Below, piece after piece: positions 1 through 64,000 of a stretch of 64,000 nucleotides of DNA (position 1 is its first letter; each line of letters begins with the position of its first letter). The translations under genes and the position numbers were made by a program. Location of the stretch: assembly GCF_004135385.1 (NCBI RefSeq), contig NZ_CP035493.1, positions 620,001 to 684,000 of the forward strand, given 5' to 3'. Origin of the DNA: Xylanimonas protaetiae (GTDB lineage: Bacteria; Actinomycetota; Actinomycetes; Actinomycetales; Cellulomonadaceae). Under the pieces are notes generated by a model. That model did not search any database. It had not been told where the DNA came from and saw nothing but the letters and a program-made list of their open reading frames with translations.

Positions 1-207
1 ACGGTCGTCGCGGCGAGCGCGCGCCGGCGCGGGCTGGCCACGGCGGTCAAGGCCGCGTCGGTCCTGGCGCTCGTCGCCGAGGGCGTCGCCACGTTCCGCA
101 CCGGCGGGTCCGCCGACAACGCGGGGAGCCTCGCCGCGAACCGCGCGCTCGGCTACGTCGTCGACGAGGAGTGGTGGACGCTCGCCGCCCCGGCGCCCGG
201 CAGGTGA
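1..207 (+). CDS. GNAT family N-acetyltransferase, C-terminal part
   Basis: The frame is open from the window edge to a TGA, giving 68 residues of the C-terminus. It reads through an R-R-R-G-L-A-T-A-V-K acetyl-CoA-binding loop and helix, then T-G-G-S-A-D-N-A-G-S-L and R-A-L-G-Y, the usual end of a GNAT fold (a beta-bulge Asn then L-G-F/Y). The substrate cannot be told. The gene converges on the rhamnose-type ABC operon, and a strong hairpin sits in the short gap. The family call is fairly safe; the N-terminal half lies outside the window. Confidence 0.75.
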   Translation, partial: TVVAASARRRGLATAVKAASVLALVAEGVATFRTGGSADNAGSLAANRALGYVVDEEWWTLAAPAPGR

Positions 208-236
208 GCCTCCGGCCGGTGGGCCCGGCCGGAGGC
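208..236. terminator. Bidirectional hairpin between convergent genes
   Basis: An 11-bp perfect GC-rich stem (208-218 with 226-236) with a 7-nt loop starts right after the GNAT stop codon and ends 8 nt before the rhaS stop codon. Its position between two convergent stops suggests it ends transcription from both sides. There is no U-tract, which is normal for high-GC actinobacteria. Confidence 0.6.
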
Positions 237-244
237 CCGGGCCG

Positions 245-1282
245 TCAGAAGTTGAACTGGTCGATGTTGTCCTTGTTGAACCGGAACGGGTCGCCCAGCA
301 GCACGGTGGCGTCCGCCCCGACCGTGAAGTCGCCGAGCTTGCCGGCCGTGAAGGTGCCGCCCTCCTTGCCCGTGATCTTGCCGCTGACCAGCGCGTCCGC
401 GGCAAAGGCCGCGAGGTAGCCGAGGTCCTCGGGGTTCCACAGGGCGAACTCGGTGACGGTGCCGTCGGCCACGTAGTCGCGCATCTGGTTCGGCGTGCCC
501 AGGCCGGTGAGGGCCACCTTGCCCTGGGACGACGACGTCGAGAGGTAGCGGGCCGCGGCGGCGATGCCCACGGTGGTGGGCGAGACGATGCCCTTGAGGT
601 CGGGGTGCGACTGGAGCAGCGCCGCGGTCTTGTCGAACGAGGTCTGGTCGTCGTCGTTGCCGTACACGGTGTCGACCAGCGTGATGTTCGGGTGGTCGGC
701 GAGGTCCTTCTTCATCATCTCGATCCACGCGTTCTGGTTGGTCGCGTTCGCGCTGGCCGAGAGGATCGCGATCTCGCCGGCGTCGCCGATCTGCTCCGCG
801 ATCATGTCGACCTGCACCTTGGCGATGCCCTCGGCGGTGGCCTGGTTGACGAACAGGTCACGGCACGACGCGTCGGTGTCGGAGTCGAACGTGACGACCT
901 TGGTGCCGGCCTGACGCGCCTCGTCGAGGGCGTCGCAGATGGCCTTCGGGTCGTTCGCGGACACGATGAGGGCCTTGGTGCCCTGCTGCGCCGCGGTGTT
1001 GATGAACGGCACCTGCGCGTCGGGCGAGCCGGTGTCGGGGCCCACCTCGGAGAACGTGCCGCCGAACTCGGACGTCGCCGCCTTGGCACCCTTGGTGCTC
1101 GTGTCGAAGTACGGGTTGCCGAGGTTCTTCGGCAGCATGACGACGGAGACGTCGCCGCCCCCGCCGGAGGCGCCGCCGGACGCGCCGCTGTTGGCGTTGC
1201 TGCCCGAGGAGCAGGCGCCCGCGGCGAGCACGACGGCGAGGACCGCGGCCGGAGCGACAGACCGCTTCATGGTGAACTTCAT
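245..1282 (-). CDS. rhaS: Rhamnose-type ABC transporter substrate-binding lipoprotein (RhaS-like)
   Basis: 345 residues. The N-terminus has a basic start, a hydrophobic stretch and a lipobox LAAGAC with lipidated Cys24, followed by a Ser/Gly-rich linker, so it should be an exported lipoprotein. The mature part is a periplasmic-binding type-1 fold; the signatures K-N-L-G-N-P-Y-F-D and G-P-D-T-G-S-P-D-A-Q are those of the RhaS subfamily. The ATG has a good ribosome site (GGAAGGGAAG) and overlaps the upstream permease stop as ATGA, so the gene is translationally coupled and last in its operon. Rhamnose specificity is inferred from family resemblance and gene order; another deoxy-sugar is possible. 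Confidence 0.82.
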   Translation of the reverse strand: MKFTMKRSVAPAAVLAVVLAAGACSSGSNANSGASGGASGGGGDVSVVMLPKNLGNPYFDTSTKGAKAATSEFGGTFSEVGPDTGSPDAQVPFINTAAQQGTKALIVSANDPKAICDALDEARQAGTKVVTFDSDTDASCRDLFVNQATAEGIAKVQVDMIAEQIGDAGEIAILSASANATNQNAWIEMMKKDLADHPNITLVDTVYGNDDDQTSFDKTAALLQSHPDLKGIVSPTTVGIAAAARYLSTSSSQGKVALTGLGTPNQMRDYVADGTVTEFALWNPEDLGYLAAFAADALVSGKITGKEGGTFTAGKLGDFTVGADATVLLGDPFRFNKDNIDQFNF

Positions 1283-2313
1283 CGTTCTTCCCTTCCTGGC
1301 TGTGGCTGTGCTGGAGCAAGGGGGCTGTGCTGGCGGCGCCGGACGAGCCAGCCGAGCACGCTCGTGGAGAGCACCGACGCCACCAGCAGCGCGCCGATGA
1401 TGATGTTGATGACGTTGACGGTCACGTTCTCCAGCCGCAGCGCGCTGGAGAGGACGCCGATGAGCAGGACGCCGGCGACGACGCCGTGCAGCGCGCCGCG
1501 CCCGCCGAAGATCGACACGCCGCCCAGCAGCACCGCGGCGACCACCTGGAGCTCGAGGCCCGTGGCGTTGTCGCCGCGCGCGGTGCCGTAGCGCAGCGTG
1601 AAGAAGACGCCGGCGAACGCGGCGACGGCCGCTGTGAGGACGAACAGCACGAGCTTGGTGCGCGCGACGGCGACGCCCGAGAAGTGGGCGGCGTCGGTGC
1701 TCAGGCCGATGTCGTAGATGCCGCGGCCGAACGGGGTGAGGTGCAGGAGCACCGCGAAGACGGCGACGAGCACCACGATCGGGACCACCACGAGCGGCAG
1801 CTGGGTCTGGCCGATGCGCGCCGTCGCGAGCTCGGTCCACCGGTCGGGGAAGTCCGTCACGGCCCGGGTGCCGAGCAGCCCGACGGCGATGCCGCGGAAG
1901 AGGGCCAGCGTGCCGATCGTGACCGCGAGCGAGGGCAGCCCGACGTACGCGACGAGGTAGCCGTTGAGCGCCCCGCACACCGCCCCGACCCCGAGCGCGG
2001 CCAGGGCTGCCGCGGGGACGGGCCACCCGGCGTCGACGAGCACGCCCACCGTCACGCTGCTCAGCCCGACGACGCTCGCCACCGACAGGTCGATCTCCCC
2101 CGTCGCGACGACGAGCGTCATCGGCAGCGCGACGAGCAGGATCGGCGCGGTGTCGAGCAGCAGGTAGGGCAGCGTGAGCGGGCCCGTGAAGTTCGGCACG
2201 CGGGCCACCGAGTACACGACCACGCCGGCGAGCACGGCCACGACCGCCATCTCCCGCGTCAGCAGCACGCGCTGCCACAGCGGCCGGGCGTGGGCGGGGT
2301 AGGTGCGGGCCAT
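1279..2313 (-). CDS. rhaQ: Sugar ABC transporter permease (RhaQ-like)
   Basis: 344 residues, strongly hydrophobic, with about 8-10 membrane segments. It carries the BPD_transp_2 (ribose/rhamnose type) signatures: A-T-G-E-I-D-L-S-V-A-S near residue 70 and L-L-G-G-V-S-I-F-G-G-R-G near residue 260. This class of permease works as a heterodimer in the cytoplasmic membrane with one fused two-domain ATPase. Its ATG overlaps the preceding permease stop by one base (TGATG) and its own stop overlaps the rhaS start. The P/Q assignment between the two permeases is by operon order only. Confidence 0.8.
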   Translation of the reverse strand: MARTYPAHARPLWQRVLLTREMAVVAVLAGVVVYSVARVPNFTGPLTLPYLLLDTAPILLVALPMTLVVATGEIDLSVASVVGLSSVTVGVLVDAGWPVPAAALAALGVGAVCGALNGYLVAYVGLPSLAVTIGTLALFRGIAVGLLGTRAVTDFPDRWTELATARIGQTQLPLVVVPIVVLVAVFAVLLHLTPFGRGIYDIGLSTDAAHFSGVAVARTKLVLFVLTAAVAAFAGVFFTLRYGTARGDNATGLELQVVAAVLLGGVSIFGGRGALHGVVAGVLLIGVLSSALRLENVTVNVINIIIGALLVASVLSTSVLGWLVRRRQHSPLAPAQPQPGREER

Positions 2314-3341
2314 CAGGCCTCCCTCGCGTCGGCGAGCCTGCGGGCGGTGCGGGCCGCGAGCACGCGGTCGAGCACGATCGCGCCGAGGATCAGGACGCCG
2401 ACGACGGCCTGCTGCCAGAACTCGGAGATGCCGAGGATCGGCAGCGCCCGGTTGATGGTCACGAGCAGGACGGCGCCGAGCGCGGCGCCCCAGACGGTGC
2501 CGCTGCCGCCGAAGATCGCGACGCCGCCGATGACGGCCGCCGCGACCGCCTGGAGCTCGAGCCCGAGGCCGGCGCCCGAGCTGATGGTGCCGTAGCGGGC
2601 CGCGTAGAACACCCCGGCCATCCCGGCGAGCGCGCCGCTCAGCACGAACGCGCCGAGCACGCGCCGACGCACCGGGAGGCCGAACAGCAGGGCGGCGTCG
2701 GGGTCGGACCCGATGGCGTAGAGCTCGCGCCCGCCCCGGGCCGTGTGGAGGTGGTACCCGACGGCCGCGAGCACGACGACGGCGATCATCGTCAGCACCG
2801 GGATGCTGGCGAGGGTCTTCGTGCCGAGCGCGAGGAACCCGTCGGGCAGGTCGGACGCGTTGACGCGGTCGCTGCCCGCCCACGTGAGCACCACGCCGCG
2901 GTAGACGTAGAGCGTGCCGAGCGTGATGACGAGCGCGGGCACCCTGCCCAGCGAGACGAGCAGCCCGTTGACGAGGCCGAGCGCCCCGCCGGCGAGCAGC
3001 CCGGCGACGAAGACGGCGACGACGGGCAGCCCGGGCTGGGCGATGAAGAGCCGCCCCGTGAGGTAGGCGGTGAGCGCGAGCACCGACCCGACCGACAGGT
3101 CGACGTTGCGCGTGATGATGACGACCGCCTCGCCCACGGCGAGCAGCATGAGGATCGACGGCGTCAGCAGCAGGTCGCGCCAGCTGTTCTCGCTGAACAG
3201 GAAGGCGTCGGTCCGGACGGTCGTCCCGGCGACGAGCAGCAGCAGCACGATGACGATGGCGAGCTCGCGCGAGCGCAGCACGGTGCGCACGGCACGGCGG
3301 GCCGGCGACAGCCGGCTGGGGGCGACGAGCTGCTCGGTCAC
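2313..3341 (-). CDS. rhaP: Sugar ABC transporter permease (RhaP-like)
   Basis: 342 residues starting at a GTG that overlaps the ATPase stop as GTGA. It is a second BPD_transp_2 permease with the T-R-N-V-D-L-S-V-G-S motif near residue 80 and V-I-G-G-V-A-I-F-G-G-S-G near residue 265. It resembles the next gene in size and motif spacing but is clearly diverged, as expected for the heterodimeric channel of the rhamnose/autoinducer-2/ribose importer group. About 9-10 membrane segments are visible. Function is set by its neighbours: ATPase before it, second permease and binding protein after it. Confidence 0.8.
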   Translation of the reverse strand: MTEQLVAPSRLSPARRAVRTVLRSRELAIVIVLLLLVAGTTVRTDAFLFSENSWRDLLLTPSILMLLAVGEAVVIITRNVDLSVGSVLALTAYLTGRLFIAQPGLPVVAVFVAGLLAGGALGLVNGLLVSLGRVPALVITLGTLYVYRGVVLTWAGSDRVNASDLPDGFLALGTKTLASIPVLTMIAVVVLAAVGYHLHTARGGRELYAIGSDPDAALLFGLPVRRRVLGAFVLSGALAGMAGVFYAARYGTISSGAGLGLELQAVAAAVIGGVAIFGGSGTVWGAALGAVLLVTINRALPILGISEFWQQAVVGVLILGAIVLDRVLAARTARRLADAREA

Positions 3342-4852
3342 GGCTGGTGCTCCAGGGTCGCGGTCGCGGCGTGCATGACGGTCTCCGGGGTGGCCTGGTC
3401 GCGGGGCACGTCCGCGGTGATGCGGCCTTCCGCGACGACGAGCACCCGGTCGGCCATCCCGAGCACCTCCGGCAGCTCGGACGAGATCATGAGGATGGCG
3501 ATGCCCTTCCCGGCCAGCTCGGACAGCAGCCGGTGCACCTCGGCCTTGGTGCCGACGTCGATGCCGCGCGTCGGCTCGTCGATGATGAGCAGCGTGGGCT
3601 CGGTGGCCAGCCACTTGGCGATGACCACCTTCTGCTGGTTGCCGCCGCTCATCGTCGAGCCGTGCATGTCGAGCGCGTTGGTCTTCACGTCGAGGCGCGC
3701 CGCCCAGGGCGCGGCGGCGCGGGACTCCCGGGCCGAGGTGAGCAGGCCCCAGCGCGCGATGCGCGAGCGCACCACGGCGGTGACGTTGCGCGCGACGCTC
3801 GCGTCCGTGACCAGCCCCTGCTGGCGCCGGTCCTCCGGCACGAGCGCCATGCCCGCCCGTACGGCCGCGAGCGGGCTGCCGGGTGGCACGTCCGTGCCGT
3901 GCAGCCGGACCGTCCCGGCGTCGTACCGGTCGACGCCGAAGACGGCGCGGGCGATCTCGCTGCGGCCCGCCCCGACGAGCCCGGCGAGGGCGACGATCTC
4001 GCCCGCGCGCACGTCGAACGACACGTCGTGGAAGACGTCGGCCCGCTCCAGGCCGCGCACCTCGAGCACGACGTCGCCCACGGGCGCGGGCGTCTTGGGG
4101 AACAGGTCGTCGACGGTGCGGCCCACCATGTGGGTGACCACCTGCCCCACCGTCGTGTCGGCGACGGGCGACGTGCTGACGTAGGCGCCGTCGCGCATGA
4201 CCGTGACGGTGTCGCACAGGTCGAACACCTCGTCGAGGCGGTGCGAGATGAAGACGAGGGCCTTGCCCTCGTCGCGCAGGCCGCGGGCGACCTGGAAGAG
4301 GCGGCGCACCTCGACGCCCGAGAGCGCCGCGGTCGGCTCGTCCATGACGAGCACGTTCGCCTCGAGGGAGATGGCCTTGGCGATCTCGATGATCTGCTGG
4401 TCGGCGATGGAGAGGCCCGCGGCGGGGCGCAGCGGGTCGAGGTGGACGCCGAGGCGGCGGAACAGCTCCGCCGACTGCTCGCGCATCGCCGCCCGGTCGA
4501 TGCGGCGCCCGGACCGCAGCGGCTGGCGGCCCATGAAGATGTTCTCCATGACGCTGAGGTCCGGGAACAGCGTGGGCTCCTGGTAGATCACGGCGATGCC
4601 CGCGGCCTTGGACTCGGCCGTCGTCGCGAAGTCGACGTCCTGGCCGTCCAGCCGGAGCTCGCCCGCGTCGCGGCGGTAGAGGCCGGACAGGATCTTGACC
4701 AGGGTGGACTTGCCGGCGCCGTTCTCGCCGACGAGGGCGTGGATCGACCCGGCGTGGACCCTCAGCGACCCCGACCTCAGCGCGACGACCGGGCCGAACG
4801 CCTTGCGGATGTCCACGAGCTCCAGCACCGGCGGGGTGCCGTTCGCCGCCAT
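3338..4852 (-). CDS. rhaT: Sugar ABC transporter ATPase with two ATP-binding domains (RhaT-like)
   Basis: 504 residues, the normal length for a fused CUT2-type sugar ATPase. Domain 1 has Walker A G-E-N-G-A-G-K-S-T at residues 42-50 and Walker B V-M-D-E-P-T. Domain 2 has the typical degenerate Walker A (G-L-V-G-A-G-R-S) with an intact signature M-S-G-G-N-Q-Q and I-I-D-E-P-T-R-G-I-D. It is the first gene of the operon. The chosen ATG has a strong AAGGAGG four bases upstream; an in-frame extension further upstream would run through the operator palindromes. It powers import of a rhamnose-like sugar. Confidence 0.85.
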   Translation of the reverse strand: MAANGTPPVLELVDIRKAFGPVVALRSGSLRVHAGSIHALVGENGAGKSTLVKILSGLYRRDAGELRLDGQDVDFATTAESKAAGIAVIYQEPTLFPDLSVMENIFMGRQPLRSGRRIDRAAMREQSAELFRRLGVHLDPLRPAAGLSIADQQIIEIAKAISLEANVLVMDEPTAALSGVEVRRLFQVARGLRDEGKALVFISHRLDEVFDLCDTVTVMRDGAYVSTSPVADTTVGQVVTHMVGRTVDDLFPKTPAPVGDVVLEVRGLERADVFHDVSFDVRAGEIVALAGLVGAGRSEIARAVFGVDRYDAGTVRLHGTDVPPGSPLAAVRAGMALVPEDRRQQGLVTDASVARNVTAVVRSRIARWGLLTSARESRAAAPWAARLDVKTNALDMHGSTMSGGNQQKVVIAKWLATEPTLLIIDEPTRGIDVGTKAEVHRLLSELAGKGIAILMISSELPEVLGMADRVLVVAEGRITADVPRDQATPETVMHAATATLEHQP

Positions 4853-4864
4853 GCGGCCTCCTTC

Positions 4865-4876
4865 GACAACGCTGTC
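4865..4876. promoter_or_regulatory. LacI-like operator palindrome at the rha operon start
   Basis: GACAACGCTGTC is a near-perfect palindrome centred on CG (5 of 6 pairs; one flanking base pair extends it). It lies 12 bases upstream of the rhaT start codon, just before the ribosome site. The centre and arms resemble actinobacterial LacI-family sugar operators. The regulator gene is not in this window. Confidence 0.5.
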
Positions 4877-4889
4877 GGTAAGCGGAGAG

Positions 4890-4901
4890 TAAAACGATTC
4901 A
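4890..4901. promoter_or_regulatory. Second LacI-like half-conserved operator
   Basis: TAAAACGATTCA matches the general LacI-family pattern of AT-rich arms around a central CG (T-AA-x-CG-x-TT-A), with three of five arm positions symmetric. It stands 13 bases from the first palindrome and is the only AT-rich patch in this promoter region, so it may overlap the promoter. Confidence 0.4.
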
Positions 4902-4984
4902 ATGCCGCCCCACAAGGGCGCGACGCCCGCGAGGGTTCCGAGCATGGCGGCCCGGCGGCGCGCCGGGCGGGCGACACGCCGCCG

Positions 4985-5929
4985 TCACCGCCACGTGCCG
5001 GTGGCGGCGAGCAGCGCCCGCCGCACCCGCGCCGGGTGCGCGCGCCCCGGCGACCCGTCGTCCGACGCGGGGCGGCGCACCAGGTACGTGGTGCTGACGG
5101 GCGGGTCCGGCGGGTCGAGGAGGAGGACCAGGCGGCCGTCGGCGAGCTCGCGCTCGCACAGGTAGCGCGGCAGAGCCGTGACGCCGGCGCCGGCGCAGGC
5201 CGCCGAGCGCAGGGACCGCAGGTCCGGGGAGACGAGCGCGGGCTCGCGTTCGAGGCGCTGCCCGAAGACGTGGCGCCAGTAGCGGCGCGTGATCGGCAGG
5301 TCGGTCGCGTAGGCGAGCAGCGGGACGGGGTCCAGCGCCGCGGGCCCGTCCCGCTCGACCGCGGCGCCGTCGACGACGCCGGGTGCGGCGACGAGCACGA
5401 GCTCCTCGTCGCCGAGCAGCTCGGCGACCAGCCGCCGGCCGGGCGGCCGTGACGTGGCGACGACGAGGTCCAGGCGCCCGGACCGCAGGAGGTCGAGCAG
5501 GTCGGTCGTGACGCCGGGGGTGACGTGCACGCGGACGCCGGCCGCCACGTCCGGGCCGAGGGCCGGCAGCGCCACGTGCGCGAGGAACTCGGCCGGGCCG
5601 CCGAGGCGGACCGGGCGCTCGGCCGCGACGCCGTCGCGCGCGGCACCGCCGTCGTGGGCCGTGGCGAGGACGGCGCCGAGCGCGTCGAACGGCGCGGCGA
5701 GGCGCCCGGCGAGGTCGTCGGCGCGGGGCGTCGGGACGACGCCGCGGGCGCCGCGCTCGAACAGCACCTCGCCCAGCGCGCGCTCGAGCGCCTGGAGGTG
5801 CCCGGTCACGGTGGGCTGCGCGGTGCCCAGGGACCGGGCGGCCGCGGACACCGACCCGGCGCGGTGGACGGCGACGAAGCTGCGCCACAGGGTGAGGTCA
5901 CCCAGCCCATCGGAATCCTGATGGCTCAC
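4985..5929 (-). CDS. LysR-family transcriptional regulator
   Basis: 314 residues from a GTG start. The N-terminal winged helix-turn-helix (S-F-V-A-V-H-R-A-G-S-V-S-A-A-A-R-S-L, then T-Q/A-Q-P-T-V-T) and the following effector-binding domain are typical. It is divergent from the PfpI-like gene at 6022 with about 92 bp between starts, the classic LysR arrangement, so that gene and itself are the likely targets. It lies upstream of and on the same strand as the rha-type operon, but that operon has LacI-like rather than LysR-like sites. A start further upstream (6007) is possible but would run into the divergent promoter. No strong ribosome site is visible. Confidence 0.8.
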   Translation of the reverse strand: MSHQDSDGLGDLTLWRSFVAVHRAGSVSAAARSLGTAQPTVTGHLQALERALGEVLFERGARGVVPTPRADDLAGRLAAPFDALGAVLATAHDGGAARDGVAAERPVRLGGPAEFLAHVALPALGPDVAAGVRVHVTPGVTTDLLDLLRSGRLDLVVATSRPPGRRLVAELLGDEELVLVAAPGVVDGAAVERDGPAALDPVPLLAYATDLPITRRYWRHVFGQRLEREPALVSPDLRSLRSAACAGAGVTALPRYLCERELADGRLVLLLDPPDPPVSTTYLVRRPASDDGSPGRAHPARVRRALLAATGTWR

Positions 5930-6021
5930 ATCGGCAGGGTAACGGAAGCGCGATCGCCGGCGCCCGGTTGACCTGGCTGCCGGGCGGCACCGTGCACGCC
6001 CCACCAAGCGAGGAGTCAGCC

Positions 6022-6705
6022 ATGTCGACCATCCTGTTCGTCGTGACCAGCGCGCGTACCTGGACCCTGAGCGACGGCACCGAGCACCCGACCGGGTTCT
6101 GGGCCGAGGAGCTGCTCACCCCGTACCGCCTGCTCACGGCCGCTGGCCACCGCGTCGCGTTCGCGACGCCGGGCGGCGTGGCACCGGTGGTCGACGAGGC
6201 CAGCCTGTCCCCCGCCGCCGCGGACGCGAAGGCCGAGCGCTCGCGCCTCGCCGCCGTCCCGGGCCTCGACGCCCCGCTCGACGTCGCCGACGTCGACATC
6301 GCCGACTACGACGCGCTCTACTACCCGGGCGGGCACGGTCCCATGCAGGACCTCTCGTCGGACGCCGCGTCCGGACGGCTCCTCGTCGCGGCCCTGGACG
6401 GGGACGTGCCGCTGGGCATCGTGTGCCACGGCGCCGCGGCGCTCGTCGCGGCGACCCGCCCCGACGGCAGCGCCGCCGTCGCCGGACGCCGCCTGACGGC
6501 GTTCTCCGACGCGGAGGAGAAGCAGGCAGGCCTCGCCGACTTCGCACCCTTCCTCGTCGAGTCACGGCTGCGGGAGCTCGGCGCGGACGTCGACGTCGCC
6601 GACCCGTGGAGCGACCACCACGTCGTCGACGGCAGGCTCGTCAGCGGGCAGAACCCGCAGTCGAGCGCGTCCGTCGCGCGGGCGCTCGCGGCGCTGCTCG
6701 CGTGA
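6022..6705 (+). CDS. DJ-1/PfpI (Hsp31-like) family protein
   Basis: 227 residues, ATG preceded by GAGGAG. A Hsp31/glyoxalase-III-type member of the class I glutamine-amidotransferase-like fold: Y-Y-P-G-G-H-G-P-M-Q-D-L near residue 97 and the nucleophile elbow G-I-V-C-H-G-A with Cys135-His136. The N-terminal T-G-F-W-A-E-E-L motif is typical of the subfamily that handles methylglyoxal or acts as a protein deglycase/chaperone. Its divergent LysR neighbour probably controls it. The exact reaction (glyoxalase III versus chaperone) cannot be settled from sequence alone. Confidence 0.82.
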   Translation: MSTILFVVTSARTWTLSDGTEHPTGFWAEELLTPYRLLTAAGHRVAFATPGGVAPVVDEASLSPAAADAKAERSRLAAVPGLDAPLDVADVDIADYDALYYPGGHGPMQDLSSDAASGRLLVAALDGDVPLGIVCHGAAALVAATRPDGSAAVAGRRLTAFSDAEEKQAGLADFAPFLVESRLRELGADVDVADPWSDHHVVDGRLVSGQNPQSSASVARALAALLA

Positions 6706-6767
6706 GAGCGAGCCCGGGGGGCGCCAGGTGGTCGCCGTCGCGACGACCGCCCTGGAACACTCTGCGG

Positions 6768-7736
6768 ATGACGAGCGGCGCAACCATCCAGGAGATCTCC
6801 TTCGACTGCCGGAACGCTGCCACGTTGGCGTGCTTCTGGGGCAACCTGCTGGAGCGTCCATGGGGCTGGCGCCCTGCACCCGGCGGCGTCGTGGACGCCG
6901 GCAGCACGCATCTGCTGTTCCAGGTGGTGCCCGAGCCGAAGAACTCCCCGAAGAACCGGCTGCACCTCGACGTCGAGGTCGACGACCTGGCCCAGGGCGT
7001 CGCCCGCGCGGAGTCGCTCGGCGCGACACGGCTCGACGAGTTCTACGACGAGGACGGCGATGGTTTCGTCGTGATGCACGATCCGGAGCAGAACGAGTTC
7101 TGCGTCGTGTCCCAGCCCGGTGGCGGCTGGTCCAGGCTGCTCGCCAGCATCGCGACGTCGCCCGGCGTCGACCCGTACGCCCTGCCGCCCGTCCTCCGGA
7201 CGGCGAGCTTCACTCTCCGCCGGGTCCGCGAAGACGACGCGGAGGACCTGCTCGCCTGCTACGCGGCCCCGGAGGCCTGGCCGTTGTTCAACACCGACCA
7301 CTGCACGTCCGACTTCCGCTGCGTCAACACGGAGCAGGTTCAGGAAGCGATCGCGTTCTGGCTCACCGACGGAGAGGCGAACCGGTACCTGCGGTTCGCG
7401 GTCGTGGACCGGACGAGCGGCACGGCAGTCGGCACGCTGGAGATGTTCGGCCGGCCCGCCGACACGTGGAACGACGTCGCCTGGGGCCTGCTCCGGCTGG
7501 ACCTGGCGCCCGCGTTCGAGACGCCCGAGCACCTGCGCGAGCTGTTCGCCCTCGCTGACGGGTTCTTCGACCTGTTCGCCGTGGAGCGCATCCTCACCCG
7601 CGTCCCGGGGCACACGCCGCGGCACGAGGCGGCGCTCGGCGCCGCGTTCGCACCGTTCGACTGGAGCCGCCCAGGATCGACGGGTGCGTACCTGGCGAAG
7701 ACGCGCAGAAGCAGGCCGGCTCTGCCGCGTCCCTAG
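6768..7736 (+). CDS. Fusion of a glyoxalase-like (VOC) domain and a GNAT acetyltransferase domain
   Basis: 322 residues. Residues ~1-120 look like a Glyoxalase_6-type VOC domain (I-S-F-D-C-R-N, L-H-L-D-V-E-V-D-D, F-V-V-M-H-D-P-E-Q-N-E-F-C), ending in the usual N-E-F-C-V-V. After a short linker, residues ~140-320 form a RimJ-like GNAT domain (F-T-L-R-R-V-R-E-D-D-A, then a late V-E-R-I-L-T-R-V and E-A-A-L-G). The acetyl-CoA loop is poorly conserved. There is no clear ribosome site before the ATG. The stop overlaps the convergent GNAT stop by four bases. The reading frame is continuous through the linker, so this is one protein, possibly an antibiotic- or metabolite-modifying enzyme. Confidence 0.72.
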   Translation: MTSGATIQEISFDCRNAATLACFWGNLLERPWGWRPAPGGVVDAGSTHLLFQVVPEPKNSPKNRLHLDVEVDDLAQGVARAESLGATRLDEFYDEDGDGFVVMHDPEQNEFCVVSQPGGGWSRLLASIATSPGVDPYALPPVLRTASFTLRRVREDDAEDLLACYAAPEAWPLFNTDHCTSDFRCVNTEQVQEAIAFWLTDGEANRYLRFAVVDRTSGTAVGTLEMFGRPADTWNDVAWGLLRLDLAPAFETPEHLRELFALADGFFDLFAVERILTRVPGHTPRHEAALGAAFAPFDWSRPGSTGAYLAKTRRSRPALPRP

Positions 7737-8161
7737 GCGTCGGCCGCCTTCACCCAGCGGCTCCAGTCGTCCTGGGCCACGTAGCCCGCGGCACTCCACA
7801 GCGACTGGCCCAGCTCGTTGTGGTCGAGGACCATCGCGCTGAACCGCTCGGCGCCCAGCTCCCGGAACCGGGCCTCGGCGAGCTGGACCATGCGGCGCCC
7901 AAGGCCCCGCCCGCGCAGGCCCGGCTCCACCGCGAGCCGGTAGAGGTTGGCACGCCAACCGTCCCAGCCGGCGACGACCGTGGCGACGATCCTGCCGTCG
8001 AGCTCCGCGACGATGACGGCCTCGGGGTCCCGGGCGACCAGCCGCCGGACCAGGTCGGGCCGGTCCGAGGGCCGGGACGCGTTCTCGCCCGCCCGCAGCC
8101 AGAAGCCGACGAGCTCGTCGACGTCGGCGAGGGTCGCGGCACGGAAGGTCAGGGGATCCAC
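7733..8161 (-). CDS. GNAT family N-acetyltransferase
   Basis: 142 residues from GTG. A compact single-domain GNAT: F-R-A-A-T-L-A-D-V-D-E-L at the N-terminus, acetyl-CoA loop P-G-L-R-G-R-G-L-G-R-R-M near residue 85, then V-L-D-H-N-E-L-G-Q-S-L-W and A-A-G-Y at the end. The beginning of strand 1 follows the GTG directly, which supports this start over longer ones. Substrate unknown. It converges on the VOC-GNAT fusion with overlapping stop codons (CTAG). Confidence 0.8.
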   Translation of the reverse strand: MDPLTFRAATLADVDELVGFWLRAGENASRPSDRPDLVRRLVARDPEAVIVAELDGRIVATVVAGWDGWRANLYRLAVEPGLRGRGLGRRMVQLAEARFRELGAERFSAMVLDHNELGQSLWSAAGYVAQDDWSRWVKAADA

Positions 8162-8306
8162 GCGGGGCAGTCTCGCATCCGCCGGCCGTGGGCCGCGACA
8201 AGGCCCTGGACGCGCCACCCGGGCCGCCTGTCCCCCGTCGGAGCTACCGCGGATCGTCCACCCCAGGGCGATGTGACGAGAGCGGCCCGTCCCTAGCGTC
8301 GAGGAC

Positions 8307-9140
8307 ATGAAACTCCTCGCGCAGATCCTCGCCGTCGTGGCGATCTCCTTCGTCGGAAGCCTGGCCCTCGGCGCCGTGGCCTCCAGCGCCTGGCTCACGC
8401 TCGTCGTCGGCGTAGCGGTGGCCGTGGGCGCCGTGCTCGGCTACGGCTGGGTGGTGCGCCGCACCGAGCGGCGTCCCGCGTCCGAGGTGAGCCGGTCCGG
8501 CGCCGTCTCGGGGCTCGGCTGGGGCACGCTCGCCGGCGTCGCCCTGTTCACGCTGGTCATCGCGGCCATCGCGGCGCTCGGCGACTACCGGGTCTCCGGC
8601 CTGGGCTCGCCGAGCGGCGCGCTGGGGCTCGTCGGGATCATGGCCATGGCCGCGGCGACCGAAGAGCTGCTGTTCCGCGGCGTCCTCTTCCGGCACGTGG
8701 AACGCTGGTGCGGCACCTGGGTCGCGCTCGTCGCGACGGGGCTCGTCTTCGGCCTCGTCCACCTGTCCAACCCCCACGCCACGCTCGCGGGCGCGATCGC
8801 CATCGCCGTCGAGGCCGGTGGCATGCTCACCGCCGCCTACGTCGCGACGCGGCGGCTGTGGCTCCCGATCGGGCTCCACCTCGGCTGGAACTTCGCCGAG
8901 TCCGGCATCTTCAGCACCGAGGTGTCCGGCAACGGCACGCACACAGGCCTCCTCGACGCGACGATCTCGGGACCGGTCCTCGTGACCGGCGGCGAGTTCG
9001 GGCCCGAGGCCAGCCTCTACGCCGTGGTCCTCTGCCTAACGGCAGCGGCCGCGCTCCTCGTCGTCGCCCGACGACGCGGCCGTCTGGTGCCGATGCGGCT
9101 CCCCCGGCGTCGAGCCGTGGCCGCTACCCTCTCCCGGTGA
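8307..9140 (+). CDS. CPBP-family intramembrane glutamic protease
   Basis: 277 residues with about 7-8 membrane segments. All three Abi/CPBP (Rce1-like) motifs are present: E119-E120 in T-E-E-L-L-F-R-G, F-G-L-V-H-L-S-N-P, and H-L-G-W-N. The family comprises membrane proteases and bacteriocin-immunity-type proteins. Its stop overlaps the GTG of the downstream histidine kinase (GTGA), so the three genes 8307-10953 form a tightly coupled operon. The protease may process a membrane signal or cope with whatever the two-component system senses; that link is inference. Confidence 0.82.
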   Translation: MKLLAQILAVVAISFVGSLALGAVASSAWLTLVVGVAVAVGAVLGYGWVVRRTERRPASEVSRSGAVSGLGWGTLAGVALFTLVIAAIAALGDYRVSGLGSPSGALGLVGIMAMAAATEELLFRGVLFRHVERWCGTWVALVATGLVFGLVHLSNPHATLAGAIAIAVEAGGMLTAAYVATRRLWLPIGLHLGWNFAESGIFSTEVSGNGTHTGLLDATISGPVLVTGGEFGPEASLYAVVLCLTAAAALLVVARRRGRLVPMRLPRRRAVAATLSR

Positions 9141-10300
9141 GCGTTCTGGCCGAGAGCCGGCGCCGTTGGCGCCGGCTCCCCGTCGTCGTGCGAGACCTCG
9201 CGCCAGGGCTGGCGCTCCTGGTCGCCTCGCTGGTGCCCGCGCTCCGGCCGCACGGCATGCAGCTGGGCGACCTGCCTACGCGCCCGCTCGACGCGCTGGC
9301 CGCGGTCGCGCTCGCCCTGGAGTGCCTGCCCCTGGCGCTGCGACGGCGGTGGCCACTGGCGAGCCTCACGCTGGTGACGGGCGGCTTCGCCCTCGACCAG
9401 CTGCGCGCGTACCACCTGGTCACGGGCGCCGCGCTGGCGCTGTCGCTCGCGAGCACCGGGCTGCACCTGGAGCGTCACCGTCGCGCGACCGCCGCCGCCA
9501 CGACCGCCGCGTACCTCGCCCTCGCAGCAGGGCTCACGCTGCGAGGCTCCGACGAGGGGGTCACGGGGTTCGTCACCTTCTTCCTGCTCGGCGTGCTCGC
9601 CTGGGTCGGCGGAGCCTGGCTCCGTGCGGCCCGCGCCGGAGAGGCCGAGCGGCGACGGCACGTCGCCGACGACGCGCTCGCCGCGGAACGGACGCGCCTG
9701 GCCCGAGAGCTCCACGACGTCGTGACCCACCACGTGACGGCGATGGTGGTGCAGGCCCAGGCCGCCCGCTACCTCACCGCGACACCCGACCGGCTCCAGC
9801 AGGCGCTCGACGCGATCGCGGACACCGGCCGGCTCGCCACCACCGACCTGCGGGACCTGCTCCACGTGCTGGACCCGCACCGCCCGGCCGCGGCCGGCGC
9901 GGGCAAGGCTCCATCGGTCGACGACATCGGCGCCCTGGTCGACCAGGCACGCCGGGCCGGGCAGCCGGTCGAGCTGACCCAGGACCTCGGCGCCACGACG
10001 GCCGCAGGGAGCGCCGGGCTCGCCGCCTACCGCGTCGTGCAGGAAGCCCTGACCAACGCCCTCAAGCACGCCCACGGCAGCCGCACGGTCGTCGTCGTCC
10101 ACCAGCACGAAGAGGAGATCACCGTGGAGGTCGGCACCGACCCTGCCACCGCCCCGAGCCCGGCACCCGCCGGAGCCGGGCGCGGCCTGACCGGGCTGCG
10201 CGAACGGGTGGAGGCGCTCGCGGGAGAGCTCTCGGCCGGCCGGCGGCCCGACGGCGGCTTCGTCGTGCGGGCCCGCATCCCCCGGGCGAGCCGCTCGTGA
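9137..10300 (+). CDS. Sensor histidine kinase (HisKA_3 type)
   Basis: 387 residues from a GTG overlapping the CPBP stop. About four to six N-terminal membrane segments make up residues 20-165, with no extracytoplasmic domain, so sensing is probably within the membrane. The dimerisation/phosphoacceptor motif L-A-R-E-L-H-D-V-V has His193. The catalytic domain shows V-V-Q-E-A-L-T-N-A-L-K-H-A (N box) and G-R-G-L-T-G-L-R-E-R-V (G box). This is the NarL/LiaS-like class that pairs with LuxR-type regulators, which is what follows. Confidence 0.88.
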   Translation: MSVLAESRRRWRRLPVVVRDLAPGLALLVASLVPALRPHGMQLGDLPTRPLDALAAVALALECLPLALRRRWPLASLTLVTGGFALDQLRAYHLVTGAALALSLASTGLHLERHRRATAAATTAAYLALAAGLTLRGSDEGVTGFVTFFLLGVLAWVGGAWLRAARAGEAERRRHVADDALAAERTRLARELHDVVTHHVTAMVVQAQAARYLTATPDRLQQALDAIADTGRLATTDLRDLLHVLDPHRPAAAGAGKAPSVDDIGALVDQARRAGQPVELTQDLGATTAAGSAGLAAYRVVQEALTNALKHAHGSRTVVVVHQHEEEITVEVGTDPATAPSPAPAGAGRGLTGLRERVEALAGELSAGRRPDGGFVVRARIPRASRS

Positions 10301-10953
10301 CCGCGGCCGTCCGGGTGCTGGTCTGCGACGACCAGGCGCTCATCCGCACCGGGTTCGCCACCATCATCGACGCCCAGCCCGGCCTGGAGGTCGTCGGGGA
10401 GTGCGGCGACGGCCGCACGGCGGTCGACCTCGCCCGCCGGCTCGCTCCGGACGTCGTCGTCATGGACGTCCGCATGCCCGTGCTCGACGGCATCCAGGCC
10501 ACCCGCCTGCTCGCGGGCGCCGGCGTGGCGCACCCCGTCAAGGTGCTGGTCGTGACGACCTTCAACCTCGACGAGTACGTCTACGAGGCCCTGCGCGCCG
10601 GGGCCAGCGGCTTCCTGCTCAAGGACGCATCCACCGACCAACTGCTCCACGGCATCCGCACGATCGCCACCGGTGCCGCGCTCCTGGCTCCCGAGGTCAC
10701 CCGGCAGCTCGTCGGCAGGTACGCCGCCCGCATCCGCCCGGCGGAGGCGGGGCCGGACGACGCCCTGACCCCGCGCGAGCTCGACGTGCTGCGCCTCGTG
10801 GCCGAGGGGCTGTCCAACAGGGAGATCGCGGACGCGCTCGTCATCAGCCCCGAGACCGTCAAGACGTACGTCTCGCGCATCCTGGCGAAGCTCCAGCTGC
10901 GCGACCGGGTGCAGGCGGTCGTCTACGCGTACCGACGCGGGCTGGTGACCTGA
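10297..10953 (+). CDS. LuxR/NarL-family response regulator
   Basis: 218 residues; GTG start overlaps the kinase stop as GTGA. Receiver domain residues ~5-120 with acidic pair D11-D12, phosphoacceptor D57 (V-V-M-D-V-R-M-P), T-T near residue 90 and K near residue 111 (L-L-K-D). The C-terminal LuxR helix-turn-helix reads L-T-P-R-E-L-D-V-L-R-L-V-A-E-G-L-S-N-R-E-I-A (split here for length) then S-P-E-T-V-K-T-Y-V-S. It is the partner of the kinase just upstream; targets are likely to include its own operon. Confidence 0.9.
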   Translation: MTAAVRVLVCDDQALIRTGFATIIDAQPGLEVVGECGDGRTAVDLARRLAPDVVVMDVRMPVLDGIQATRLLAGAGVAHPVKVLVVTTFNLDEYVYEALRAGASGFLLKDASTDQLLHGIRTIATGAALLAPEVTRQLVGRYAARIRPAEAGPDDALTPRELDVLRLVAEGLSNREIADALVISPETVKTYVSRILAKLQLRDRVQAVVYAYRRGLVT

Positions 10954-10999
10954 CGGCGCGGTACGGGTGCGCCGCCGAGGGGACGTCGTCCTCAGGGCG

Positions 11000-11254
11000 T
11001 CAGACAGCGGGCACGAGCGCGGCGTCGACCCGCTCGGCGAAGCCGTTGTCCACGACGTACCCGTCGGCACACGCCCGGCAGAACAGGCGACGACCCGGCA
11101 GCCGCCTGGTCGAGGGGTTGCCCGGGCTCGTCACGGGCTCCGCCTGGTGGCCCGAGAGCGTGTGCTCGAGGCAGATCCCGGCACCGCAGCTGGAGCACAC
11201 CGCCACGGCATCGGCCATCGCCGTCGCCTCGCTCGCACAGTCGAAACAGCGCAT
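11000..11254 (-). CDS. Small zinc-binding protein (DUF2180-like)
   Basis: 84 residues, Cys-rich: M-R-C-F-D-C at the start, C-S-S-C-G-A-G-I-C near residue 22, a His-rich middle (L-E-H, S-G-H) and C-R-A-C near residue 62. The pattern is that of small treble-clef/zinc-ribbon proteins related to DUF2180 found in archaea and actinobacteria. The ATG has AAGGAG six bases upstream; two GTG codons just before it are alternatives. Function unknown. It lies downstream of the 11448-12443 gene on the same strand, separated by the 42-nt hairpin. Confidence 0.65.
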   Translation of the reverse strand: MRCFDCASEATAMADAVAVCSSCGAGICLEHTLSGHQAEPVTSPGNPSTRRLPGRRLFCRACADGYVVDNGFAERVDAALVPAV

Positions 11255-11394
11255 CACCACTCCTTGTCCTCGGCTTCCAGTCGGACACCGTAGCGGCGTG
11301 GCGGATCGTGCACGGAGCGTGTCGCTGGATGACGCACGACGACGACGTCGGCGCGACTGGGTCGGTCCCGCGTTCGAGAGGTTCCGGGCCCACG

Positions 11395-11436
11395 GAAGGC
11401 CGCTGACCAGGACGTTCCTCCTGGCCAACGGCCTTC
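11395..11436. repeat. 42-nt inverted repeat, copy 1
   Basis: A hairpin with 17-nt arms (two non-pairing positions) starting GAAGGCC and ending GGCCTTC, just downstream of the stop of the 11448-12443 gene. It could be that gene's terminator. A second copy at 15451-15492 matches it at 39 of 42 positions; together they bracket a 4-kb block. Confidence 0.75.
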
Positions 11437-11447
11437 TGAGGCGGGCC

Positions 11448-12443
11448 TCAGTCGGCGCGGTGCCGCTTCGTCCGCAGCCGCGCGTCGGTCGGCTGGCGGA
11501 TCAGGTCGTCGTCGCCCGTCTCGCGCGGGACGAGGGAGAACCCGTCCGGCGTCTGCGGGTCGTAGAGCACGACGGCGTTGACCTCGGCGACATGGCGGAG
11601 CCAGCTGTCGAGACGGCGCTGGTCGGTCTCGCGCAGGTCGAGACCGGCCCTCCGGCGTGCCTCGACGCGCAACATCGCCAGGTTGTAGTTCGACCGGTGC
11701 TGGAGCGCGACCTCCCACGGGATGAGCTGGTCGTCGCGGGCGATGCGGGGCTCGAGGCCGCGCCGGAGCCTGACGTTCGACCACATCGCCAGGCCGGTCT
11801 CGATGCCGTACTTGCGCCGGTACTCCTCCTGGATCCAGCGGTAGGTGCGACCCTCCTCGATCCAGCGGATGACCTCGCGCTCGTCGACGATCTTGGTCGG
11901 TGCTGCCACAGCCTGTGCTCCCTTCTCGGTCGGGCTGGTCTTGACGTCGGCGGCGGACGCCTGGGTGTCGTTCGGTGGCGCTGAGGGGCAGTCGTGGTGG
12001 GCGCACCACGCGCGCGCCTCGGTCAGGTCGGTGGTCTCGGCGGCCACGCCGCACGACCCGCACGAGGCGAGGTACGGTGCACCGTCGTCGTCCTGGGCGA
12101 CATAGACGGTCAGGTGCTCCCACCGGTGATCGCGGTGGCCGGTCCTGGCGTGGAGACGCTCGGGCATCTGGAGGACCAGACCGCAGGTGCACACGCGCCG
12201 GCCTTCGAGCCGCGTCCAGACGACGAGCCGGTGCACCTGCTCCTCTCGCGCGACGACGACGGCCTCCAGGGCAGCCCTGTCAGCCGCGGCCTGACGTCCG
12301 AGCGCCGCGTCGTCGAACATGAATGCTGCCCAGTCGGCCTGGTCGCTGCGCAGCCGAGACCCGCCCACGTCGACCACGCGGGGGTCGTACCGGTGGTCGC
12401 CCACCCGGTAGTCGTACCTGGACCCGGGGGTGTACTTCGTCAT
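11448..12443 (-). CDS. Unrecognised zinc-finger/HTH-like protein
   Basis: 331 residues; the ATG follows a strong GGAGGGACGC. I cannot name a family. Residues ~85-110 hold C-T-C-G plus several His, and ~125-150 hold S-C-G-S-C-G and C-A-H-H-D-C, which look like two small metal-binding knuckles. A charged linker leads to a C-terminal helical region (R-E-V-I-R-W-I-E-E-G-R-T-Y-R-W-I) resembling an Hin-type helix-turn-helix, then R-H-V-A-E-V-N-A-V-V-L-Y-D. Proteins built this way occur in actinobacteriophages, so a phage-derived DNA-binding role is plausible. It is divergent from the metalloprotease gene and inside the repeat-bracketed block. Confidence 0.6.
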   Translation of the reverse strand: MTKYTPGSRYDYRVGDHRYDPRVVDVGGSRLRSDQADWAAFMFDDAALGRQAAADRAALEAVVVAREEQVHRLVVWTRLEGRRVCTCGLVLQMPERLHARTGHRDHRWEHLTVYVAQDDDGAPYLASCGSCGVAAETTDLTEARAWCAHHDCPSAPPNDTQASAADVKTSPTEKGAQAVAAPTKIVDEREVIRWIEEGRTYRWIQEEYRRKYGIETGLAMWSNVRLRRGLEPRIARDDQLIPWEVALQHRSNYNLAMLRVEARRRAGLDLRETDQRRLDSWLRHVAEVNAVVLYDPQTPDGFSLVPRETGDDDLIRQPTDARLRTKRHRAD

Positions 12444-12830
12444 GCGTCCCTCCGTCGTCGGAAGGCTCACCCCGCGTTGCTGCGAGGTGCTGCCCCGTGC
12501 TTGGCCGACGTCGGACGACGTCGACCCGGGTCTTCTCCGGAAGGCACCGTGTCGGGAACGCGGTTGCCGTCAGCCCACGTCCGGAGGCGTGCGGGCTGAG
12601 CTCGTGACCTGGTCGCAGAACGTAGCAGACGACGCCGACAGGACGGCGCGGGTCAGGGCCGGCGTGCGGGACTGCGCCCGGACTTCACCCGGGCACCCGG
12701 CCGCGTGCGCGCCTCGGGGTTCCGCTCTCTCGTCCGATCGCCCGGGCCCTACGGGTGTCAGGTATCACCTGGGCGGGCCACCGCTCCTTCCACTCGCGGG
12801 CGTCCTGGCCCGCCCGTTCAAGGAGCACCC
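12444..12830. other. Intergenic region between divergent accessory genes
   Basis: 387 bp with no gene I can support. It must hold both divergent promoters; I see no clear -35/-10 pair. The right end contains a 10-bp inverted repeat (12771-12815) directly before the ribosome site of the metalloprotease gene. Confidence 0.5.
12771..12815 (+). promoter_or_regulatory. Leader hairpin upstream of the metalloprotease gene
   Basis: GGGCGGGCCA (12771-12780) pairs perfectly with TGGCCCGCCC (12806-12815) around a 25-nt loop, ending five bases before AAGGAG. A stem this close to the ribosome site could affect translation or act as an operator. Confidence 0.4.
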
Positions 12831-15356
12831 ATGGCTGCGCGCAGTGTCACGATCAAGATCCAGAACGACTTCGACGTCGCCTTGTTGACCGACCACGACA
12901 GCATCCAGCACGGCACCTGGGGCACCGCGCTGCCGCCGCGTATCGAGCCCGGCACCACCGGCCAGGGGGTGGCGGAGTCGGACGGCGTCATGACGGGCAC
13001 CGAGGGCACCGTCTGGTACCGCCTCGACATCCCGGGATCGACCGGTCTCGTGCGGTTCCACTGGGACAACCCTTACGTGGGCAGTAACAACTACGACCAG
13101 GGCGGTCCCGCGGTCGTGAGCGTGGTGCGTGTCGGCGACGGCGCCGGCAACGACTCCACCGCGCACTGGGTCGTGGCCGACGCCTCGACCACCGGCGACG
13201 GCATCCCCGACGCCTGGAAGACCGCCGGGGCGACGATCGACCCCGGCGGTGGCGTCGGCCCGCAGTTCGTCGACCTGCCCGCGATGGGCGCCACGGTCGG
13301 CAAGCCCGACCTGTTCGTCCACCTGGACTGGATGGAGGACGGCACCCACTCACACCGACCCAGCGACGCGGCGATCAAGCTAGTCGTCGACGCCTTCGCG
13401 GCGGCGCCCTACATCGCCCGTAACGGCGCGGTCGGCATCAACCTGCACGTCGACGCCGGCCCGAGCAGCATCATGAGCTTCGGAACCGGAGCCACCTGGG
13501 GTGGACTCAGCCGGGCGGCGGCGGTCGGCGAGGTCACCCAGCTGGGCACCGGGACCGTCGACGCCGACAACGGCCTTGTCGACTACGACTGGACCGAGTT
13601 CGACAAGCTCAAGAACCGCACGGGCGGCGTCGTGAAGTCCGGCCGCGCGCCGATCTTCCGGTACGCGGTCGCGGCGCACCAGCTGGCCTCGGCCGGCAAC
13701 AGCGGCGTCGGCCGGCAACCGGGGTCGGACTTCATCGTCAGCCTCGGCACGTTCGCAGGCGTCACCGACATGCAGACGGCTGGCACCTTCATGCACGAGC
13801 TCGGCCACAACCTCGGGCTCGACCACGGCGGCACCGACGGCGTGAACAACAAGCCGAACTACCCGAGTGTCATGAACTACGTCTGGCAGTTCTCCGGGAT
13901 CAGTCGCGGCGGCGTGTTCGTGCTCGACTACTCCCGAGTCGCTCTCGCGTTGCTCAAGGAGGCCGCGCTCAACGAGACGGTCGGGCTCGGTCCCGGCGCG
14001 ATCGGCTACGCGACGGCCAAGTGGGTCCCTGGCGTGGGAGGGGCGTCGGGCGCGTTCGTGAACGTCGCCAACGCCGCCGGACCGATCGACTGGGACGCCG
14101 ACGGCGTCGCAGACAAGCCCACGGTGCCCTTCGATGTCAACGGCGACGGCACTCAGGCCGATCTGCAGCCATGCAACGACTGGCTCAACGTCAGACTCCG
14201 GGGCGGCGCGATCGGCGCCGGTGGCTACACGCCGCCGCCGATGGTCACCTCCGTCCCGCGAGAGCTGACGCCGGCAGACCAGGCGCGCATCCTGCCGCCG
14301 GACGGTACCGCGCCGGTGACGACGGCGAGCGTCTGGCCCATGCCGAACGCCGCTGGCTGGAACCGGACCGCCGTCACTGTCACGCTCACGGCGACCGACG
14401 ACATCTCAGGCGTCGCGCGCACCGTCTACGACGTCGACGGCGTCGGGCCGACGACGTACATCTCGCCCGTGCCGATCGGCGCCGAGGGTGTGCACCCGTT
14501 GGGGTTCTCCTCGATCGACCACTCCCAGAACGCGGAGACGCGGCACGAGACCACGGTCAGCCTGGACCTCACCGCGCCCGAGGTGGTGATCAGCTACGAC
14601 CCGCACGCCGACGATGTGGTCGTCGAGGGTCGCGACGGCCTGTCGGGTGTCGTCACGAGCCCGGTCGTGCCCGTGAGTCGGTCCGACGTCGAGTGGACGC
14701 CGTTCGGCTCCGACGTCGCCGAGCTCCGGGTCTACGAGGTGCGCGACCACGCCGACAACGTCACCACGCTCTACCTCAAGATCCGGTGCTCGCCGTTCGC
14801 GTACGAGGCGAGCGTGCTCGCGCTGCGGTACGACGACGACCGGCGTCGCGGCCACGCACGCGAGGAGCAGCCGCTGGCGGAGGTGGCCGAGCCTCGCCTG
14901 GAGGACCGAAACAGCTCGCGAGCACCGCGGAACACGATGGTGTTCGAGCGGCTGGTCGGGCGGAGCGCGGCGGTTCCGCTGCTGGGGGTGCGCCAGCTCG
15001 TCGCCATCGGCGAGGGCGATGCGCGCCGGACGGTGAAGGCTCGCTGGGACGCGCTCGACGACTACACGATCCTCGTCCGCGAGTCCGGCACGGGGTCGTG
15101 CGGGCCGTGCCGACAGGGCCGGGAGCGGGACGAGCGCGAGCAGGAGGAGCGCGAGCGGGAGCGTCGTCGGTCCGGGTGCTGCTGCGACGACGAGGGCGAC
15201 GGTGACGAAGGGGCTGACGAGGACGGGAGCGACCACGGCGGCAGCGACAGCGCCGATGCACCGTGCGGCCCGACCGTGGTGTCCGAGACCGACCTGCGGG
15301 GACTGCTCGTGCTGCACGTGATGTCCGAGGACGGGCGGTTGCACGTGCTCGAGTAG
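12831..15356 (+). CDS. Aegerolysin-like/metzincin metalloprotease with Ig-like repeats
   Basis: 841 residues; ATG six bases after AAGGAG. Residues ~4-95 look like an aegerolysin/ET79-type beta-sandwich (V-T-I-K-I-Q-N near the start, then H-W-D-N-P-Y-V-G-S-N). Residues ~110-470 hold a metzincin protease: H322-E-L-G-H326-N-L-G-L-D-H332 zinc site and Met-turn S-V-M348-N-Y, followed by calcium-type D-W-D-A-D-G-V-A-D and D-V-N-G-D-G loops. Residues ~510-640 resemble OmpL47/Ig-like modules (V-T-V-T-L-T-A-T-D-D-I-S-G-V). The tail is Cys-rich and highly charged (E/R then D/E/G). No signal peptide is visible, so export would need another route or release by lysis. Possibly a toxin-like hydrolase; the aegerolysin assignment is tentative. 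Confidence 0.7.
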   Translation: MAARSVTIKIQNDFDVALLTDHDSIQHGTWGTALPPRIEPGTTGQGVAESDGVMTGTEGTVWYRLDIPGSTGLVRFHWDNPYVGSNNYDQGGPAVVSVVRVGDGAGNDSTAHWVVADASTTGDGIPDAWKTAGATIDPGGGVGPQFVDLPAMGATVGKPDLFVHLDWMEDGTHSHRPSDAAIKLVVDAFAAAPYIARNGAVGINLHVDAGPSSIMSFGTGATWGGLSRAAAVGEVTQLGTGTVDADNGLVDYDWTEFDKLKNRTGGVVKSGRAPIFRYAVAAHQLASAGNSGVGRQPGSDFIVSLGTFAGVTDMQTAGTFMHELGHNLGLDHGGTDGVNNKPNYPSVMNYVWQFSGISRGGVFVLDYSRVALALLKEAALNETVGLGPGAIGYATAKWVPGVGGASGAFVNVANAAGPIDWDADGVADKPTVPFDVNGDGTQADLQPCNDWLNVRLRGGAIGAGGYTPPPMVTSVPRELTPADQARILPPDGTAPVTTASVWPMPNAAGWNRTAVTVTLTATDDISGVARTVYDVDGVGPTTYISPVPIGAEGVHPLGFSSIDHSQNAETRHETTVSLDLTAPEVVISYDPHADDVVVEGRDGLSGVVTSPVVPVSRSDVEWTPFGSDVAELRVYEVRDHADNVTTLYLKIRCSPFAYEASVLALRYDDDRRRGHAREEQPLAEVAEPRLEDRNSSRAPRNTMVFERLVGRSAAVPLLGVRQLVAIGEGDARRTVKARWDALDDYTILVRESGTGSCGPCRQGRERDEREQEERERERRRSGCCCDDEGDGDEGADEDGSDHGGSDSADAPCGPTVVSETDLRGLLVLHVMSEDGRLHVLE

Positions 15357-15358
15357 CG

Positions 15359-15390
15359 CTCCCTCCACGCCGTTCTCGGCGTGCAGGGAG
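15359..15390 (+). terminator. Terminator hairpin after the metalloprotease gene
   Basis: A 14-bp stem (15359-15372 with 15377-15390, one C-C mismatch) and a 4-nt TTCT loop begins two bases after the TAG. Position and strength fit an intrinsic terminator without a U-run. Confidence 0.6.
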
Positions 15391-15450
15391 AATCTCACGT
15401 GGAATCACGGTCGTTCAGGCCCTCTCGCTGGAGGACCTCCGGGGAACGTC

Positions 15451-15492
15451 GAAGGCCGCTGACCAGGACTTTCATCCTGACCAACGGCCTTC
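15451..15492. repeat. 42-nt inverted repeat, copy 2
   Basis: Same hairpin as 11395-11436 (39/42 identical; differences only at three positions in or near the loop). It lies 8 nt beyond the 3' end of tRNA-Ala, so it may double as the tRNA terminator or mark an old insertion boundary. Confidence 0.75.
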
Positions 15493-15499
15493 CAAGGAG

Positions 15500-15572
15500 T
15501 GGAGCTAGGGGGATTCGAACCCCCGACCTTCTCATTGCGAACGAGACGCGCTACCAACTGCGCCATAGCCCC
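15500..15572 (-). tRNA. tRNA-Ala (anticodon CGC)
   Basis: 73 nt folding as a full cloverleaf. The acceptor stem GGGGCTA pairs with TAGCTCC and contains the G3-U70 wobble that identifies alanine tRNAs. The D arm (GGCGCAGTTGGTAGCGC), the anticodon loop TTCGCAA and the T arm (GGGGGTTCGAATCCCCC) are all standard. It reads GCG codons, which are common in this GC-rich genome. CCA is not encoded. Confidence 0.95.
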
Positions 15573-15644
15573 AAGGTGCGCCCTAGGTTAACACCCGACG
15601 GCCCGGGTTCTCCAAATCGCCTGCGACGCCGCGCGCACGGGCGG

Positions 15645-16190
15645 TCACGGCGCGCGCCGCTCCACAAGGATCGTGTCGCGCCACTGCCCGGCCAGGGGCC
15701 CGTAGGTCATGAGCCCGATGCGTTCGCGGCGGCCGACGACGCGGAACCCGTGCGTGGCGTGCAGCCGCAGGCTGGCGGTGTTCTCGGGGAAGATGCCGGA
15801 CTGGAGGGTCCAGGCTCCGGCGTCGTCGGCGGCGGCGACGAGCGCGTCGAGCAGCAGGCCGCCGACGCCGCGTCCGCGGGCGGCGCGCGCGACGTAGAGG
15901 GAGTGCTCGACGACGCCGCGGTACACCTCTCGGCTGGAGACAGGTCCGGCCGCGGCCCAGCCGACGACGTCGTCACCGGTCGTGGCGACGAGCCGCAGGG
16001 CAGGGTGCTTGGCGGCGTCGAACTCCGCCCAGGTGGGCGGAGTGGCCTCGAAGGTGGCGTGGCCGCCGGCGATGCCCTCGCGGTAGACGGCCTCGACGGC
16101 GGGCCAGTCGGCGGGCGCGAGCGGCCGGACGGCGACGGTCGTCGCGTCGCCGCCGGTCGACGGCACGAGCGCGGGCTCAGCCGGCGTCAA
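15645..16190 (-). CDS. Phosphinothricin-acetyltransferase-like GNAT
   Basis: 181 residues from a TTG that overlaps the stop region of the small gene before it by 14 bases; GAGGACAGG precedes it. Family marks: V-R-P-L-A-P-A-D-W, I-A-G-G-H-A-T-F-E, V-E-H-S-L-Y-V, acetyl-CoA loop R-G-R-G-V-G, F-P-E-N-T-A-S-L and L-H-A-T-H-G-F. This is the Pat/Bar/YncA-type acyltransferase family, which acetylates phosphinothricin or methionine sulfone/sulfoximine in known members. The true substrate is open. A downstream GTG is an alternative start. Confidence 0.78.
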   Translation of the reverse strand: MTPAEPALVPSTGGDATTVAVRPLAPADWPAVEAVYREGIAGGHATFEATPPTWAEFDAAKHPALRLVATTGDDVVGWAAAGPVSSREVYRGVVEHSLYVARAARGRGVGGLLLDALVAAADDAGAWTLQSGIFPENTASLRLHATHGFRVVGRRERIGLMTYGPLAGQWRDTILVERRAP

Positions 16191-16368
16191 ACCTGTCCTC
16201 GCCGGTCCGGTCCGGGTCGTCCACGGGGGACGCGCCCAGCTCGCCGCGTGCGGCGCGCTCCATCTTCTCGACGAAGCTCTCTTCCTCCACCACCTCGGTC
16301 ACCACCACCTCGGTCGCGGTGATGACGACCTCGGTGACCTCGTCCTGCTCCGTCCCGTTCCCGCCCAT
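16177..16368 (-). CDS. Small acidic protein of unknown function
   Basis: 63 residues, ATG with AGGGGG upstream. The middle is a striking run of Val, Glu and Thr (T-E-V-V-I-T-A-T-E-V-V-V-T-E-V-V) followed by E-K-M-E-R-A-A-R-G and an acidic end; likely an amphipathic or coiled segment. Translationally overlaps the acetyltransferase downstream. I do not recognise a family. Confidence 0.5.
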   Translation of the reverse strand: MGGNGTEQDEVTEVVITATEVVVTEVVEEESFVEKMERAARGELGASPVDDPDRTGEDRFDAG

Positions 16369-16493
16369 CGTGGACCCCCTCGTCTCGTCTTCCCACGGTA
16401 GCCATGGATCGGGGCGTGCGACATCGCAGCGCGAACCTCGCATCCCCCAGAATGAGGTGCCCTCCACAACCCCGGGCGGGCACAGTGGGACGC

Positions 16494-17399
16494 GTGACCG
16501 TCCCCTCGATCGACGAGGCCCTCGTCGCCGGCCTGATCGCCGACCAGTTCCCGCAGTGGGCCCGCCTTCCCGTGGTCGCGGCGTCGCCGCAGGGGTGGGA
16601 CAACCGGACGTTCCGTCTCGGGGACGCGCTCGGCGTGCGCCTGCCCAGCGCGCCCGGCTACGCGCACCAGGTCGCGCAGGAGCATCGCTGGCTGCCCTTG
16701 CTCGCGTCCCGGCTGCCGGTCCCCGTCCCGCGGCCGCTCGGCCTGGGACGCCCGGGGCGCGGCTACCCGTTCGCGTGGTCCGTCAACGCCTGGCTCGACG
16801 GCGAGGTGCTCTCGCGGTCCGACGCCGTCGACCGCGTCGTCGTCGCGCGCGAGCTCGCGCAGTTCCTCGTGGCGCTACGGGGCGTCGCCGCCGACGACGG
16901 GCCACCCGCCGGACCGCGGACCTTCTACCGGGGCGCCGACCTGGCCGTCTACGCCGACCAGGCCCGAGCGGCGATCGCGGTCCTCGGTGCGGCGGGTCAC
17001 GACCCGGTGGCCCTGCGCGCGGTCCTCGACCGCGCCCTCGTCTCCCGCTGGGAGGGCGGTCCCGTCTGGTTCCACGGCGACGTCGCCCCCGACAACCTGC
17101 TCGTCGCCGGAGGCCACCTCGCGGGCGTGCTCGACTTCGGGTGCAGCGGCGTCGGCGACCCGGCCTGCGACCTCGTCATCGCGTGGACAGCGCTCGACGC
17201 CGCGTCCCGGCGGGTGTTCCGCGACGCCGTCGGCCTCGACGACGCCACGTGGGACCGGGCGCGGGGCTGGGCCGTGTGGAAGGCGGCCATCACGCTCGCC
17301 GACCCCACGTCGGGCCGGGACCGTGTCCGAGAGCAGCGTCGGGCGCTGCGGGAGATCCTGGCGGACTCTCCGCAGATGCGGTCTCTCACCGCGTCCTGA
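16494..17399 (+). CDS. Aminoglycoside phosphotransferase (APH) family kinase
   Basis: 301 residues from GTG. The kinase-like fold shows G-W-D-N-R-T-F-R-L at residue ~35, the catalytic loop F-H194-G-D196-V-A-P-D-N-L-L and the metal site L-D-F-G. The arrangement is close to the CHL/MPH-like group of APH proteins (L-P-V-P-V-P-R-P-L). Such chromosomal genes often act on small metabolites or macrolides rather than aminoglycosides. An in-frame ATG at 16404 would add 30 residues with no domain content, so the GTG is preferred. Divergent from the small gene at 16368. Confidence 0.82.
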   Translation: MTVPSIDEALVAGLIADQFPQWARLPVVAASPQGWDNRTFRLGDALGVRLPSAPGYAHQVAQEHRWLPLLASRLPVPVPRPLGLGRPGRGYPFAWSVNAWLDGEVLSRSDAVDRVVVARELAQFLVALRGVAADDGPPAGPRTFYRGADLAVYADQARAAIAVLGAAGHDPVALRAVLDRALVSRWEGGPVWFHGDVAPDNLLVAGGHLAGVLDFGCSGVGDPACDLVIAWTALDAASRRVFRDAVGLDDATWDRARGWAVWKAAITLADPTSGRDRVREQRRALREILADSPQMRSLTAS

Positions 17400-17428
17400 C
17401 CCGCGTTCACGGGAGTATCGTTCGCACC

Positions 17429-17842
17429 ATGCCGACGATGCGGATCAGGGATGCCGCCATGCACCTCGGGGTCAGCGACGACACGGTGCGGCGGTGGGTC
17501 GACCGCGGCCTGCTCGCCACCACCACCGACGACGCCGGGCGCATGGTCGTCGACGGCTACGAGGTCGCGATGGTCGCACGGCAGCACGCGACGCCCCCGG
17601 AGCTCCCGGCCGGCCTCGCGAGCTCGGCCCGCAACCGGTTCGTCGGCCTCGTCACGGACATCCGGACGGACACCGTCATGGCCCAGGTGGAGCTCCAGTG
17701 CGGCCCGTTCCGCGTCGTCTCGCTGCTGAGCAGCGAGTCGGTGCGCGACCTCGGCCTCGAGCTCGGGTCGGCGGCCGTGGCGACCATCAAGTCGACCCAC
17801 GTGGTGGTCGAGACGACCAAGGACGACAGGGGCGCGGCATGA
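17429..17842 (+). CDS. Molybdate-responsive regulator: HTH plus Mop/TOBE domain
   Basis: 137 residues. The N-terminal 55 residues form a MerR/excisionase-type helix-turn-helix ([20 protein letters not shown]). Residues ~66-135 are a Mop/TOBE molybdate-binding domain ([10 protein letters not shown] at its start, I-K-S-T-H-V-V-V-E at its end). Such fusions occur next to actinobacterial mod genes and probably switch them according to molybdate. The stop overlaps the modA start as ATGA. Confidence 0.85.
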
Positions 17843-18603
17843 GCAGGCGCGTGGCGGTCGTGGTCGCGACGACGGCCCTCGTGGCCCTTTCCACCGCGGG
17901 GTGTGCTCACGCCGACGCCGAGGCGGACTCGCCCGCCACCCTGACGGTCTTCGCCGCCGCGTCCCTCAAGGACGTGTTCACGCAGCTCGGCGCGTCGTTC
18001 GAGGCCGACCACCCCGGGGTCACGGTGGCGTTCAGCTTCGCCGGATCCTCCGACCTGGTCGCGCAGCTCCAGCAGGGCGCCCCCGCCGACGTCTTCGCCT
18101 CCGCGGACACCGCGAACATGGACAAGGTGGTCGCCGACTCCCTCGTGGCCGCGCCCGTCGACTTCGCCACCAACACGCTCACGATCGCCGTCCCGCCCGG
18201 CAACCCCGCCAAGATCGCCTCGTTCGCCGACCTGACCGCCGACGGCGTCCAGCTCGTCGTGTGCGCCCCGCAGGTGCCCTGCGGGCGCGCGACCACGAAG
18301 GTCGAGGAGTCCACCGGCCTCGACCTGCACCCCGTCAGCGAGGAGCAGTCCGTCACCGACGTGCTCACCAAGGTGATCGCCGGCGAGGCCGACGCCGGCC
18401 TCGTCTACGTCACCGACGTCCAGGGCGCGGGCGACCGCGTCACCGGGGTCCCGTTCCCCGAGTCGGCGTCGGCCGTCAACACCTACCCGATCGCCGTGCT
18501 CGACGACGCCGCGGAGCCCACGCTCGCGCGGCAGTTCGTCGACCTGGTGACGAGCCCCGCCGGGCAGCAGGCGCTGGCCGAGGCGGGGTTCGGGGCGCCA
18601 TGA
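17839..18603 (+). CDS. modA: Molybdate ABC transporter substrate-binding lipoprotein ModA
   Basis: 254 residues with a lipoprotein signal (lipobox L-S-T-A-G-C, Cys22). Typical ModA features: [13 protein letters not shown] after the linker, [22 protein letters not shown] and the late D-A-G-L-V-Y-V-T-D. It binds molybdate or tungstate outside the membrane and hands it to ModB. ATGA overlaps join it to the regulator before and the permease after. Confidence 0.92.
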
Positions 18604-19402
18604 CCCGAGCGCGGCCGCGCGGCACGACGACGGCGACGACCCTGCCCACCTGGGCCTACGCCCCGGCCGCGGTCGGCGCCGCGCTCGTCGTGCTGCCGCT
18701 CGTCGCGATGCTCACGCGCGTCCGGTGGGCCGACCTCGGGACGCTGCTGACCAGCGAGTCGTCGCTCACCGCACTGGTCCTGAGCCTGCGCACCTCGCTC
18801 GCGGCGACGGCCCTGTGCGTCCTGCTCGGCGTGCCGATGGCGCTCGTCCTGGCCCGCACGCGGTTCCCGGGCCGCGACGCCGTCCGCGCCCTCGTGCTGC
18901 TGCCGCTCGTGCTGCCGCCCGTCGTCGGCGGCCTCGCGCTGCTGTACACGTTCGGGCGCCGCGGGCTGCTGGGGCACACGCTCGACGTGCTCGGCGTCCA
19001 GGTCGCGTTCTCCACCACGGCCGTCGTGCTCGCGCAGGCGTTCGTCGCCCTGCCGTTCCTCGTGCTCAGCCTGGAGGGCGCGCTGCGCACCGCCGGCGAC
19101 CGGTACGAGGTGGTCGCCGCGACCCTCGGCGCGCGGCCCTCGCGCGTGCTGCTGCGCGTCACGCTCCCCCTCGTCGCCCCGGCGCTGGCGTCCGGCACGG
19201 TGCTCGCCTTCGCCCGCGCGCTGGGCGAGTTCGGCGCGACGCTCACCTTCGCGGGGTCGCTCCAGGGCGTCACGCGCACCCTGCCGCTGGAGATCTACCT
19301 CCAGCGCGAGACCGACCCCGACGCCGCCGTCGCGCTGTCCCTCGTGCTCGTGGTCGTGGCCGCGGCCGTCATCTTCCTGACCTACCGCCGTCGGGCCGAC
19401 GC

Positions 19403-19406
<4 letters not shown>
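18600..19406 (+). CDS. modB: Molybdate ABC transporter permease ModB
   Basis: 268 residues, about six membrane segments. Starts at an ATG overlapping the modA stop. Contains the ModB signature [11 protein letters not shown] and the ABC-coupling motif [15 protein letters not shown]. Forms the transmembrane channel of the molybdate importer; its ATPase partner is the damaged modC that overlaps its stop. Confidence 0.92.
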
Positions 19407-20850
<1,444 letters not shown>

Positions 20851-20856
20851 CCCCCG

Positions 20857-20917
20857 TTTCGATGTCGTACTTCGTTGCGCTCTGGACGCCATAACGCAAC
20901 GAAGTACGACATCGAAA
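20857..20917. repeat. 61-nt palindrome, family B copy 1 (likely terminator)
   Basis: A perfect 23-bp stem (arms begin TTTCGATGTCGTACTTC) with a 15-nt loop, six bases after the modC-frame stop and before the convergent GlpR-like gene. A second copy is at 28721-28781 with one compensated stem change and a different loop of the same length. Confidence 0.85.
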
Positions 20918-20988
20918 GGGAGGGGGTGGCCCGAGACCGGGCCGGCCGGAGAGCGTCGGGCGGCGGTCGGACGGCGACCAGTCGACCG

Positions 20989-22536
20989 TCAGCCGGCCGC
21001 GCGGCGGCGGGCGAGGATCTGCTCGAGCGGCAGGCCCAGGGTCTCGGTCTTCGGGCGCGGCTCCGGCGTCGCGACCGGGTCCGTCGCCCCCGCCGACGCA
21101 GGGGCCGGCGTGGCCGTCGGGCCGAGCGCGGCGGACTGCGTCACGCCGAGGGACCATGAGGTGTTGGCCTCGCCGACCTCCTCGCCCGCGTCGTCGACCC
21201 GCTGCCAGGGCGAGCTCGACCAGCCGGTCGAGACCGCGGGGGTGGCACCCGTCAACGGCCGCGGCTCGCGGCGCGGCGCGGCCGGCTTGGTCACGTAGGT
21301 GGGCAGCGGCACGGGCCGCGGCTCCCAGGCCGTCCCCGGCGCAGGGGCGCCGACGTCGGCGGGCGACGCGGACACCGGGACGACGACGTCGGCGGACGCG
21401 GGCACGGCGCGCGACCCCGGCTGCGTGTCCGAGGCAGGCTGCACGGCCGAGGAGGCATGCACGACCGAGGCGGGCTGGGTGTACAAGGCCAACTGCGCGC
21501 GCGCCGCCGCCGATCGAACGGCCACCGACGACAACGCGCCCGACGTGGCCCGCGGAGCGCCCGCGTCCGCGGGACCGCCGCCAGCCGAACCCGAAGCACT
21601 CGGGCCGCCCGCCACCGCGGCCGCAACCGAACCCCCGGCCATCGCGGCACCCAAGCCACTCACCGTGGTGCCCGAGCCCCCGGTCACCGCAGCACCCGAG
21701 CCCTCGGTCACCGCAGCGCCTGAGCCTCCGGCCACCGCGCCGCCCATGCCACCGGCCACCGCGCCGCCAGCCTCCACGCCGTCGGCCTTCGTCGGGCGGC
21801 CCGCACCGGGCGCGTCGACCCGCGGGATCATCTGCGTCATCGTCGAGGACCCGTGCACCGCGCGGCCCGTGACCCGGACGCGGTTCCTCGGCGCCCGCGG
21901 TCCCCCGGCGGCGAGGGCACGCGCGTGGAGGGCGCGGCGCTCGGCCGCGCGCAGCTCGGCGGCCCAGCGCAGGTCCGACCGGCGCGCCGCGGAGGCCGCC
22001 GCCCGCCCCAGCGCGAGGACGCCCACGAGCAGCACCGTCGGGACGAGGGCGCCGTACCAGAGCAGGGTCGTGAACGGCACGGCCGCCCAGGCACCGGCCG
22101 TCGCCACGAACAGCAGGAGGGTCACGGCGGCACGACGGCGGGCGCGCTGGGCGCGCGCCTCCAGGAGAGCGCGGCGCGACGAGCGGGCGGCGTCCTGCGC
22201 CTGGGCCATCGGTGTCTCCTCTCGTGCGCTGCGTGAACCTGCACCGGCCGCGGCAGGCCTCGACCCGGCGGCCATCTCCAGGAGTCCGGCGACCTGCGCG
22301 ACGGGCTCGGCACCCGTGGTCAACAGCCCCGCCGCAAGCGGCTCCGGCGTCGCGGCGCCAGAGGCCGGGACGGGTCCGCGCGCGGCGACGGCGAGCACGC
22401 GCAGCCCGGCGGAGAACCGGTCGTCGACGCGCGCCTCCGCGAGCTCCTGACGCTGCCGCACCCGCAGGGGCACCCAGTACCCGAGCACCAGGACGAACAG
22501 CGCGAGCGCTGCGAGACCTGCTGCCGAGGTTGCCAC
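20989..22536 (-). CDS. Membrane protein with Pro/Ala-rich tail, GlpR-like
   Basis: 515 residues from a GTG. An N-terminal membrane helix (residues ~5-24) is followed by V-R-Q-R-Q-E-L-A-E-A-R and D-R-F-S-A-G-L-R-V-L, a motif seen in actinobacterial proteins encoded next to moeA/glp genes (Rv0996-type, GlpR of corynebacteria, a membrane receptor for a gephyrin-like protein in cell division). Two more membrane helices lie near residues 140-180. The remaining ~300 residues are low-complexity Ala/Pro/Gly/Val. Synteny with a RimJ-like gene and 5-formyl-THF cyclo-ligase supports this; the galU and moeA genes usual between them are missing. Moderate confidence. Confidence 0.55.
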   Translation of the reverse strand: MATSAAGLAALALFVLVLGYWVPLRVRQRQELAEARVDDRFSAGLRVLAVAARGPVPASGAATPEPLAAGLLTTGAEPVAQVAGLLEMAAGSRPAAAGAGSRSAREETPMAQAQDAARSSRRALLEARAQRARRRAAVTLLLFVATAGAWAAVPFTTLLWYGALVPTVLLVGVLALGRAAASAARRSDLRWAAELRAAERRALHARALAAGGPRAPRNRVRVTGRAVHGSSTMTQMIPRVDAPGAGRPTKADGVEAGGAVAGGMGGAVAGGSGAAVTEGSGAAVTGGSGTTVSGLGAAMAGGSVAAAVAGGPSASGSAGGGPADAGAPRATSGALSSVAVRSAAARAQLALYTQPASVVHASSAVQPASDTQPGSRAVPASADVVVPVSASPADVGAPAPGTAWEPRPVPLPTYVTKPAAPRREPRPLTGATPAVSTGWSSSPWQRVDDAGEEVGEANTSWSLGVTQSAALGPTATPAPASAGATDPVATPEPRPKTETLGLPLEQILARRRAAG

Positions 22537-22606
22537 GCCACGACGTTAGGTGAGCCACCCGCCGTCGGCGCGCAGTGCTCTCGGCGTGTCTGTCAAGACC
22601 TCCGCG

Positions 22607-23218
22607 TCACAGACCCGAGCGGACCCGCTGCCAGCGGGCCAGGAGACCCCCGGGGACGTCCTCCGTGGTGAGCGCGAAGGTGCGGTGGTCACGCCAGTCG
22701 CCCTGGATGTGCAGGTACCGCACGCGGGTGCCCTCGTCGCGGAAGCCGAGCTTCTCGACGACGCGCAGGCTGCGGTCGTTCTCGGGCCGGATGTTGATCT
22801 CGACGCGGTGCAGCCCCAGCACCTGGAAGCAGTAGTCGGTGGCCATGGCGACGCCCGTGGGGATGACGCCGCGGCCCGCGACCTGCCGCGACACCCAGTA
22901 GCCGATCGCGGCGGAGCACAGCGACCCGTACGTGATCGAGGAGACGGTGAGCTGCCCGACGAGCGCGCCGTCGAGGTCGACGGCGAACGGGAGCGTCGTG
23001 CCGGAGCGCGCCTGCTGCGTGAGCAGGCGCACGTACTCGCCGAACGTCGCCGCGCCGGCCGACCCCCCGGGCGTGGTGGCCTCCCACGGCTCGAGCCAGT
23101 CCTGGTTGGCGGCCCGCAGCCGCATCCAGTCGTTCGCGTCGCGGCGGTGCAGCGGGCGCAGCGTCACCGAGCCCTGCTGGTCGTCCTCGCGCAGCGTCAC
23201 GGGCCACGCCCTCGTCAC
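22607..23218 (-). CDS. RimJ-like ribosomal-protein-type N-acetyltransferase
   Basis: 203 residues from GTG with GAGAGGA upstream. A RimJ/RimL-type GNAT: V-T-L-R-P-L-H-R-R-D-A near residue 15, I-G-Y-W-V-S-R-Q-V-A-G-R-G-V-I-P at the acetyl-CoA site, L-H-R-V-E-I-N-I-R-P-E-N and L-G-F-R-D-E-G. Known members acetylate ribosomal proteins; here the target is unproved. It sits between the GlpR-like gene (same strand, 70 bp downstream) and the divergent cyclo-ligase, as in mycobacteria. Confidence 0.8.
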   Translation of the reverse strand: MTRAWPVTLREDDQQGSVTLRPLHRRDANDWMRLRAANQDWLEPWEATTPGGSAGAATFGEYVRLLTQQARSGTTLPFAVDLDGALVGQLTVSSITYGSLCSAAIGYWVSRQVAGRGVIPTGVAMATDYCFQVLGLHRVEINIRPENDRSLRVVEKLGFRDEGTRVRYLHIQGDWRDHRTFALTTEDVPGGLLARWQRVRSGL

Positions 23219-23316
23219 CGTCGTCAGTCCTCTCGCGCGTGTCTGTGCCGAACGTGTCACCGCGGCCCCCTGCGTTCGTCGACATCGTGTGGGAGGGACA
23301 CTGACACAATGACGGC

Positions 23317-23997
23317 ATGAGTGGCGACTCCAGCGGCGCGTTCCAGCCCTACCCCGGAGGCGGTCTGGGCGACCCCGCCGACGCCAAGGAGGAGCTGCGC
23401 AAGGCGATCCGTGCGCACCGCGCCACCCGGACTCCCCGCCAGCGTCTCGACGCCGCCGTCGCGTTCGCCGACGTCCTCGAGACGGTCCCTGCCGTGCGCG
23501 ACGCCGCATACGTCGCCGCCTACGCCGCGCGGTCCAGTGAGCCGGGCACGCACGTGCTGCTCGAGCGTCTCGCCGCCCGCGGTGCCCGCGTCCTGCTGCC
23601 CGTGCTCGGCACGGGCCTGGCCCGCGACTGGGCCTACTACGAGGCGGGCGAGCAGCTGCGCGAGCGCGCCCCCGGCCGCCCGCCGGAGCCGGGCGGCCCC
23701 ACCCTCGGCGCGGCCGCCGTCGCCCGGGCCGACGTCGTCGTCGTGCCCGCCCTCGCCGTCGACACGACGGGCCGGCGCCTCGGGCAGGGCGGCGGCTGGT
23801 ACGACCGCGTGCTGGGCCTGGTGCCCGACGGCGTCACCGTCGTCGCCATGGTGTTCCCCGACGAGGTGTACGACGGCGCCGTGCGCCCGCTGCCGACGGA
23901 GCCGCACGACCTGCCCGTGCACGCCGTCGCGACGACGGAGGGCTGGCGCCGGCTCGGCGTCACCGAGACCGCCGAGAGGGCACGGACCGCCCGCTAG
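23317..23997 (+). CDS. 5-formyltetrahydrofolate cyclo-ligase
   Basis: 226 residues. Converts 5-formyl-THF to 5,10-methenyl-THF with ATP. Visible marks: A-K-E-E-L-R-K-A-I-R (start of the fold), V-V-V-P-A-L-A-V-D and the diagnostic G-Q-G-G-G-W-Y-D-R-V-L ATP/folate motif near residue 155. The end lies 7 bp from the convergent acylase stop. No strong ribosome site precedes the ATG; it is divergent from the RimJ-like gene with a 98-bp promoter gap. Confidence 0.88.
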   Translation: MSGDSSGAFQPYPGGGLGDPADAKEELRKAIRAHRATRTPRQRLDAAVAFADVLETVPAVRDAAYVAAYAARSSEPGTHVLLERLAARGARVLLPVLGTGLARDWAYYEAGEQLRERAPGRPPEPGGPTLGAAAVARADVVVVPALAVDTTGRRLGQGGGWYDRVLGLVPDGVTVVAMVFPDEVYDGAVRPLPTEPHDLPVHAVATTEGWRRLGVTETAERARTAR

Positions 23998-24004
23998 GCA
24001 CGCC

Positions 24005-26632
24005 TCACGGCGTGAGCGTCAGCACGTCCTTGCCCGCACGCTCGACGGCGTCGCGCGTGAACGGGAACGGGAACGTGCGGCCCTCCACCCAGGCGCGCAG
24101 CTGGTCGGTGTAGTGGCGCGAGCCGGGGTGGCCGGACGTGCCCGTCACGGTCACCCACGTCGAGGCGTCGACGTCGCCCAGGTCGACGACCATCCGCATC
24201 GACGGGCCGGCCGTCACCTCGAAGCTGCCCGTGCCGGCGTCCCACGACGTCGCGTTGACCACCGACGAGCTGCCCGAGACGCCGATGGGCGCCGGGTTCA
24301 TGAGCCGGCGGACCGGGGCGGGGATCGTGGAGCCGCCCAGGACCGGGTGCTCGAGCCGCAGCTGGTGCAGCGTGCCCCAGCGCCAGTCGGCCGGGTTCTT
24401 CGCCATCTCGACCGTCAGGTCGCGCCGCGCGGAGACCATGGCCTGCCGGAGGATCTCGTCGCGCGACTCGCGGACGTTGAGGGTCGAGCGGTCGTCCCAG
24501 AACGGGTCGTCCGGGGTGTCGAGCATGGCGCGCAGCACCACGAGCCACTTGCTGCCGCCGTCGGGGCGCATGTCCGGGGGCAGGTCGTCCCAGAACGTGT
24601 CCTGGAGCAGGTTGCGCCACACGGCCGCGAAGTAGGCCGCGGCCGGCGAGTCGGCGTCCATGCGGCCGTCCCAGTCGCGCAGCAGCCGCTGCCCGGCGGC
24701 GTCGTAGTCGTCGTCGATGCGGACGTCGAGCAGCGCGGGCACCAGCACCTGCGCGAACGGGCTCCACGTGTCGTTCTGGATGGTGTTGAAGTCGTCGACG
24801 GTGAGCTTCTCGCCCGCGTCGATCTGCTCCTGGAGGAGCGTGCGGATGCGTTCCGAGCGGAAGCCGAAGTCCCAGTCGCTCGTGAGGTACGGGCCGACGC
24901 CCTCGGGCAGCACCGCCTGGTTGGCGGCGACGATGAACCCGCTGGCCGGGTCGAGCGCGCGCGGCATCTGGTCGGCGGGCACCCAGCCCTGCCAGTCGAA
25001 GCGCGGGTCGCGGCCGTCGCGCGGCCACGTGCCGTTCGACGGCACGGGCGAGCCGGGCACGTCGCCGCGCACCGGGATGCGGCCCGGGGCCTGGTAGCCG
25101 ATGTGGCCGTCCGCCGTCGCGAACACGATGTTCTGGGCGGGGACGTCGAACAGCGCGGCCGCGGCGCGGACGTCGTCGGCGTTCTTGGCGGTGTTGAGCT
25201 CGAAGACGGCGTCGGCCGTGCGGCCCGGCGTCAGCGCCGTCCAGGCGAGCGCGACGCCGTAGCTGCCCAGGAGCGTGCCCTGCGCCGTCGGGGCGCTCGT
25301 GACCGGGCCGACGTCGAGGACGTCCGAGATGATCGGGCCGTGGCTCGTGGTGCGGACCGTGAGGTCGATCGCGGCCGACCCCGCCACGCGGATGGTCTCG
25401 GTGCGCGTCTCGACCGGCACCCACTCGTCGCCGCGCTGGACGGTGTCGTCGCGCAGGCGCTCGATGAAGAAGTCGGTGACGTCGGCGCCCATGTTCGTCA
25501 GGCCCCACGCGAGCTGGCCGTTGTGGCCGATGATCACGCCGGGGAACCCGGCGAACGAGAAGCCGGCGACGTCGAACGGGCAGGCGCTCGACACGGTGGT
25601 GCAGTGCAGGCCCACCTGCGCCCAGATGCTCGGCGCGCCGAGCGCGAGGTGCGGGTCGTTCGCGAGCATCGGCTTGCCCGACGCCGTGTGGTCGCCCGAG
25701 ACGACCCACGAGTTCGAGCCCGTGCCCTCGCCGCGGCCCACGAGGACGGGGACGGCCGCGAGCGCGTCGCGCGCGGAGGACAGCGCGGCGTCGAGCGCGG
25801 GCGAGCCGAGCGCGGTCGTCGTCGCGGCCGAGGCCGGGGTGGCCGGGGCGGCGGTCTGCTCCGCCGGCAGGTCGCCGGGCTGGAGGATCGGGGTGTTGCC
25901 GCCCGTGGTGAAGGACGGGAAGAGCTCGTCGACCATGCCGACGTCCTGGAGCGTCGAGTAGGCGAGCGCCCGCTCGAGCTCCTGGTCGTAGTTGCCGCGC
26001 AGGTCCCAGGCCATGGCCTTGAGCCAGGCGAGCGAGTCCACCGCGTCCCACTTCTCGGGGCGGCCGACGTCGACGCTCAGGCCGAGCACGGTGTACTCGA
26101 CGGCGATCTGCTCGGGGTCGCGCGAGGCGAGGTAGGCGTTGACGCCGTCGGCGTACGCCTCGAGGAACGCGCGCGTCTGCGGCGAGACGAGGTCCAGCTC
26201 CTGCTCGGCGACGCGACGCCAGCCGAACGTGCGGATCACCTTGTCGGCCTCGATAGCGGCCGGGACGTCGCCGACCAGCTCCGCGAGGCGGCCCGCCGTG
26301 ACGTGCCGGCGGTAGTCCATCTCGAAGAACCGGTCCTGCGCCGCGACGAAGCCCTGGGCGCGGAACAGGTCCTCGGCCGTGTCGGCGAAGATCTGCGGCA
26401 CGCCGCGCTCGTCGCGCACCACGCGCACGTCGCCGCTGAGGCCCGCGAGCTGGACGCTCCCCGTCGTCTGCGGCAGCGGCCGGCGCACGACGACGGTGGT
26501 GAACGCGGCGGCTGCGACCAGCGCCAGCACCACCACCACGGCGACGCCGACGACGAGGCGCCGCAGCCGGGACCGGCGACGACGAGGGCGGCTGGGCTGC
26601 TCGGACGGGGCAGCGGTCACGGGCTCAGACAC
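24005..26632 (-). CDS. Penicillin acylase (Ntn-hydrolase) family protein
   Basis: 875 residues from GTG. Arg-rich N-terminus and one membrane helix (about residues 24-45) anchor or export it. Alpha-chain region has G-V-P-Q-I-F-A-D-T and Q-D-R-F-F-E-M-D. The autoprocessing site is G-T-G305-S306-N-S-W, with Ser306 becoming the N-terminal nucleophile of the beta chain, followed by L-A-N-D-P-H-L. Late marks A-A-N-Q-A and L-R-L-E-H-P-V fit. Family members hydrolyse amides such as acyl-homoserine lactones, cephalosporins or aculeacin; the substrate is unknown. A longer frame upstream crosses the CIRCE promoter, so it is not used. Confidence 0.85.
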   Translation of the reverse strand: MSEPVTAAPSEQPSRPRRRRSRLRRLVVGVAVVVVLALVAAAAFTTVVVRRPLPQTTGSVQLAGLSGDVRVVRDERGVPQIFADTAEDLFRAQGFVAAQDRFFEMDYRRHVTAGRLAELVGDVPAAIEADKVIRTFGWRRVAEQELDLVSPQTRAFLEAYADGVNAYLASRDPEQIAVEYTVLGLSVDVGRPEKWDAVDSLAWLKAMAWDLRGNYDQELERALAYSTLQDVGMVDELFPSFTTGGNTPILQPGDLPAEQTAAPATPASAATTTALGSPALDAALSSARDALAAVPVLVGRGEGTGSNSWVVSGDHTASGKPMLANDPHLALGAPSIWAQVGLHCTTVSSACPFDVAGFSFAGFPGVIIGHNGQLAWGLTNMGADVTDFFIERLRDDTVQRGDEWVPVETRTETIRVAGSAAIDLTVRTTSHGPIISDVLDVGPVTSAPTAQGTLLGSYGVALAWTALTPGRTADAVFELNTAKNADDVRAAAALFDVPAQNIVFATADGHIGYQAPGRIPVRGDVPGSPVPSNGTWPRDGRDPRFDWQGWVPADQMPRALDPASGFIVAANQAVLPEGVGPYLTSDWDFGFRSERIRTLLQEQIDAGEKLTVDDFNTIQNDTWSPFAQVLVPALLDVRIDDDYDAAGQRLLRDWDGRMDADSPAAAYFAAVWRNLLQDTFWDDLPPDMRPDGGSKWLVVLRAMLDTPDDPFWDDRSTLNVRESRDEILRQAMVSARRDLTVEMAKNPADWRWGTLHQLRLEHPVLGGSTIPAPVRRLMNPAPIGVSGSSSVVNATSWDAGTGSFEVTAGPSMRMVVDLGDVDASTWVTVTGTSGHPGSRHYTDQLRAWVEGRTFPFPFTRDAVERAGKDVLTLTP

Positions 26633-26707
26633 GCAGGCGAGACTACCGCGACGCCCTGGCCGTCCGGCGGGACCGGGCGGCCCGGACGGGAATGCCGGGC
26701 GCGCGCG

Positions 26708-26739
26708 TATCATTGGCACTCGGTAAGCCGGAGTGCCAG
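26708..26739 (+). promoter_or_regulatory. -10 box plus CIRCE (HrcA operator) upstream of the FmdB gene
   Basis: TTGGCACTC (26713-26721), nine-base spacer, GAGTGCCAG (26731-26739). This matches the CIRCE layout TTAGCACTC-N9-GAGTGCTAA at 15 of 18 arm positions with the exact spacer. TATCAT at 26708-26713 could be the -10 element, so HrcA bound here would cover the start of transcription. It points to the fmdB-like gene at 26797. Confidence 0.75.
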
Positions 26740-26796
26740 TCGCCGCGAGGCGTGCGCGGCACCCGCCGCCCGCCCGACCTGCCCCAAGGAGAAACC

Positions 26797-27036
26797 GTGC
26801 CCACCTACGCCTACCGGTGCGCTGCCTGCGGTCACGCCTTCGACATCCACCAGTCGTTCTCGGACGACGCGCTCACCGTGTGCCCCGAGTGCGGCGGCCC
26901 GCTGCGCAAGCAGTACGGCAGCGTCGGCGTGACGTTCAAGGGGTCGGGCTTCTACCGCACCGACTCGCGCGGCGGCTCGTCGTCGACGACGTCGTCCGCG
27001 CCCGCCGCGTCGACGAGCGCGAAGAAGACCGCCTGA
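26797..27036 (+). CDS. FmdB-family zinc-ribbon protein
   Basis: 79 residues from GTG with AAGGAG six bases upstream. The first 42 residues are a CxxC...CxxC zinc ribbon: Y-R-C-A-A-C-G-H then V-C-P-E-C-G-G-P-L-R-K. The Y-R-T-D-S-R-G after it is also conserved, and the tail is Ser/Thr/Ala-rich. FmdB-type regulators are small, widespread and poorly understood (named from an amidase regulator). The CIRCE element just upstream suggests heat-shock control through HrcA, a notable detail for this family. Confidence 0.85.
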   Translation: MPTYAYRCAACGHAFDIHQSFSDDALTVCPECGGPLRKQYGSVGVTFKGSGFYRTDSRGGSSSTTSSAPAASTSAKKTA

Positions 27037-27210
27037 CGGCCACGTGACGACGTCCCTGGGCGGCCCCGGGGCACGTCGACGGCCGCACCGCCCGTCGGAC
27101 GCCGGCGCGGGGCTCCGGCGGCGACCACAGGTCGCCGTGAGTGCTTGCCGTCCACAGCTGAGCCGTCCGCCCGCGGCGCGCCGTCACCCGCTCCCCTAGC
27201 GTCGCGGCCC

Positions 27211-27912
27211 GTGAGCCCCGCTGCCGTCCCCTCCTCCCGCGCCCCGTCCCCCCGTACCGTGGCCCGACGACGACGCGGGCGCGCCGCTCGGCGCTGGCTG
27301 TGGCGCGGACGCTGGCTTCTCGTGGCCGTGTGCTGCGGGATCGCCGCCGCCTCCACGGTGCAGGCGCTGCGGCCCGCTCCCCCGCCGACGCGCTCCGTCG
27401 TCGTGCCCGTCCATGAGCTCGCCGCGGGCGTCGCGGTGGCGGCCACCGACCTCCAGGTCGTGGCCGTGCCCAACGATCTGGCACCCGACGAGGCCCTCGT
27501 CGACCCGTCCGACGCCGTCGGGCGCGTGCCCGCCGTGACGCTGGCCGCGGGGCTGCCGCTGTCCGCGTCGCTCATGGCGGGCGGCGAGGTGGCTGCGCTC
27601 GCACCCGACGGCACCGTCGTCGTCCCCGTGCGGCTCGACGACGCGACCGCCGTGCTGCTGCGCGCCGGGGACCACGTCGACCTCGTGTCGACAGCCCCGG
27701 CCGAGGGCGGCGCCGTGTACCTCGCGCGGCGGGCGCTCGTGCTGCCCGCAGGGTCGCGTGCCATCGACGACGGCGGGCCGCCCGGGCTGCTCGGCGGTGC
27801 CACGCGGGCAGCCCCGGCCGCCGTCACGCTGCTAGCGGTGGCGCCGGCAGAGGCTCCCGGGCTCTCGGCAGCGTCGGGTGCGGGCACGCTCGCGGCGGTG
27901 CTGGTGCCCTGA
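27211..27912 (+). CDS. SAF-domain (CpaB/RcpC-like) membrane protein
   Basis: 233 residues from GTG. Arg-rich start, a membrane helix near residues 30-48, then an SAF domain (V-V-V-P-V-H-E-L-A-A-G-V-A-V-A-A-T-D-L) and an RcpC-like part (V-V-P-V-R-L-D-D-A, L-R-A-G-D-H-V-D-L-V-S-T). CpaB/RcpC proteins help assemble Flp/Tad pili, though here no tad genes are nearby. Standing alone in actinobacteria is common. Low GC-skew oddities are absent; the start is chosen for the domain layout. Confidence 0.75.
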   Translation: MSPAAVPSSRAPSPRTVARRRRGRAARRWLWRGRWLLVAVCCGIAAASTVQALRPAPPPTRSVVVPVHELAAGVAVAATDLQVVAVPNDLAPDEALVDPSDAVGRVPAVTLAAGLPLSASLMAGGEVAALAPDGTVVVPVRLDDATAVLLRAGDHVDLVSTAPAEGGAVYLARRALVLPAGSRAIDDGGPPGLLGGATRAAPAAVTLLAVAPAEAPGLSAASGAGTLAAVLVP

Positions 27913-28233
27913 CCCGGGAAGCGGGGAAGCCGGCCTGCCGGAAACCGACCCGCCGAGACGCCGACGCGCCAGGAACCCGGCGCGTCGAGACCCGGCATGT
28001 CAGAAGCCCAGCATGTCGAGACCCGGTACATCGAGACCCGGTACGTCAGTAGCCCGGCACGTCACGAGCCCGGCACGTCGGGCGGGCCGCGGGTGCGGTC
28101 CCGCCTGTGCCGCGGCGCTCCGCGCGCCGCCCTTGCACACCGCTGAGCGAGCACCCAGAATCCCGAGAGCCGTTGTCGAACGACCGGCGATCCGGCCACG
28201 ACTCCTCGGCCACGACTTCATTCAGGGGGCATC
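27913..28233. other. Intergenic region with a degenerate minisatellite
   Basis: 321 bp with no gene I can support. The middle is taken up by imperfect 15-16-bp tandem repeats (27985-28080). The right end must hold the mscL promoter and its ribosome site AGGGGG. No clear -35/-10 pair was found. Confidence 0.6.
27985..28080. repeat. Imperfect 15-16-bp tandem repeats
   Basis: At least six successive units of the form GTCGAGACCCGGCAC (variants GTCAGAAGCCCAGCAT, ATCGAGACCCGGTAC, GTCAGTAGCCCGGCAC). Each starts GTC/ATC and contains CCCGG or CCCAG. Unit length switches between 15 and 16, so it is not coding. Confidence 0.75.
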
Positions 28234-28632
28234 ATGCTCAAGGGTTTCAAGGACTTCCTGCTGCGCGGCAACGTGCTCGACCTCGCCGTCGGCATCATCG
28301 TCGGTGCCGCCTTCACCGCCGTCGTGAACGGCCTCATGGACGGCGTGCTCAGCCCGCTCATCGCGCTGATCTTCGGTCAGCCGGACGTCAGCAAGGTCGC
28401 GTTCCCGATCGGCGGAACGACCTTCCCGGTCGGCCTGTTCCTCCAGGCCGTCATCAACTTCCTGATCGTCGCGACGGTCCTCTACTTCGTCGTCGTCGTG
28501 CCGGTGAAGCACCTCTCGGAGCGCATCAAGCGCGGCGACGCGGCGCCACCCGAGCCCGAGGTCCCGAGCGCCGACGTCGTCCTGCTCCAGGAGATCCGAG
28601 ACCTGCTGGCGTCGCGCGAGTCCACGCGCTGA
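28234..28632 (+). CDS. mscL: Large-conductance mechanosensitive channel MscL
   Basis: 132 residues, ATG with AGGGGG upstream. The N-terminus M-L-K-G-F-K-D-F-L-L-R-G-N-V-L-D-L-A-V-G is the canonical MscL start, followed by TM1 (I-I-V-G-A-A-F-T-A-V-V), the periplasmic loop and TM2 (F-L-I-V-A-T-V-L-Y-F-V-V-V). The C-terminal helix (L-L-Q-E-I-R-D-L-L) is the cytoplasmic bundle. It opens under membrane tension to release solutes after osmotic downshift. Confidence 0.97.
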   Translation: MLKGFKDFLLRGNVLDLAVGIIVGAAFTAVVNGLMDGVLSPLIALIFGQPDVSKVAFPIGGTTFPVGLFLQAVINFLIVATVLYFVVVVPVKHLSERIKRGDAAPPEPEVPSADVVLLQEIRDLLASRESTR

Positions 28633-28650
28633 ACCTGACGCCGACGCTCC

Positions 28651-28689
28651 GACCGTGGCCCGGCCCCGACAAGGGACCGGGCCACGGTC
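28651..28689 (+). terminator. mscL terminator hairpin
   Basis: A perfect 13-bp stem (28651-28663 with 28677-28689) and 13-nt loop, 18 bases after the mscL stop. No U-tract. Confidence 0.65.
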
Positions 28690-28720
28690 ACATCCGTGAG
28701 GTCACATCCGTGACCAGCCC

Positions 28721-28781
28721 TTTCGATGTCGTACTTCCTTGCGTTATCCGGGCCAGAACGCAAGGAAGTACGACATCGAAA
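28721..28781. repeat. 61-nt palindrome, family B copy 2 (likely terminator)
   Basis: Perfect 23-bp stem and 15-nt loop, same arm sequence as 20857-20917 apart from one compensated C-G to G-C change (TTCGTTGCG versus TTCCTTGCG). It lies between the convergent mscL and the small gene whose stop is seven bases beyond. Confidence 0.85.
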
Positions 28782-28787
28782 GGTTGG

Positions 28788-28976
28788 TTAGCGGCGGCCC
28801 CAGTGCGGCGGCACGTCCTGCAGGAGGCGCTCGTCGTTGTCGCCGTGGCCGCCGCGCTCGTCGGCCGTCACGCCCGCGATCTGCTCCCGTTCCGCGCCGG
28901 GCCGCACCACGCGCCGGTTCCGGCGCTTCGGGGCCGCGTCGGGGGCTTTGTCGGGCTCAGGCCTGGTCTCCGTCAC
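28788..28976 (-). CDS. Small basic/acidic conserved-looking protein
   Basis: 62 residues from a GTG overlapping the end of the helicase-like gene by 20 bases. Central K-R-R-N-R-R-V-V-R-P-G and a C-terminus N-D-E-R-L-L-Q-D-V-P-P-H-W-G, which I recognise from small proteins encoded next to this helicase type in other actinobacteria. Function unknown; translational coupling to the large gene suggests a shared role. Confidence 0.6.
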   Translation of the reverse strand: MTETRPEPDKAPDAAPKRRNRRVVRPGAEREQIAGVTADERGGHGDNDERLLQDVPPHWGRR

Positions 28977-31900
28977 CCGTCGATTGTCCCTCGGCGCCGT
29001 CGGCCACGACGTCGTCAAACGTCGGCTGGTCGGCCGCGACGACGCGCGGCGCAGGCTCGGCGGCCGCAGCGGCATCGACCTGGCCCGCCGGTACCGGCTC
29101 GCCCGCGTCGGATCCGCCCGACGGCGCGACCTGATCCGACGACCCGGCCCGATCCGGCCGCCCGGTTCGATCAGACGGCACGTCCCGGTCCGACACCCCA
29201 GCCTGACCCGACAGCCCGTCCAGGTCCGACAGCCCAGCCTGATCCGGCGGCACGGCCCGACCCGACAGCCCGTCCGGGTCCGACACCCCGGCCCCGCTCG
29301 ACGGCACGGCCCGATCCGACACCCCGGCCTGACCCGACAGCCCGTCCGGGCCTGCCGCCCCTGCCGGGTCTGCGAACACGACGTCGTCCAGCGGCGCGGG
29401 CTCGCCGGCGCCGAGGTCCTCGTCGTCGTCCTCGTCCGGGAGGATCGGGACCACCACCTCGCGGGGCGGCACGACCCCGCCGACCGTGCCGACGCGGTCG
29501 TCGCGCACGGCCTGGACGAGCCGGCGCACGCGGTCGGCCTCGGAGTCGGGGTCGAGGAACGCCGCGGCGCTCCACACCTGCGTGACCACCCAGCCGAGCC
29601 GTTCGAGCCGCTCGGCCACCTGTCGGTCGCGCACGCGCACGGAGGTCTCGGCGACGTACGACGCGTCGTCGGTGAGCACGGCGACGAGCAGCTCGCCGGG
29701 CAGGTCGGGGTGCCCGACCACGAGCGGGATGCGGTCGCCGTCGGGCAGGCCGTAGTCGGTCTCCACGAGGTAGCCGAGGCGCCACAGCCGCTCGCCCAGG
29801 TCGACGACGAGGCGGTCGGGGGCGCGGGCGACGTCGACGCCGTTGCCGAGCTGGACCTGGTCGGCGACGTCGGACCGGGCCTCGGCGAACTCGAGCACCT
29901 CGGCGAGGAGGCGCGGCCCGTCGCCGCGCAGGCGCTCGGGGTCGAGGTCGCCCGCGAGGAAGCACGTCACGACGCGCAGGCGGCGGCGGGTCGCGCCGAG
30001 CGCGCCGAGCAGCATCGCCTCGCCGCCGGCCTCGCTGAGCACGCCGAACCGGTGCAGCACGCGGCCGTGCGGCGTGCGCCCGAACCCGAGCGAGAGCACG
30101 ATCGCGTCGCGTGACAGCCCGGCGACGCCCGTGACGTCGGCGACGACGACGGGCTCGGGTCGCGACCCGGAGAAGAACGGGGCGAGCGCGGGGTTGGCGC
30201 GCACCTCGGCGAGCAGCGCCTCGCGGATGCGGTCGGCGTGCACGGCGGTGACGGTGACGATGCCGAGCGTCTCCTCGGGCCGGGTCAGCGCGTGCTCGAT
30301 GGCGAGCTCGACGACGCGGTCCACCTCGGCCTGCGTGGACTCGACGGTGCCGGACTCGGGGTCGGGCATGCCCGACCCGTCGACGACGTCGAGGTGCACC
30401 ATCGACTCGGCGCGCGGCAGCGGGGCCGGGCGCACGAGGCCGTGGTACCCGTGCCGGGCGAGCAGGCGGGTCAGCTCGGGGTCGCGCTGCGACTCGCGCG
30501 GCTGCACGGTCACGTTCGGCAGCAGCTCCGCGAGCTCCTGCACGGCGGTGCCCGACGCCGAGCGCACGTCGCCGACGACGACGACCTGCCGGGCGCGGGC
30601 GATTGCCGGCACCACCGACTCGAGCGGCACGTGCTGGACCGCGTCGAGCACGACGAGGTCGACGGTGCGCGTGGCGGGCAGCAGGTGCGGCACGAGCGTC
30701 GGGGTGGACACGAGCGCGGGCCGCAGGCGGCGCAGCACGTCGCCGTGGTGGACGGCGAGCTCGCGCAGCGACGTCAGCCGTCCCTCGACGAGCTCGGTGA
30801 ACAGAGACTCGGCGTCGTCGCGCTCGTCGCGCATCGCGGCGCCGAGGTGCGCGCGCACGGCGGCGCGGACGGGGCCGGACAGCGCGGCGACGTGGCGGCG
30901 GTCGAGCTCGCGGAAGCGGCGGGCCAGGGCGTCGAGCCCGGCGCCGTCCTGCCCGGCGAGGGCCGGGTCGGCCGCCAGGAGCTGCTCGAACACCGAGCTC
31001 CACCACGCCAGCTCCACCTCGGGCCCGACGAGCTCCGCGTCGACGCGGCGGGCGGCGAGGTCGTCGACCAGCTCGCCCAGGCCCACGGCGCGCACCCGGC
31101 GGGTCGCGGCGGTGCGCGCGGGCAGCGACTCCAGCGCGTCGGCGTCGGCGGACAGGCGCGTGAGGCGCTCGGCGAGCGCGTCGAGGTCGAGGTCGGCCAG
31201 GCCGCCGCCCAGCGGCGTCGGGCCGAGCACGGGCTCGAGCGCGTCGAGGTCGATGCGCACGGCCTCGTGCGTGTCCTCGATGGTGGCGAGGCCCTCGGGC
31301 AGGGTGGGCCAGCCGCCGCGGTCGGCGTGCCGCGCCCACACCTCCCGCTGGGCCTGCACCTCGCACAGCGCGGCGTGCAGGTCGGGCACGCGCACGCCGG
31401 GGCGCACCATGTCCTTGGCCCGCTTCCGCAGCCGGCGCCGCGTGAACCCGCCCATCTCGACGCCGTGCTCGGCGCGCCACCGGCGCGTCGCGGTCGCCTG
31501 GACCATGTCGGCGGCCGTGCGCTCGAACACCATGGGGTGGAACAGGTCGAGCGTGCCGCGCATCCCGCCGAGCATCTCGAGCTGCTGCCCGAACGCGGTC
31601 ACCGTCGTCGGCGGGGTCAGGCCAGTGACGTCGATGACGTAGGCGACCTGCCGGCGCAGCTGCGGCAGGGTCGTGTCCTTGAGGCGGTTGACGCGCACCA
31701 GGGCGGTGCGCGCCTCCTCGTCGGTGAGCAGGTGCGCGTCGAACCACGGCGTCGACGTCGCCCGCAGCGTGAACGCCCCGAGCTCGGCGGCCTGCTCCAG
31801 GTCGGCGACGGCGGCGCGACGCGCGGTCGCGTCGAGCGCGACGACGGTCCCCGGCGCGAGGCGCACGGTCGTGGACGGGGCGGGGCGCTCGGCGGTGAGC

Positions 31901-33579
31901 CGGGCGAGCGCCTGGAGGGCGTCGTACGCGGAGACCTGCCAGGGCACGCGGCTCTGGTGCAGCGCGGTGATGTACGCGGCGAGCTGGGCGCGCGACCCGA
32001 TGAGCGCGTCGCGCAGGCGGGCGATGCCGTCCTCGTCGAGGGGCTCCGGCTCGGACGCCATCGCGGTGAGCAGGCGGCGCGAGACGTCCTGCCGCCACGT
32101 CGGCACGGGCGGCACGTCGAGCAGCAGGCCGTCCAGGTCGAGCGACGCGAGCCGCGCGCCGAGCGCGTCCGCGGCCCGGCGGTGGCCCGTCACGTAGAGC
32201 ACGGAGCGGCCTGCGGCGGTCGCCTCCGCGAGCACCGCCGCGACCGTCCCGGCGACGTCGGACCCGACGGGCGCGTCCACGTACAGGTGCCCGCCGGTGG
32301 CGAGCGCGTCGACCACGTGCCGCTGGTGCGGGTCCAGGTCGCCGACGCCGCGCTCGTACGCGGGCGACGGGTCGCCCTCCGCGGGCGGGGGCACCTGGAG
32401 CGCGCCGACGGCGTCGGCCGCGGCGTCGACGCCCGCGAGCGCCGCCACCACCTCGTGCCGCACGAGCGCGGGGGCGAGCTCGTCGAGGTCGTCGACGAGG
32501 GCCTGCCCGGGGTGCACGAACGTGCCCACGAGCATGCGCCGGTCGAGCTGGAAGTCGTCGAGCACCGCGTCACCGAGCGCGGCGATGCGGTCGAGCACGT
32601 CGCTCGGCTCGAACCCGTGCGAGGAGAAGGTCGACGCGGCGAGCGTGACCGGGTCGAGCAGGGCGCCGTGCGCGCGCAGCGTGCGGGCGAGCACGGGGTT
32701 GATCTCGGCGGTCGCCTCGAGCGTCAGCTCGTAGTCGCTCTCGCCGTCGCCGCGCGGGGTCAGCGTGACGGGCCGCAGCAGCACGGGCGCGTGGACGACG
32801 CGGACGGCCTCGACGTCCTCGTCCTCGTCGTCGGCCGCCTGGTCCACGGAGGCGGACACCGAGGCGGACGCCGGGGCGGCCTCGGCGGGGGCCGGGCGGC
32901 GGACGGCGTCGGGGCGCGGCGCGGTCATGGTGACCACGGGCAGCGACTGCGTGAGCAGGAGCTCGCCGTCGTCGTCGGCGTCCGCGGCAGGAGCCAGGAC
33001 GCCGGCGTCCTCGAGCGCCTCGTCCGGCGCGGTCGCGGGCTCGGTCGCGGTCTCGGGCTCCGGCGCGGGCCGCGGGTCGCGCCACGCGGCGACGCGCGCG
33101 AGCGCGGCGACGTCCTGCGACGGCCGCCCGGACGGCGGCGGCGACCCGGCCGGCTCGGTCCAGGTGGCCACGCCGATGGCCAGGTACGTGGGCGCGAGCC
33201 CGAAGCGCTGGGCGTGCTCGGCGGAGCGCGCCGAGACGGCTCGCGCCCGACGGCGCGCGGCCGGCAGCGTCGCACCCTCGCGGATGAGGTTCGACAGGCG
33301 GGTGGGCCGCCCGGCGAAGAGCTGGGCCACGCCACCGGGGTGGGCGGACGTCAGGTCGACGACGGCCTCGCCCAGCAGACCCACGTCGGCCAGGCTGGAC
33401 CCGCCGACCTGGGCGACGAGGCTCGCCCGCCACCGCTCGACGGCGGCGGCCACGATCTGCTCGGACGTGGGCGGGGCGACGAGGTGCGGCCGCGTCGGCG
33501 CGGCGCCGGCGTCCGGTGCCGGCGACGCGACCGACGGCTGGACCTCGCGCGCGGCGGTGGTGCGTCGGACAGCGTTCAC
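28957..33579 (-). CDS. Giant helicase-like protein with degenerate ATPase motifs
   Basis: 1,540 residues from GTG. The layout is that of DUF4011/SF1-helicase-like proteins: a long N-terminal region, a nucleotide-binding core, and a C-terminal REase-like segment (L-G-Y-L-V-E-T-D-Y-G, I-P-L-V-V-G-H-P-D, L-G-W-V-V-T-Q-V-W-S). Walker A should read GxxGTGKT but reads A-P-V-G-S-D-V-A-G-T, and Walker B/DEAx reads V-V-L-D-A-V-Q, so ATP hydrolysis is doubtful. G-D-V-R-S-A-S replaces motif III (GDxxQ), and a motif VI-like R-R-R-L-R-V-V-T is near residue 1250. The last ~110 residues are Ser/Gly/Asp repeats. It probably binds nucleic acid; the role is unknown. Confidence 0.7.
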   Translation of the reverse strand: MNAVRRTTAAREVQPSVASPAPDAGAAPTRPHLVAPPTSEQIVAAAVERWRASLVAQVGGSSLADVGLLGEAVVDLTSAHPGGVAQLFAGRPTRLSNLIREGATLPAARRRARAVSARSAEHAQRFGLAPTYLAIGVATWTEPAGSPPPSGRPSQDVAALARVAAWRDPRPAPEPETATEPATAPDEALEDAGVLAPAADADDDGELLLTQSLPVVTMTAPRPDAVRRPAPAEAAPASASVSASVDQAADDEDEDVEAVRVVHAPVLLRPVTLTPRGDGESDYELTLEATAEINPVLARTLRAHGALLDPVTLAASTFSSHGFEPSDVLDRIAALGDAVLDDFQLDRRMLVGTFVHPGQALVDDLDELAPALVRHEVVAALAGVDAAADAVGALQVPPPAEGDPSPAYERGVGDLDPHQRHVVDALATGGHLYVDAPVGSDVAGTVAAVLAEATAAGRSVLYVTGHRRAADALGARLASLDLDGLLLDVPPVPTWRQDVSRRLLTAMASEPEPLDEDGIARLRDALIGSRAQLAAYITALHQSRVPWQVSAYDALQALARLTAERPAPSTTVRLAPGTVVALDATARRAAVADLEQAAELGAFTLRATSTPWFDAHLLTDEEARTALVRVNRLKDTTLPQLRRQVAYVIDVTGLTPPTTVTAFGQQLEMLGGMRGTLDLFHPMVFERTAADMVQATATRRWRAEHGVEMGGFTRRRLRKRAKDMVRPGVRVPDLHAALCEVQAQREVWARHADRGGWPTLPEGLATIEDTHEAVRIDLDALEPVLGPTPLGGGLADLDLDALAERLTRLSADADALESLPARTAATRRVRAVGLGELVDDLAARRVDAELVGPEVELAWWSSVFEQLLAADPALAGQDGAGLDALARRFRELDRRHVAALSGPVRAAVRAHLGAAMRDERDDAESLFTELVEGRLTSLRELAVHHGDVLRRLRPALVSTPTLVPHLLPATRTVDLVVLDAVQHVPLESVVPAIARARQVVVVGDVRSASGTAVQELAELLPNVTVQPRESQRDPELTRLLARHGYHGLVRPAPLPRAESMVHLDVVDGSGMPDPESGTVESTQAEVDRVVELAIEHALTRPEETLGIVTVTAVHADRIREALLAEVRANPALAPFFSGSRPEPVVVADVTGVAGLSRDAIVLSLGFGRTPHGRVLHRFGVLSEAGGEAMLLGALGATRRRLRVVTCFLAGDLDPERLRGDGPRLLAEVLEFAEARSDVADQVQLGNGVDVARAPDRLVVDLGERLWRLGYLVETDYGLPDGDRIPLVVGHPDLPGELLVAVLTDDASYVAETSVRVRDRQVAERLERLGWVVTQVWSAAAFLDPDSEADRVRRLVQAVRDDRVGTVGGVVPPREVVVPILPDEDDDEDLGAGEPAPLDDVVFADPAGAAGPDGLSGQAGVSDRAVPSSGAGVSDPDGLSGRAVPPDQAGLSDLDGLSGQAGVSDRDVPSDRTGRPDRAGSSDQVAPSGGSDAGEPVPAGQVDAAAAAEPAPRVVAADQPTFDDVVADGAEGQSTGDGDQA
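29125..29365. repeat. Degenerate in-frame repeats in the helicase-like C-terminus
   Basis: About 15-18-codon imperfect repeats, units built on P-D-G-L-S-G-Q-A-G-V-S-D with variants, encode a Gly/Ser/Asp-rich tail just before the stop region. DNA units share CCGACAC/CCGACAG and GGCACGGCCCGA. Resembles the extragenic minisatellite at 27985 in style but not in sequence. Confidence 0.6.
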
Positions 33580-33662
33580 CCTCGCCACGCTACGCACCGC
33601 CCGCGCGCGGTTCGTGGCGGCACGCCGGGCCTGGACGGGATGTGACGGCCGCCCGGACATGA

Positions 33663-33698
33663 CGATGCCCTCCGGCAGGGGGTCCGAAGGGCATCGTT
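33663..33698. promoter_or_regulatory. 10-bp inverted repeat between divergent genes
   Basis: ACGATGCCCT (33663-33672) and AGGGCATCGT (33689-33698), perfect arms with a 16-nt loop, in the 287-bp gap between the helicase-like gene and the MFS exporter. Could be a leader hairpin of the helicase mRNA or an operator. Confidence 0.4.
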
Positions 33699-33773
33699 GC
33701 CGGGGCGGACCCGGTCAGAGCACAGTGCGCGCCGCGCAGGGGGCGGGCGGCACGCACTGCTAACGCAGAGTGT

Positions 33774-33786
33774 TGCGCCTGGCGCA
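33774..33786. promoter_or_regulatory. Perfect 13-bp palindrome upstream of the MFS gene
   Basis: TGCGCCTGGCGCA, symmetric around the central T, about 80 bases before the MFS start codon. Candidate repressor site; no neighbouring regulator is evident. Confidence 0.35.
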
Positions 33787-33866
33787 CGGCGAGTCAACCG
33801 AACTCGGACATCCGTCCAGGTTGCCGAAAAGGGGCGCAATCCCGGACGTCCGCGACGTAGGCTCCC

Positions 33867-35132
33867 ATGCCCGTGAACGGGCTCCTCGAGGTGATGGTCC
33901 CGCGTCGTCTCGGGCAGCCCTACCGGTGGCTGCTGGCGTCGTCGTGGACGAGCAACGTCGGCGACGGCATCGCGCTCGCCGCCGGCCCGCTGCTGGTCGC
34001 GTCGCAGACGACGTCGCCCGTGCTCGTCGCGCTCGCAGGGCTGCTCCAGCGCCTCCCCTGGCTGATGTTCGGCCTGTGGGCGGGGGCGTTCGCCGACCGC
34101 GCCGACCGGCGTCGCGTCGTCATCGTCGGCAACGTGCTGCGCGCCGTCGTCGTGGCCGTGCTGTGCGTCGCGATCCTCACCGGGACGGTCAGCATCGGCG
34201 TCGTCCTCGTCACGATGTTCCTGTACGGCACGGCGGAGGTGTTCGTCGACACCACCGCCGGCACCCTCCTGCCGGCGCTCGTCCCCCGGCAGCACCTCTC
34301 GACGGGCACGCACCGCCTCCAGGCCGGGTACCTCACGTGCAACCAGCTCGTCGGGCCGCCCGTCGGGGCGTTCCTGTTCGCGCTCGGCTCCGTGCTGCCG
34401 TTCGTCGTCCAGGTGGTCTGCGCGCTGCTCGCCGTCGTCCTCGTCGCCCGCATCGCGCACCACCCCGCGCCCGACGACGCCCCCGGGCTGCTCGTGCCCC
34501 GCGCGGAGGCCACGACCCACATGCGCCGCGACATCGCCGAGGGCCTGCGCTGGCTGTGGGGCAGCCCCGCCGTGCGGATGCTCGCCGTCGTCATCCTCGT
34601 CTTCAACGTCACCTGGGCCGCGGCCTGGTCCGTGCTCGTGCTGTGGTCCCGCGACCACCTGGGCATGAGCGAGGTCGGCTTCGGCCTGCTGACCACGGCG
34701 GCGGCCGTCGGCGGGCTGCTCGGCACCACCCTGTTCTCCCGCATCGAGCGGCGCTTCACGCTCGCGACCATCATGCGCACGTGCCTGCTGCTCGAGGTGC
34801 TCATGCACCTCGCCCTCGCGAACACCACCGCCGGGTGGGTCGCCATCGCGGTCATGTTCGGGTTCGGCGCGTACGCGTTCGTGTGGGGCACCGTGTCCCA
34901 GGCCGTCCGGCTGCGCGCCGTGCCGCAGGAGTTCCAGGGCCGCGTCGGGTCCGTCTACATGATCTGCGTGTTCGCGGGCATGGTGGCCGGGCAGGGCCTC
35001 GGCGGCGTCATCGCCGAGCACTGGGGCCTGACTGCCCCGTTCTGGTTCGCGTTCGTGGGCAGCGGGATCACGCTCGCCCTCATCTGGCGCTCGCTGGGCG
35101 CGATCGCGCACGCGGACGCGGCGGCGGCCTGA
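33867..35132 (+). CDS. MFS transporter (MFS_3/EntS-like exporter)
   Basis: 421 residues with about 12 membrane segments. The loop 2-3 motif A-F-A-D-R-A-D-R-R-R (G-x-x-x-D-R-x-x-R-R type) and V-G-P-P-V-G-A-F-L-F in helix 5 are typical of drug/siderophore exporters of this subgroup. N-terminus L-G-Q-P-Y-R-W-L-L-A-S-S-W-T-S-N-V-G-D-G-I matches. It stands alone and is followed by a palindromic repeat. No clear ribosome site; an in-frame ATG at codon 10 is an alternative. Confidence 0.82.
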   Translation: MPVNGLLEVMVPRRLGQPYRWLLASSWTSNVGDGIALAAGPLLVASQTTSPVLVALAGLLQRLPWLMFGLWAGAFADRADRRRVVIVGNVLRAVVVAVLCVAILTGTVSIGVVLVTMFLYGTAEVFVDTTAGTLLPALVPRQHLSTGTHRLQAGYLTCNQLVGPPVGAFLFALGSVLPFVVQVVCALLAVVLVARIAHHPAPDDAPGLLVPRAEATTHMRRDIAEGLRWLWGSPAVRMLAVVILVFNVTWAAAWSVLVLWSRDHLGMSEVGFGLLTTAAAVGGLLGTTLFSRIERRFTLATIMRTCLLLEVLMHLALANTTAGWVAIAVMFGFGAYAFVWGTVSQAVRLRAVPQEFQGRVGSVYMICVFAGMVAGQGLGGVIAEHWGLTAPFWFAFVGSGITLALIWRSLGAIAHADAAAA

Positions 35133-35144
35133 GGCGCCGTCGGC

Positions 35145-35202
35145 CCGGCAGCTCGTCGTCATCCCGGCAGCCCGGGCGCACGGTCCGACGACGGACTGCC
35201 GG
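35145..35202. repeat. 58-nt palindrome, family A copy 1 (most diverged)
   Basis: Arms CCGGCAGCTCGTCGTCA / CGACGACGGACTGCCGG, same length as the other copies but with a changed centre. Lies 12 bases after the MFS stop, so it may terminate that transcript. Confidence 0.75.
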
Positions 35203-35282
35203 GCCGCCTCATCCCCGGGGATGAGGCCGGGTCCCGCCCAGGTCCGACGACAGCCGGGCCGCTCTCCTGGTGTGGTGGGGGC

Positions 35283-35990
35283 ATGAGTCCCCTCCTGAGC
35301 GCCCGCGGCCTGTCCATGGCGTACCCCGGCGTCCGTGCCCTCGACGGCGTCGACCTCGACGTCCTGCCCGGCGAGTCCGTCGCCGTCATGGGAGCCTCCG
35401 GCTCCGGCAAGACGACGCTGCTGCACCTGCTGGCCGGGATCCTGCGGCCCACCGCGGGCACCGTCACGCTCGCGACGCCCGCCGGGCCCGTCGGCGTGCA
35501 CGCCCTCGACGACGCCGAGCGGTCGCGGCTGCGACGCGAGCAGCTCGGGTTCGTGTTCCAGCAGGGGCTGCTGCTCGACGAGCTCACCGCGCTCGAGAAC
35601 GTCGCCGTCGCCCTCATGCTCAACGGCGTGCCGCGCGCCGCCGCGTCCGAGCAGGCCGCGCGGTGGCTCGCCGCGCTGGGCCTCGCCGGGCTGGAGGACC
35701 GCCGCCTCGGCGCGCTGTCCGGCGGGCAGGCGCAGCGCGTCGCGATCGCGCGCGCCCAGGTCACCGGGGCCCGGCTGCTCTTCGCCGACGAGCCCACCGG
35801 CGCCCTCGACTCGCGCACCGGGGCCGAGGTGCTCGACCTGCTCCTCGCCGCCGTCGCGCAGGGGCGCACGCTCGTCGTCGTCACGCACGACGCCGGTGTC
35901 GCCGCACGCTGCGACCGCGTCGTCACGCTGAGCGACGGGCGGGTCGTGGCCGACACGCGCCGCGCCGCGAGCGCCGGGGCGACCGCATGA
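35283..35990 (+). CDS. ABC transporter ATPase (MacB/LolD type)
   Basis: 235 residues. Walker A G-A-S-G-S-G-K-T-T near residue 40, Q-loop F-V-F-Q-Q-G, signature [14 protein letters not shown], Walker B L-L-F-A-D-E-P-T-G-A-L-D and H-loop V-V-T-H-D. This is the type that drives FtsX-like permeases; the stop overlaps the start of exactly such a gene (ATGA). Likely exports or senses a peptide or lipid, as in antimicrobial-peptide resistance modules. Confidence 0.9.
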   Translation: MSPLLSARGLSMAYPGVRALDGVDLDVLPGESVAVMGASGSGKTTLLHLLAGILRPTAGTVTLATPAGPVGVHALDDAERSRLRREQLGFVFQQGLLLDELTALENVAVALMLNGVPRAAASEQAARWLAALGLAGLEDRRLGALSGGQAQRVAIARAQVTGARLLFADEPTGALDSRTGAEVLDLLLAAVAQGRTLVVVTHDAGVAARCDRVVTLSDGRVVADTRRAASAGATA

Positions 35991-37345
35991 CCCCCGCGAC
36001 CTCGCTGCGCACCACGCTCGCGCTGGCCCGGCTGTTCGCGCGCCGCCGCGACGGCGACCGGCTCGCCGCCGCGCTCCCGCTCGTCTCGTTCGCCCTGGTC
36101 ACGGGCCTGCTGCTGATCGTCGTCGGCGGCTCGCAGGTGTTCTTCGGGGTGCGCGGCGGCAACGCCGGCTTCTACACGGCGCTCGCCGTCGTCGCGCTCG
36201 CGCTGCTGGTGGTGCCGCTCGTCACGCTCGGCTCGGCGGCCGCGAAGCTGTCCGCGAGACGCCGCGACGACCGCCTGTCCGCGCTGCGCCTGCTGGGCGC
36301 GACGACGTCGACCGTCTCGCTGCTGACCGTGCTGGAGGCCGCGGCGGTCGCGCTGGCCGGTGCCGTGCTGGGCACGGTCCTGTACGCGGCCGCGGCCCCG
36401 CTCGTGGGGCTCCTCCGCTTCGTCGGGCAGCCGATCGGGTCGCAGATGTGGCTGCCGTGGTGGGTCGTCCCGCTCGTCTGGCTGGGCGTCGCGCTCGTCG
36501 CTGCCGGGTCGGCGGCCGTCGGGCTGCGCGCCGTCGTCGTCACCCCGCTCGGGGTCCGCACACGGCAGAAGCCGGGCGTGGCGCGAGGGCGGCGTGCCGT
36601 CGCGGCGGCCGTCATCGTCGCGGTGGCGTGGCTCGCGCTGTCCGGGCTGCAGCAGCTCGGACAGACGTTCGGGTTCGTGGGGATCGTCGTCGCGCTCGGT
36701 GCTGCGTTCGGGCTGGCGCTGCTCGCGCTCGACGCCGTCGGGCCCTGGTACGTGCGCGTCCGGGCCACGCGGCTGCACCGGCGCGCCGACGGCGTGGCCT
36801 CGCTGCTCGCGAGCCGGATGATCCTGGAGGACCCGAAGGCCGCCTGGCGGCAGGTCGCGGGCATCGCCGTGACGACGTTCGTCGGCGTCGTCGCAGGCGC
36901 CGGGCTGTCGTTCGCGAGCACGGGCGGGACGTCCAGCCCGGAGGAGGCGTGGCTGACGGCCGACATGCAGACGGGCGTCCTCGTGACCCTGGTGATCTCG
37001 TTCCTCATGGTGGCCTGCACGGTGGCGGTCAACCAGGCGGCGGCGACCCTCGACCGGGCGCGCGTGCACGTATCGCTCGACCGGCTCGGCGTGCCGCCGA
37101 CCATGCTGGCCGACGCCTCGCGGCGCTCGGTGATGTCGGTGCTGTGGACGGTGCTCGTGGGCTCCGCGGCGACGTCGGCCGTGCTCGTGTTCCCGCTGGT
37201 GGGGGCCGCGGTGCTGCTCCGGCCGCTCGCCGTGGGCACGGTGCTCGCGGTCTTCGCGCTGGGCGTGCTGCTGGTGCGCGGGGGCGCGTCGGTCGCGGCA
37301 CGGCTCGTGCCGGGCATCCTGGCACGGCCCGACCGGGCGCTGTAG
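35987..37345 (+). CDS. FtsX-like ABC permease
   Basis: 452 residues with about eight membrane segments arranged as two FtsX-like halves. L-S-A-R-R-R-D-D-R-L-S-A-L-R-L-L-G-A-T is the coupling helix region, repeated later as A-R-V-H-V-S-L-D-R-L-G-V-P. Both halves carry the expected Arg-rich cytoplasmic turn followed by A-(L/S)-x-R-L-G. Partner of the ATPase at 35283. No periplasmic domain is obvious, so it resembles BceB-less two-half permeases. Confidence 0.85.
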   Translation: MTPATSLRTTLALARLFARRRDGDRLAAALPLVSFALVTGLLLIVVGGSQVFFGVRGGNAGFYTALAVVALALLVVPLVTLGSAAAKLSARRRDDRLSALRLLGATTSTVSLLTVLEAAAVALAGAVLGTVLYAAAAPLVGLLRFVGQPIGSQMWLPWWVVPLVWLGVALVAAGSAAVGLRAVVVTPLGVRTRQKPGVARGRRAVAAAVIVAVAWLALSGLQQLGQTFGFVGIVVALGAAFGLALLALDAVGPWYVRVRATRLHRRADGVASLLASRMILEDPKAAWRQVAGIAVTTFVGVVAGAGLSFASTGGTSSPEEAWLTADMQTGVLVTLVISFLMVACTVAVNQAAATLDRARVHVSLDRLGVPPTMLADASRRSVMSVLWTVLVGSAATSAVLVFPLVGAAVLLRPLAVGTVLAVFALGVLLVRGGASVAARLVPGILARPDRAL

Positions 37346-37433
37346 GGGCGGCCGGCGCTGGGAGTTCCGGTGCGGGTGAACCCGGCGTTCGCCCGCGCCG
37401 ACGCCCCCGGGCGTGAGTAACCTCGAAAGGATC

Positions 37434-38507
37434 ATGGACCTCGCCCGACTCAAGCGCCGTGCGTCTCCCGAGCCGGTGCCCGGGAGGAACATCTTCGTGC
37501 TCTCCGGCGGGGCGTCCCGCGGGGCCGCCCAGGTGGGCATGATGCGGGCGCTGCTGCGCCGCGGCGTCGTCCCCGACGCGTTCGTCGCCGGGTCGGTCGG
37601 CTCGCTCAACGCGGCCTTCCTCGCGCAGGACGTCACCCTGGAGCAGGTCGACCGCCTCGAGGACATCTACCGCAGGCTCGGCAGCTTCGACCTCATCGGG
37701 CCGCCCCACCTCATGGTCATGAACGTGCTGCGCCACCGGCCCTCGCTGGCGTCCGGGCGCCGCATCCGCGAGTTCATCGCCTCGTGCGTCCCCGTGGAAC
37801 GGATCGAGGACCTGACCCGCCCCGTCCGCGTCGCCACGTTCGACGTCGACGACGGCCGGTTCACGTGGCACGACGCCGGGAACGTCGTCGACGTCGTCGC
37901 CGCCTCGTGCGCGCTGCCCGCGATCTACCCGCCGGTGGAGCTCGACGGGCACCTGCACGTCGACTACGGCGTGCGGTTCAGCGTCCCCACCGACGCGGCC
38001 GTCGCCATGGTGCGGCCCGGCGACGTCGTCTGGTCGATGGAGGTGAACCGCGCGCCCATCCCCGCCCGCATGCGGTCGCCGTGGGACGCGCTCATGATCG
38101 TGGCCGGCTCGTCGATCGCGCACAACAGCGTCCTCGACTTCCCCGCCGACGTGACGCTGCACCGCGTCGTCCTCGACCGCGACTACGACACCGGGTTCCC
38201 GTTCAACTTCGGGCACACGAGCGAGCTCGTGCGGATGGGCGAGGAGGCGGCGGAGGCGGTGCTCGACGCCGCGGGCCTGGCGGTGGCGACGGTGAGCACG
38301 CCGGACCTTGCGGAGGTGGCGCCCACCCCGACGACCCTGGTGCCTGACGTGGACGTCACCCGTGCGGACACCCTGCGGCTGACGGCCCGGCGCCTGCCGA
38401 GCCTTGCCGCCGCGGCGACCACGGAAGCCGCCCGCTCGGTGCGGTCGTCGGTGAACCGCGTGGTGCGGGGCACCCGTCGGCGCCCGGCGACGGAACGGGT
38501 CGCCTGA
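37434..38507 (+). CDS. Patatin-like phospholipase
   Basis: 357 residues. Oxyanion loop S-G-G-A-S-R-G-A-A-Q-V-G at residues 24-35, nucleophile Ser54 in A-G-S-V-G-S-L-N-A-A (first Gly of GxSxG replaced by Ala), and catalytic Asp in H-V-D-Y-G. The second half is less conserved. The ATG with GAAAGGA just before it is preferred over a GTG seven codons earlier. The role in lipid turnover or virulence-type functions is open. Confidence 0.8.
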   Translation: MDLARLKRRASPEPVPGRNIFVLSGGASRGAAQVGMMRALLRRGVVPDAFVAGSVGSLNAAFLAQDVTLEQVDRLEDIYRRLGSFDLIGPPHLMVMNVLRHRPSLASGRRIREFIASCVPVERIEDLTRPVRVATFDVDDGRFTWHDAGNVVDVVAASCALPAIYPPVELDGHLHVDYGVRFSVPTDAAVAMVRPGDVVWSMEVNRAPIPARMRSPWDALMIVAGSSIAHNSVLDFPADVTLHRVVLDRDYDTGFPFNFGHTSELVRMGEEAAEAVLDAAGLAVATVSTPDLAEVAPTPTTLVPDVDVTRADTLRLTARRLPSLAAAATTEAARSVRSSVNRVVRGTRRRPATERVA

Positions 38508-38589
38508 CTGGCGGTGCTGATGCCGGGCCTCGCGTCCCGGCCCATTGCTCGTGCCGTGACCAGGGATCTTGCCTTGCTCTTTACCGAAG

Positions 38590-38662
38590 TGCGCCTGACA
38601 CGATTCGAACGTGCGACCTAATCTTTAGGAGAGATTCGCTCTATCCACTGAGCTACAGGCGC
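38590..38662 (-). tRNA. tRNA-Arg (anticodon CCT)
   Basis: 73 nt. Acceptor GCGCCTG pairs with CAGGCGC; D arm GCTCAGTGGATAGAGC; anticodon loop CTCCTAA with CCT; T arm CACGTTCGAATCGTG. Reads AGG, a rare codon in such GC-rich genomes. Discriminator base A, no encoded CCA. Transcribed away from the patatin gene towards it, i.e. convergent. Confidence 0.95.
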
Positions 38663-38699
38663 TAGCGGACCCCAGCCTACCGGGGCCGTCCGGGCAGGT

Positions 38700-39890
38700 T
38701 CACACCCAGTCCGCCGGCGACGCCAGGACGTCGCGCAGCACCTCGCGCGCCCCGCCCGCCATGGCCGCGTACGGCCCGGCCACGGCCGGGCGCAGCTCCA
38801 CGGGCGAGAAGGGTGCCGAGAGCACGCGGTCCGCGAGGACGCCTCCGACGTCGTCGCGCATCCAGGGCAGCAGCGTCGTGTAGGCGCCGCCGAGCACGAC
38901 CGTGCCGACGTCGACGAGGTTCACGAAGTCCGCGAGCGCCGAGCCGAGCGCGGTGCCGGCGCGGTGCAGGGCCGCCTCCGCCTGCGGCTGGCGCGCCTCG
39001 AGCGCGCGGACGAGCGCCTCGACGGGCGACTCGAGCGGCAGCCCGGCCGCCCGGTTCACGGCCTCCTTGCCCGCGTACTGCTCCAGACAGCCGAACGAGC
39101 CGCAGCCGCAGCGCGGCCCTTGCGGGTCGACGCGCACGTGGCCGATCTCGCCGTTCCAGCCGCGCTCGCCGAGGAAGAGCTGTCCGTCGACGACGATGGC
39201 GGCGCCGATGCCGACGTCGGCGGACACGTAGAGGAAGGACGGGGCGACGTCGCCGGTGAGCTCGGCGAGCCCGGCGAGCTTGGCCTCGTTGGCGACGCCG
39301 ACGTGCAGGTCGCCGAGCCCGAGCAGCGGCACGGGGTCGAGCGACGACCAGCCGAGGTTGGGAGCGACGCGCAGCAGCCCGCTGCGGGCGTCGACGAGGC
39401 CCGGCAGCGCGAGCCGGGCGCCGGCGACGCGCATGCCCTCCGCGGCGGCGGTCGCGGCCAGCTCGCGGGCCAGCACGCCGACGCGCGGGAGCACGACCGA
39501 CGGGTCGCTGTCGTGGAATGCTCCAGGCTCGACGCGCTCGTCGACCACCTCGCCTGTGAGGTCCATCACGCTCGCGCCGAGGTAGTCGACGTTGACCTCG
39601 AGCCCGATGCCGACGACGGAACGTGACGCGGGGACGAGCGGGACCGCCGGCCTGCCCGCGCGCTGTGCGCTGACCGGCGCCAGCTCGGCGAGCAATCCGC
39701 CCGCTACCAGTCGATCTACGAGGGTGGACACGGTCGCTCGCGCCAGTCCGGTGGACGTGGCGACATCGGCGCGGGACAGTGGTTCCGGCGCTTCGAAGAC
39801 TGCCCGCGCGACCAGCTCGAGATTGCGTTCCCGCAACGTGTGCTGACGCGCTGCGGATCGGGGCGACGCTGTCTGCGGATCGGCTAGCAC
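38700..39890 (-). CDS. xylR: ROK-family repressor of the xylose genes
   Basis: 396 residues from GTG. N-terminal winged HTH (R-A-D-V-A-T-S-T-G-L-A-R-A-T-V-S-T-L) followed by a ROK sugar-kinase-like domain with V-G-I-G-L-E-V-N-V-D-Y (degenerate ATP loop) and the zinc motif C-G-C-G-S-F-G-C-L-E-Q-Y. Divergent from xylA with 93 bp between, as for XylR/NagC-type repressors that respond to xylose. It should bind the TTAGTT-N11-AACTATT-type site in that gap. Confidence 0.85.
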   Translation of the reverse strand: MLADPQTASPRSAARQHTLRERNLELVARAVFEAPEPLSRADVATSTGLARATVSTLVDRLVAGGLLAELAPVSAQRAGRPAVPLVPASRSVVGIGLEVNVDYLGASVMDLTGEVVDERVEPGAFHDSDPSVVLPRVGVLARELAATAAAEGMRVAGARLALPGLVDARSGLLRVAPNLGWSSLDPVPLLGLGDLHVGVANEAKLAGLAELTGDVAPSFLYVSADVGIGAAIVVDGQLFLGERGWNGEIGHVRVDPQGPRCGCGSFGCLEQYAGKEAVNRAAGLPLESPVEALVRALEARQPQAEAALHRAGTALGSALADFVNLVDVGTVVLGGAYTTLLPWMRDDVGGVLADRVLSAPFSPVELRPAVAGPYAAMAGGAREVLRDVLASPADWV

Positions 39891-39893
39891 GTG

Positions 39894-39922
39894 TTGACTG
39901 TAGCGGAGGCTTCAGCAATAGT
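39894..39922 (+). promoter_or_regulatory. Candidate xylA promoter
   Basis: TTGACT (39894-39899) and AATAGT (39917-39922) with a 17-base spacer in the xylR-xylA gap. The -10 hexamer is poor but lies inside the operator, which suits repression by XylR. Confidence 0.45.
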
Positions 39923-39939
39923 TCAGCCGAACAACTAAT
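39917..39939. promoter_or_regulatory. xylO-like operator
   Basis: Read on the minus strand: TTAGTT, eleven bases, AACTATT; the inner palindrome is GTTCAGCCGAAC (5 of 6 pairs). The outer TTAGTT...AACTA(A/T) arms match the known xylose operators recognised by ROK-family XylR (e.g. in Bacillus). Placed between xylR and xylA on the -10 box. Confidence 0.6.
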
Positions 39940-39983
39940 GCTGCGTGGGGTTGCTGCGCGGCTCGATGAGGAGAAGACAACCC

Positions 39984-41138
39984 GTGAGCGACATCAAGTA
40001 CTCGTTCGGCCTCTGGACCACCGGCTGGCAGGGCGTCGACCCGTTCGGCGACGCGACCCGTCCCCACCTCGACCCGGCCGAGAACATCCGCAAGCTCGCC
40101 GAGACCGGCGCGCACGCGTTCACGTTCCACGACAACGACGTGTGGCCGATCGACGCCACCGAGGCCGAGCGTGCCGCCGCCATCGAGTCGGTCAAGAAGG
40201 CCTCCGCCGAGACCGGTCTCGTCTGCGAGATGGTCACGACCAACACGTTCTCGCACCCCGTCTTCAAGGCCGGCGCGTTCACCTCGAACTCGCGCGACGT
40301 CCGCCGCTACGGCCTGCGCAAGATCCTCAAGCAGGTCGACCTCGGTGCCGAGCTCGGCGCCACCACGTTCGTCATGTGGGGCGGCCGCGAGGGCGTCGAG
40401 TACGCGAACTCGAAGGACCTGGGCACCGCCCACGCCCGCTACGCCGAGGGCATCGACACCGTCGCCGCCTACATCAAGTCGAAGGGCTACGACATGCGCG
40501 TCGCCCTCGAGCCGAAGCCGAACGAGCCCCGCGGCGACATCTTCCTGCCGACGATCGGTCACGCCATCGCGCTGATCAACACGCTCGACAACGGCGACAT
40601 CGTCGGCGTCAACCCGGAGACGGGCCACGAGCAGATGGCCGGCCTGGACTACACCCACGGCCTCGCCCTCGCCCTGTACGTCGGCAAGCTGTTCCACATC
40701 GACCTCAACGGTCAGAACGGCCCGAAGTACGACCAGGACCTCGTGTTCGGCCACGGCAACCTGCTCTCGGCCTTCTTCACGGTCGACCTGCTCGAGAACG
40801 GCTCGCCGAACGGCACCATCGCCCCCTACCAGGGCTACCGCCACTTCGACTACAAGCCCTCGCGCACCGAGTACGTCGACGGCATCTGGGAGTCGGCTGC
40901 CGCCAACATCAAGACGTACGAGCTCCTCGCCGCCGCGTCGAAGTCGTACCGTGCCGACGCCGAGGTCCAGGCCGCGTTCGAGAAGGCCGGCGTGCTCGAC
41001 GCCTCGACGACCCTCGCCGAGGGCGAGTCGTTCGAGTCGTTCCTCGCCGAGGCCGACGAGGACATCGCCGAGCTCGGCAAGCGTCACGAGGGCCTGGTGC
41101 ACCTGCACCAGCTCGCGCTGAACCACATCCTCGGCTGA
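39984..41138 (+). CDS. xylA: Xylose isomerase
   Basis: 384 residues from GTG, GAGGAG upstream. Isomerises D-xylose to D-xylulose (also D-glucose to fructose). Actinobacterial class I enzyme: [10 protein letters not shown] at the start, catalytic His49 in F-H-D-N-D, metal ligands in [11 protein letters not shown] and N-P-E-T-G-H-E, and [16 protein letters not shown]. Controlled by the divergent ROK repressor and followed by xylB. Confidence 0.96.
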
Positions 41139-41169
41139 GCCATCAGCTGAAGCAGCAGCACCATGGCGG

Positions 41170-41206
41170 GCCCCGTCGTCGGCATCTCGATGCACGACGA
41201 CGGGGC
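41170..41206 (+). terminator. Hairpin between xylA and xylB
   Basis: Perfect 12-bp stem (41170-41181 with 41195-41206) with a 13-nt loop in the 151-bp xylA-xylB gap. It may partly end transcription so that XylA is made in excess of XylB, or protect the xylA mRNA end. Confidence 0.55.
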
Positions 41207-41289
41207 TCGCCTCATGCACGAACCGGCATGCTGCGCGACGTCGCGCAGGATGCCGGACGACCGAACTTCAACGCACTAGGAGTAGCTCC

Positions 41290-42771
41290 GTGGCCCTCGT
41301 CGCCGGCGTGGACTCGTCCACCCAGTCCTGCAAGATCGTCGTCCGCGACGCCGAGACCGGTGCCCTCGTGCGCTCCGGCTCCGCGAAGCACCCCGACGGC
41401 ACGTCCGTCGACCCCCGCTTCTGGTGGGACGCCTTCCTCGAGGCCGCGCAGAAGGCCGGCGGGCTGGCCGACGTCGCCGCCCTGGCCGTGGGCGGGCAGC
41501 AGCACGGCATGGTCGCCCTGGACGCCCAGGGCAACGTCGTCCGCGACGCCCTGCTGTGGAACGACACCCGCTCCGCGCAGGCCGCCGAGGACCTGATCGT
41601 CGAGCTCGGCGAGGGCGACCGCGCCGCGGGCGCCCAGGCCTGGGCCGACGCCGTCGGCTCCGTGCTGGTCGCCTCGCTCACGATCACCAAGCTGCGCTGG
41701 CTGCGTGACGCCGAGCCGGAGAACGCCGCGCGCGTCGCCGCCGTCGCGCTCCCCCACGACTGGCTGTCGTGGCGCATCGCCGGCTACGGCCCCGAGGGCG
41801 ACCCGACCGCGCCCCTCGGCCCGCAGCTCGACAAGCTGTTCACCGACGCCTCCGACGCGTCCGGCACGGGCTACTACGACGCCCAGGCGACCTCGGGCGA
41901 CGGGTACCGCCGCGACCTGCTCGCGCTGGCCTTCGGCCGCGACGACGTCGTGCTGCCCCGCGTCATCGGCTCCACCGAGTCCGGCGCGGTCGCCCACGCG
42001 ACCATCGCGGGCGACGGCGCGGCGCTGATCGGCCCCGGCGCCGGGGACAACGCGGGCGCCGCGATCGGCCTCGGCATGCAGCCCGGCGACATCGCCATCT
42101 CGATCGGCACCTCCGGCGTCGTCTCCGCCGTCGCGCCGCGTCGCACGCAGGACGGCACGGGCGCCATCAACGGCTTCGCCGACTGCACGGGCAACGCGCT
42201 CATGCTCGCCGTGACGCTCAACGCGGCCCAGGTGCTCGACGCCGCCCGCAGCGTCCTCGACGCCGACTTCGGCAAGCTCGCCGACCTGGCGCTGGCGGCC
42301 CCCGCGGGCTCCGACGGCCTCGTGCTCGTCCCCTACCTCCAGGGCGAGCGCACGCCGAACCGCCCCAACGCGTCCGGCACGCTGCACGGCATCCGCCTGA
42401 AGAACATGACGCAGGCGCACGTCGCGCGCGCCTACATCGAGGGCATGCTGTGCGGCCTCGCGGACGGCATGGACGCCCTGCGCGCCCTCGACGTGCCGGT
42501 CGAGCGCGTCATGCTCATCGGCGGCGCCGCGCAGAGCCCGGCCGTGCAGGAGATCGCCCCGCAGATCTTCGGCCTGCCGATCTCCATCCCCGAGCCCGGC
42601 GAGTACGTGGCCGACGGCGCGGCCCGCCAGGCCGCCTGGGTCCTGGCCTCGGCCACCCTGGGCGCCGAGGCGCCGCAGCCCGCGTGGGCCACGAAGATGA
42701 GCAAGACCCTCCCGGCCAACCCGGTCCCGGTGGTCCGCGAGCAGTACGCGGCGGTGCGCGACCTGGTCTGA
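41290..42771 (+). CDS. xylB: Xylulokinase
   Basis: 493 residues from GTG with AGGAG eight bases upstream. FGGY kinase: [10 protein letters not shown] at the phosphate-1 loop, G-G-Q-Q-H-G-M-V near residue 68, L-L-W-N-D-T-R, I-G-T-S-G-V in phosphate-2, G-E-R-T-P-N and I-G-G-A-A-Q-S. Phosphorylates xylulose to xylulose 5-phosphate, feeding the pentose phosphate pathway. Likely co-regulated with xylA. Confidence 0.95.
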
Positions 42772-42781
42772 CCGACCCCGC

Positions 42782-42829
42782 ACGCAGCAGAGCCCGTGAC
42801 CGCCTCGGCGGTCACGGGCTCTGCTGCGT
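42782..42829 (+). terminator. Strong terminator after xylB
   Basis: A perfect 21-bp stem with a 6-nt loop, ten bases after the stop. Ends the xyl operon; may also serve the convergent sortase side. Confidence 0.75.
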
Positions 42830-42876
42830 CCCGGGTCCGTGGTGCTCGCGGAGGTGGGGCAACGGCATGGACCACG

Positions 42877-43557
42877 TCAGGAGGCGCGCGCGAACACCAC
42901 GAGGTTGTCGGTGGCCGAGCCGCTCTCGCCCTGGCGCTGCAGGCACGTGATCAGCACGAGCTCGCCGTCGCGCCCGGCCGGGTCCCCCCAGACCTCCGCC
43001 GACGACGCCGCGTCGTCCTTGGACATCACCCGGTGGCCCGTGACCGTGTAGGCGACGCCGTCGACGAGGAGCACGTCACCGACCTCGACCGTGACGGGCG
43101 ACTCCGCGGCCTCCATCGCGAAGAACGCGTTCCCGGGGGCGTTCCCGCCGCGGACGGCATGCATCGCGAGGACGACGAGCCCCGACCCGGGCTCCTGCGG
43201 CGTCCCGTGCCCGCGCACCAGGAAGGCGTCGGTGAGGGTGGGCGGGTTGATGACGCCGTCCACGACGTTCATCGCGACGAGCGGCACGTCGAGCCCCTGA
43301 CGCGGGGCCACGAAGCGTCCCGCGCCGTCGGACCCCTCCTCGGGCAGCGCCACGGGGTCGGCCGCGGCGACGTCGGGGACGTCGTCGAGCACCACGCGGT
43401 TGCCGGACAGGTCGACGAGGCCACCGGGTGCGGGCCGCAGCGCCATGGAGGCGAGCACGCCGGCCCCGACCAGGCACGCGGCAGCGAAGAGCAGCGCGAC
43501 CACGCGCCCCGCCGACGGCCGACGACGGCGAGGAGCCTCGGGTGCGGGCGCGCTCAT
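42877..43557 (-). CDS. Sortase-family transpeptidase
   Basis: 226 residues. One N-terminal membrane helix (~19-40), then a sortase beta-barrel with catalytic His133 (L-A-M-H-A-V) and Cys205 (L-I-T-C-L-Q-R) with the Arg two residues on. No LPxTG-type substrate lies nearby. Starts four bases after the signal peptidase stop, so both are in one operon. Resembles class E/F housekeeping sortases; exact class uncertain. Confidence 0.8.
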   Translation of the reverse strand: MSAPAPEAPRRRRPSAGRVVALLFAAACLVGAGVLASMALRPAPGGLVDLSGNRVVLDDVPDVAAADPVALPEEGSDGAGRFVAPRQGLDVPLVAMNVVDGVINPPTLTDAFLVRGHGTPQEPGSGLVVLAMHAVRGGNAPGNAFFAMEAAESPVTVEVGDVLLVDGVAYTVTGHRVMSKDDAASSAEVWGDPAGRDGELVLITCLQRQGESGSATDNLVVFARAS

Positions 43558-43561
43558 GGGA

Positions 43562-44128
43562 TCACACCCCGTCCGCGGTCACGAGGCGGCGGGTCCAGGT
43601 GGGGCGCGGCGCGGCGGGGCCGACGAGGACCAGCGCCGTCGCGCCGACCAGCACCGCACCACCGAGCGTCACCGCCGCCAGCAGCCACGGCTGCTGCGCG
43701 ACCCGCCCCACGAGCGGCACCGCGTAGGCGACGCGGCCCTTGAGCTGCTCGCGGTCCATCGGCCCGTCGGGGTAGGGGCTGGCGTCGCCCTGCGTCTGGA
43801 GGTGCACCACCGCGCCGTCACGCACGACGACGTCGGTCACACGGGTCGTCACGACCTCGCCCGACCCCGGGACGGGACGGTAGGCGACGACGTCGCCGAC
43901 CTCGAGCAGCTCCGCGGGCACGGGCCGCACCACCACGAGGTCGCCGCGGGCCATCGACGGCTGCATCGAGTCGTTCGCGACGGCGAGCGGCACGGCTCCC
44001 ACGAGCCGCGGGGCCACCGTGACGGCGGCGACGAGCCCGAGGAGCGCCACGAGGAGCAGCGTGAGCGCGACCGAGCCGAGCGCGGGCGCGGGCCTCGTGC
44101 TGCTCGGCCGTGCGGGGGCGTGCACCAT
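43562..44128 (-). CDS. SipW-type signal peptidase I
   Basis: 188 residues, ATG with AAGGA upstream. N-terminal membrane helix (~18-38), then V-A-N-D-S54-M-Q-P-S-M with the nucleophilic Ser54, G-D-L-V-V-V, V-A-Y-R-P and a C-terminal membrane helix. The ER/archaeal-type (SipW) family uses Ser-His instead of Ser-Lys; T-Q-G-D-A-S-P-Y-P-D marks the last box. Often exports TasA-like or spaA-type proteins with a sortase partner, which is the next gene. Confidence 0.82.
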   Translation of the reverse strand: MVHAPARPSSTRPAPALGSVALTLLLVALLGLVAAVTVAPRLVGAVPLAVANDSMQPSMARGDLVVVRPVPAELLEVGDVVAYRPVPGSGEVVTTRVTDVVVRDGAVVHLQTQGDASPYPDGPMDREQLKGRVAYAVPLVGRVAQQPWLLAAVTLGGAVLVGATALVLVGPAAPRPTWTRRLVTADGV

Positions 44129-44360
44129 GCGGTCGGGTCCTTCCGGGTACTCGGCGGTCGTGCGGGTCGGCGGACGGCGCGCGCCGGTGGAGGGCACGCC
44201 TGTCGGACGACCAGCCTCGCCCGCGGGACCGGGGCGGACGTCACGTGACACCGGGAAGCACGGCCCGCGTGCGTGGTTCCTCGGGCGCACGACGCGCCTC
44301 GGGGCGACGCACCGTGCCGCCGGGGCGCCGTGGCGCCGGGCGCCCCGGATGTCGCGCGGC

Positions 44361-44876
44361 TCAGCGCCGCACGTACGTCCGGAACCGGTACCGGGGCGAC
44401 CCGTCCCGCGCGGACCCCGCCCAGCCGCCGCGGCCGTGCTCGGACTCGTGCCAGACGACGGGGTCGATCGCGGGGGCCACGGCGTCGCCCTCGACCTCGA
44501 GGTCGATCTCCGTGACCTCGAGCCGGTCCGCGAGAGCGACCGTCTCGGCGTACACCTGCTCGCCGCCGATCACCCAGACGCAGTCGCCACCGGGTGCGGC
44601 GGTGGCGAGCGCCATCGCCTCGTGCAGCCCGTGCGCGACGGCCGCGCCGTCGGCGGACCAGCCGTGCTGCCGGGTGACGACGACGTTGGTGCGCCCGGGC
44701 AGGGGCCGGCGGTGCAGGGAGTCCCACGTGGCCCGGCCCATGACCACCGGGTGCCCGGAGGTGAGCGCCTTGAAGCGGGCGAAGTCCTCCGGCACCCGCC
44801 ACGGGATGTCGCCGGCGGCCCCGATGACGGGGCGTCCGGCGGCGTCGCGGGCCTGGGCCCAGATGAGGGCGATCAT
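44361..44876 (-). CDS. folA: Dihydrofolate reductase
   Basis: 171 residues. Reduces dihydrofolate with NADPH. Marks: I-G-A-A-G-D-I-P-W-R-V-P-E-D (substrate loop with the acidic residue), V-V-M-G-R-A-T-W-D-S-L, P-L-P-G-R-T-N-V-V-V-T and V-I-G-G-E-Q-V-Y. ATG overlaps the thyA stop by one base (TGATG). Together they complete the thymidylate cycle. Confidence 0.95.
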   Translation of the reverse strand: MIALIWAQARDAAGRPVIGAAGDIPWRVPEDFARFKALTSGHPVVMGRATWDSLHRRPLPGRTNVVVTRQHGWSADGAAVAHGLHEAMALATAAPGGDCVWVIGGEQVYAETVALADRLEVTEIDLEVEGDAVAPAIDPVVWHESEHGRGGWAGSARDGSPRYRFRTYVRR

Positions 44877-45679
44877 CAGACGGCGACGGGCGCCTTGATC
44901 GCGGGGTGGTGCTGGTACCCGAGCACCGCGACGTCCTCGTACTCGTGGTCGAAGATCGAGCCCCGCGGCGCCAGCGACAGCGTCGGGTAGGGGTACGCCT
45001 CGCGCGAGAGCTGCTCGCGCACCTGCTCGAGGTGGTTGTCGTAGACGTGGCAGTCGCCGCCGGTCCAGACGAACTCGCCGACGTCGAGCCCGGTCTGTGC
45101 GGCGACCATGTGGGTGAGCAGCGCGTAGGACGCGATGTTGAAGGGCACGCCGAGGAAGAGGTCGGCCGACCGCTGGTAGAGCTGGCAGCTCAGCCTGCCG
45201 TCGGCGACGTAGAACTGGAACAGCAGGTGGCACGGCGGCAGGGCCATGTCCGGGATCTCGGCGACGTTCCAGGCGCTGACGACGAGCCGCCGCGAGTCCG
45301 GGTTGGCGCGGATCTGCTCGATCACCTGCTGGATCTGGTCGACGTGGGCGCCGTCGGGCGTGGGCCAGGAGCGCCACTGGACGCCGTAGACGGGGCCGAG
45401 CTCCCCGGACGGCGAGGCCCACTCGTCCCAGATGGAGACGCCGTGCTCCTGGAGCCAGCGGACGTTGGACTCGCCGCGCAGGAACCACAGCAGCTCGTAC
45501 ACGACCGACTTGAGGTGCACGCGCTTGGTGGTGACGAGCGGGAACCCCTGCGCGAGGTCGTACCGGAGCTGGCGCCCGAACACGGACGTGGTGCCGGTGC
45601 CGGTGCGGTCCTCCTTGTGCGTGCCGTTCTTCAGGACGTCGGCGAGGAGGTCCTCGTACGGGGTGGGCACGGCGCTCAT
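44876..45679 (-). CDS. thyA: Thymidylate synthase
   Basis: 267 residues. Methylates dUMP using methylene-THF. D-R-T-G-T-G-T at residue ~25, catalytic Cys150 in [22 protein letters not shown] and the C-terminal [13 protein letters not shown]. The ATG starts the normal N-terminal helix. An upstream in-frame extension has no homology. Confidence 0.96.
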
Positions 45680-45728
45680 GGCCGCGATTCTAGGCCGGGC
45701 CCTCTGACAGGCGACGGCGGAGGCCGCG

Positions 45729-46322
45729 TCAGCGTCCGCCCGGCGGCGTGGCGCCGCGGGGAGGCGCGGGCGGGGTCCCGCCGCCGGGCGCCTCGCCGTC
45801 GCGCAGCTCCTTGAGCTTCTTGCCACGCCGCCGCCAGGAGCGCCAGAAGATGTCTCCCCCGACGGCGACGACGAGGCCGAGCACCGCGCCGACGCCGGTC
45901 CAGGCGGTGAAGTAGGGGGCGCGGACGTCGAGCGTGCGCTCCGCCCCGTGCGCGGCGCCGCTGGTGCCGAACACGATCCACGCCGTGAACAGGTTCGGTG
46001 CGGCGAGCACGATCGCCACCGCGATCCAGATGAGCGGCGCCTTCCAGCCCTTCCACCGGCGCACGGTCCTCGAGATCACGAGCGCGGGCAGGAACGTGAA
46101 CACGAACCCGAACGCGAGGCCCCACAGCGCCGAGCGCACCAGCCCGCCGTCGGACAGTTCGCCCATCTGCTGCGACCACCAGCGTGGCACGGCGGACGCC
46201 GCGACGGCAGCCCCCGCGAGCAGCACGAGGGCGAGGGCGACCCACAGGATGATCCGGTTGCGCACCTTCGCGCGCCGCCGCTCCGGGTCCACCGCACCGC
46301 CGTCGGGCTCGCTGCCGCTCAT
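45729..46322 (-). CDS. Membrane protein with four helices, unknown function
   Basis: 197 residues. Four hydrophobic segments: ~28-48, ~65-85, ~100-122 and ~140-160. Acidic start ([14 protein letters not shown]) and a Pro/Gly/Thr-rich end. Start at ATG 46322 has GGGAGG nine bases upstream; an ATG three codons earlier overlaps that site. No family recognised. Stands alone with a palindromic repeat further upstream. Confidence 0.65.
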
Positions 46323-46406
46323 GAGCCGCATCCTCCCAGCGCCCGCGGCGGCCCGCGCGCCGGGCGGGCAGCCCGGCGGGCAGCCGGCGGGCAGCCGGCC
46401 GGCAGC

Positions 46407-46464
46407 CCGGCAGTTCGTCGTCAGACCGTGCGCCCGGGGGCACGGTGTGACGACGAGCTGCCGG
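46407..46464. repeat. 58-nt palindrome, family A copy 2
   Basis: Arms CCGGCAGTTCGTCGTCA and TGACGACGAGCTGCCGG enclose a smaller stem CCGTGC...GCACGG. Located 85 bp upstream of the membrane-protein start and 84 bp before the OsmC-like start, between divergent genes, so here it cannot be a terminator of either. Confidence 0.85.
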
Positions 46465-46547
46465 GCTGACGGGAAGCCTCCGGCGCCGACGGCGGTTGGC
46501 ACCGGACGGTGCGGTCCGTCGGGGGCCGCGGATGGGAGGATTCGGGT

Positions 46548-47033
46548 ATGACCGAGCAGAGCAACCAGACCCTGACGAGCGACGACGCCGCGCCCATGAG
46601 CCCCGTGCCGACCGACCCGCTGTGGGTCGAGCGCAACGGCGTCCGCACGTACACGGGCATCTCCGGGCGCGGGGCACGCGTCGCGATCGGCCCGGCGGAG
46701 GCCGGCGCGGTGTTCACGCCGGGCGAGCTGCTCAAGGTCGCGCTCGCCGCATGCGCCGGCATGAGCGCCGACTCGAAGTTCGCGCGCGTGCTGGGCGACG
46801 ACTACGAGCTCGTCATCCGGGTCAAGGGCCCCAAGCACGAGACCGAGGACCGCTACCCCGAGCTGCACGAGACGTTCGAGATCGACCTGTCGTCGCTCGA
46901 CGACGCCGCGCGCGAGAAGACGCTCATGCTCGCGCAGCGCTCGATCGACCGGGCCTGCACGGTCGGCAACACGCTCAAGGCCGGCGCCGTCGTGCCGCCG
47001 GTCGCCTACGCTCCCCCGGCGTCCGAGGCCTGA
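46548..47033 (+). CDS. OsmC/Ohr-family protein
   Basis: 161 residues; ATG with GGGAGGA upstream. Contains L-W-V-E-R-N-G-V-R-T-Y-T-G, T-P-G-E-L-L-K-V-A-L-A-A-C-A-G-M and R-S-I-D-R-A-C-T-V-G-N-T-L, so the two redox cysteines of the OsmC/Ohr peroxidase fold are in place (C in A-A-C and in R-A-C-T-V). Likely reduces organic peroxides. Followed two bases later by the next gene on the same strand. Confidence 0.82.
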   Translation: MTEQSNQTLTSDDAAPMSPVPTDPLWVERNGVRTYTGISGRGARVAIGPAEAGAVFTPGELLKVALAACAGMSADSKFARVLGDDYELVIRVKGPKHETEDRYPELHETFEIDLSSLDDAAREKTLMLAQRSIDRACTVGNTLKAGAVVPPVAYAPPASEA

Positions 47034-47035
47034 CC

Positions 47036-47986
47036 GTGCCACGCTGGGGGCGGCCCACGCCGGCGCGCGACGACCTGCCGGCAGGCGACGACCTGCCGGC
47101 GCGCGACGGCAGGTCGTCACGCCGGGACGCCGCGGGCGGAGTCGTCCCGCCGGACGACGCCGCCGCGGCCGTCGTGCCGCCAGGTCCCGGCGCCGCCACC
47201 GCCGTGCCGCCGGGTCCGGGCGCCGTCGTCGTGTCGACCTCGGACCCCGCCACGGTCGTGGTGGGCGACGACGACGACCCGTCGCGGTGGGAGGCGTACA
47301 AGCCGGCGTCGCTGCTCGACGCGTTCGTCGACAAGGCCGTCACGGTGCCGTCATCGACCATCCGCAGGCACGTGGACACCGTGCGCCGGCGCAACCCCGA
47401 GGCATCCCCCGCGCAGGTGATCCAGCTCCTGGAGAAGGAGTACCTGCGCGTCGTCGCGGCCGCGGGCGGTGCGGTGGGCGCCGCCGCCGCGATCCCCGCC
47501 GTCGGCACGGGGACGGGCGTCGCGCTGACCACCGCGGACGTGGCGACGTTCTTCGCGGCGTCGGCGGCGTTCTCGCTCGCCGTGGCCGAGGTGCACGGCG
47601 TGCGGTCGGAGGACGTCCCGCGGCGTCGGGCGCTGCTGCTGGCCTCCGTCCTGGGCGCCAAGGGCGCGAAGGACGTCGAGTCCGCCGTCGGCGGCTCGTC
47701 TACGGCGTGGGGCAAGGTGCTGCTGACGACGATGCCGCAGGGCTCGGTGCGCCGCGTCAACAAGGCGCTGACCAGCACGTTCCTCAAGAAGCAGCTCGCC
47801 AAGCACGGCACGCTCGCGCTGGGGAGGCTCGTCCCGTTCGGCATCGGCGCGGCGGTCGGCCTGGCCGGCGGCCGGGCGCTGGGCCACGGCGTCGTCGCGC
47901 AGTCGCGGCGGGCGTTCGGCGCGCCGCCGGCGCGGTTTCAGACCGGCAGCTCGTCGTCAGACCGTGCGCCCGAGGGCACGGTCTGA
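47036..47986 (+). CDS. Hypothetical protein whose end is encoded by a palindromic repeat
   Basis: 316 residues from GTG two bases after the OsmC-like stop. N-terminal ~80 residues are Pro/Gly/Ala/Val low complexity. Residues ~80-300 form a helical domain with Gly-rich membrane-like hairpins (A-A-A-A-I-P-A-V-G-T-G-T-G-V and I-G-A-A-V-G-L-A-G-G), vaguely like EcsC-type proteins. The last ~14 codons (Q-T-G-S-S-S-S-D-R-A-P-E-G-T-V) come from the family A palindrome at 47943-48000, so the stop was supplied by the repeat. Function unknown. Confidence 0.6.
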   Translation: MPRWGRPTPARDDLPAGDDLPARDGRSSRRDAAGGVVPPDDAAAAVVPPGPGAATAVPPGPGAVVVSTSDPATVVVGDDDDPSRWEAYKPASLLDAFVDKAVTVPSSTIRRHVDTVRRRNPEASPAQVIQLLEKEYLRVVAAAGGAVGAAAAIPAVGTGTGVALTTADVATFFAASAAFSLAVAEVHGVRSEDVPRRRALLLASVLGAKGAKDVESAVGGSSTAWGKVLLTTMPQGSVRRVNKALTSTFLKKQLAKHGTLALGRLVPFGIGAAVGLAGGRALGHGVVAQSRRAFGAPPARFQTGSSSSDRAPEGTV

Positions 47987-48000
47987 CGACGGACTGCCGG
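47943..48000. repeat. 58-nt palindrome, family A copy 3
   Basis: Arms CCGGCAGCTCGTCGTCAGA and TCTGACGACGGACTGCCGG with inner stem CCGTGC/GCACGG. Overlaps the 3' end of the upstream coding region and lies 48 bp from the convergent aminotransferase stop. Confidence 0.85.
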
Positions 48001-48047
48001 TCTGACGCGGCTCACCCGGATGACGCGGCTGACGCGGGTGACCGGCG

Positions 48048-49325
48048 TCAGGCCCTCTCCGCCGCCGCCAGGAGCACGCACGTCGCGACCGCGTCCATGG
48101 CCTGCTCCACCTCTGCCAGCGGCGGCATCGACGGGGCCAGGCGGATGTTCGCGTCGAGGGGGTCCTTGCCGTACGGGTGCGTGGACCCGGCCGGGGTCAG
48201 GGCGATGCCCGCCCCCTTCGCCAGCTCGACGACGCGCGCGGCCGTGCCGGGCACGACGTCGAGCGAGACGAAGTAGCCGCCCTGCGGCACGGTCCAGTGC
48301 GCGACGCCGAGGTCGCCCAGGCGCTGCGTGAGGATGCGGTTCACGGCGTCGAACTTCGGGGCGAGGATGTCGCGGTGCTTGCGCATGTGAGCGCGCACGC
48401 CCCCGGCCGACCCGAAGAACAGCGCGTGCCGCAGCTGGTTGACCTTGTCGGGACCGATCGACTGCACGCTCAGGTGCGACTTGTACCAGGCGATGTTCGC
48501 CGGCGACGACGCCAGGAACGCCACGCCCGCGCCGGCCCAGGAGATCTTCGACGTCGAGGCGTACATGAGCACGCGGTCCGGGTTGCCGGCCGCGGCGGCC
48601 AGGTCGATCGCGTTCGCGGACTTGACCTCGTCGCCCGTCAGGTGGTGCACGGCGTACGCGTTGTCCCAGAGGATGCGGAAGTCCGGGGCGGCCGTCGGCA
48701 TGGAGACGAGGCGGCGGGCCACGGCCTCCGAGACGACCGCACCGTCCGGGTTGGCGTAGGTGGGCACCACCCACAGGCCCTTGACCGTCGGGTCGTCGGC
48801 CACGAGCGCGGCGACGGCCTCGGCGTCCGGGCCGTCGGGCGTCATCGGCACGGTGACCATCTCGACGCCGAAGGCCTCGCAGACGCTGAAGTGCCGGTCG
48901 TACCCGGGCACCGGGCAGACGACCTTGACCTTCTCCTCGCGGCCCCACGGCCGCGGCGAGCCCGGCGGGCCCCACAGGAACGCGTAGGCGAACGTGTCGT
49001 GCATCAGGGTGAGCGAGGCGTTGCCGAGGGCGAGCAGCTGGTCGACGGGCACGTCGAGCAGCTCCGCGAAGATGCGGCGCAGCTGCGGCAGGCCGTCGAG
49101 GCCGCCGTAGTTGCGCACGTCGACGCCGTCGGCGTCCGTGTGCACGCCCTCGCCGGGCAGCGCGAGCATCGGCTCGGCCAGGTCGAGCTGCTGCGCGGAC
49201 GGCTTGCCGCGCGTGAGGTCGAGCCGGAGGCCCAGCTCCGTCAGCGCGGCGTACTGCTCACGCAGGGCGGGGAGCTGGTCGGCGAGGTCGGTGCGGGGTC
49301 CGGACGACGGTGCAGGGATGCTCAC
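48048..49325 (-). CDS. PLP-dependent aminotransferase (MocR-type/alanine-glyoxylate-like)
   Basis: 425 residues from GTG. Fold-type I aminotransferase of the PF12897-like group: L-D-L-T-R-G-K-P-S-A-Q-Q-L-D near residue 40, N-Y-G-G-L-D-G-L, V-P-T-Y-A-N-P-D-G, W-D-N-A-Y and the PLP Lys in A-S-T-S-K-I-S-W-A-G. Known members are aspartate aminotransferases of an unusual lineage. Probably transaminates aspartate or a similar amino acid. Confidence 0.85.
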   Translation of the reverse strand: MSIPAPSSGPRTDLADQLPALREQYAALTELGLRLDLTRGKPSAQQLDLAEPMLALPGEGVHTDADGVDVRNYGGLDGLPQLRRIFAELLDVPVDQLLALGNASLTLMHDTFAYAFLWGPPGSPRPWGREEKVKVVCPVPGYDRHFSVCEAFGVEMVTVPMTPDGPDAEAVAALVADDPTVKGLWVVPTYANPDGAVVSEAVARRLVSMPTAAPDFRILWDNAYAVHHLTGDEVKSANAIDLAAAAGNPDRVLMYASTSKISWAGAGVAFLASSPANIAWYKSHLSVQSIGPDKVNQLRHALFFGSAGGVRAHMRKHRDILAPKFDAVNRILTQRLGDLGVAHWTVPQGGYFVSLDVVPGTAARVVELAKGAGIALTPAGSTHPYGKDPLDANIRLAPSMPPLAEVEQAMDAVATCVLLAAAERA

Positions 49326-49373
49326 GGCGCCAAGGCTAGCGCGCCGCGGCACCCCTCCTCGGGCCGCCTGACC

Positions 49374-50309
49374 CTACTCGTCAGGGTCGCTCTTCCGGTT
49401 GACCACCAGGACGGGGCAGGCGGCGTGGTGGAGCACGGCCTGCGAGGTGCTGCCCAGCAGCAGGCCCCGGAAGCCGCCGCGTCCGCGCGACCCGACAACA
49501 AGCAGGTCGGCCGCCGTCGAGAACTCGGTGAGCAGCTCCGCGCCCGTGCCGTCCAGCACGATCCGCTTGATCTTCAGCCCGTCGTTCGCCGCCTCGTACC
49601 GGTCGACGATGACGTCCAGCCCGGCCTTGATGTCGGCGAGCACCTGCTCGTGGTCGATCTGCGCGGGCAGCCAGGCCAGCACGCCCGCGCCGCTGCCCAC
49701 GGGCACGCCCGCCACGGCGACGAGCTCTGCGTCCCACACCTTCGCCTGCGTGATCGCGACCTTGAGCGCCGCCTCCGCCGAGGGTGACCCGTCGACGCCC
49801 ACGATGATGCGCCGCACCTCGTGCACGACGTCGCCGTCGCGCCGGTCGGCCTCCGGAGCACCGTTGGACTTCGGGGTGCGCAGCGGCACGACGACCACGG
49901 GGCACTTCGCGTGCGCGGGCAGCGCGGAGGAGACCGTGCCGAGCAGCCGCTCGGTGAACCCGCCGCGCCCGCGCGTCCCGACGACGGCGAGGCCGTAGTC
50001 CTTCGACATCTCGACCAGCACCCCGGCCGCGTCGCCCGTCGCCACCGACGCCGTCACGGGCAGGCCGTGACCCGCCACGCGCTCCTGCGCCTCGACGAGG
50101 ACGGCCTTGGCACCCTCCTGGATGGCCGTGTCGTCGAGCGCGGCGTACCCGCCGTCGAGAGACGCCGCCGTGAACGACGGGAGGGAGTAGCTGCACACCA
50201 TGTGGAGCGCCCAGCCGACGCGCTTGGCATAGGCGGCCGCCCAGTCGAGCGCGTGCAGGCTCGGTGCCGAGCCGTCCACCCCCACCAGGACGATCTCCGG
50301 TCGGGTCAT
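49374..50309 (-). CDS. Tandem universal stress protein
   Basis: 311 residues; GGAGG before ATG. Two UspA domains: each opens with V-x-V-G-V-D-G-S and ends with the ATP-binding G-T-R-G-R-G-G-F-T/G-S-R-G-R-G-G-F...G-S/T loop. Typical of actinobacterial USPs induced under stress or hypoxia. Its promoter region (50310-50583) is shared with the downstream end of the NlpC/P60 gene. Confidence 0.9.
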   Translation of the reverse strand: MTRPEIVLVGVDGSAPSLHALDWAAAYAKRVGWALHMVCSYSLPSFTAASLDGGYAALDDTAIQEGAKAVLVEAQERVAGHGLPVTASVATGDAAGVLVEMSKDYGLAVVGTRGRGGFTERLLGTVSSALPAHAKCPVVVVPLRTPKSNGAPEADRRDGDVVHEVRRIIVGVDGSPSAEAALKVAITQAKVWDAELVAVAGVPVGSGAGVLAWLPAQIDHEQVLADIKAGLDVIVDRYEAANDGLKIKRIVLDGTGAELLTEFSTAADLLVVGSRGRGGFRGLLLGSTSQAVLHHAACPVLVVNRKSDPDE

Positions 50310-50506
50310 CGTTCACCTCCGTCTTCGCAGGTGCGCCGAATCCTCGGCGCCGGGGCGTGCTCGCTCCTTAAAGGGTAGCGAATGCCCTGGCAAAGAAGCA
50401 TAGGTCCGTCCCGGGCTGCCGGAGCCCGGATGTGACGTATCTGCGCACGTCGTCGCGCATCGGGCGACAACAACCCGTGCTGAAACGTTGTCGAACGTCT
50501 ACACGA

Positions 50507-50545
50507 CGACGCCCCGGTCCGCTCGGGGAGCGAACCGGGGCGTCG
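50507..50545 (-). terminator. Terminator of NlpC/P60 gene 1
   Basis: 12-bp perfect stem (50507-50518 with 50534-50545) and 15-nt loop, 38 bases downstream of the stop at 50584. Confidence 0.65.
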
Positions 50546-50583
50546 GGAGGCGTGACGCGGCGTCCGGGGGACGCGGTGCGGCG

Positions 50584-51345
50584 TCAGGAGACGCGCAGGA
50601 ACACCGGGTTGGACTGCCAGATCGAGTGGACGCCGACGGTCCAGCCCTGCGGGCGGGACGCCTCGACCTGCATGCCGTCGCCGAGGTAGATCGACACGTG
50701 GCCGGGCGACCAGATGATGTCGCCAGGACGGGCCTCGGAGCGCGAGATCTGGGTGGTGTGCGACGAGTCGCGGATCGCGCTCGACTGGTGCGGCAGGTCG
50801 ATGCCGAGCTGCGCGTACACGTACGCGACGAGGCCCGAGCAGTCGAAGCCCGCGGGCGTCGAGCCGCCCACGACGTACTTGACGCCCACGTAGCGCAGCG
50901 CGATGGACGCGGCCTGCGAGCTGTAGGCGGCGGCCGGCGCGTTGACCGCGGCGCGGTCGGCGGTGCGCGAGGCGGCGGCGGTCCGCGTCGCGACGACCTT
51001 CTTGGCGACGGGGGCGGCGGTGACCTTGACGGCGGTGTCGGCGGAGACCGCCTCGACCTGGATCTGCGCGTCGGGGGCGACCGTCACGACGGGCGCGGCC
51101 GCGAGGGCCTCGCGCGCCTGCTCGGTGAGGGCACCGAGGTCGACGGCGCTGAGCTTGGTGGCGCCCGACGTCTGGACCGGTGCGGCGTGCGCGGTGCCCG
51201 CGAACGTCGAGACGAGGATGCCACCGGCGGTGGCGACGACGGCGGCGCGGCGGCCGACGACAACAGCGTTCTGGTTGATCGCGCTCAGCGGGGTCAACGG
51301 GCGGCGCGCGGCGCGATGCCGGGCGCTCGTCGTGCGTGCGGTCAC
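50584..51345 (-). CDS. Secreted NlpC/P60 peptidoglycan hydrolase 1
   Basis: 253 residues from GTG, GGAGAGGG upstream. Signal peptide ends near T-A-H-A-A. A helical linker (Ala/Val/Thr-rich) leads to an NlpC/P60 domain: Cys169 in G-F-D-C-S-G, His216 in P-G-H-V-S-I, and the final residue of the triad in the strand after. Probably cuts peptidoglycan stem peptides. Expression is likely switched by the c-di-AMP riboswitch just upstream; the same architecture is repeated in the next gene. Confidence 0.88.
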   Translation of the reverse strand: MTARTTSARHRAARRPLTPLSAINQNAVVVGRRAAVVATAGGILVSTFAGTAHAAPVQTSGATKLSAVDLGALTEQAREALAAAPVVTVAPDAQIQVEAVSADTAVKVTAAPVAKKVVATRTAAASRTADRAAVNAPAAAYSSQAASIALRYVGVKYVVGGSTPAGFDCSGLVAYVYAQLGIDLPHQSSAIRDSSHTTQISRSEARPGDIIWSPGHVSIYLGDGMQVEASRPQGWTVGVHSIWQSNPVFLRVS

Positions 51346-51357
51346 GTGTTCCCTCTC

Positions 51358-51482
51358 CTGCCGCCTGCGAGGTGAGCTGTCGGGTTCGGGTAGGAGAAGT
51401 ACCCGGCCGGGCTGTGACACCCGGCTTCACCCCAAGGGCTCCGCGAGCGGAACCCGGAAGTGGGTCCCCCGTCCCTGTCATG
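51358..51482 (-). ncRNA. c-di-AMP (ydaO/yuaA) riboswitch 1
   Basis: Read on the minus strand it has the family landmarks: GGGGGACCCAC near the start, GGGGTGAAG in the middle, then TACCCGAACCCGACAGCTCACCTCG and GCAGGC before the ribosome site. In known actinobacteria this RNA senses c-di-AMP and usually turns off cell-wall hydrolase or osmolyte genes. Boundaries are approximate. Confidence 0.9.
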
Positions 51483-51697
51483 GATCCTCGTCGACCACGG
51501 ACCGGTGACAGGGCTCGGCGTCCGGTCGTGGGCCTGGGCGGAGGCTTCCGCGCCAGGCGAGTGGAACGTTATCGGACACTCGACCAAATGTCACGACTGG
51601 ATCACAGCTGGATCAGTCTCGGACAACTTTGCGACGCCTCGGCGCCGCAGACCTCGCGCCAAAACGCGTCAGCGCCGGGAGCGCGTGCGATACAGCA

Positions 51698-51733
51698 CGA
51701 CGTCCCGCCGCGCGGCCGCGCGACGGGACGTCG
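51698..51733 (-). terminator. Terminator of NlpC/P60 gene 2
   Basis: 10-bp perfect stem CGACGTCCCG (51698-51707)/CGGGACGTCG (51724-51733), loop of GC-rich bases, 20 bases after the stop of the next gene. Confidence 0.65.
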
Positions 51734-51753
51734 AGGAGAGGCTGGGGTGGCGC

Positions 51754-52515
51754 TCAGCCCACGCGGATGAACACCGGGTTGGACTGCCAGATCGAGCGGA
51801 ACTGGATCGTCTTGCCGGGGCGCGGGGCGTCGATCTGCATGCCGTTGCCGGCGTAGATGGCCACGTGGCCCGGGGACCAGATCAGGTCGCCCGGCTGGGC
51901 GTCGGCGCGCGAGACGACGGTCCCGACGCCGCGCTGGGCGCTCGAGGTGCGCGGCAGGCTGATGCCGACCTGCGCGAAGACGTAGGAGGTGAAGCCCGAG
52001 CAGTCGAAGCCTGCGGGCGTCGAGCCGCCGGCGAGGTACGGGACGCCGACGTAGCGGGCCGCGATCTCGATGACGGCGGAGCCGTTCGCGAACGCCGGGG
52101 CCGGGGCGCCGATGGACGCGGCGGCGGGGGCGGCACGCTCGGCCGACCGCGAGGCGGTCGTCGTGCGGGCGGGGGTCGCGACGCGAGGGCGCGGCGCGGG
52201 GGTGACCTGGACGGCGGTGTCGGCGGACACCGTCTCGACCTGGACCTGCGCGTCCGGGGCGACCGTCACGACCGGCGCGGCCGCGAGCGCCTCGCGCGCC
52301 TGCTGGGTCAGGGCGCCGAGGTCGACGGTGCTGACCCCGCTGGCGGCCGGGGCGGCCTGCGCGGCGGTGGCGCCGAAGGTCGAGATGATCAGGCCGCCCG
52401 CCGTGGCGACGACGGCGGCACGCTTGCCTGCGCCTCCGACGGTCTGGGCGATCTCGGTGAGGGGGGTCACGGGTCGGCGCGCGGCACGATGCCGCGCTGC
52501 GTTACCAGCGCTCAC
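51754..52515 (-). CDS. Secreted NlpC/P60 peptidoglycan hydrolase 2
   Basis: 253 residues, the same length as hydrolase 1 and clearly paralogous. GTG with GGAGAGG upstream. Signal peptide ends near A-A-Q-A-A; linker; NlpC/P60 domain with Cys172 in G-F-D-C-S-G and His217 in P-G-H-V-A-I. Both end with F-R-S-I-W-Q-S-N-P-V-F-style C-termini. A tandem duplication including the riboswitch is likely. Confidence 0.88.
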   Translation of the reverse strand: MSAGNAARHRAARRPVTPLTEIAQTVGGAGKRAAVVATAGGLIISTFGATAAQAAPAASGVSTVDLGALTQQAREALAAAPVVTVAPDAQVQVETVSADTAVQVTPAPRPRVATPARTTTASRSAERAAPAAASIGAPAPAFANGSAVIEIAARYVGVPYLAGGSTPAGFDCSGFTSYVFAQVGISLPRTSSAQRGVGTVVSRADAQPGDLIWSPGHVAIYAGNGMQIDAPRPGKTIQFRSIWQSNPVFIRVG

Positions 52516-52527
52516 GGGTCTACCTCT

Positions 52528-52650
52528 CCTGGTCGCCTACGAGGTGAGCTGTCGGGTTCGGGCAGGAGTACGCCCGGCCGCTCGCGCGGCTTCACCCCGA
52601 GGGCACCGCATGCGGTGCCCGGTGGTGGTTCCCCCGTCCCTGCCTTCGGG
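52528..52650 (-). ncRNA. c-di-AMP (ydaO/yuaA) riboswitch 2
   Basis: Same landmarks on the minus strand: GGGGGAACC, GGGGTGAAG, CCCGAACCCGACAGCTCACCTCG and TAGGC. Differs from copy 1 mainly in a stem in the middle, where arms GGGCACCGCA/TGCGGTGCCC form a perfect extra hairpin. Precedes hydrolase 2 with the ribosome site downstream. Boundaries approximate. Confidence 0.9.
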
Positions 52651-52794
52651 TCGTCAGTCCGTGGCGCGGCCGGTGGCAGGGTTCGGCGTCCGACCGCACG
52701 CGCTCAGGGGAAACCCTGAGTGCGTCACCGACCGTAGCGGACCGGACGGCGTGTGTCACGTTCCGGTCACGAGACCCGACGGAGACGCGTCAGG

Positions 52795-53517
52795 TCAGCG
52801 GGTCGTGACGAAGAGGTGCCGGGCGACGTCGTCGGCGAGGTCGATGCCGTGCTCGGCGGCGTCGACGACGACGGCGTACTCGCCGTCGCCGGGGGTCACG
52901 GTGATCGCGACGCCGGGGACGAGGCCGACGGCCTCGAACCGGCCGAGGAGCTCGACGTCGGTCTGGAGCGGCTCGGCGATGCGCTGGAGGGTCATCGCGA
53001 CGGGCCCGTCGGCGGTCGGCGCGGCGACGGCCGCGAGCGCCTCGAACACGCCGGGCAGCGGCGTGACGCCGGCGAGGTAGGGCACCTCGCGCTCGGTGTC
53101 GCCGAGCTCGGACAGGCCGGGGATGGGGTTGCCGTAGGGGTCGGAGTGCGGGTGGTCGAGCAGCGTGACGAGGCGGCGCTCGACGTCCTCGCTCATGACG
53201 TGCTCCCAGCGGCAGGCCTCGGTGTGGACCTGCTCCCAGTCGAGCTTGATGACGTCGGTGAGCAGGCGCTCGGCGAGGCGGTGCTTGCGCATGACGCGGC
53301 GCGCCTTGCGCAGGCCGCGGTCGGTGAGCTCGAGGTGCCGGTCGCCGGTGACGACGACGAGGTCGTCGCGCTCCATGCGGGCGACGGTCTGGGACACCGT
53401 CGGGCCGGAGTGGCCCAGCCGCTCGGCGATGCGGGCGCGCAGCGGCGTGATGCCCTCCTCGACGAGCTCGTAGATCGTCTTGAGGTACATCTCGGTGGTG
53501 TCGATCAGGTCAGTCAC
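52795..53517 (-). CDS. DtxR-family metal-dependent regulator
   Basis: 240 residues from GTG. N-terminal HTH ([27 protein letters not shown]) then dimerisation domain with metal ligands M/C, E-A-C-R-W-E-H and [10 protein letters not shown], and a C-terminal FeoA/SH3-like domain (L-G-R-F-E-A-V-G-L). The R-W-E-H signature is typical of the IdeR/DtxR iron regulators. Divergent from serC; targets not visible. Confidence 0.9.
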
Positions 53518-53614
53518 GACTCTCCCTCTCGGTCGCCCGGGGCCGACCCGTCGCCCCGGCGACCCGCGCCGAGACGGCACGGGGCAGGGCAGCGGGCCCG
53601 CTTAGTCTATGGGC

Positions 53615-54748
53615 ATGGCGCTGACGATCCCCGCTCACCTGCTCCCTGCTGACGGCCGGTTCGGTGCCGGGCCGTCCAAGGTCCGCCCCGGGCAGGTGGA
53701 GGCGCTGGCCGCCGCCGGGGCCGCCGTGCTGGGGACGTCGCACCGTCAGCCGCCCGTCAAGCAGCTCGTGGGCCGCATCCGAGCGGGGCTGGCCACGCTC
53801 TTCGACGCCCCCGACGGGTACGAGGTGGTGCTCGGCAACGGCGGCTCGACGGCGTTCTGGGACGTCGCCACCGCGTGCCTGGTGGAGCGTCGCGCGCAGC
53901 ACGCCGCGTTCGGCGAGTTCGGGGCGAAGTTCGCGGCGTCGACGGCGGGGGCGCCGTTCCTGCGCGCGCCGCAGGTGCTGAGCGCCGACGCCGGGTCGGT
54001 CGCGCTGCTGGAGCCGTCGCCGAAGGACGACCCCGTCGACGTGCACGCCACACCGCACAACGAGACCTCGACCGGTGCGATGGTCACCCCGGTGCGCGTG
54101 CCCGGCTCGACCGGCCTGATGCTCGTGGACGCGACGTCGGGCGCGGGGGCGCTGCCCGTCGACCTCGCGGAGACCGACGTGTACTACTTCGCGCCGCAGA
54201 AGGTGTTCGCGGCCGACGGCGGCCTGTGGCTCGCCGTCGCGTCGCCCGCCGCGATCGAGCGGGCGGAGCGCGTCGAGGCCGGCGCGGCGGCGTCGGGCCG
54301 CTGGGTGCCGGAGTTCTTGTCGTTCACGACGGCGCTGACGAACTCGCGGGCCGACCAGACGCTCAACACGCCGGCCGTGGCGACGCTCGTCATGCTCGCC
54401 GACCAGGTGGACTGGCTGCTCGCGCAGGGCGGCCTGGCGTGGTCGGTGGCGCGCAGCCGCACGAGCGCGGAGATCCTGTACGGCTGGGCCGAGGCCCGCG
54501 CGTGGGCCACGCCGTTCGTCGCGGAAAAGGAGCACCGCAGCACCGTCGTCGGCACGATCGACCTGGACGCGTCGATCGACGCGACCGCCGTCGTGAAGAC
54601 GCTGCGCGAGAACGGCGTCTACGACGTCTTCCCGTACCGCAAGCTGGGACGCAACCAGCTGCGCGTGGGCATGTTCCCGGCCGTCGACCCGGCCGACGTC
54701 GAGGCGCTGACGCAGTCGGTCGACTACGTCGTCGAGCACCTGGCCTAA
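53615..54748 (+). CDS. serC: Phosphoserine aminotransferase
   Basis: 377 residues, mycobacterial-type SerC: F-G-A-G-P-S-K-V-R near residue 16, H-N-E-T-S-T-G near 150, D-A-T-S-G-A, the PLP Lys in F-A-P-Q-K-V-F-A, and N-T-P-A-V-A-T-L. Converts phosphohydroxypyruvate to phosphoserine in serine synthesis. The first ATG (53609) is two codons upstream; TAGTCT at 53603-53608 followed by six bases favours a leaderless start at 53615. The stop overlaps that of the convergent MFS gene by 4 bases. Confidence 0.9.
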   Translation: MALTIPAHLLPADGRFGAGPSKVRPGQVEALAAAGAAVLGTSHRQPPVKQLVGRIRAGLATLFDAPDGYEVVLGNGGSTAFWDVATACLVERRAQHAAFGEFGAKFAASTAGAPFLRAPQVLSADAGSVALLEPSPKDDPVDVHATPHNETSTGAMVTPVRVPGSTGLMLVDATSGAGALPVDLAETDVYYFAPQKVFAADGGLWLAVASPAAIERAERVEAGAAASGRWVPEFLSFTTALTNSRADQTLNTPAVATLVMLADQVDWLLAQGGLAWSVARSRTSAEILYGWAEARAWATPFVAEKEHRSTVVGTIDLDASIDATAVVKTLRENGVYDVFPYRKLGRNQLRVGMFPAVDPADVEALTQSVDYVVEHLA

Positions 54749-56028
54749 GCCGCGAGCTCCCGCTCGGGGTGCACGATCTCGAGCTGCGGGAAGGTCGCCG
54801 GGCGCGTGACGCGGTAGCGGACCCGCCAGCGGCGGTGCGCCCACGTCCAGGCGGCCACGACGACGACGAGCGTGGCGACCGCACCCACGAGGATCGCGAC
54901 GCGGGGGCCGAAGGTCTCGCCGACCCAGCCCACCAGCGGGGAGCCGATCGGCGCGCCGCCCAGGAACATCATCATGTAGAGCGCCATGACGCGGCCGCGC
55001 ATCGCCGGCTCGACCGACGTCTGGAGGGCGGCGTTCGCGGCCGTGAGCATGGTCAGCGACGCGAACCCGATGGGCGCGGCGAGCAGCAGGTACGTCAGGT
55101 ACGACGGCATGAGCGCCGAGACGCCCTGCGCGATCCCGAAGGCGAGCGCCGCGCCGAGCACGACCCGCACGCGCGGCGGCTCCTTGCGTCGCGCGGCGAG
55201 CAGCGCGCCGGCGAGCGACCCGACGGCGAGCACCGAGCCGAGCATGCCGAACTCCCCCGGCCCCAGGCCGAACTCGACGCGCGCCATCATCGCGCTGGTG
55301 AGCTGGAAGTTCAGGCCGAACATCGTCACGACGCCGACCACCAGCATGATCACCTGGATGTCGCCGCGGCCGCGGACGTAGGCGACGGCCTCGCGCAGCT
55401 GCCCGCGGGCGCGGGGCGCCTGCGGCAGCAGGTGCAGCGTCCGGGGGTTCATCGCGGCCATCGCCGTGATCGACAGGGCGAACGTGGCGGCCGTGATGGC
55501 GAACACCCAGCCCGGGCCCACGGCGGCGATGAGCAGGCCGGCGATGCCCGGCCCGACGAGCCGGGCCGCGTTGAACGACGCGGAGTTGAGGCCGACGGCG
55601 TTGGTGAGGTTGGCCTCTGGCACGAGCTCGGAGACGAACGTCGCGCGCACCGGGTTGTCGATCGCCGAGACGCAGCCGCCCACCAGGGCCAGCGCGAACA
55701 TGTGCCACAGCTGCACGGCGCCCGTGAGCACGAGCACGGCCAGGACCACCGAGTTGAGCCCCATGAGGGCCTGCGTCGTCATGAGCAGACGACGCCGCGG
55801 CAGGCGGTCGGCGAGCACGCCCGCGTACGGGGACAGGAGCAGCACGGGCAGGAACTGCATCGCCACGGAGAAGCCGACGGCCGTGCCCGAGTTGTCGGTC
55901 AGGTGGGTCAGGACGATCCAGTCCTGGCCGACGCGCTGCGCCCATGCGCCGACGTTGGCGACGAGGGCAGCGGCGAACCACAGGCGGTAGTTGGGGAAGC
56001 GGAGGGAGGCGAACGTCGCGGAGGCCAT
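54745..56028 (-). CDS. MFS transporter, paralogue 1
   Basis: 427 residues, 12 membrane segments. N-terminus L-R-F-P-N-Y-R-L-W-F, loop 2-3 motif V-L-A-D-R-L-P-R-R-R, and N-S-A-S-F-N-A-A-R-L-V-G-P with A-M-R-G-R-V-M-A-L-Y. Nearly the same as the next gene across its length. Belongs to the MFS_3 multidrug/siderophore exporter group. Stop overlaps the serC stop by four bases. Confidence 0.85.
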   Translation of the reverse strand: MASATFASLRFPNYRLWFAAALVANVGAWAQRVGQDWIVLTHLTDNSGTAVGFSVAMQFLPVLLLSPYAGVLADRLPRRRLLMTTQALMGLNSVVLAVLVLTGAVQLWHMFALALVGGCVSAIDNPVRATFVSELVPEANLTNAVGLNSASFNAARLVGPGIAGLLIAAVGPGWVFAITAATFALSITAMAAMNPRTLHLLPQAPRARGQLREAVAYVRGRGDIQVIMLVVGVVTMFGLNFQLTSAMMARVEFGLGPGEFGMLGSVLAVGSLAGALLAARRKEPPRVRVVLGAALAFGIAQGVSALMPSYLTYLLLAAPIGFASLTMLTAANAALQTSVEPAMRGRVMALYMMMFLGGAPIGSPLVGWVGETFGPRVAILVGAVATLVVVVAAWTWAHRRWRVRYRVTRPATFPQLEIVHPERELAA

Positions 56029-56163
56029 GGCCTTCCCACCGTAGGTCCTTGCCCGGGGTAACGACCTGGGGAGGGCGTGCGAGGCCCGGCGGCACGGCGC
56101 TCGTTGCTTGGCGCGCCGTGGCCGGGGCCTCCTGGGCCGGGCTGGGCGGGTGGCCTGGGCCGG

Positions 56164-57459
56164 TCAGGCCGCCACGACGTCCGGCATCGCGACCGGGGTC
56201 CGCACCGGGTGGACGACGTCGAGGTGCGGGCGCGGGTGCAGGTGCGGCTCGAGCTTGACCTTCCAGTTCCGCACGGCCCACACGGTCACGGCCGAGACGA
56301 CGGCGAACGTGGCGATCGAGCCCGAGAGGATCGCCCAGCGCGGACCGGCCACCTGGCCGATCCATCCCACCAGCGGCGAGCCGATCGGCGTCGCGCCCTG
56401 GAACACCATCATGTAGAGGGCCATGACGCGGCCGCGCATCACGGGGTCGACCGACGTCTGGAGGGTGGCGTTGGCCGCCGTCATCATCGTGAGCGACGCG
56501 AGGCCCACGGGGATCGCGGTCACCGCGAAGGCCACGTACGTGGGCATGAGCGCGTTGAGCGTCGTCGCGGCGGCGAACGCGAACCCGGCGCCGAGAACCA
56601 GGCGCACGCGCGGCCGGTCGCGGCGGGCAGCGAGCAGCGCGCCCGCGAGCGAGCCGATGGCGAGCACCGAGCCGAGCACGCCGTACTCCCCCGCGCCCTT
56701 GCCGAACTCGACGCGCGCCATGAGCGCGGACGTGAGCTGGAAGTTCAGGCCGAACATCGACACGACGGCCATGACGGTCATGACCAGGACGATGTCGGAC
56801 CGCCCGCGCACGAACCGGACGGCCTCGCGGATCTGCCCCTTGCTGCGCGGCGCGACGGGGAGCGTGCGCAGCGTGCTCGCGTCCATCGCGGCGAGGGCGG
56901 CGATCGTGGCGGCAAAGCTGATGCCGTTGATGAGGAACACCCAGCCGGCGCCGACGGCCGCCACCAGCAGGCCGGCCACGCCCGGCCCGATGAGGCGGGC
57001 CGCGTTGAACGACGCCGAGTTGAGCCCGATGGCGTTGGGCAGCTTGTCGGCGGGGACCATCTCCGCGACGAACGTCTGGCGCACGGGCGAGTCGATCGCG
57101 GAGGCGACGCCCGTGAGGAACGCGAGCACGTAGAGCTGCCAGAGCTGGACGGTGTTTGTCAGCGTGAGCGCGGCCAGCACGAACGCCAGCAGGCCCATGG
57201 CCCCCTGCGTCGCCATGAGCAGCTTGCGGCGCGGCAGGCGGTCCGCGAGCAGGCCCGCGTAGGGCGATAGCAGCAGGAACGGCAGGAACTGCAGGGCGGT
57301 GGTGAACCCGACGGCGGTGCCCGAGTTGTGGGTCAGCTGGGTGAGCACCACCCAGTCCTGCCCGACGCGCTGCATCCAGGTGCCGACGTTCGCCACGAGG
57401 GCGGCGCCGAACCAGATGCGGTAGTTGGGGTAGCGGAGCGAGGAGAAGGTCGAGGCCAT
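56164..57459 (-). CDS. MFS transporter, paralogue 2
   Basis: 431 residues, 12 membrane segments; L-R-Y-P-N-Y-R-I-W-F at the start, L-L-A-D-R-L-P-R-R-K and V-M-R-G-R-V-M-A-L-Y later. Tandem duplicate of the gene at 54745-56028. Lies 74 bases downstream of the MarR gene and is probably its main target. The cytoplasmic tail differs from paralogue 1. Confidence 0.85.
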   Translation of the reverse strand: MASTFSSLRYPNYRIWFGAALVANVGTWMQRVGQDWVVLTQLTHNSGTAVGFTTALQFLPFLLLSPYAGLLADRLPRRKLLMATQGAMGLLAFVLAALTLTNTVQLWQLYVLAFLTGVASAIDSPVRQTFVAEMVPADKLPNAIGLNSASFNAARLIGPGVAGLLVAAVGAGWVFLINGISFAATIAALAAMDASTLRTLPVAPRSKGQIREAVRFVRGRSDIVLVMTVMAVVSMFGLNFQLTSALMARVEFGKGAGEYGVLGSVLAIGSLAGALLAARRDRPRVRLVLGAGFAFAAATTLNALMPTYVAFAVTAIPVGLASLTMMTAANATLQTSVDPVMRGRVMALYMMVFQGATPIGSPLVGWIGQVAGPRWAILSGSIATFAVVSAVTVWAVRNWKVKLEPHLHPRPHLDVVHPVRTPVAMPDVVAA

Positions 57460-57533
57460 GTCGTCTTGTCGGTTCGTCTCGTGTCGTCAGGTGCGTTGCG
57501 TGCGGGGGTACGTCGGCGGGCGGGCCCGCGGGC

Positions 57534-57956
57534 TCAGCCCGAGGCCAGGGTCTGGAGGAGGTCGTTGGCCCGGGCCAGGGTGGCCCGGTCCTGCGGCGTG
57601 AGGGCGCCGAGCCGGAGGGACAGCCAGGCGTCGCGGCGCCGTCGGGTCTCGGCGACCTCGCGCCGTCCGGCGTCGGTGAGGTCGACGACGACGAGGCGGC
57701 CGTCGGTGGGGTGCTCGGACTTGGTCACGAAGCCCAGGTCGACGAGCGCGCTCACCGTGCGCGTCATGGCCGGCGGCCGGACGCCCTCGGAGTGGGCGAG
57801 CTCGCCCGGGGTGAGCGGGCCGCGCCGGGTCAGCTCGGTCAGGACGCCGAACTGGGCGGCGGGCAGGTCGGCGTCACCACGCTCGGCGCGCAGGCGCCGG
57901 AGGAACCGGCCGGTCCCCACCCGCAGCTCGGAGGCGAGAGCAGGAGCGGATGTCAT
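57534..57956 (-). CDS. MarR-family regulator
   Basis: 140 residues. Winged helix with L-P-A-A-Q-F-G-V-L-T-E-L and the recognition region R-P-P-A-M-T-R-T-V-S-A-L-V-D-L-G-F, wing P-T-D-G-R-L-V-V-V-D-L. Heads the operon with the two MFS exporters, a classic drug-efflux set. It would repress them until a ligand binds. Confidence 0.88.
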   Translation of the reverse strand: MTSAPALASELRVGTGRFLRRLRAERGDADLPAAQFGVLTELTRRGPLTPGELAHSEGVRPPAMTRTVSALVDLGFVTKSEHPTDGRLVVVDLTDAGRREVAETRRRRDAWLSLRLGALTPQDRATLARANDLLQTLASG

Positions 57957-58020
57957 TGCCTCAGGCTACTACATCCTTACCTTGGGCAACGACCCTTTCT
58001 CTTGTCTGGCGGGCCACAGA

Positions 58021-58092
58021 CCGGCAGTTCGTCGTCAGACCGTGCGCCCGGGGGCACGGGTTGACGACGAACTGCCGGGCAGACGCCCGGGG
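58021..58092. repeat. Family A palindrome copy 4 plus direct-repeat extension
   Basis: The 58-nt palindrome (58021-58078) is followed by 14 further bases also found after copy 5. Positions 58021-58092 match 59121-59192 at 71 of 72 bases (only 58077 differs), exactly 1,100 bp apart in the same orientation. Confidence 0.9.
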
Positions 58093-58113
58093 CCCGGGTC
58101 ACGGCGGCCCGGG

Positions 58114-59037
58114 TCACGGCGGCCACGGGAGCCTGGGGTGGGGCCGGAACGTTGCCCGGAGCTCCGGGGGGAAGGCTGACTTGAGGCGGGCCATCGCCTG
58201 CCTCGGGTCGTCCTTGACCGTGACGCGGATCGGGTTCGCTCCCGTCTCGCGGATGGCGTCGAAGCGGCGCTTCTCCTCGATGAGCTCCTTCGCGCCGCTG
58301 TGGCCGGGACGGACGCCGTCGTCGCGGTACTTCACGAGCCCGTCGAACTCGGCGTAGACGCCGTGCTCGGGCCAGCCCAGGTCGCAGTGGAAGACGCCGA
58401 GTCGTGTGGCGATGGGCGGTTCGACCACGGGCACGGGGAGGCCCTCGCGCTGCGTCAGGTACCGGAGCCAGGTCTCGCGCGGCGAGCGCACCCCGGCTGC
58501 CGCCATGCGCAGCACGAGCTCGGCGGTGGCCTTGCCGTTGGGACGGCGTCGTGCGCGCACGAGCTCGAGGGCCTCCTCCCGGTCGAGCCCGCGCCGGCCC
58601 ACCGCCCAGTCGGCGATGACGAGGGACTCCAGCGGGTGCATCGTCAGGGCGCAGTCGACGACGGTGCGCATCACCGTCGTCACGGGGAGCGCGCGCACGA
58701 CGGCCTGCTCCGGCGGGACGTCGGTGACGTGCCGGGCGACGTCCTTCGCGCTGCGGCTCGAGCCGGACGAGGCCACGTACACGTGCACCCGGCCCGGCGG
58801 CTGCCAGAGCGGCGCGCCGTAGACGACCGCGGCCGATGCGAAACCTACCGTGTGCGGGGCGGCGAGCTGCCGGCTCACGGAGCGGATCCGGGCGATCTCC
58901 TTCTCGCGGGCGTCGAGGTCCGCGGCGCGCACGTAGGCGCCCCGCCGCGTCCGCAGGAGGACGCCGGCGGCGAGGTCGCGCCGCAGGGCGTCCCGGTTGT
59001 GCTCGCGGGCGATCATCACCTCGGCGCTCCGGCTCAT
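58114..59037 (-). CDS. AbiEi-like/DUF559 protein between direct repeats
   Basis: 307 residues. An N-terminal winged helix (R-D-L-A-A-G-V-L-L-R-T-R-R-G-A-Y-V) resembles AbiEi antitoxins. The C-terminal ~100 residues look like DUF559/very-short-patch-repair-type nuclease fold: G-V-Y-A-E-F-D-G-L-V-K-Y-R with E-E-K-R-R-F-D-A-I. Actinobacteria hold many such genes of unknown role, often called toxin-antitoxin-like. It has no toxin partner next to it. It is bracketed by identical repeat copies. Confidence 0.75.
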   Translation of the reverse strand: MSRSAEVMIAREHNRDALRRDLAAGVLLRTRRGAYVRAADLDAREKEIARIRSVSRQLAAPHTVGFASAAVVYGAPLWQPPGRVHVYVASSGSSRSAKDVARHVTDVPPEQAVVRALPVTTVMRTVVDCALTMHPLESLVIADWAVGRRGLDREEALELVRARRRPNGKATAELVLRMAAAGVRSPRETWLRYLTQREGLPVPVVEPPIATRLGVFHCDLGWPEHGVYAEFDGLVKYRDDGVRPGHSGAKELIEEKRRFDAIRETGANPIRVTVKDDPRQAMARLKSAFPPELRATFRPHPRLPWPP

Positions 59038-59120
59038 GCGCCCACCCTGCCGCGCGGCCCCTGCCTCCGGACGCTACCCCGGAGCCTCCTGTGGGTAACC
59101 CTGTGGATCGGGGTGGCTGC

Positions 59121-59192
59121 CCGGCAGTTCGTCGTCAGACCGTGCGCCCGGGGGCACGGGTTGACGACGAACTGCCCGGCAGACGCCCGGGG
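59121..59192. repeat. Family A palindrome copy 5 plus direct-repeat extension
   Basis: Same 72 bases as 58021-58092 apart from one substitution, which opens the outer end of the stem by one base. Lies just after the ugd stop region on the other side of the AbiEi-like gene. Confidence 0.9.
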
Positions 59193-59196
59193 GACG

Positions 59197-60363
59197 TCAG
59201 TCCCGGCCGTAGATGTCGCGGGTGTAGACCTTGTCCGCCACGTCCGCCAGGGCGTCTGTGCGGCGGTTGGCCACGATGACGTCGGCGCGGGACTTGAACT
59301 CGTCCAGGTCCCGGATCACCTCGGAGTGGAAGAACTCGGCGTCGTCGAGGGTGGGCTCGTAGACGACCACCTCGATGCCCTTGGCCTTGAGGCGCTTCAT
59401 GACGCCCTGGATCGAGGAAGCGCGGAAGTTGTCCGACCCGGCCTTCATGATCAGCCGGTACATGCCCACGACCTGGGGGCCGCGACGCAGGATGTCGGCG
59501 GCGATGAAGTCCTTGCGCGTGGTGTTGGCGTCCACGATCGCGGAGATGAGGTTCTGCGGTACGTCCTGGTAGTTCGCCAGGAGCTGCTTGGTGTCCTTGG
59601 GCAGGCAGTACCCGCCGTACCCGAACGACGGGTTGTTGTAGTGCGACCCGATGCGCGGGTCCAGGCCGACGCCCTCGATGATCTGCGCGGTGTCCAGGCC
59701 GCGAGTGGCGGCGTAGGTGTCGAGCTCGTTGAAGTACGCGACGCGCAGCGCGAGGTAGGTGTTGGCGAACAGCTTGATCGCCTCGGCCTCGGTCGGGTCG
59801 GTCAGCAGCACCGGCACGTCCGTGTCGATCGCGCCCTCGAGCATGAGGTCGGCGAAGAGCCGCCCGCGCTCTCCCCGGTCGCCGACGACGATGCGCGACG
59901 GGTGCAGGTTGTCGTGCAGGGCGCGGCCCTCGCGCAGGAACTCCGGCGAGAAGACGATCGCGGCGTCGGGGTGCTCCTCGTTCATGCGGGCCGTGAAGCC
60001 CACCGGGACCGTGGACTTGACCACGACGAGCGCCGCCGGGTTGGCCGCGAGGACCTGGTCGACGACGCCCTCGACCGACGACGTGTCGAAGTACTGCGTC
60101 ACCGGGTCGTAGTTGGTAGGCGTCGCGACGACGACGAGCTCGGCGTCGGCATATGTCGCGTCACCGTCCGTGGTCGCCTTGAGCGACAACGGCACCTCCC
60201 GCAGGTACCGCTCGATCTCCGGGTCCACGATCGGCGAGACGCCGTCGTTGATGAGAGCTACCTTGCGCGGGTCGAGATCCACCGTGACGACGTCGTGGTG
60301 CTGCGCCAGCACGACGGCGTTGGACAGGCCCACGTAACCGGTACCGGCGATGGCGATCTTCAC
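59197..60363 (-). CDS. ugd: UDP-glucose 6-dehydrogenase
   Basis: 388 residues from GTG, same length as E. coli Ugd and alike throughout. NAD-binding G-T-G-Y-V-G-L at residue 7, [25 protein letters not shown], catalytic Cys253 in G-G-Y-C-L-P-K-D-T and [13 protein letters not shown]. Makes UDP-glucuronate for polysaccharides or glycosylation. This enterobacterial-like subtype in an actinobacterium might reflect old transfer. Confidence 0.92.
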
Positions 60364-60445
60364 GTGCCGATGCTAGGCGCCTGTGCGCTGACGGCGCGCG
60401 CGGGTGCACCCGACAGACAGGCAGCACATCCTGCCGTCGGGTGGC

Positions 60446-61117
60446 TCAGTGCGATGCGTCGGCCACGACCTGCTGAGCGATCACGACGACGTTGTGCGTC
60501 GTCGGGCGACGGCCCTGGTCCACTTCTCGGTGACAACCGATCAGGACGAGTCGCCCCGGAACCACGGCATTGACTCGGGGGTCGTCCGGGAGTGCGTCCT
60601 TCAAGATGGGCTCGAGAACCTCCTCGACGGCATAGTCGATCGAGCCGGCCTCGGTCACGATCGTGACGATCGTGCCAGGTTCGACGATGTGGATGTCGTT
60701 GAAGACCGCCTCGAACCGGGAGACGTGCCCGTAGAGATAGACGGTGTTCTCGGCCGGAGAGGCCGGTGTGCCACCGCCCTCCCACCAGGAGACGACGTCG
60801 TGCGTCGTCGGGTCGATCCAGCCGCCCGCAGCGGTGACCATGGCGTCGGTGTAGACCTCGATCGGCGCGTCGATCCCGAGGGCGGGCACGAGCAGCCTCA
60901 AAGGGGTCGCGGCAGGGATCGGAGAGAACTCGGGAGCCGTCCGCTCGGGAGGTGGCACAGAGATCGTCGGAGTAGGTATCGGCGGATACGCGAGCGCCGC
61001 CATCTCGGCTCGGTCGAGCAGGAGACCAGCAGCCGCCAACACTGTCCCCAGGCCGACCACGAGCCAGGGCAGGCGATGGCCCGGCCGCCGCGCCGTCAGG
61101 CGTGCGTGCCGGGCCAT
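60446..61117 (-). CDS. Class F-like sortase, module 1
   Basis: 223 residues. Membrane helix (~14-34), Pro/Thr-rich linker, then the sortase fold with A-P-I-E-V-Y-T-D-A-M, V-Y-L-Y-G-H131-V-S-R and catalytic Cys195 in V-L-I-G-C-H-R with R-R-P-T-T-H-N-V-V-V close behind. Directly downstream (36 bp) of the surface protein at 61153. The start ATG has no clear ribosome site; coupling to the upstream gene is possible. Nearly the same as the module 2 sortase. Confidence 0.85.
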   Translation of the reverse strand: MARHARLTARRPGHRLPWLVVGLGTVLAAAGLLLDRAEMAALAYPPIPTPTISVPPPERTAPEFSPIPAATPLRLLVPALGIDAPIEVYTDAMVTAAGGWIDPTTHDVVSWWEGGGTPASPAENTVYLYGHVSRFEAVFNDIHIVEPGTIVTIVTEAGSIDYAVEEVLEPILKDALPDDPRVNAVVPGRLVLIGCHREVDQGRRPTTHNVVVIAQQVVADASH

Positions 61118-61152
61118 CGTCTGGTGCTGGTGCGTTATCGGTGTGCCGCGGG

Positions 61153-62310
61153 TCAGGCGCGGGAGCGCTGACGACGGAGCAGACCGACGCCGACGCCGGC
61201 AGCGCCGAGGGCGAGGCCGAGCACGGTCAGGGCGGCAGGGTTGATGCCACCTTCGGCGTAGCCAGTCGCACCCTGAGGCACGGCATTGGTCGTCGTTCCG
61301 GTCTGTGCGGGTGCCGTAGGCGCCGCTGCGATAGTGATCGGTGCCCATGTCAGGACCTCACCCGTGAGATCGCTGACGACGAGACGGTGCGCACCGACCA
61401 CCGCGTCCTTGGGCACCGTCACGTTGACGGTGCCATCCGCCGCAACCATGAAGCGGCCGAGGAAGACCGGCTCCGAACGCAGCCAGACATCGACATACGT
61501 CCCCGCGTGCTCGGCGCCCACCTGCAGAGTGAGGGACTGTCCGACGGTCGCATCATTGTCGGCAACCAGGGTGGGGTTCGTCGGCACTGCGCCGATCGCT
61601 GCGTCCGACGGCGGGACCGGCGCGGGGTCCGGCGTCGGGTCAGGCGTCGGGTCCGGCGTGGGGTCCGGCGTCGGGTCAGGCGTGGGGTCCGGCGTCGGAG
61701 TCGGCGCGGCGAACGTGAAACGAAGGTTGCCGAACGACATGCTGTTGATCACGCCGTCGGCGTGAATACCTGATCCCAGCGAGAAGCCGACCGCGGTGAC
61801 TTTGGCCCCAGGGATCTTGCTACTCCACTCGGCAAGAGTGCCCCAGTAGTTCGATCCCTGCCCGCCTCCAGTATGCGGAGCTGCGTTCCGCAGTCCCGCA
61901 TTCGCGTCCGTATCAGGGGTCCACCAGTTGTCGCCGTAGACGGACTCGCCCACGAGAATGCCGAGCCGGTTTCCGTCAAGCGAGACCACGAGCTGCTTGC
62001 CTGGCGCCACAGATCCAGAGTTCTGGGTGAAGTCGATGGCGGGCGTCCCGATGTCCGCCAACGGGATGTCCACCGTGTAGTATGCCGCGACCTTCGCCAG
62101 ACTCGAGTTGTCGTCGGTCCAGATGCGAAGTCCGCTACCTTCCAGAAGCTCGTAGTGCCCGTTCGCCCGCGTGTCGGCAGTGTTCCAAGTGCTCATATCG
62201 GTGGTGTGAACGGTAGATGCTGCCTGTGCGGGTGCAGCGACAGCGAGCGCCGTTGCACCCGCAGCAGCAAGTGCTACGAGTGCGCCTACTCGGCGGTTGA
62301 TCGTCTTCAT
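61153..62310 (-). CDS. Secreted surface protein with sorting-like tail, module 1
   Basis: 385 residues; AAGGAG before ATG. Signal peptide ending near A-P-A-Q-A-A. Residues ~30-200 a beta-rich, unfamiliar domain. Residues ~205-235 are tandem (T-P-D-P)n repeats, a wall-spanning linker. Residues ~245-330 form a domain with F-L-G-R-F-M-V-A-A-D-G-T-V, shared with the module 2 protein. The end is N-A-V-P-Q-G-A-T-G-Y-A-E-G-G, a hydrophobic helix and R-R-Q-R-S-R-A: the shape of a sortase signal but without LPxTG. Likely the substrate of the adjacent sortase. Confidence 0.75.
   Translation of the reverse strand: MKTINRRVGALVALAAAGATALAVAAPAQAASTVHTTDMSTWNTADTRANGHYELLEGSGLRIWTDDNSSLAKVAAYYTVDIPLADIGTPAIDFTQNSGSVAPGKQLVVSLDGNRLGILVGESVYGDNWWTPDTDANAGLRNAAPHTGGGQGSNYWGTLAEWSSKIPGAKVTAVGFSLGSGIHADGVINSMSFGNLRFTFAAPTPTPDPTPDPTPDPTPDPTPDPTPDPAPVPPSDAAIGAVPTNPTLVADNDATVGQSLTLQVGAEHAGTYVDVWLRSEPVFLGRFMVAADGTVNVTVPKDAVVGAHRLVVSDLTGEVLTWAPITIAAAPTAPAQTGTTTNAVPQGATGYAEGGINPAALTVLGLALGAAGVGVGLLRRQRSRA
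61612..61695 (-). repeat. Tandem repeats encoding (TPDP)n
   Basis: About seven 12-bp units (GGCGTCGGGTCC type on the plus strand) within the surface protein gene. Length changes would keep the frame and alter linker length. Confidence 0.8.
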
Positions 62311-62791
62311 AGTCAGTCTCCTTCATTGCCCGACTTCTCAGAAGGTCGTCGAAGCAGTGGTTTTCTGATGCGCCGACCCTAGGAGAGATAGCCCAGCGTC
62401 CGCTGCTCTGGCACGCAGTGATCGTTGCCTGCACTAACAGGTTTACCCTTCGATGCCTTGTATGGACTCGATCTTGATCTGCGCGTGGTTTCTGAGGCAA
62501 ACTCTTCTCGGCGCCTCAGGCAGTGAGCGGGGAGCGCGGCCGGTTCTGGTTGCCAGATCGAACCCACGTCATCGTGTCTGTTCGCTCCAACCGAATGGTC
62601 CACCCATACAGACCGATCCACCCGCCAGCTCAACAGCCGGCGCGGCTTCGACGTTCGGTCTGGTCATGACGACGACCCTCGCGCAGGTGGCGCTTTGCTT
62701 CGCGCACGTCGGGTACCCACGTCGACGTATCGGGTATCAGACAGAGAAAGCGCGACGCACCCTGCAGCGTCGCGCTTTCTTCAGCATCTGA
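62311..62791. other. AT-richer intergenic region between the two modules
   Basis: 481 bp, noticeably lower in GC than the rest of the window. It holds the module 1 promoter (no clear -35/-10 pair found) and the terminator at 62745-62780. A 112-codon open frame on the plus strand (62453-62791) lacks a ribosome site and runs through the terminator, so I do not count it as a gene. Confidence 0.55.
62745..62780. terminator. Terminator of module 2 sortase
   Basis: A perfect 14-bp stem AGAAAGCGCGACGC/GCGTCGCGCTTTCT with an 8-nt loop and T-rich ends in both directions, 12 bases after the sortase stop. The most classical intrinsic terminator in the window. Confidence 0.8.
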
Positions 62792-63514
62792 TCACTTCGC
62801 GGAATCAACCTGATGGGCGATAACCACGATGTTGTGCGTCGTCCGCCGGCGACCCTGGTCGGGCTCGCGGTAGCAGCCGATGAGGACGAGACGCCCGGGA
62901 ACCTGCGCGTTGATCCGGGGATCGTCGGGCAGCGCTTCCTTGCCGACGGGTTCGAGAACCTCCTGCACGACGTAAACGATCTCCCCGGCTTCCGTCACGA
63001 CGGTGACCTCGGTGCCAGGCACAACGCTATGGAGATAGTTGAAGACCGCCTCGAGCCGCGAGACGTGCCCGTAGAGGTACACCGTGTTGTCGGGGTCGGA
63101 TGACGGTGTCCCGCCCCCCTGCCACCAGGAGACGACGTCGTGCGTGGTCGGGTCGATCCAGCCGTCCGCCGCTGCCACCATGGCGTCGGTGTAGACCTCG
63201 ATGGGCGCATCGACCCCGATGGCGGGGATGAGCACACGGACTGGTGTTGCTGCGGGGACCACGAGTGGCGCCTCGACCTCCGGTTCCGGCTCGGGCGTGG
63301 CGACAGGCGCCGGATCCGGCACCTCGACCGCTACATCGCTACCCGAGGAAGCCAGATCGAACGGCGCGCTCGCGCTGAGGGCCGATACCGTCAACGCGAG
63401 CAACGCCGCCAGGGTCACGAAGCGGCGGCGCTGAGGGCCCCGTCGCGGGTCGGTCCCGACACGACGACCGTGCCGGGGACCCCGCCACGGAACAGAAGGC
63501 AGAGTCTCCGGCAC
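62792..63514 (-). CDS. Class F-like sortase, module 2
   Basis: 240 residues from GTG with AGGAG nine bases upstream. Basic N-terminus, membrane helix (~34-52), Pro/Glu-rich linker, then A-P-I-E-V-Y-T-D-A-M, L-Y-G-H150-V-S-R and catalytic Cys214 in V-L-I-G-C-Y-R followed by R-R-R-T-T-H-N. Very similar to module 1 in the catalytic part, different in the N-terminal linker. Starts 27 bases after the module 2 surface protein stop. Confidence 0.87.
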   Translation of the reverse strand: MPETLPSVPWRGPRHGRRVGTDPRRGPQRRRFVTLAALLALTVSALSASAPFDLASSGSDVAVEVPDPAPVATPEPEPEVEAPLVVPAATPVRVLIPAIGVDAPIEVYTDAMVAAADGWIDPTTHDVVSWWQGGGTPSSDPDNTVYLYGHVSRLEAVFNYLHSVVPGTEVTVVTEAGEIVYVVQEVLEPVGKEALPDDPRINAQVPGRLVLIGCYREPDQGRRRTTHNIVVIAHQVDSAK

Positions 63515-63540
63515 GGTCAGTCTCCTAGATAACGATCGGC

Positions 63541-64000
63541 TCAGGCGCGGACGCGACGGACGACGAGCGTCCCCAGCGACACGACAGCAAGGCCCGCGAG
63601 GGTTGCAAGTGCGACGTGCAGCGGCTCCACGCCACCCTCGGCCCATCCGGTGGCGCCGCGCGGCACCGCGTTGGCCGCGCCACCCGTAGCAGTCGTGCCC
63701 GGGGCCGCGGCGATCGCGACCTCCGTCCAGGCGACAACCTCGCCGGTCGCGGCGTCCGCCACGGTGAGACGGTGGTCCCCAGCGAGCGTCGCGGGCACCT
63801 TCACGTCGACAGTGCCGTCAGCGGCGACCAGGAACCGACCCAGGAACACGGGGTCGGAGAAGAGGAAGACGTCAACCCACGTCCCGGCCAGGTGAGTACC
63901 GACGTAGACGTTCAGCCCGGCACCGGCGGTGACGTTCTGACCCGCCGGAACCAGCGTCCCGGAACGCAGCTCGGTCGTCAGGTCAGCGACGGGCGGAGCG
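63541..64000 (-). CDS. Secreted surface protein with sorting-like tail, module 2 (partial)
   Basis: 152 C-terminal residues; the frame is open at the window edge, so the start is missing. It has V-F-L-G-R-F-L-V-A-A-D-G-T-V as in module 1, then N-A-V-P-R-G-A-T-G-W-A-E-G-G, a hydrophobic helix and R-R-V-R-A. Identical layout of the tail to module 1 shows the motif is conserved, while the sequence between differs, supporting functional selection on GATG(Y/W)AEGG. Confidence 0.78.
   Translation of the reverse strand, partial: APPVADLTTELRSGTLVPAGQNVTAGAGLNVYVGTHLAGTWVDVFLFSDPVFLGRFLVAADGTVDVKVPATLAGDHRLTVADAATGEVVAWTEVAIAAAPGTTATGGAANAVPRGATGWAEGGVEPLHVALATLAGLAVVSLGTLVVRRVRA

Follow-up and report, generated by a model that had tools for sequence, protein, structure and literature searches.

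Actinobacterial class F sortases carry an Arg-to-Asn replacement at the catalytic Arg (PMC6998099), and their role is described as unknown in the available parts of two reports (PMC13251363 and PMC6998099). The excerpts of the literature at hand also leave the substrates of class F open, although the Cutibacterium acnes enzyme has been reported to use LPXTG (PMC13257024, in excerpt). In Actinoplanes missouriensis, srtF1 and srtF4 adjoin AMIS_11010 and AMIS_36440, which are secreted proteins with a transmembrane segment, a basic end and no pentapeptide motif, and according to the authors they may be substrates; the accessible text of that article proposes no motif and takes the pair no further (PMC13251363). 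Two adjacent tail proteins were set aside in one of these two reports (PMC13251363 or PMC6998099, both in excerpt) because they have no pentapeptide motif. Among the other classes, the available portion of PMC5148588 gives LAXTG for class E (SrtE1 of Streptomyces coelicolor), NPXTN for class B and LPXTA for class D.

The window analysed here, a stretch of 64,000 nucleotides from Xylanimonas protaetiae (contig NZ_CP035493.1), contains two modules on the minus strand, each with a surface protein gene followed by a sortase gene. The open reading frames agree in this respect with the order given in a preliminary description of this DNA. Surface protein 1 (61153..62310, 385 aa, from the ORF and its translation) is separated by 35 bp from class F-like sortase 1 (60446..61117, 223 aa), which likely starts at the later ATG at 61117, as a longer ORF would overlap protein 1. 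Surface protein 2 (63541..64917, 458 aa) has its 5' part outside the window, which holds the C-terminal part at 63541..64000, and 26 bp separate it from class F-like sortase 2 (62792..63514, 240 aa, GTG start). The modules resemble the published A. missouriensis pairs in that a class F-type sortase lies beside a pentapeptide-less protein with a transmembrane tail.

Protein 1 comprises a Sec-type signal peptide, a head of unknown family, a PDPT-rich linker and an Ig-like stalk, with signal peptide and stalk assigned by eye; behind the stalk come the sorting tail, the helix and the basic end. It matched no Pfam family above cut-off. Protein 2 also has a Sec-type signal, and its C-terminal part consists of a stalk, a tail, a hydrophobic helix and a basic end. 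The tail of protein 1, NAVPQGATGYAEGG (61246..61287, minus strand), includes a Thr codon at 61264-61266 and a Gly codon at 61261-61263, and the hydrophobic helix and basic C-terminus follow at 61156..61245 on the same strand. The tail of protein 2 reads NAVPRGATGWAEGG (63631..63672, minus strand). Both proteins therefore carry the pattern N-A-V-P-x-G-A-T-G-[YW]-A-E-G-G before a helix and a basic end, as had been described, and LPxTG or LAxTG, said to be absent, was found in neither protein 1 nor the full-length protein 2. Compared with the LPXTG-type signal (TIGR01167), the helix and basic end after the motif are present and the pentapeptide is not.

From the sequence, we propose that each module is probably a private sortase-substrate pair with a non-canonical signal, cut after Thr so that the protein reaches the cell wall. 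After Sec export, the C-terminal helix and basic end would keep the surface protein in the membrane, where the class F-like sortase encoded directly downstream would recognise N-x-V-P-x-[G/A]-A-T-G before the helix. The sortase Cys would attack the Thr-Gly bond, and the resulting thioester intermediate would pass the protein to a peptidoglycan precursor and thus to the cell wall; we infer the adjacent sortase as the cutting enzyme, the bond after Thr and the wall as acceptor.

Both window sortases have the sortase fold of superfamily PF04203, with 41.1 and 45.9 bits against a Pfam gathering score of 26.6. They share 60% identity over their full length and 69% over the domain, so that 'nearly identical', as they had been called, is too strong. 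The His and Cys reported as intact, which are taken as catalytic, are present in both (His131, codon 60725-60727, and Cys195, codon 60533-60535, in sortase 1; His150, codon 63065-63067, and Cys214, codon 62873-62875, in sortase 2; minus strand) and invariant in the 34 aligned sortases. An Asn (Asn209, codon 60491-60493; Asn228, codon 62831-62833; minus strand) is likewise invariant in 34/34 aligned relatives, bona fide class F rows included, and in the light of PMC6998099 we read its column as the position that a catalytic Arg normally occupies, in an alignment that contained no Arg-bearing sortase. The class F model NF033748 is the sole NCBIfam family matching either sortase at E<=1, which favours the earlier class-F-like label, but the scores of 50.9 and 59.4 bits lie far below the curated cut-off of 166 bits; neither the class C (NF033745) nor the class E NCBIfam model matched at E<=1.

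Since the surface proteins are paralogues and the two sortases stand in tandem with them, the pair could also be thought to build a pilus-like polymer, as class C sortases do. We consider this extremely unlikely, as each window sortase has one substrate and no class C match at E<=1, and the genome encodes a class C sortase elsewhere, together with an LPRTG protein. The 'distinct surface structure' suggested earlier is likewise unsupported, because each sortase has a single substrate and no pilin-type gene set was seen in the window.

A search of the 3.86-Mb genome for the tail gave the two window tails as the only convincing matches, one being the query itself (E 2.9e-23) and the other reaching E 1.6e-6. 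One further match (E 0.53) completed the list and was rejected, since it falls in an open frame of 437 aa with a translation that, judged by eye, looks non-coding. The sortase was present in 3/11 genomes of the genus and in 3/200 of a family sample, all three from this genus, and the tail profile matched the same three of 11; as the profile was built from those genus tails, the real test lies in the other eight genomes and in the absence of further tails. Tail and sortase were thus present or absent together across the 11 genomes, and a tail without a sortase nearby, which had been named as a refuting case, was looked for in the genus and not found (4/4 tails adjacent). Among 396 order-level genomes, the tail profile gave nothing convincing beyond the own genome, indicating that, as far as sampled, VPxGATG in its exact form does not extend beyond the genus. 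One genome (G009) has a second sortase of the same type without an adjacent tail protein, in a cluster with SipW-type signal peptidases.

This joint distribution bears on whether the tails could be ordinary sorting tails for the class E and C sortases of the genome, with GATG as a degenerate LAxTG and the F-like sortases doing other work. The genome does have such sortases, the class C one adjoining the LPRTG protein, as well as six tails of the LP[RVQ]TG or MPRTG kind, and LAxTG ends in a way similar to xATG. Moreover, the NCBI LPXTG_anchor model scored 15.5 bits on tail 1 (15.9 with neighbours), at its cut-off, through model positions 6-33, i.e. the helix and basic part only, which makes it conceivable that tail 1 serves a general sortase. 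However, P4 is Arg or Gln instead of Leu in 4/4 genus tails, tail and F-like sortase occur jointly, and in other families this sortase clade again adjoins N-x(6)-T tails, with different filler; this explanation therefore appears unlikely. The window tails share with SrtE1 substrates a small P3 and the T-G that is the scissile bond of the latter, but they differ from them, as described in the available part of PMC5148588, in having no Leu at P4, an Asn at P8 and a private adjacent substrate, and the window sortases differ in having no class E match.

In several actinobacterial families, the same sortase clade lies beside tails with an Asn, a Thr seven residues later and then Gly or Asp, the protein being encoded directly upstream on the same strand. 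The Pedococcus form is NAVPQAATDGADL. The pairs multiply jointly, with two modules here, three in tandem in another genome (G536) and at least two in Pedococcus cremeus. Our sample comprised 66 F-like sortases from 62 loci, with an upstream ORF called for 64; 67 sortase ORFs had been found, of which one, a fragment of the split L117 gene, was not counted, and L039 was left out as it is from the same genome as L092. Genes were picked by codon G+C bias, without a trained gene finder, and the script missed the partners of L115, L137 and L144. N-x(6)-T-[GDA] was present in 49/64 called upstream ORFs (51 with two read by eye), against a mean of 4.6 and a maximum of 14 in 2000 shuffles, and N-x(6)-T-[GD] in 48/64, against a mean of 2.35 and a maximum of 8. 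At the 54 loci that had no part in noticing the motif (L093-L146, with L146 giving no sortase ORF), it was found in 38 by script and in 40 with L137 and L144 read by eye. Asn and Thr are set by the search pattern itself; within it, P3 was Ser, Ala or Gly in 41/43 distinct motifs and P1' was Gly or Asp in 42/43, with Asp in the Pedococcus and Cryobacterium relatives. The filler residues differed strongly among loci.

Even after the two eye corrections, 15/66 sortases had no N-x(6)-T partner: three had other transmembrane tails (L104, L119, L115), and the other 12 included an Arthrobacter/Leifsonia-type clade of eight. Among other helix-tail ORFs used as a control, the motif occurred in 7/42, namely in the L144 partner and in six ORFs of the same clusters that look like second substrates. 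LPxTG/LAxTG was flagged at two F-like loci: at L096 it is an LAGTG lying downstream of the motif, and at L138 an LADTG lying upstream and far from the helix.

These comparisons support the earlier suggestion of a new signal for the adjacent sortase, but because the tails of other families keep Asn, Thr seven residues later and Gly or Asp, what is conserved at the core is N-x(6)-T-[GD] and not VPxGATG as such. The local signal may be one version of this wider form, in which Asn at P8, a small P3, Thr at P1 and Gly or Asp at P1' would be kept and the Leu-Pro of LPxTG would be gone. Classes B and D, as presented in the accessible part of PMC5148588, are precedents for sortase-specific signals and for a P1' other than Gly, though they are other sortase families and the motif here is longer, with Asp at P1' in the Pedococcus and Cryobacterium relatives.

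The recurrence of the motif also bears on the possibility that the proteins are plain tail-anchored membrane proteins whose pre-helix sequence is no cleavage signal. Actinobacteria do have tail-anchored exported proteins (PMC10924467, in excerpt); nevertheless, most members of several families show a position-specific motif ahead of the helix, at a frequency far exceeding that in shuffles, and a sortase with catalytic residues is immediately adjacent, which makes this improbable. Alternatively, a sortase might cut the tail at a different bond, such as one inside YAEGG or close to VP, since the four genus tails also have AEGG and VP without variation. Yet both vary between families, whereas T-[GD] recurs at a fixed distance from the Asn (48/64 upstream ORFs), and the available portion of PMC5148588 names T-G as the scissile bond; a different bond is accordingly very improbable.

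Bona fide class F sortases (NF033748; C. acnes and Streptomyces/Actinoplanes type) share with those of the window the invariant Asn at the Arg-to-Asn place and upstream non-LPxTG proteins with transmembrane tails. We called such an upstream partner at 40/50 bona fide loci, ten being without one; 32 partners carried [TASG]GxGG, only 1/40 carried the N-x(6)-T motif, and none of the 40 had a credible LPxTG. An LPGTG ORF at L162 was rejected as partner, and another transmembrane-tail ORF there, with GGFGG before the helix, was taken as the real one. The window sortases differ in scoring 51 and 59 bits against the cut-off of 166 and in the N-x(6)-T-[GD] tails of their clade in place of [TASG]GxGG; moreover, their adjacent proteins have no LPxTG, unlike what the available text of PMC13257024 reports for C. 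acnes. In a tree of 90/115 sequences without class A-E sortases, from which 25/49 bona fide class F rows had been thinned out, the remaining 24 and the window's clade lay on opposite sides of a 100/100 branch. Sequence types followed this tree with 8 changes, against a minimum of 5 and a mean of 52 after shuffling. The bona fide class F label came from the sortase model and not from the tail, and the L117 piece was entered as 'no motif' despite the motif at its locus. As tail type and sortase clade both track taxonomy, the agreement partly reflects shared descent.

It is about an even call whether actinobacterial class F and F-like sortases in general are private transpeptidases encoded with their own substrate and reading no pentapeptide. 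The window's clade would then read a nine-residue N-x(6)-T|[G/D], with Asn at P8 as recognition residue and Asp tolerated at P1', and bona fide class F would read a Gly-rich [TAS]|GxGG. If true, such signals would explain why LPxTG-based searches miss class F targets. The related non-LPxTG pairs in several actinobacterial families point to possible substrates of class F-type sortases that can be put to the test. For protein ligation, orthogonal sortases that use a signal other than LPxTG, and perhaps cleave T|D, would also be of use. Many actinobacteria have class F sortases (NF033748 matched in 141/246 sampled genomes of the class at E<=1e-12, with 105 above its cut-off), and a compact signal rule would make their substrates findable by sequence and testable.

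Between the two modules, 12 bases behind sortase 2, lies a strong, terminator-like hairpin (62746..62779, minus strand) with a perfect 13-bp stem. It was not listed by a consensus terminator scan that requires a T run; the 61-nt stretch folds at -31.7 kcal/mol (z -4.7), and 0/200 shuffles were as stable.

The host genome consists of one contig of 3.86 Mb, of which the window represents positions 620001-684000. At the right end of the window, the minus strand carries two modules alike in build, each encoding a sortase directly preceded by a secreted protein that has a helix at its C-terminus. Protein 1 (61153-62310) lies 35 bp from sortase 1 (60446-61117), and protein 2 (63541 to 64917, beyond the window end) lies 26 bp from sortase 2 (62792-63514). 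A hairpin (62746-62779; -31.7 kcal/mol, z -4.7) whose 13-bp stem has no mismatch stands 12 bases behind sortase 2, so the two modules are probably separate transcription units; a simple consensus scan gave no promoter or terminator. By eye, each protein opens with a Sec-type signal peptide. Both end in a stalk, then NAVP[QR]GATG[YW]AEGG, followed by a hydrophobic helix and a C-terminus rich in Arg. The stalks were taken as Ig-like by eye, and the heads matched no Pfam family above cut-off. The preliminary description had claimed a shared non-LPxTG tail motif followed by a sortase, and this was confirmed, as both proteins carry the motif, contain no LPxTG or LAxTG, and have a sortase directly behind them. 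A tandem repeat of 12/36 bp (61603-61698) encodes the PDPT-rich linker of protein 1.

We then assessed tail and sortase across the 11 Xylanimonas genomes. The sortase was found at E<=1e-20 in 3/11 genomes, and the tail profile matched the same three, with relatives' tails reading N[QR]VPRAATGYAEGG. A tail lacking a nearby sortase, named beforehand as the refuting outcome, was not seen in the genus, where 4/4 tails have a sortase of this type beside them. Tail and adjacent sortase probably belong together. The converse case occurred only once: a second sortase of relative G009 (L021:806-6352) has no tail protein, and by eye its neighbours are two SipW-type signal peptidases and small secreted proteins. 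It is 73% identical to sortase 2, yet groups with sortase 1 in the tree. The window also contains a third class F-like sortase (42877-44290, minus strand; 28.0 bits, barely above the Pfam cut-off), which by eye adjoins a SipW-like signal peptidase and lies near folA/thyA; in G009 and in another relative, G051, folA/thyA are neighbours of the tail-sortase pair instead. The G051 substrate gene (L020:7445-9048, minus strand) is split between two reading frames, which diverge within the proline-rich linker, reflecting a frame break or a sequencing error.

A sortase profile search over 396 order-level genomes (E<=1e-20) matched the own genome and five others, all five outside the family. Genomes G536 and G497 carry three tandem pairs and two pairs, respectively, with sortase-adjacent tails NxVPxAxTDGA in both, while the tails beside the sortase read NTLHDSRTDGF in G410 and NPGLRSNTGVE in G224; the sortase neighbours in G236 end in LPVIETGI, without a helix. 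A named collection yielded 55 loci, mainly from Cryobacterium, Geodermatophilaceae (Geodermatophilus, Blastococcus, Modestobacter), Pseudokineococcus, Arthrobacter-type and Leifsonia. Among 66 F-like sortases in 62 loci, an upstream same-strand ORF was called for 64. A helix-plus-basic tail was present in 50/64 of these ORFs and N-x(6)-T-[GDA] in 49/64, including 48 of the 50 with that tail. In comparison with 2000 trials in which residues before the helix were shuffled, N-x(6)-T-[GD] was observed 48 times vs a shuffled mean of 2.35 (maximum 8), and N-x(6)-T-[GDA], with Ala allowed, 49 times vs a mean of 4.6 (maximum 14). Of the 54 loci (L093-L146) from which the motif had not been derived, 38 contained it by script. 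The motif partners at L137 and L144 were missed by gene picking and were read by eye as two further carriers. Other helix-tail ORFs of the same loci bore the motif in 7/42 cases; one was the missed L144 neighbour, and the remaining six, in the same clusters, look like second substrates.

The other 15 sortases had no N-x(6)-T partner: three have other tails (L104, L119, L115), and for 12 no helix-tail protein was found directly upstream, eight of the latter forming one Arthrobacter/Leifsonia-type clade (L108, L112, L118, L124, L125, L128, L130, L132). In the three clade loci viewed (L108, L118, L124), the sortase lies within an apparent ABC-transporter operon that also encodes a large secreted protein whose helix tail differs in type (..SSRGWGQPQ.., ..TGNDGWAGPQ.., ..AGTNGWGSKE..). 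F-like sortases also stand beside secreted proteins without a C-terminal helix at L041:1349-4011, where two neighbours end in LPVIETGI(GL), and at L116:3676-5543, where one ends in GLPRASNDVPTS.

Across 43 distinct motifs, position 1 Asn (P8) and position 8 Thr (P1) were fixed by the search pattern; the high frequency of the motif among upstream ORFs is independent of it. Position 6 (P3) is Ser/Ala/Gly in 41/43, and position 9 (P1') is Gly/Asp in 42/43, though Ala was allowed. The filler residues differ wholly between families (VPRGA, VPQAA, LHDSK, GLRSN). Tail types agree with the sortase tree, needing 8 changes where the minimum is 5 and shuffles average 52, although taxonomy is reflected in both as well and the class F label had been assigned from the sortase model. 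At translation residue 95 of an own-genome sortase (L007:6793-7314, minus strand), Lys/Arg occurs in 15/16 sortases beside T-D tails, and Met/Leu/His/Val/Thr in 31 beside T-G tails; this column, one of 14 such columns with clades confounded, is a possible P1' contact.

For comparison, the class F model (NF033748) matched 141 of 246 genomes sampled at class level (E<=1e-12), with 105 over cut-off. We sampled 50 loci, the best 30 of this search plus 20 spread across families; a helix-tail partner immediately upstream was called in 40/50. None of these 40 partners had a credible LPxTG/LAxTG, one had N-x(6)-T, and by script 32 had [TASG]GxGG, typically PRGSVKTGVGG or PRGGVHTGGGG. The absence of LPxTG beside class F-type sortases therefore looks general, with the window tail representing one signal type among two or more. 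In a study of Actinoplanes missouriensis, a quadruple mutant of its four class F sortases had no phenotypic change, and two adjacent tail proteins were set aside as having no pentapeptide motif, yet were named possible substrates (PMC13251363). Other sources give signals for sortase classes A-E (PMC5148588) and LPXTG for the Cutibacterium acnes class F sortase (PMC13257024). Neither N-x(6)-T-[GD] nor GxGG signals are described in the accessible portions of PMC13251363, PMC5148588, PMC6998099, PMC10924467, PMC13257024, PMC8361268 and PMC8200545, and any claim to priority would extend only to the PubMed Central subset searched.

Most likely, the surface protein would be exported by Sec and held in the membrane by its C-terminal helix; by analogy with the sortase family, the sortase Cys would then attack the Thr-Gly bond and the protein would pass to a wall precursor. 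The single substrate per sortase and the lack of a class C match for the window sortases speak against the pair forming a pilus. We regard the sortase-substrate pairing as a well-supported new variant, whose function we infer.

The own genome served as an internal control: six proteins (L071-L075, L078) have helix tails bearing LPRTG, LPVTG, MPRTG or LPQTG, and there are two class E sortases, one above and one below cut-off. Its one class C sortase gene immediately precedes the gene of an LPRTG protein (L011:3866-6272, minus strand), and the two may form a conventional pilus-type cluster. A large G051 protein that by eye looks like a glycoside hydrolase matches the protein 2 stalk (40% identity, E 1.6e-10) but ends in an ordinary LPITG tail. 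A similar stalk thus occurs with either tail, and we infer that the choice of tail is set by the sortase partner.
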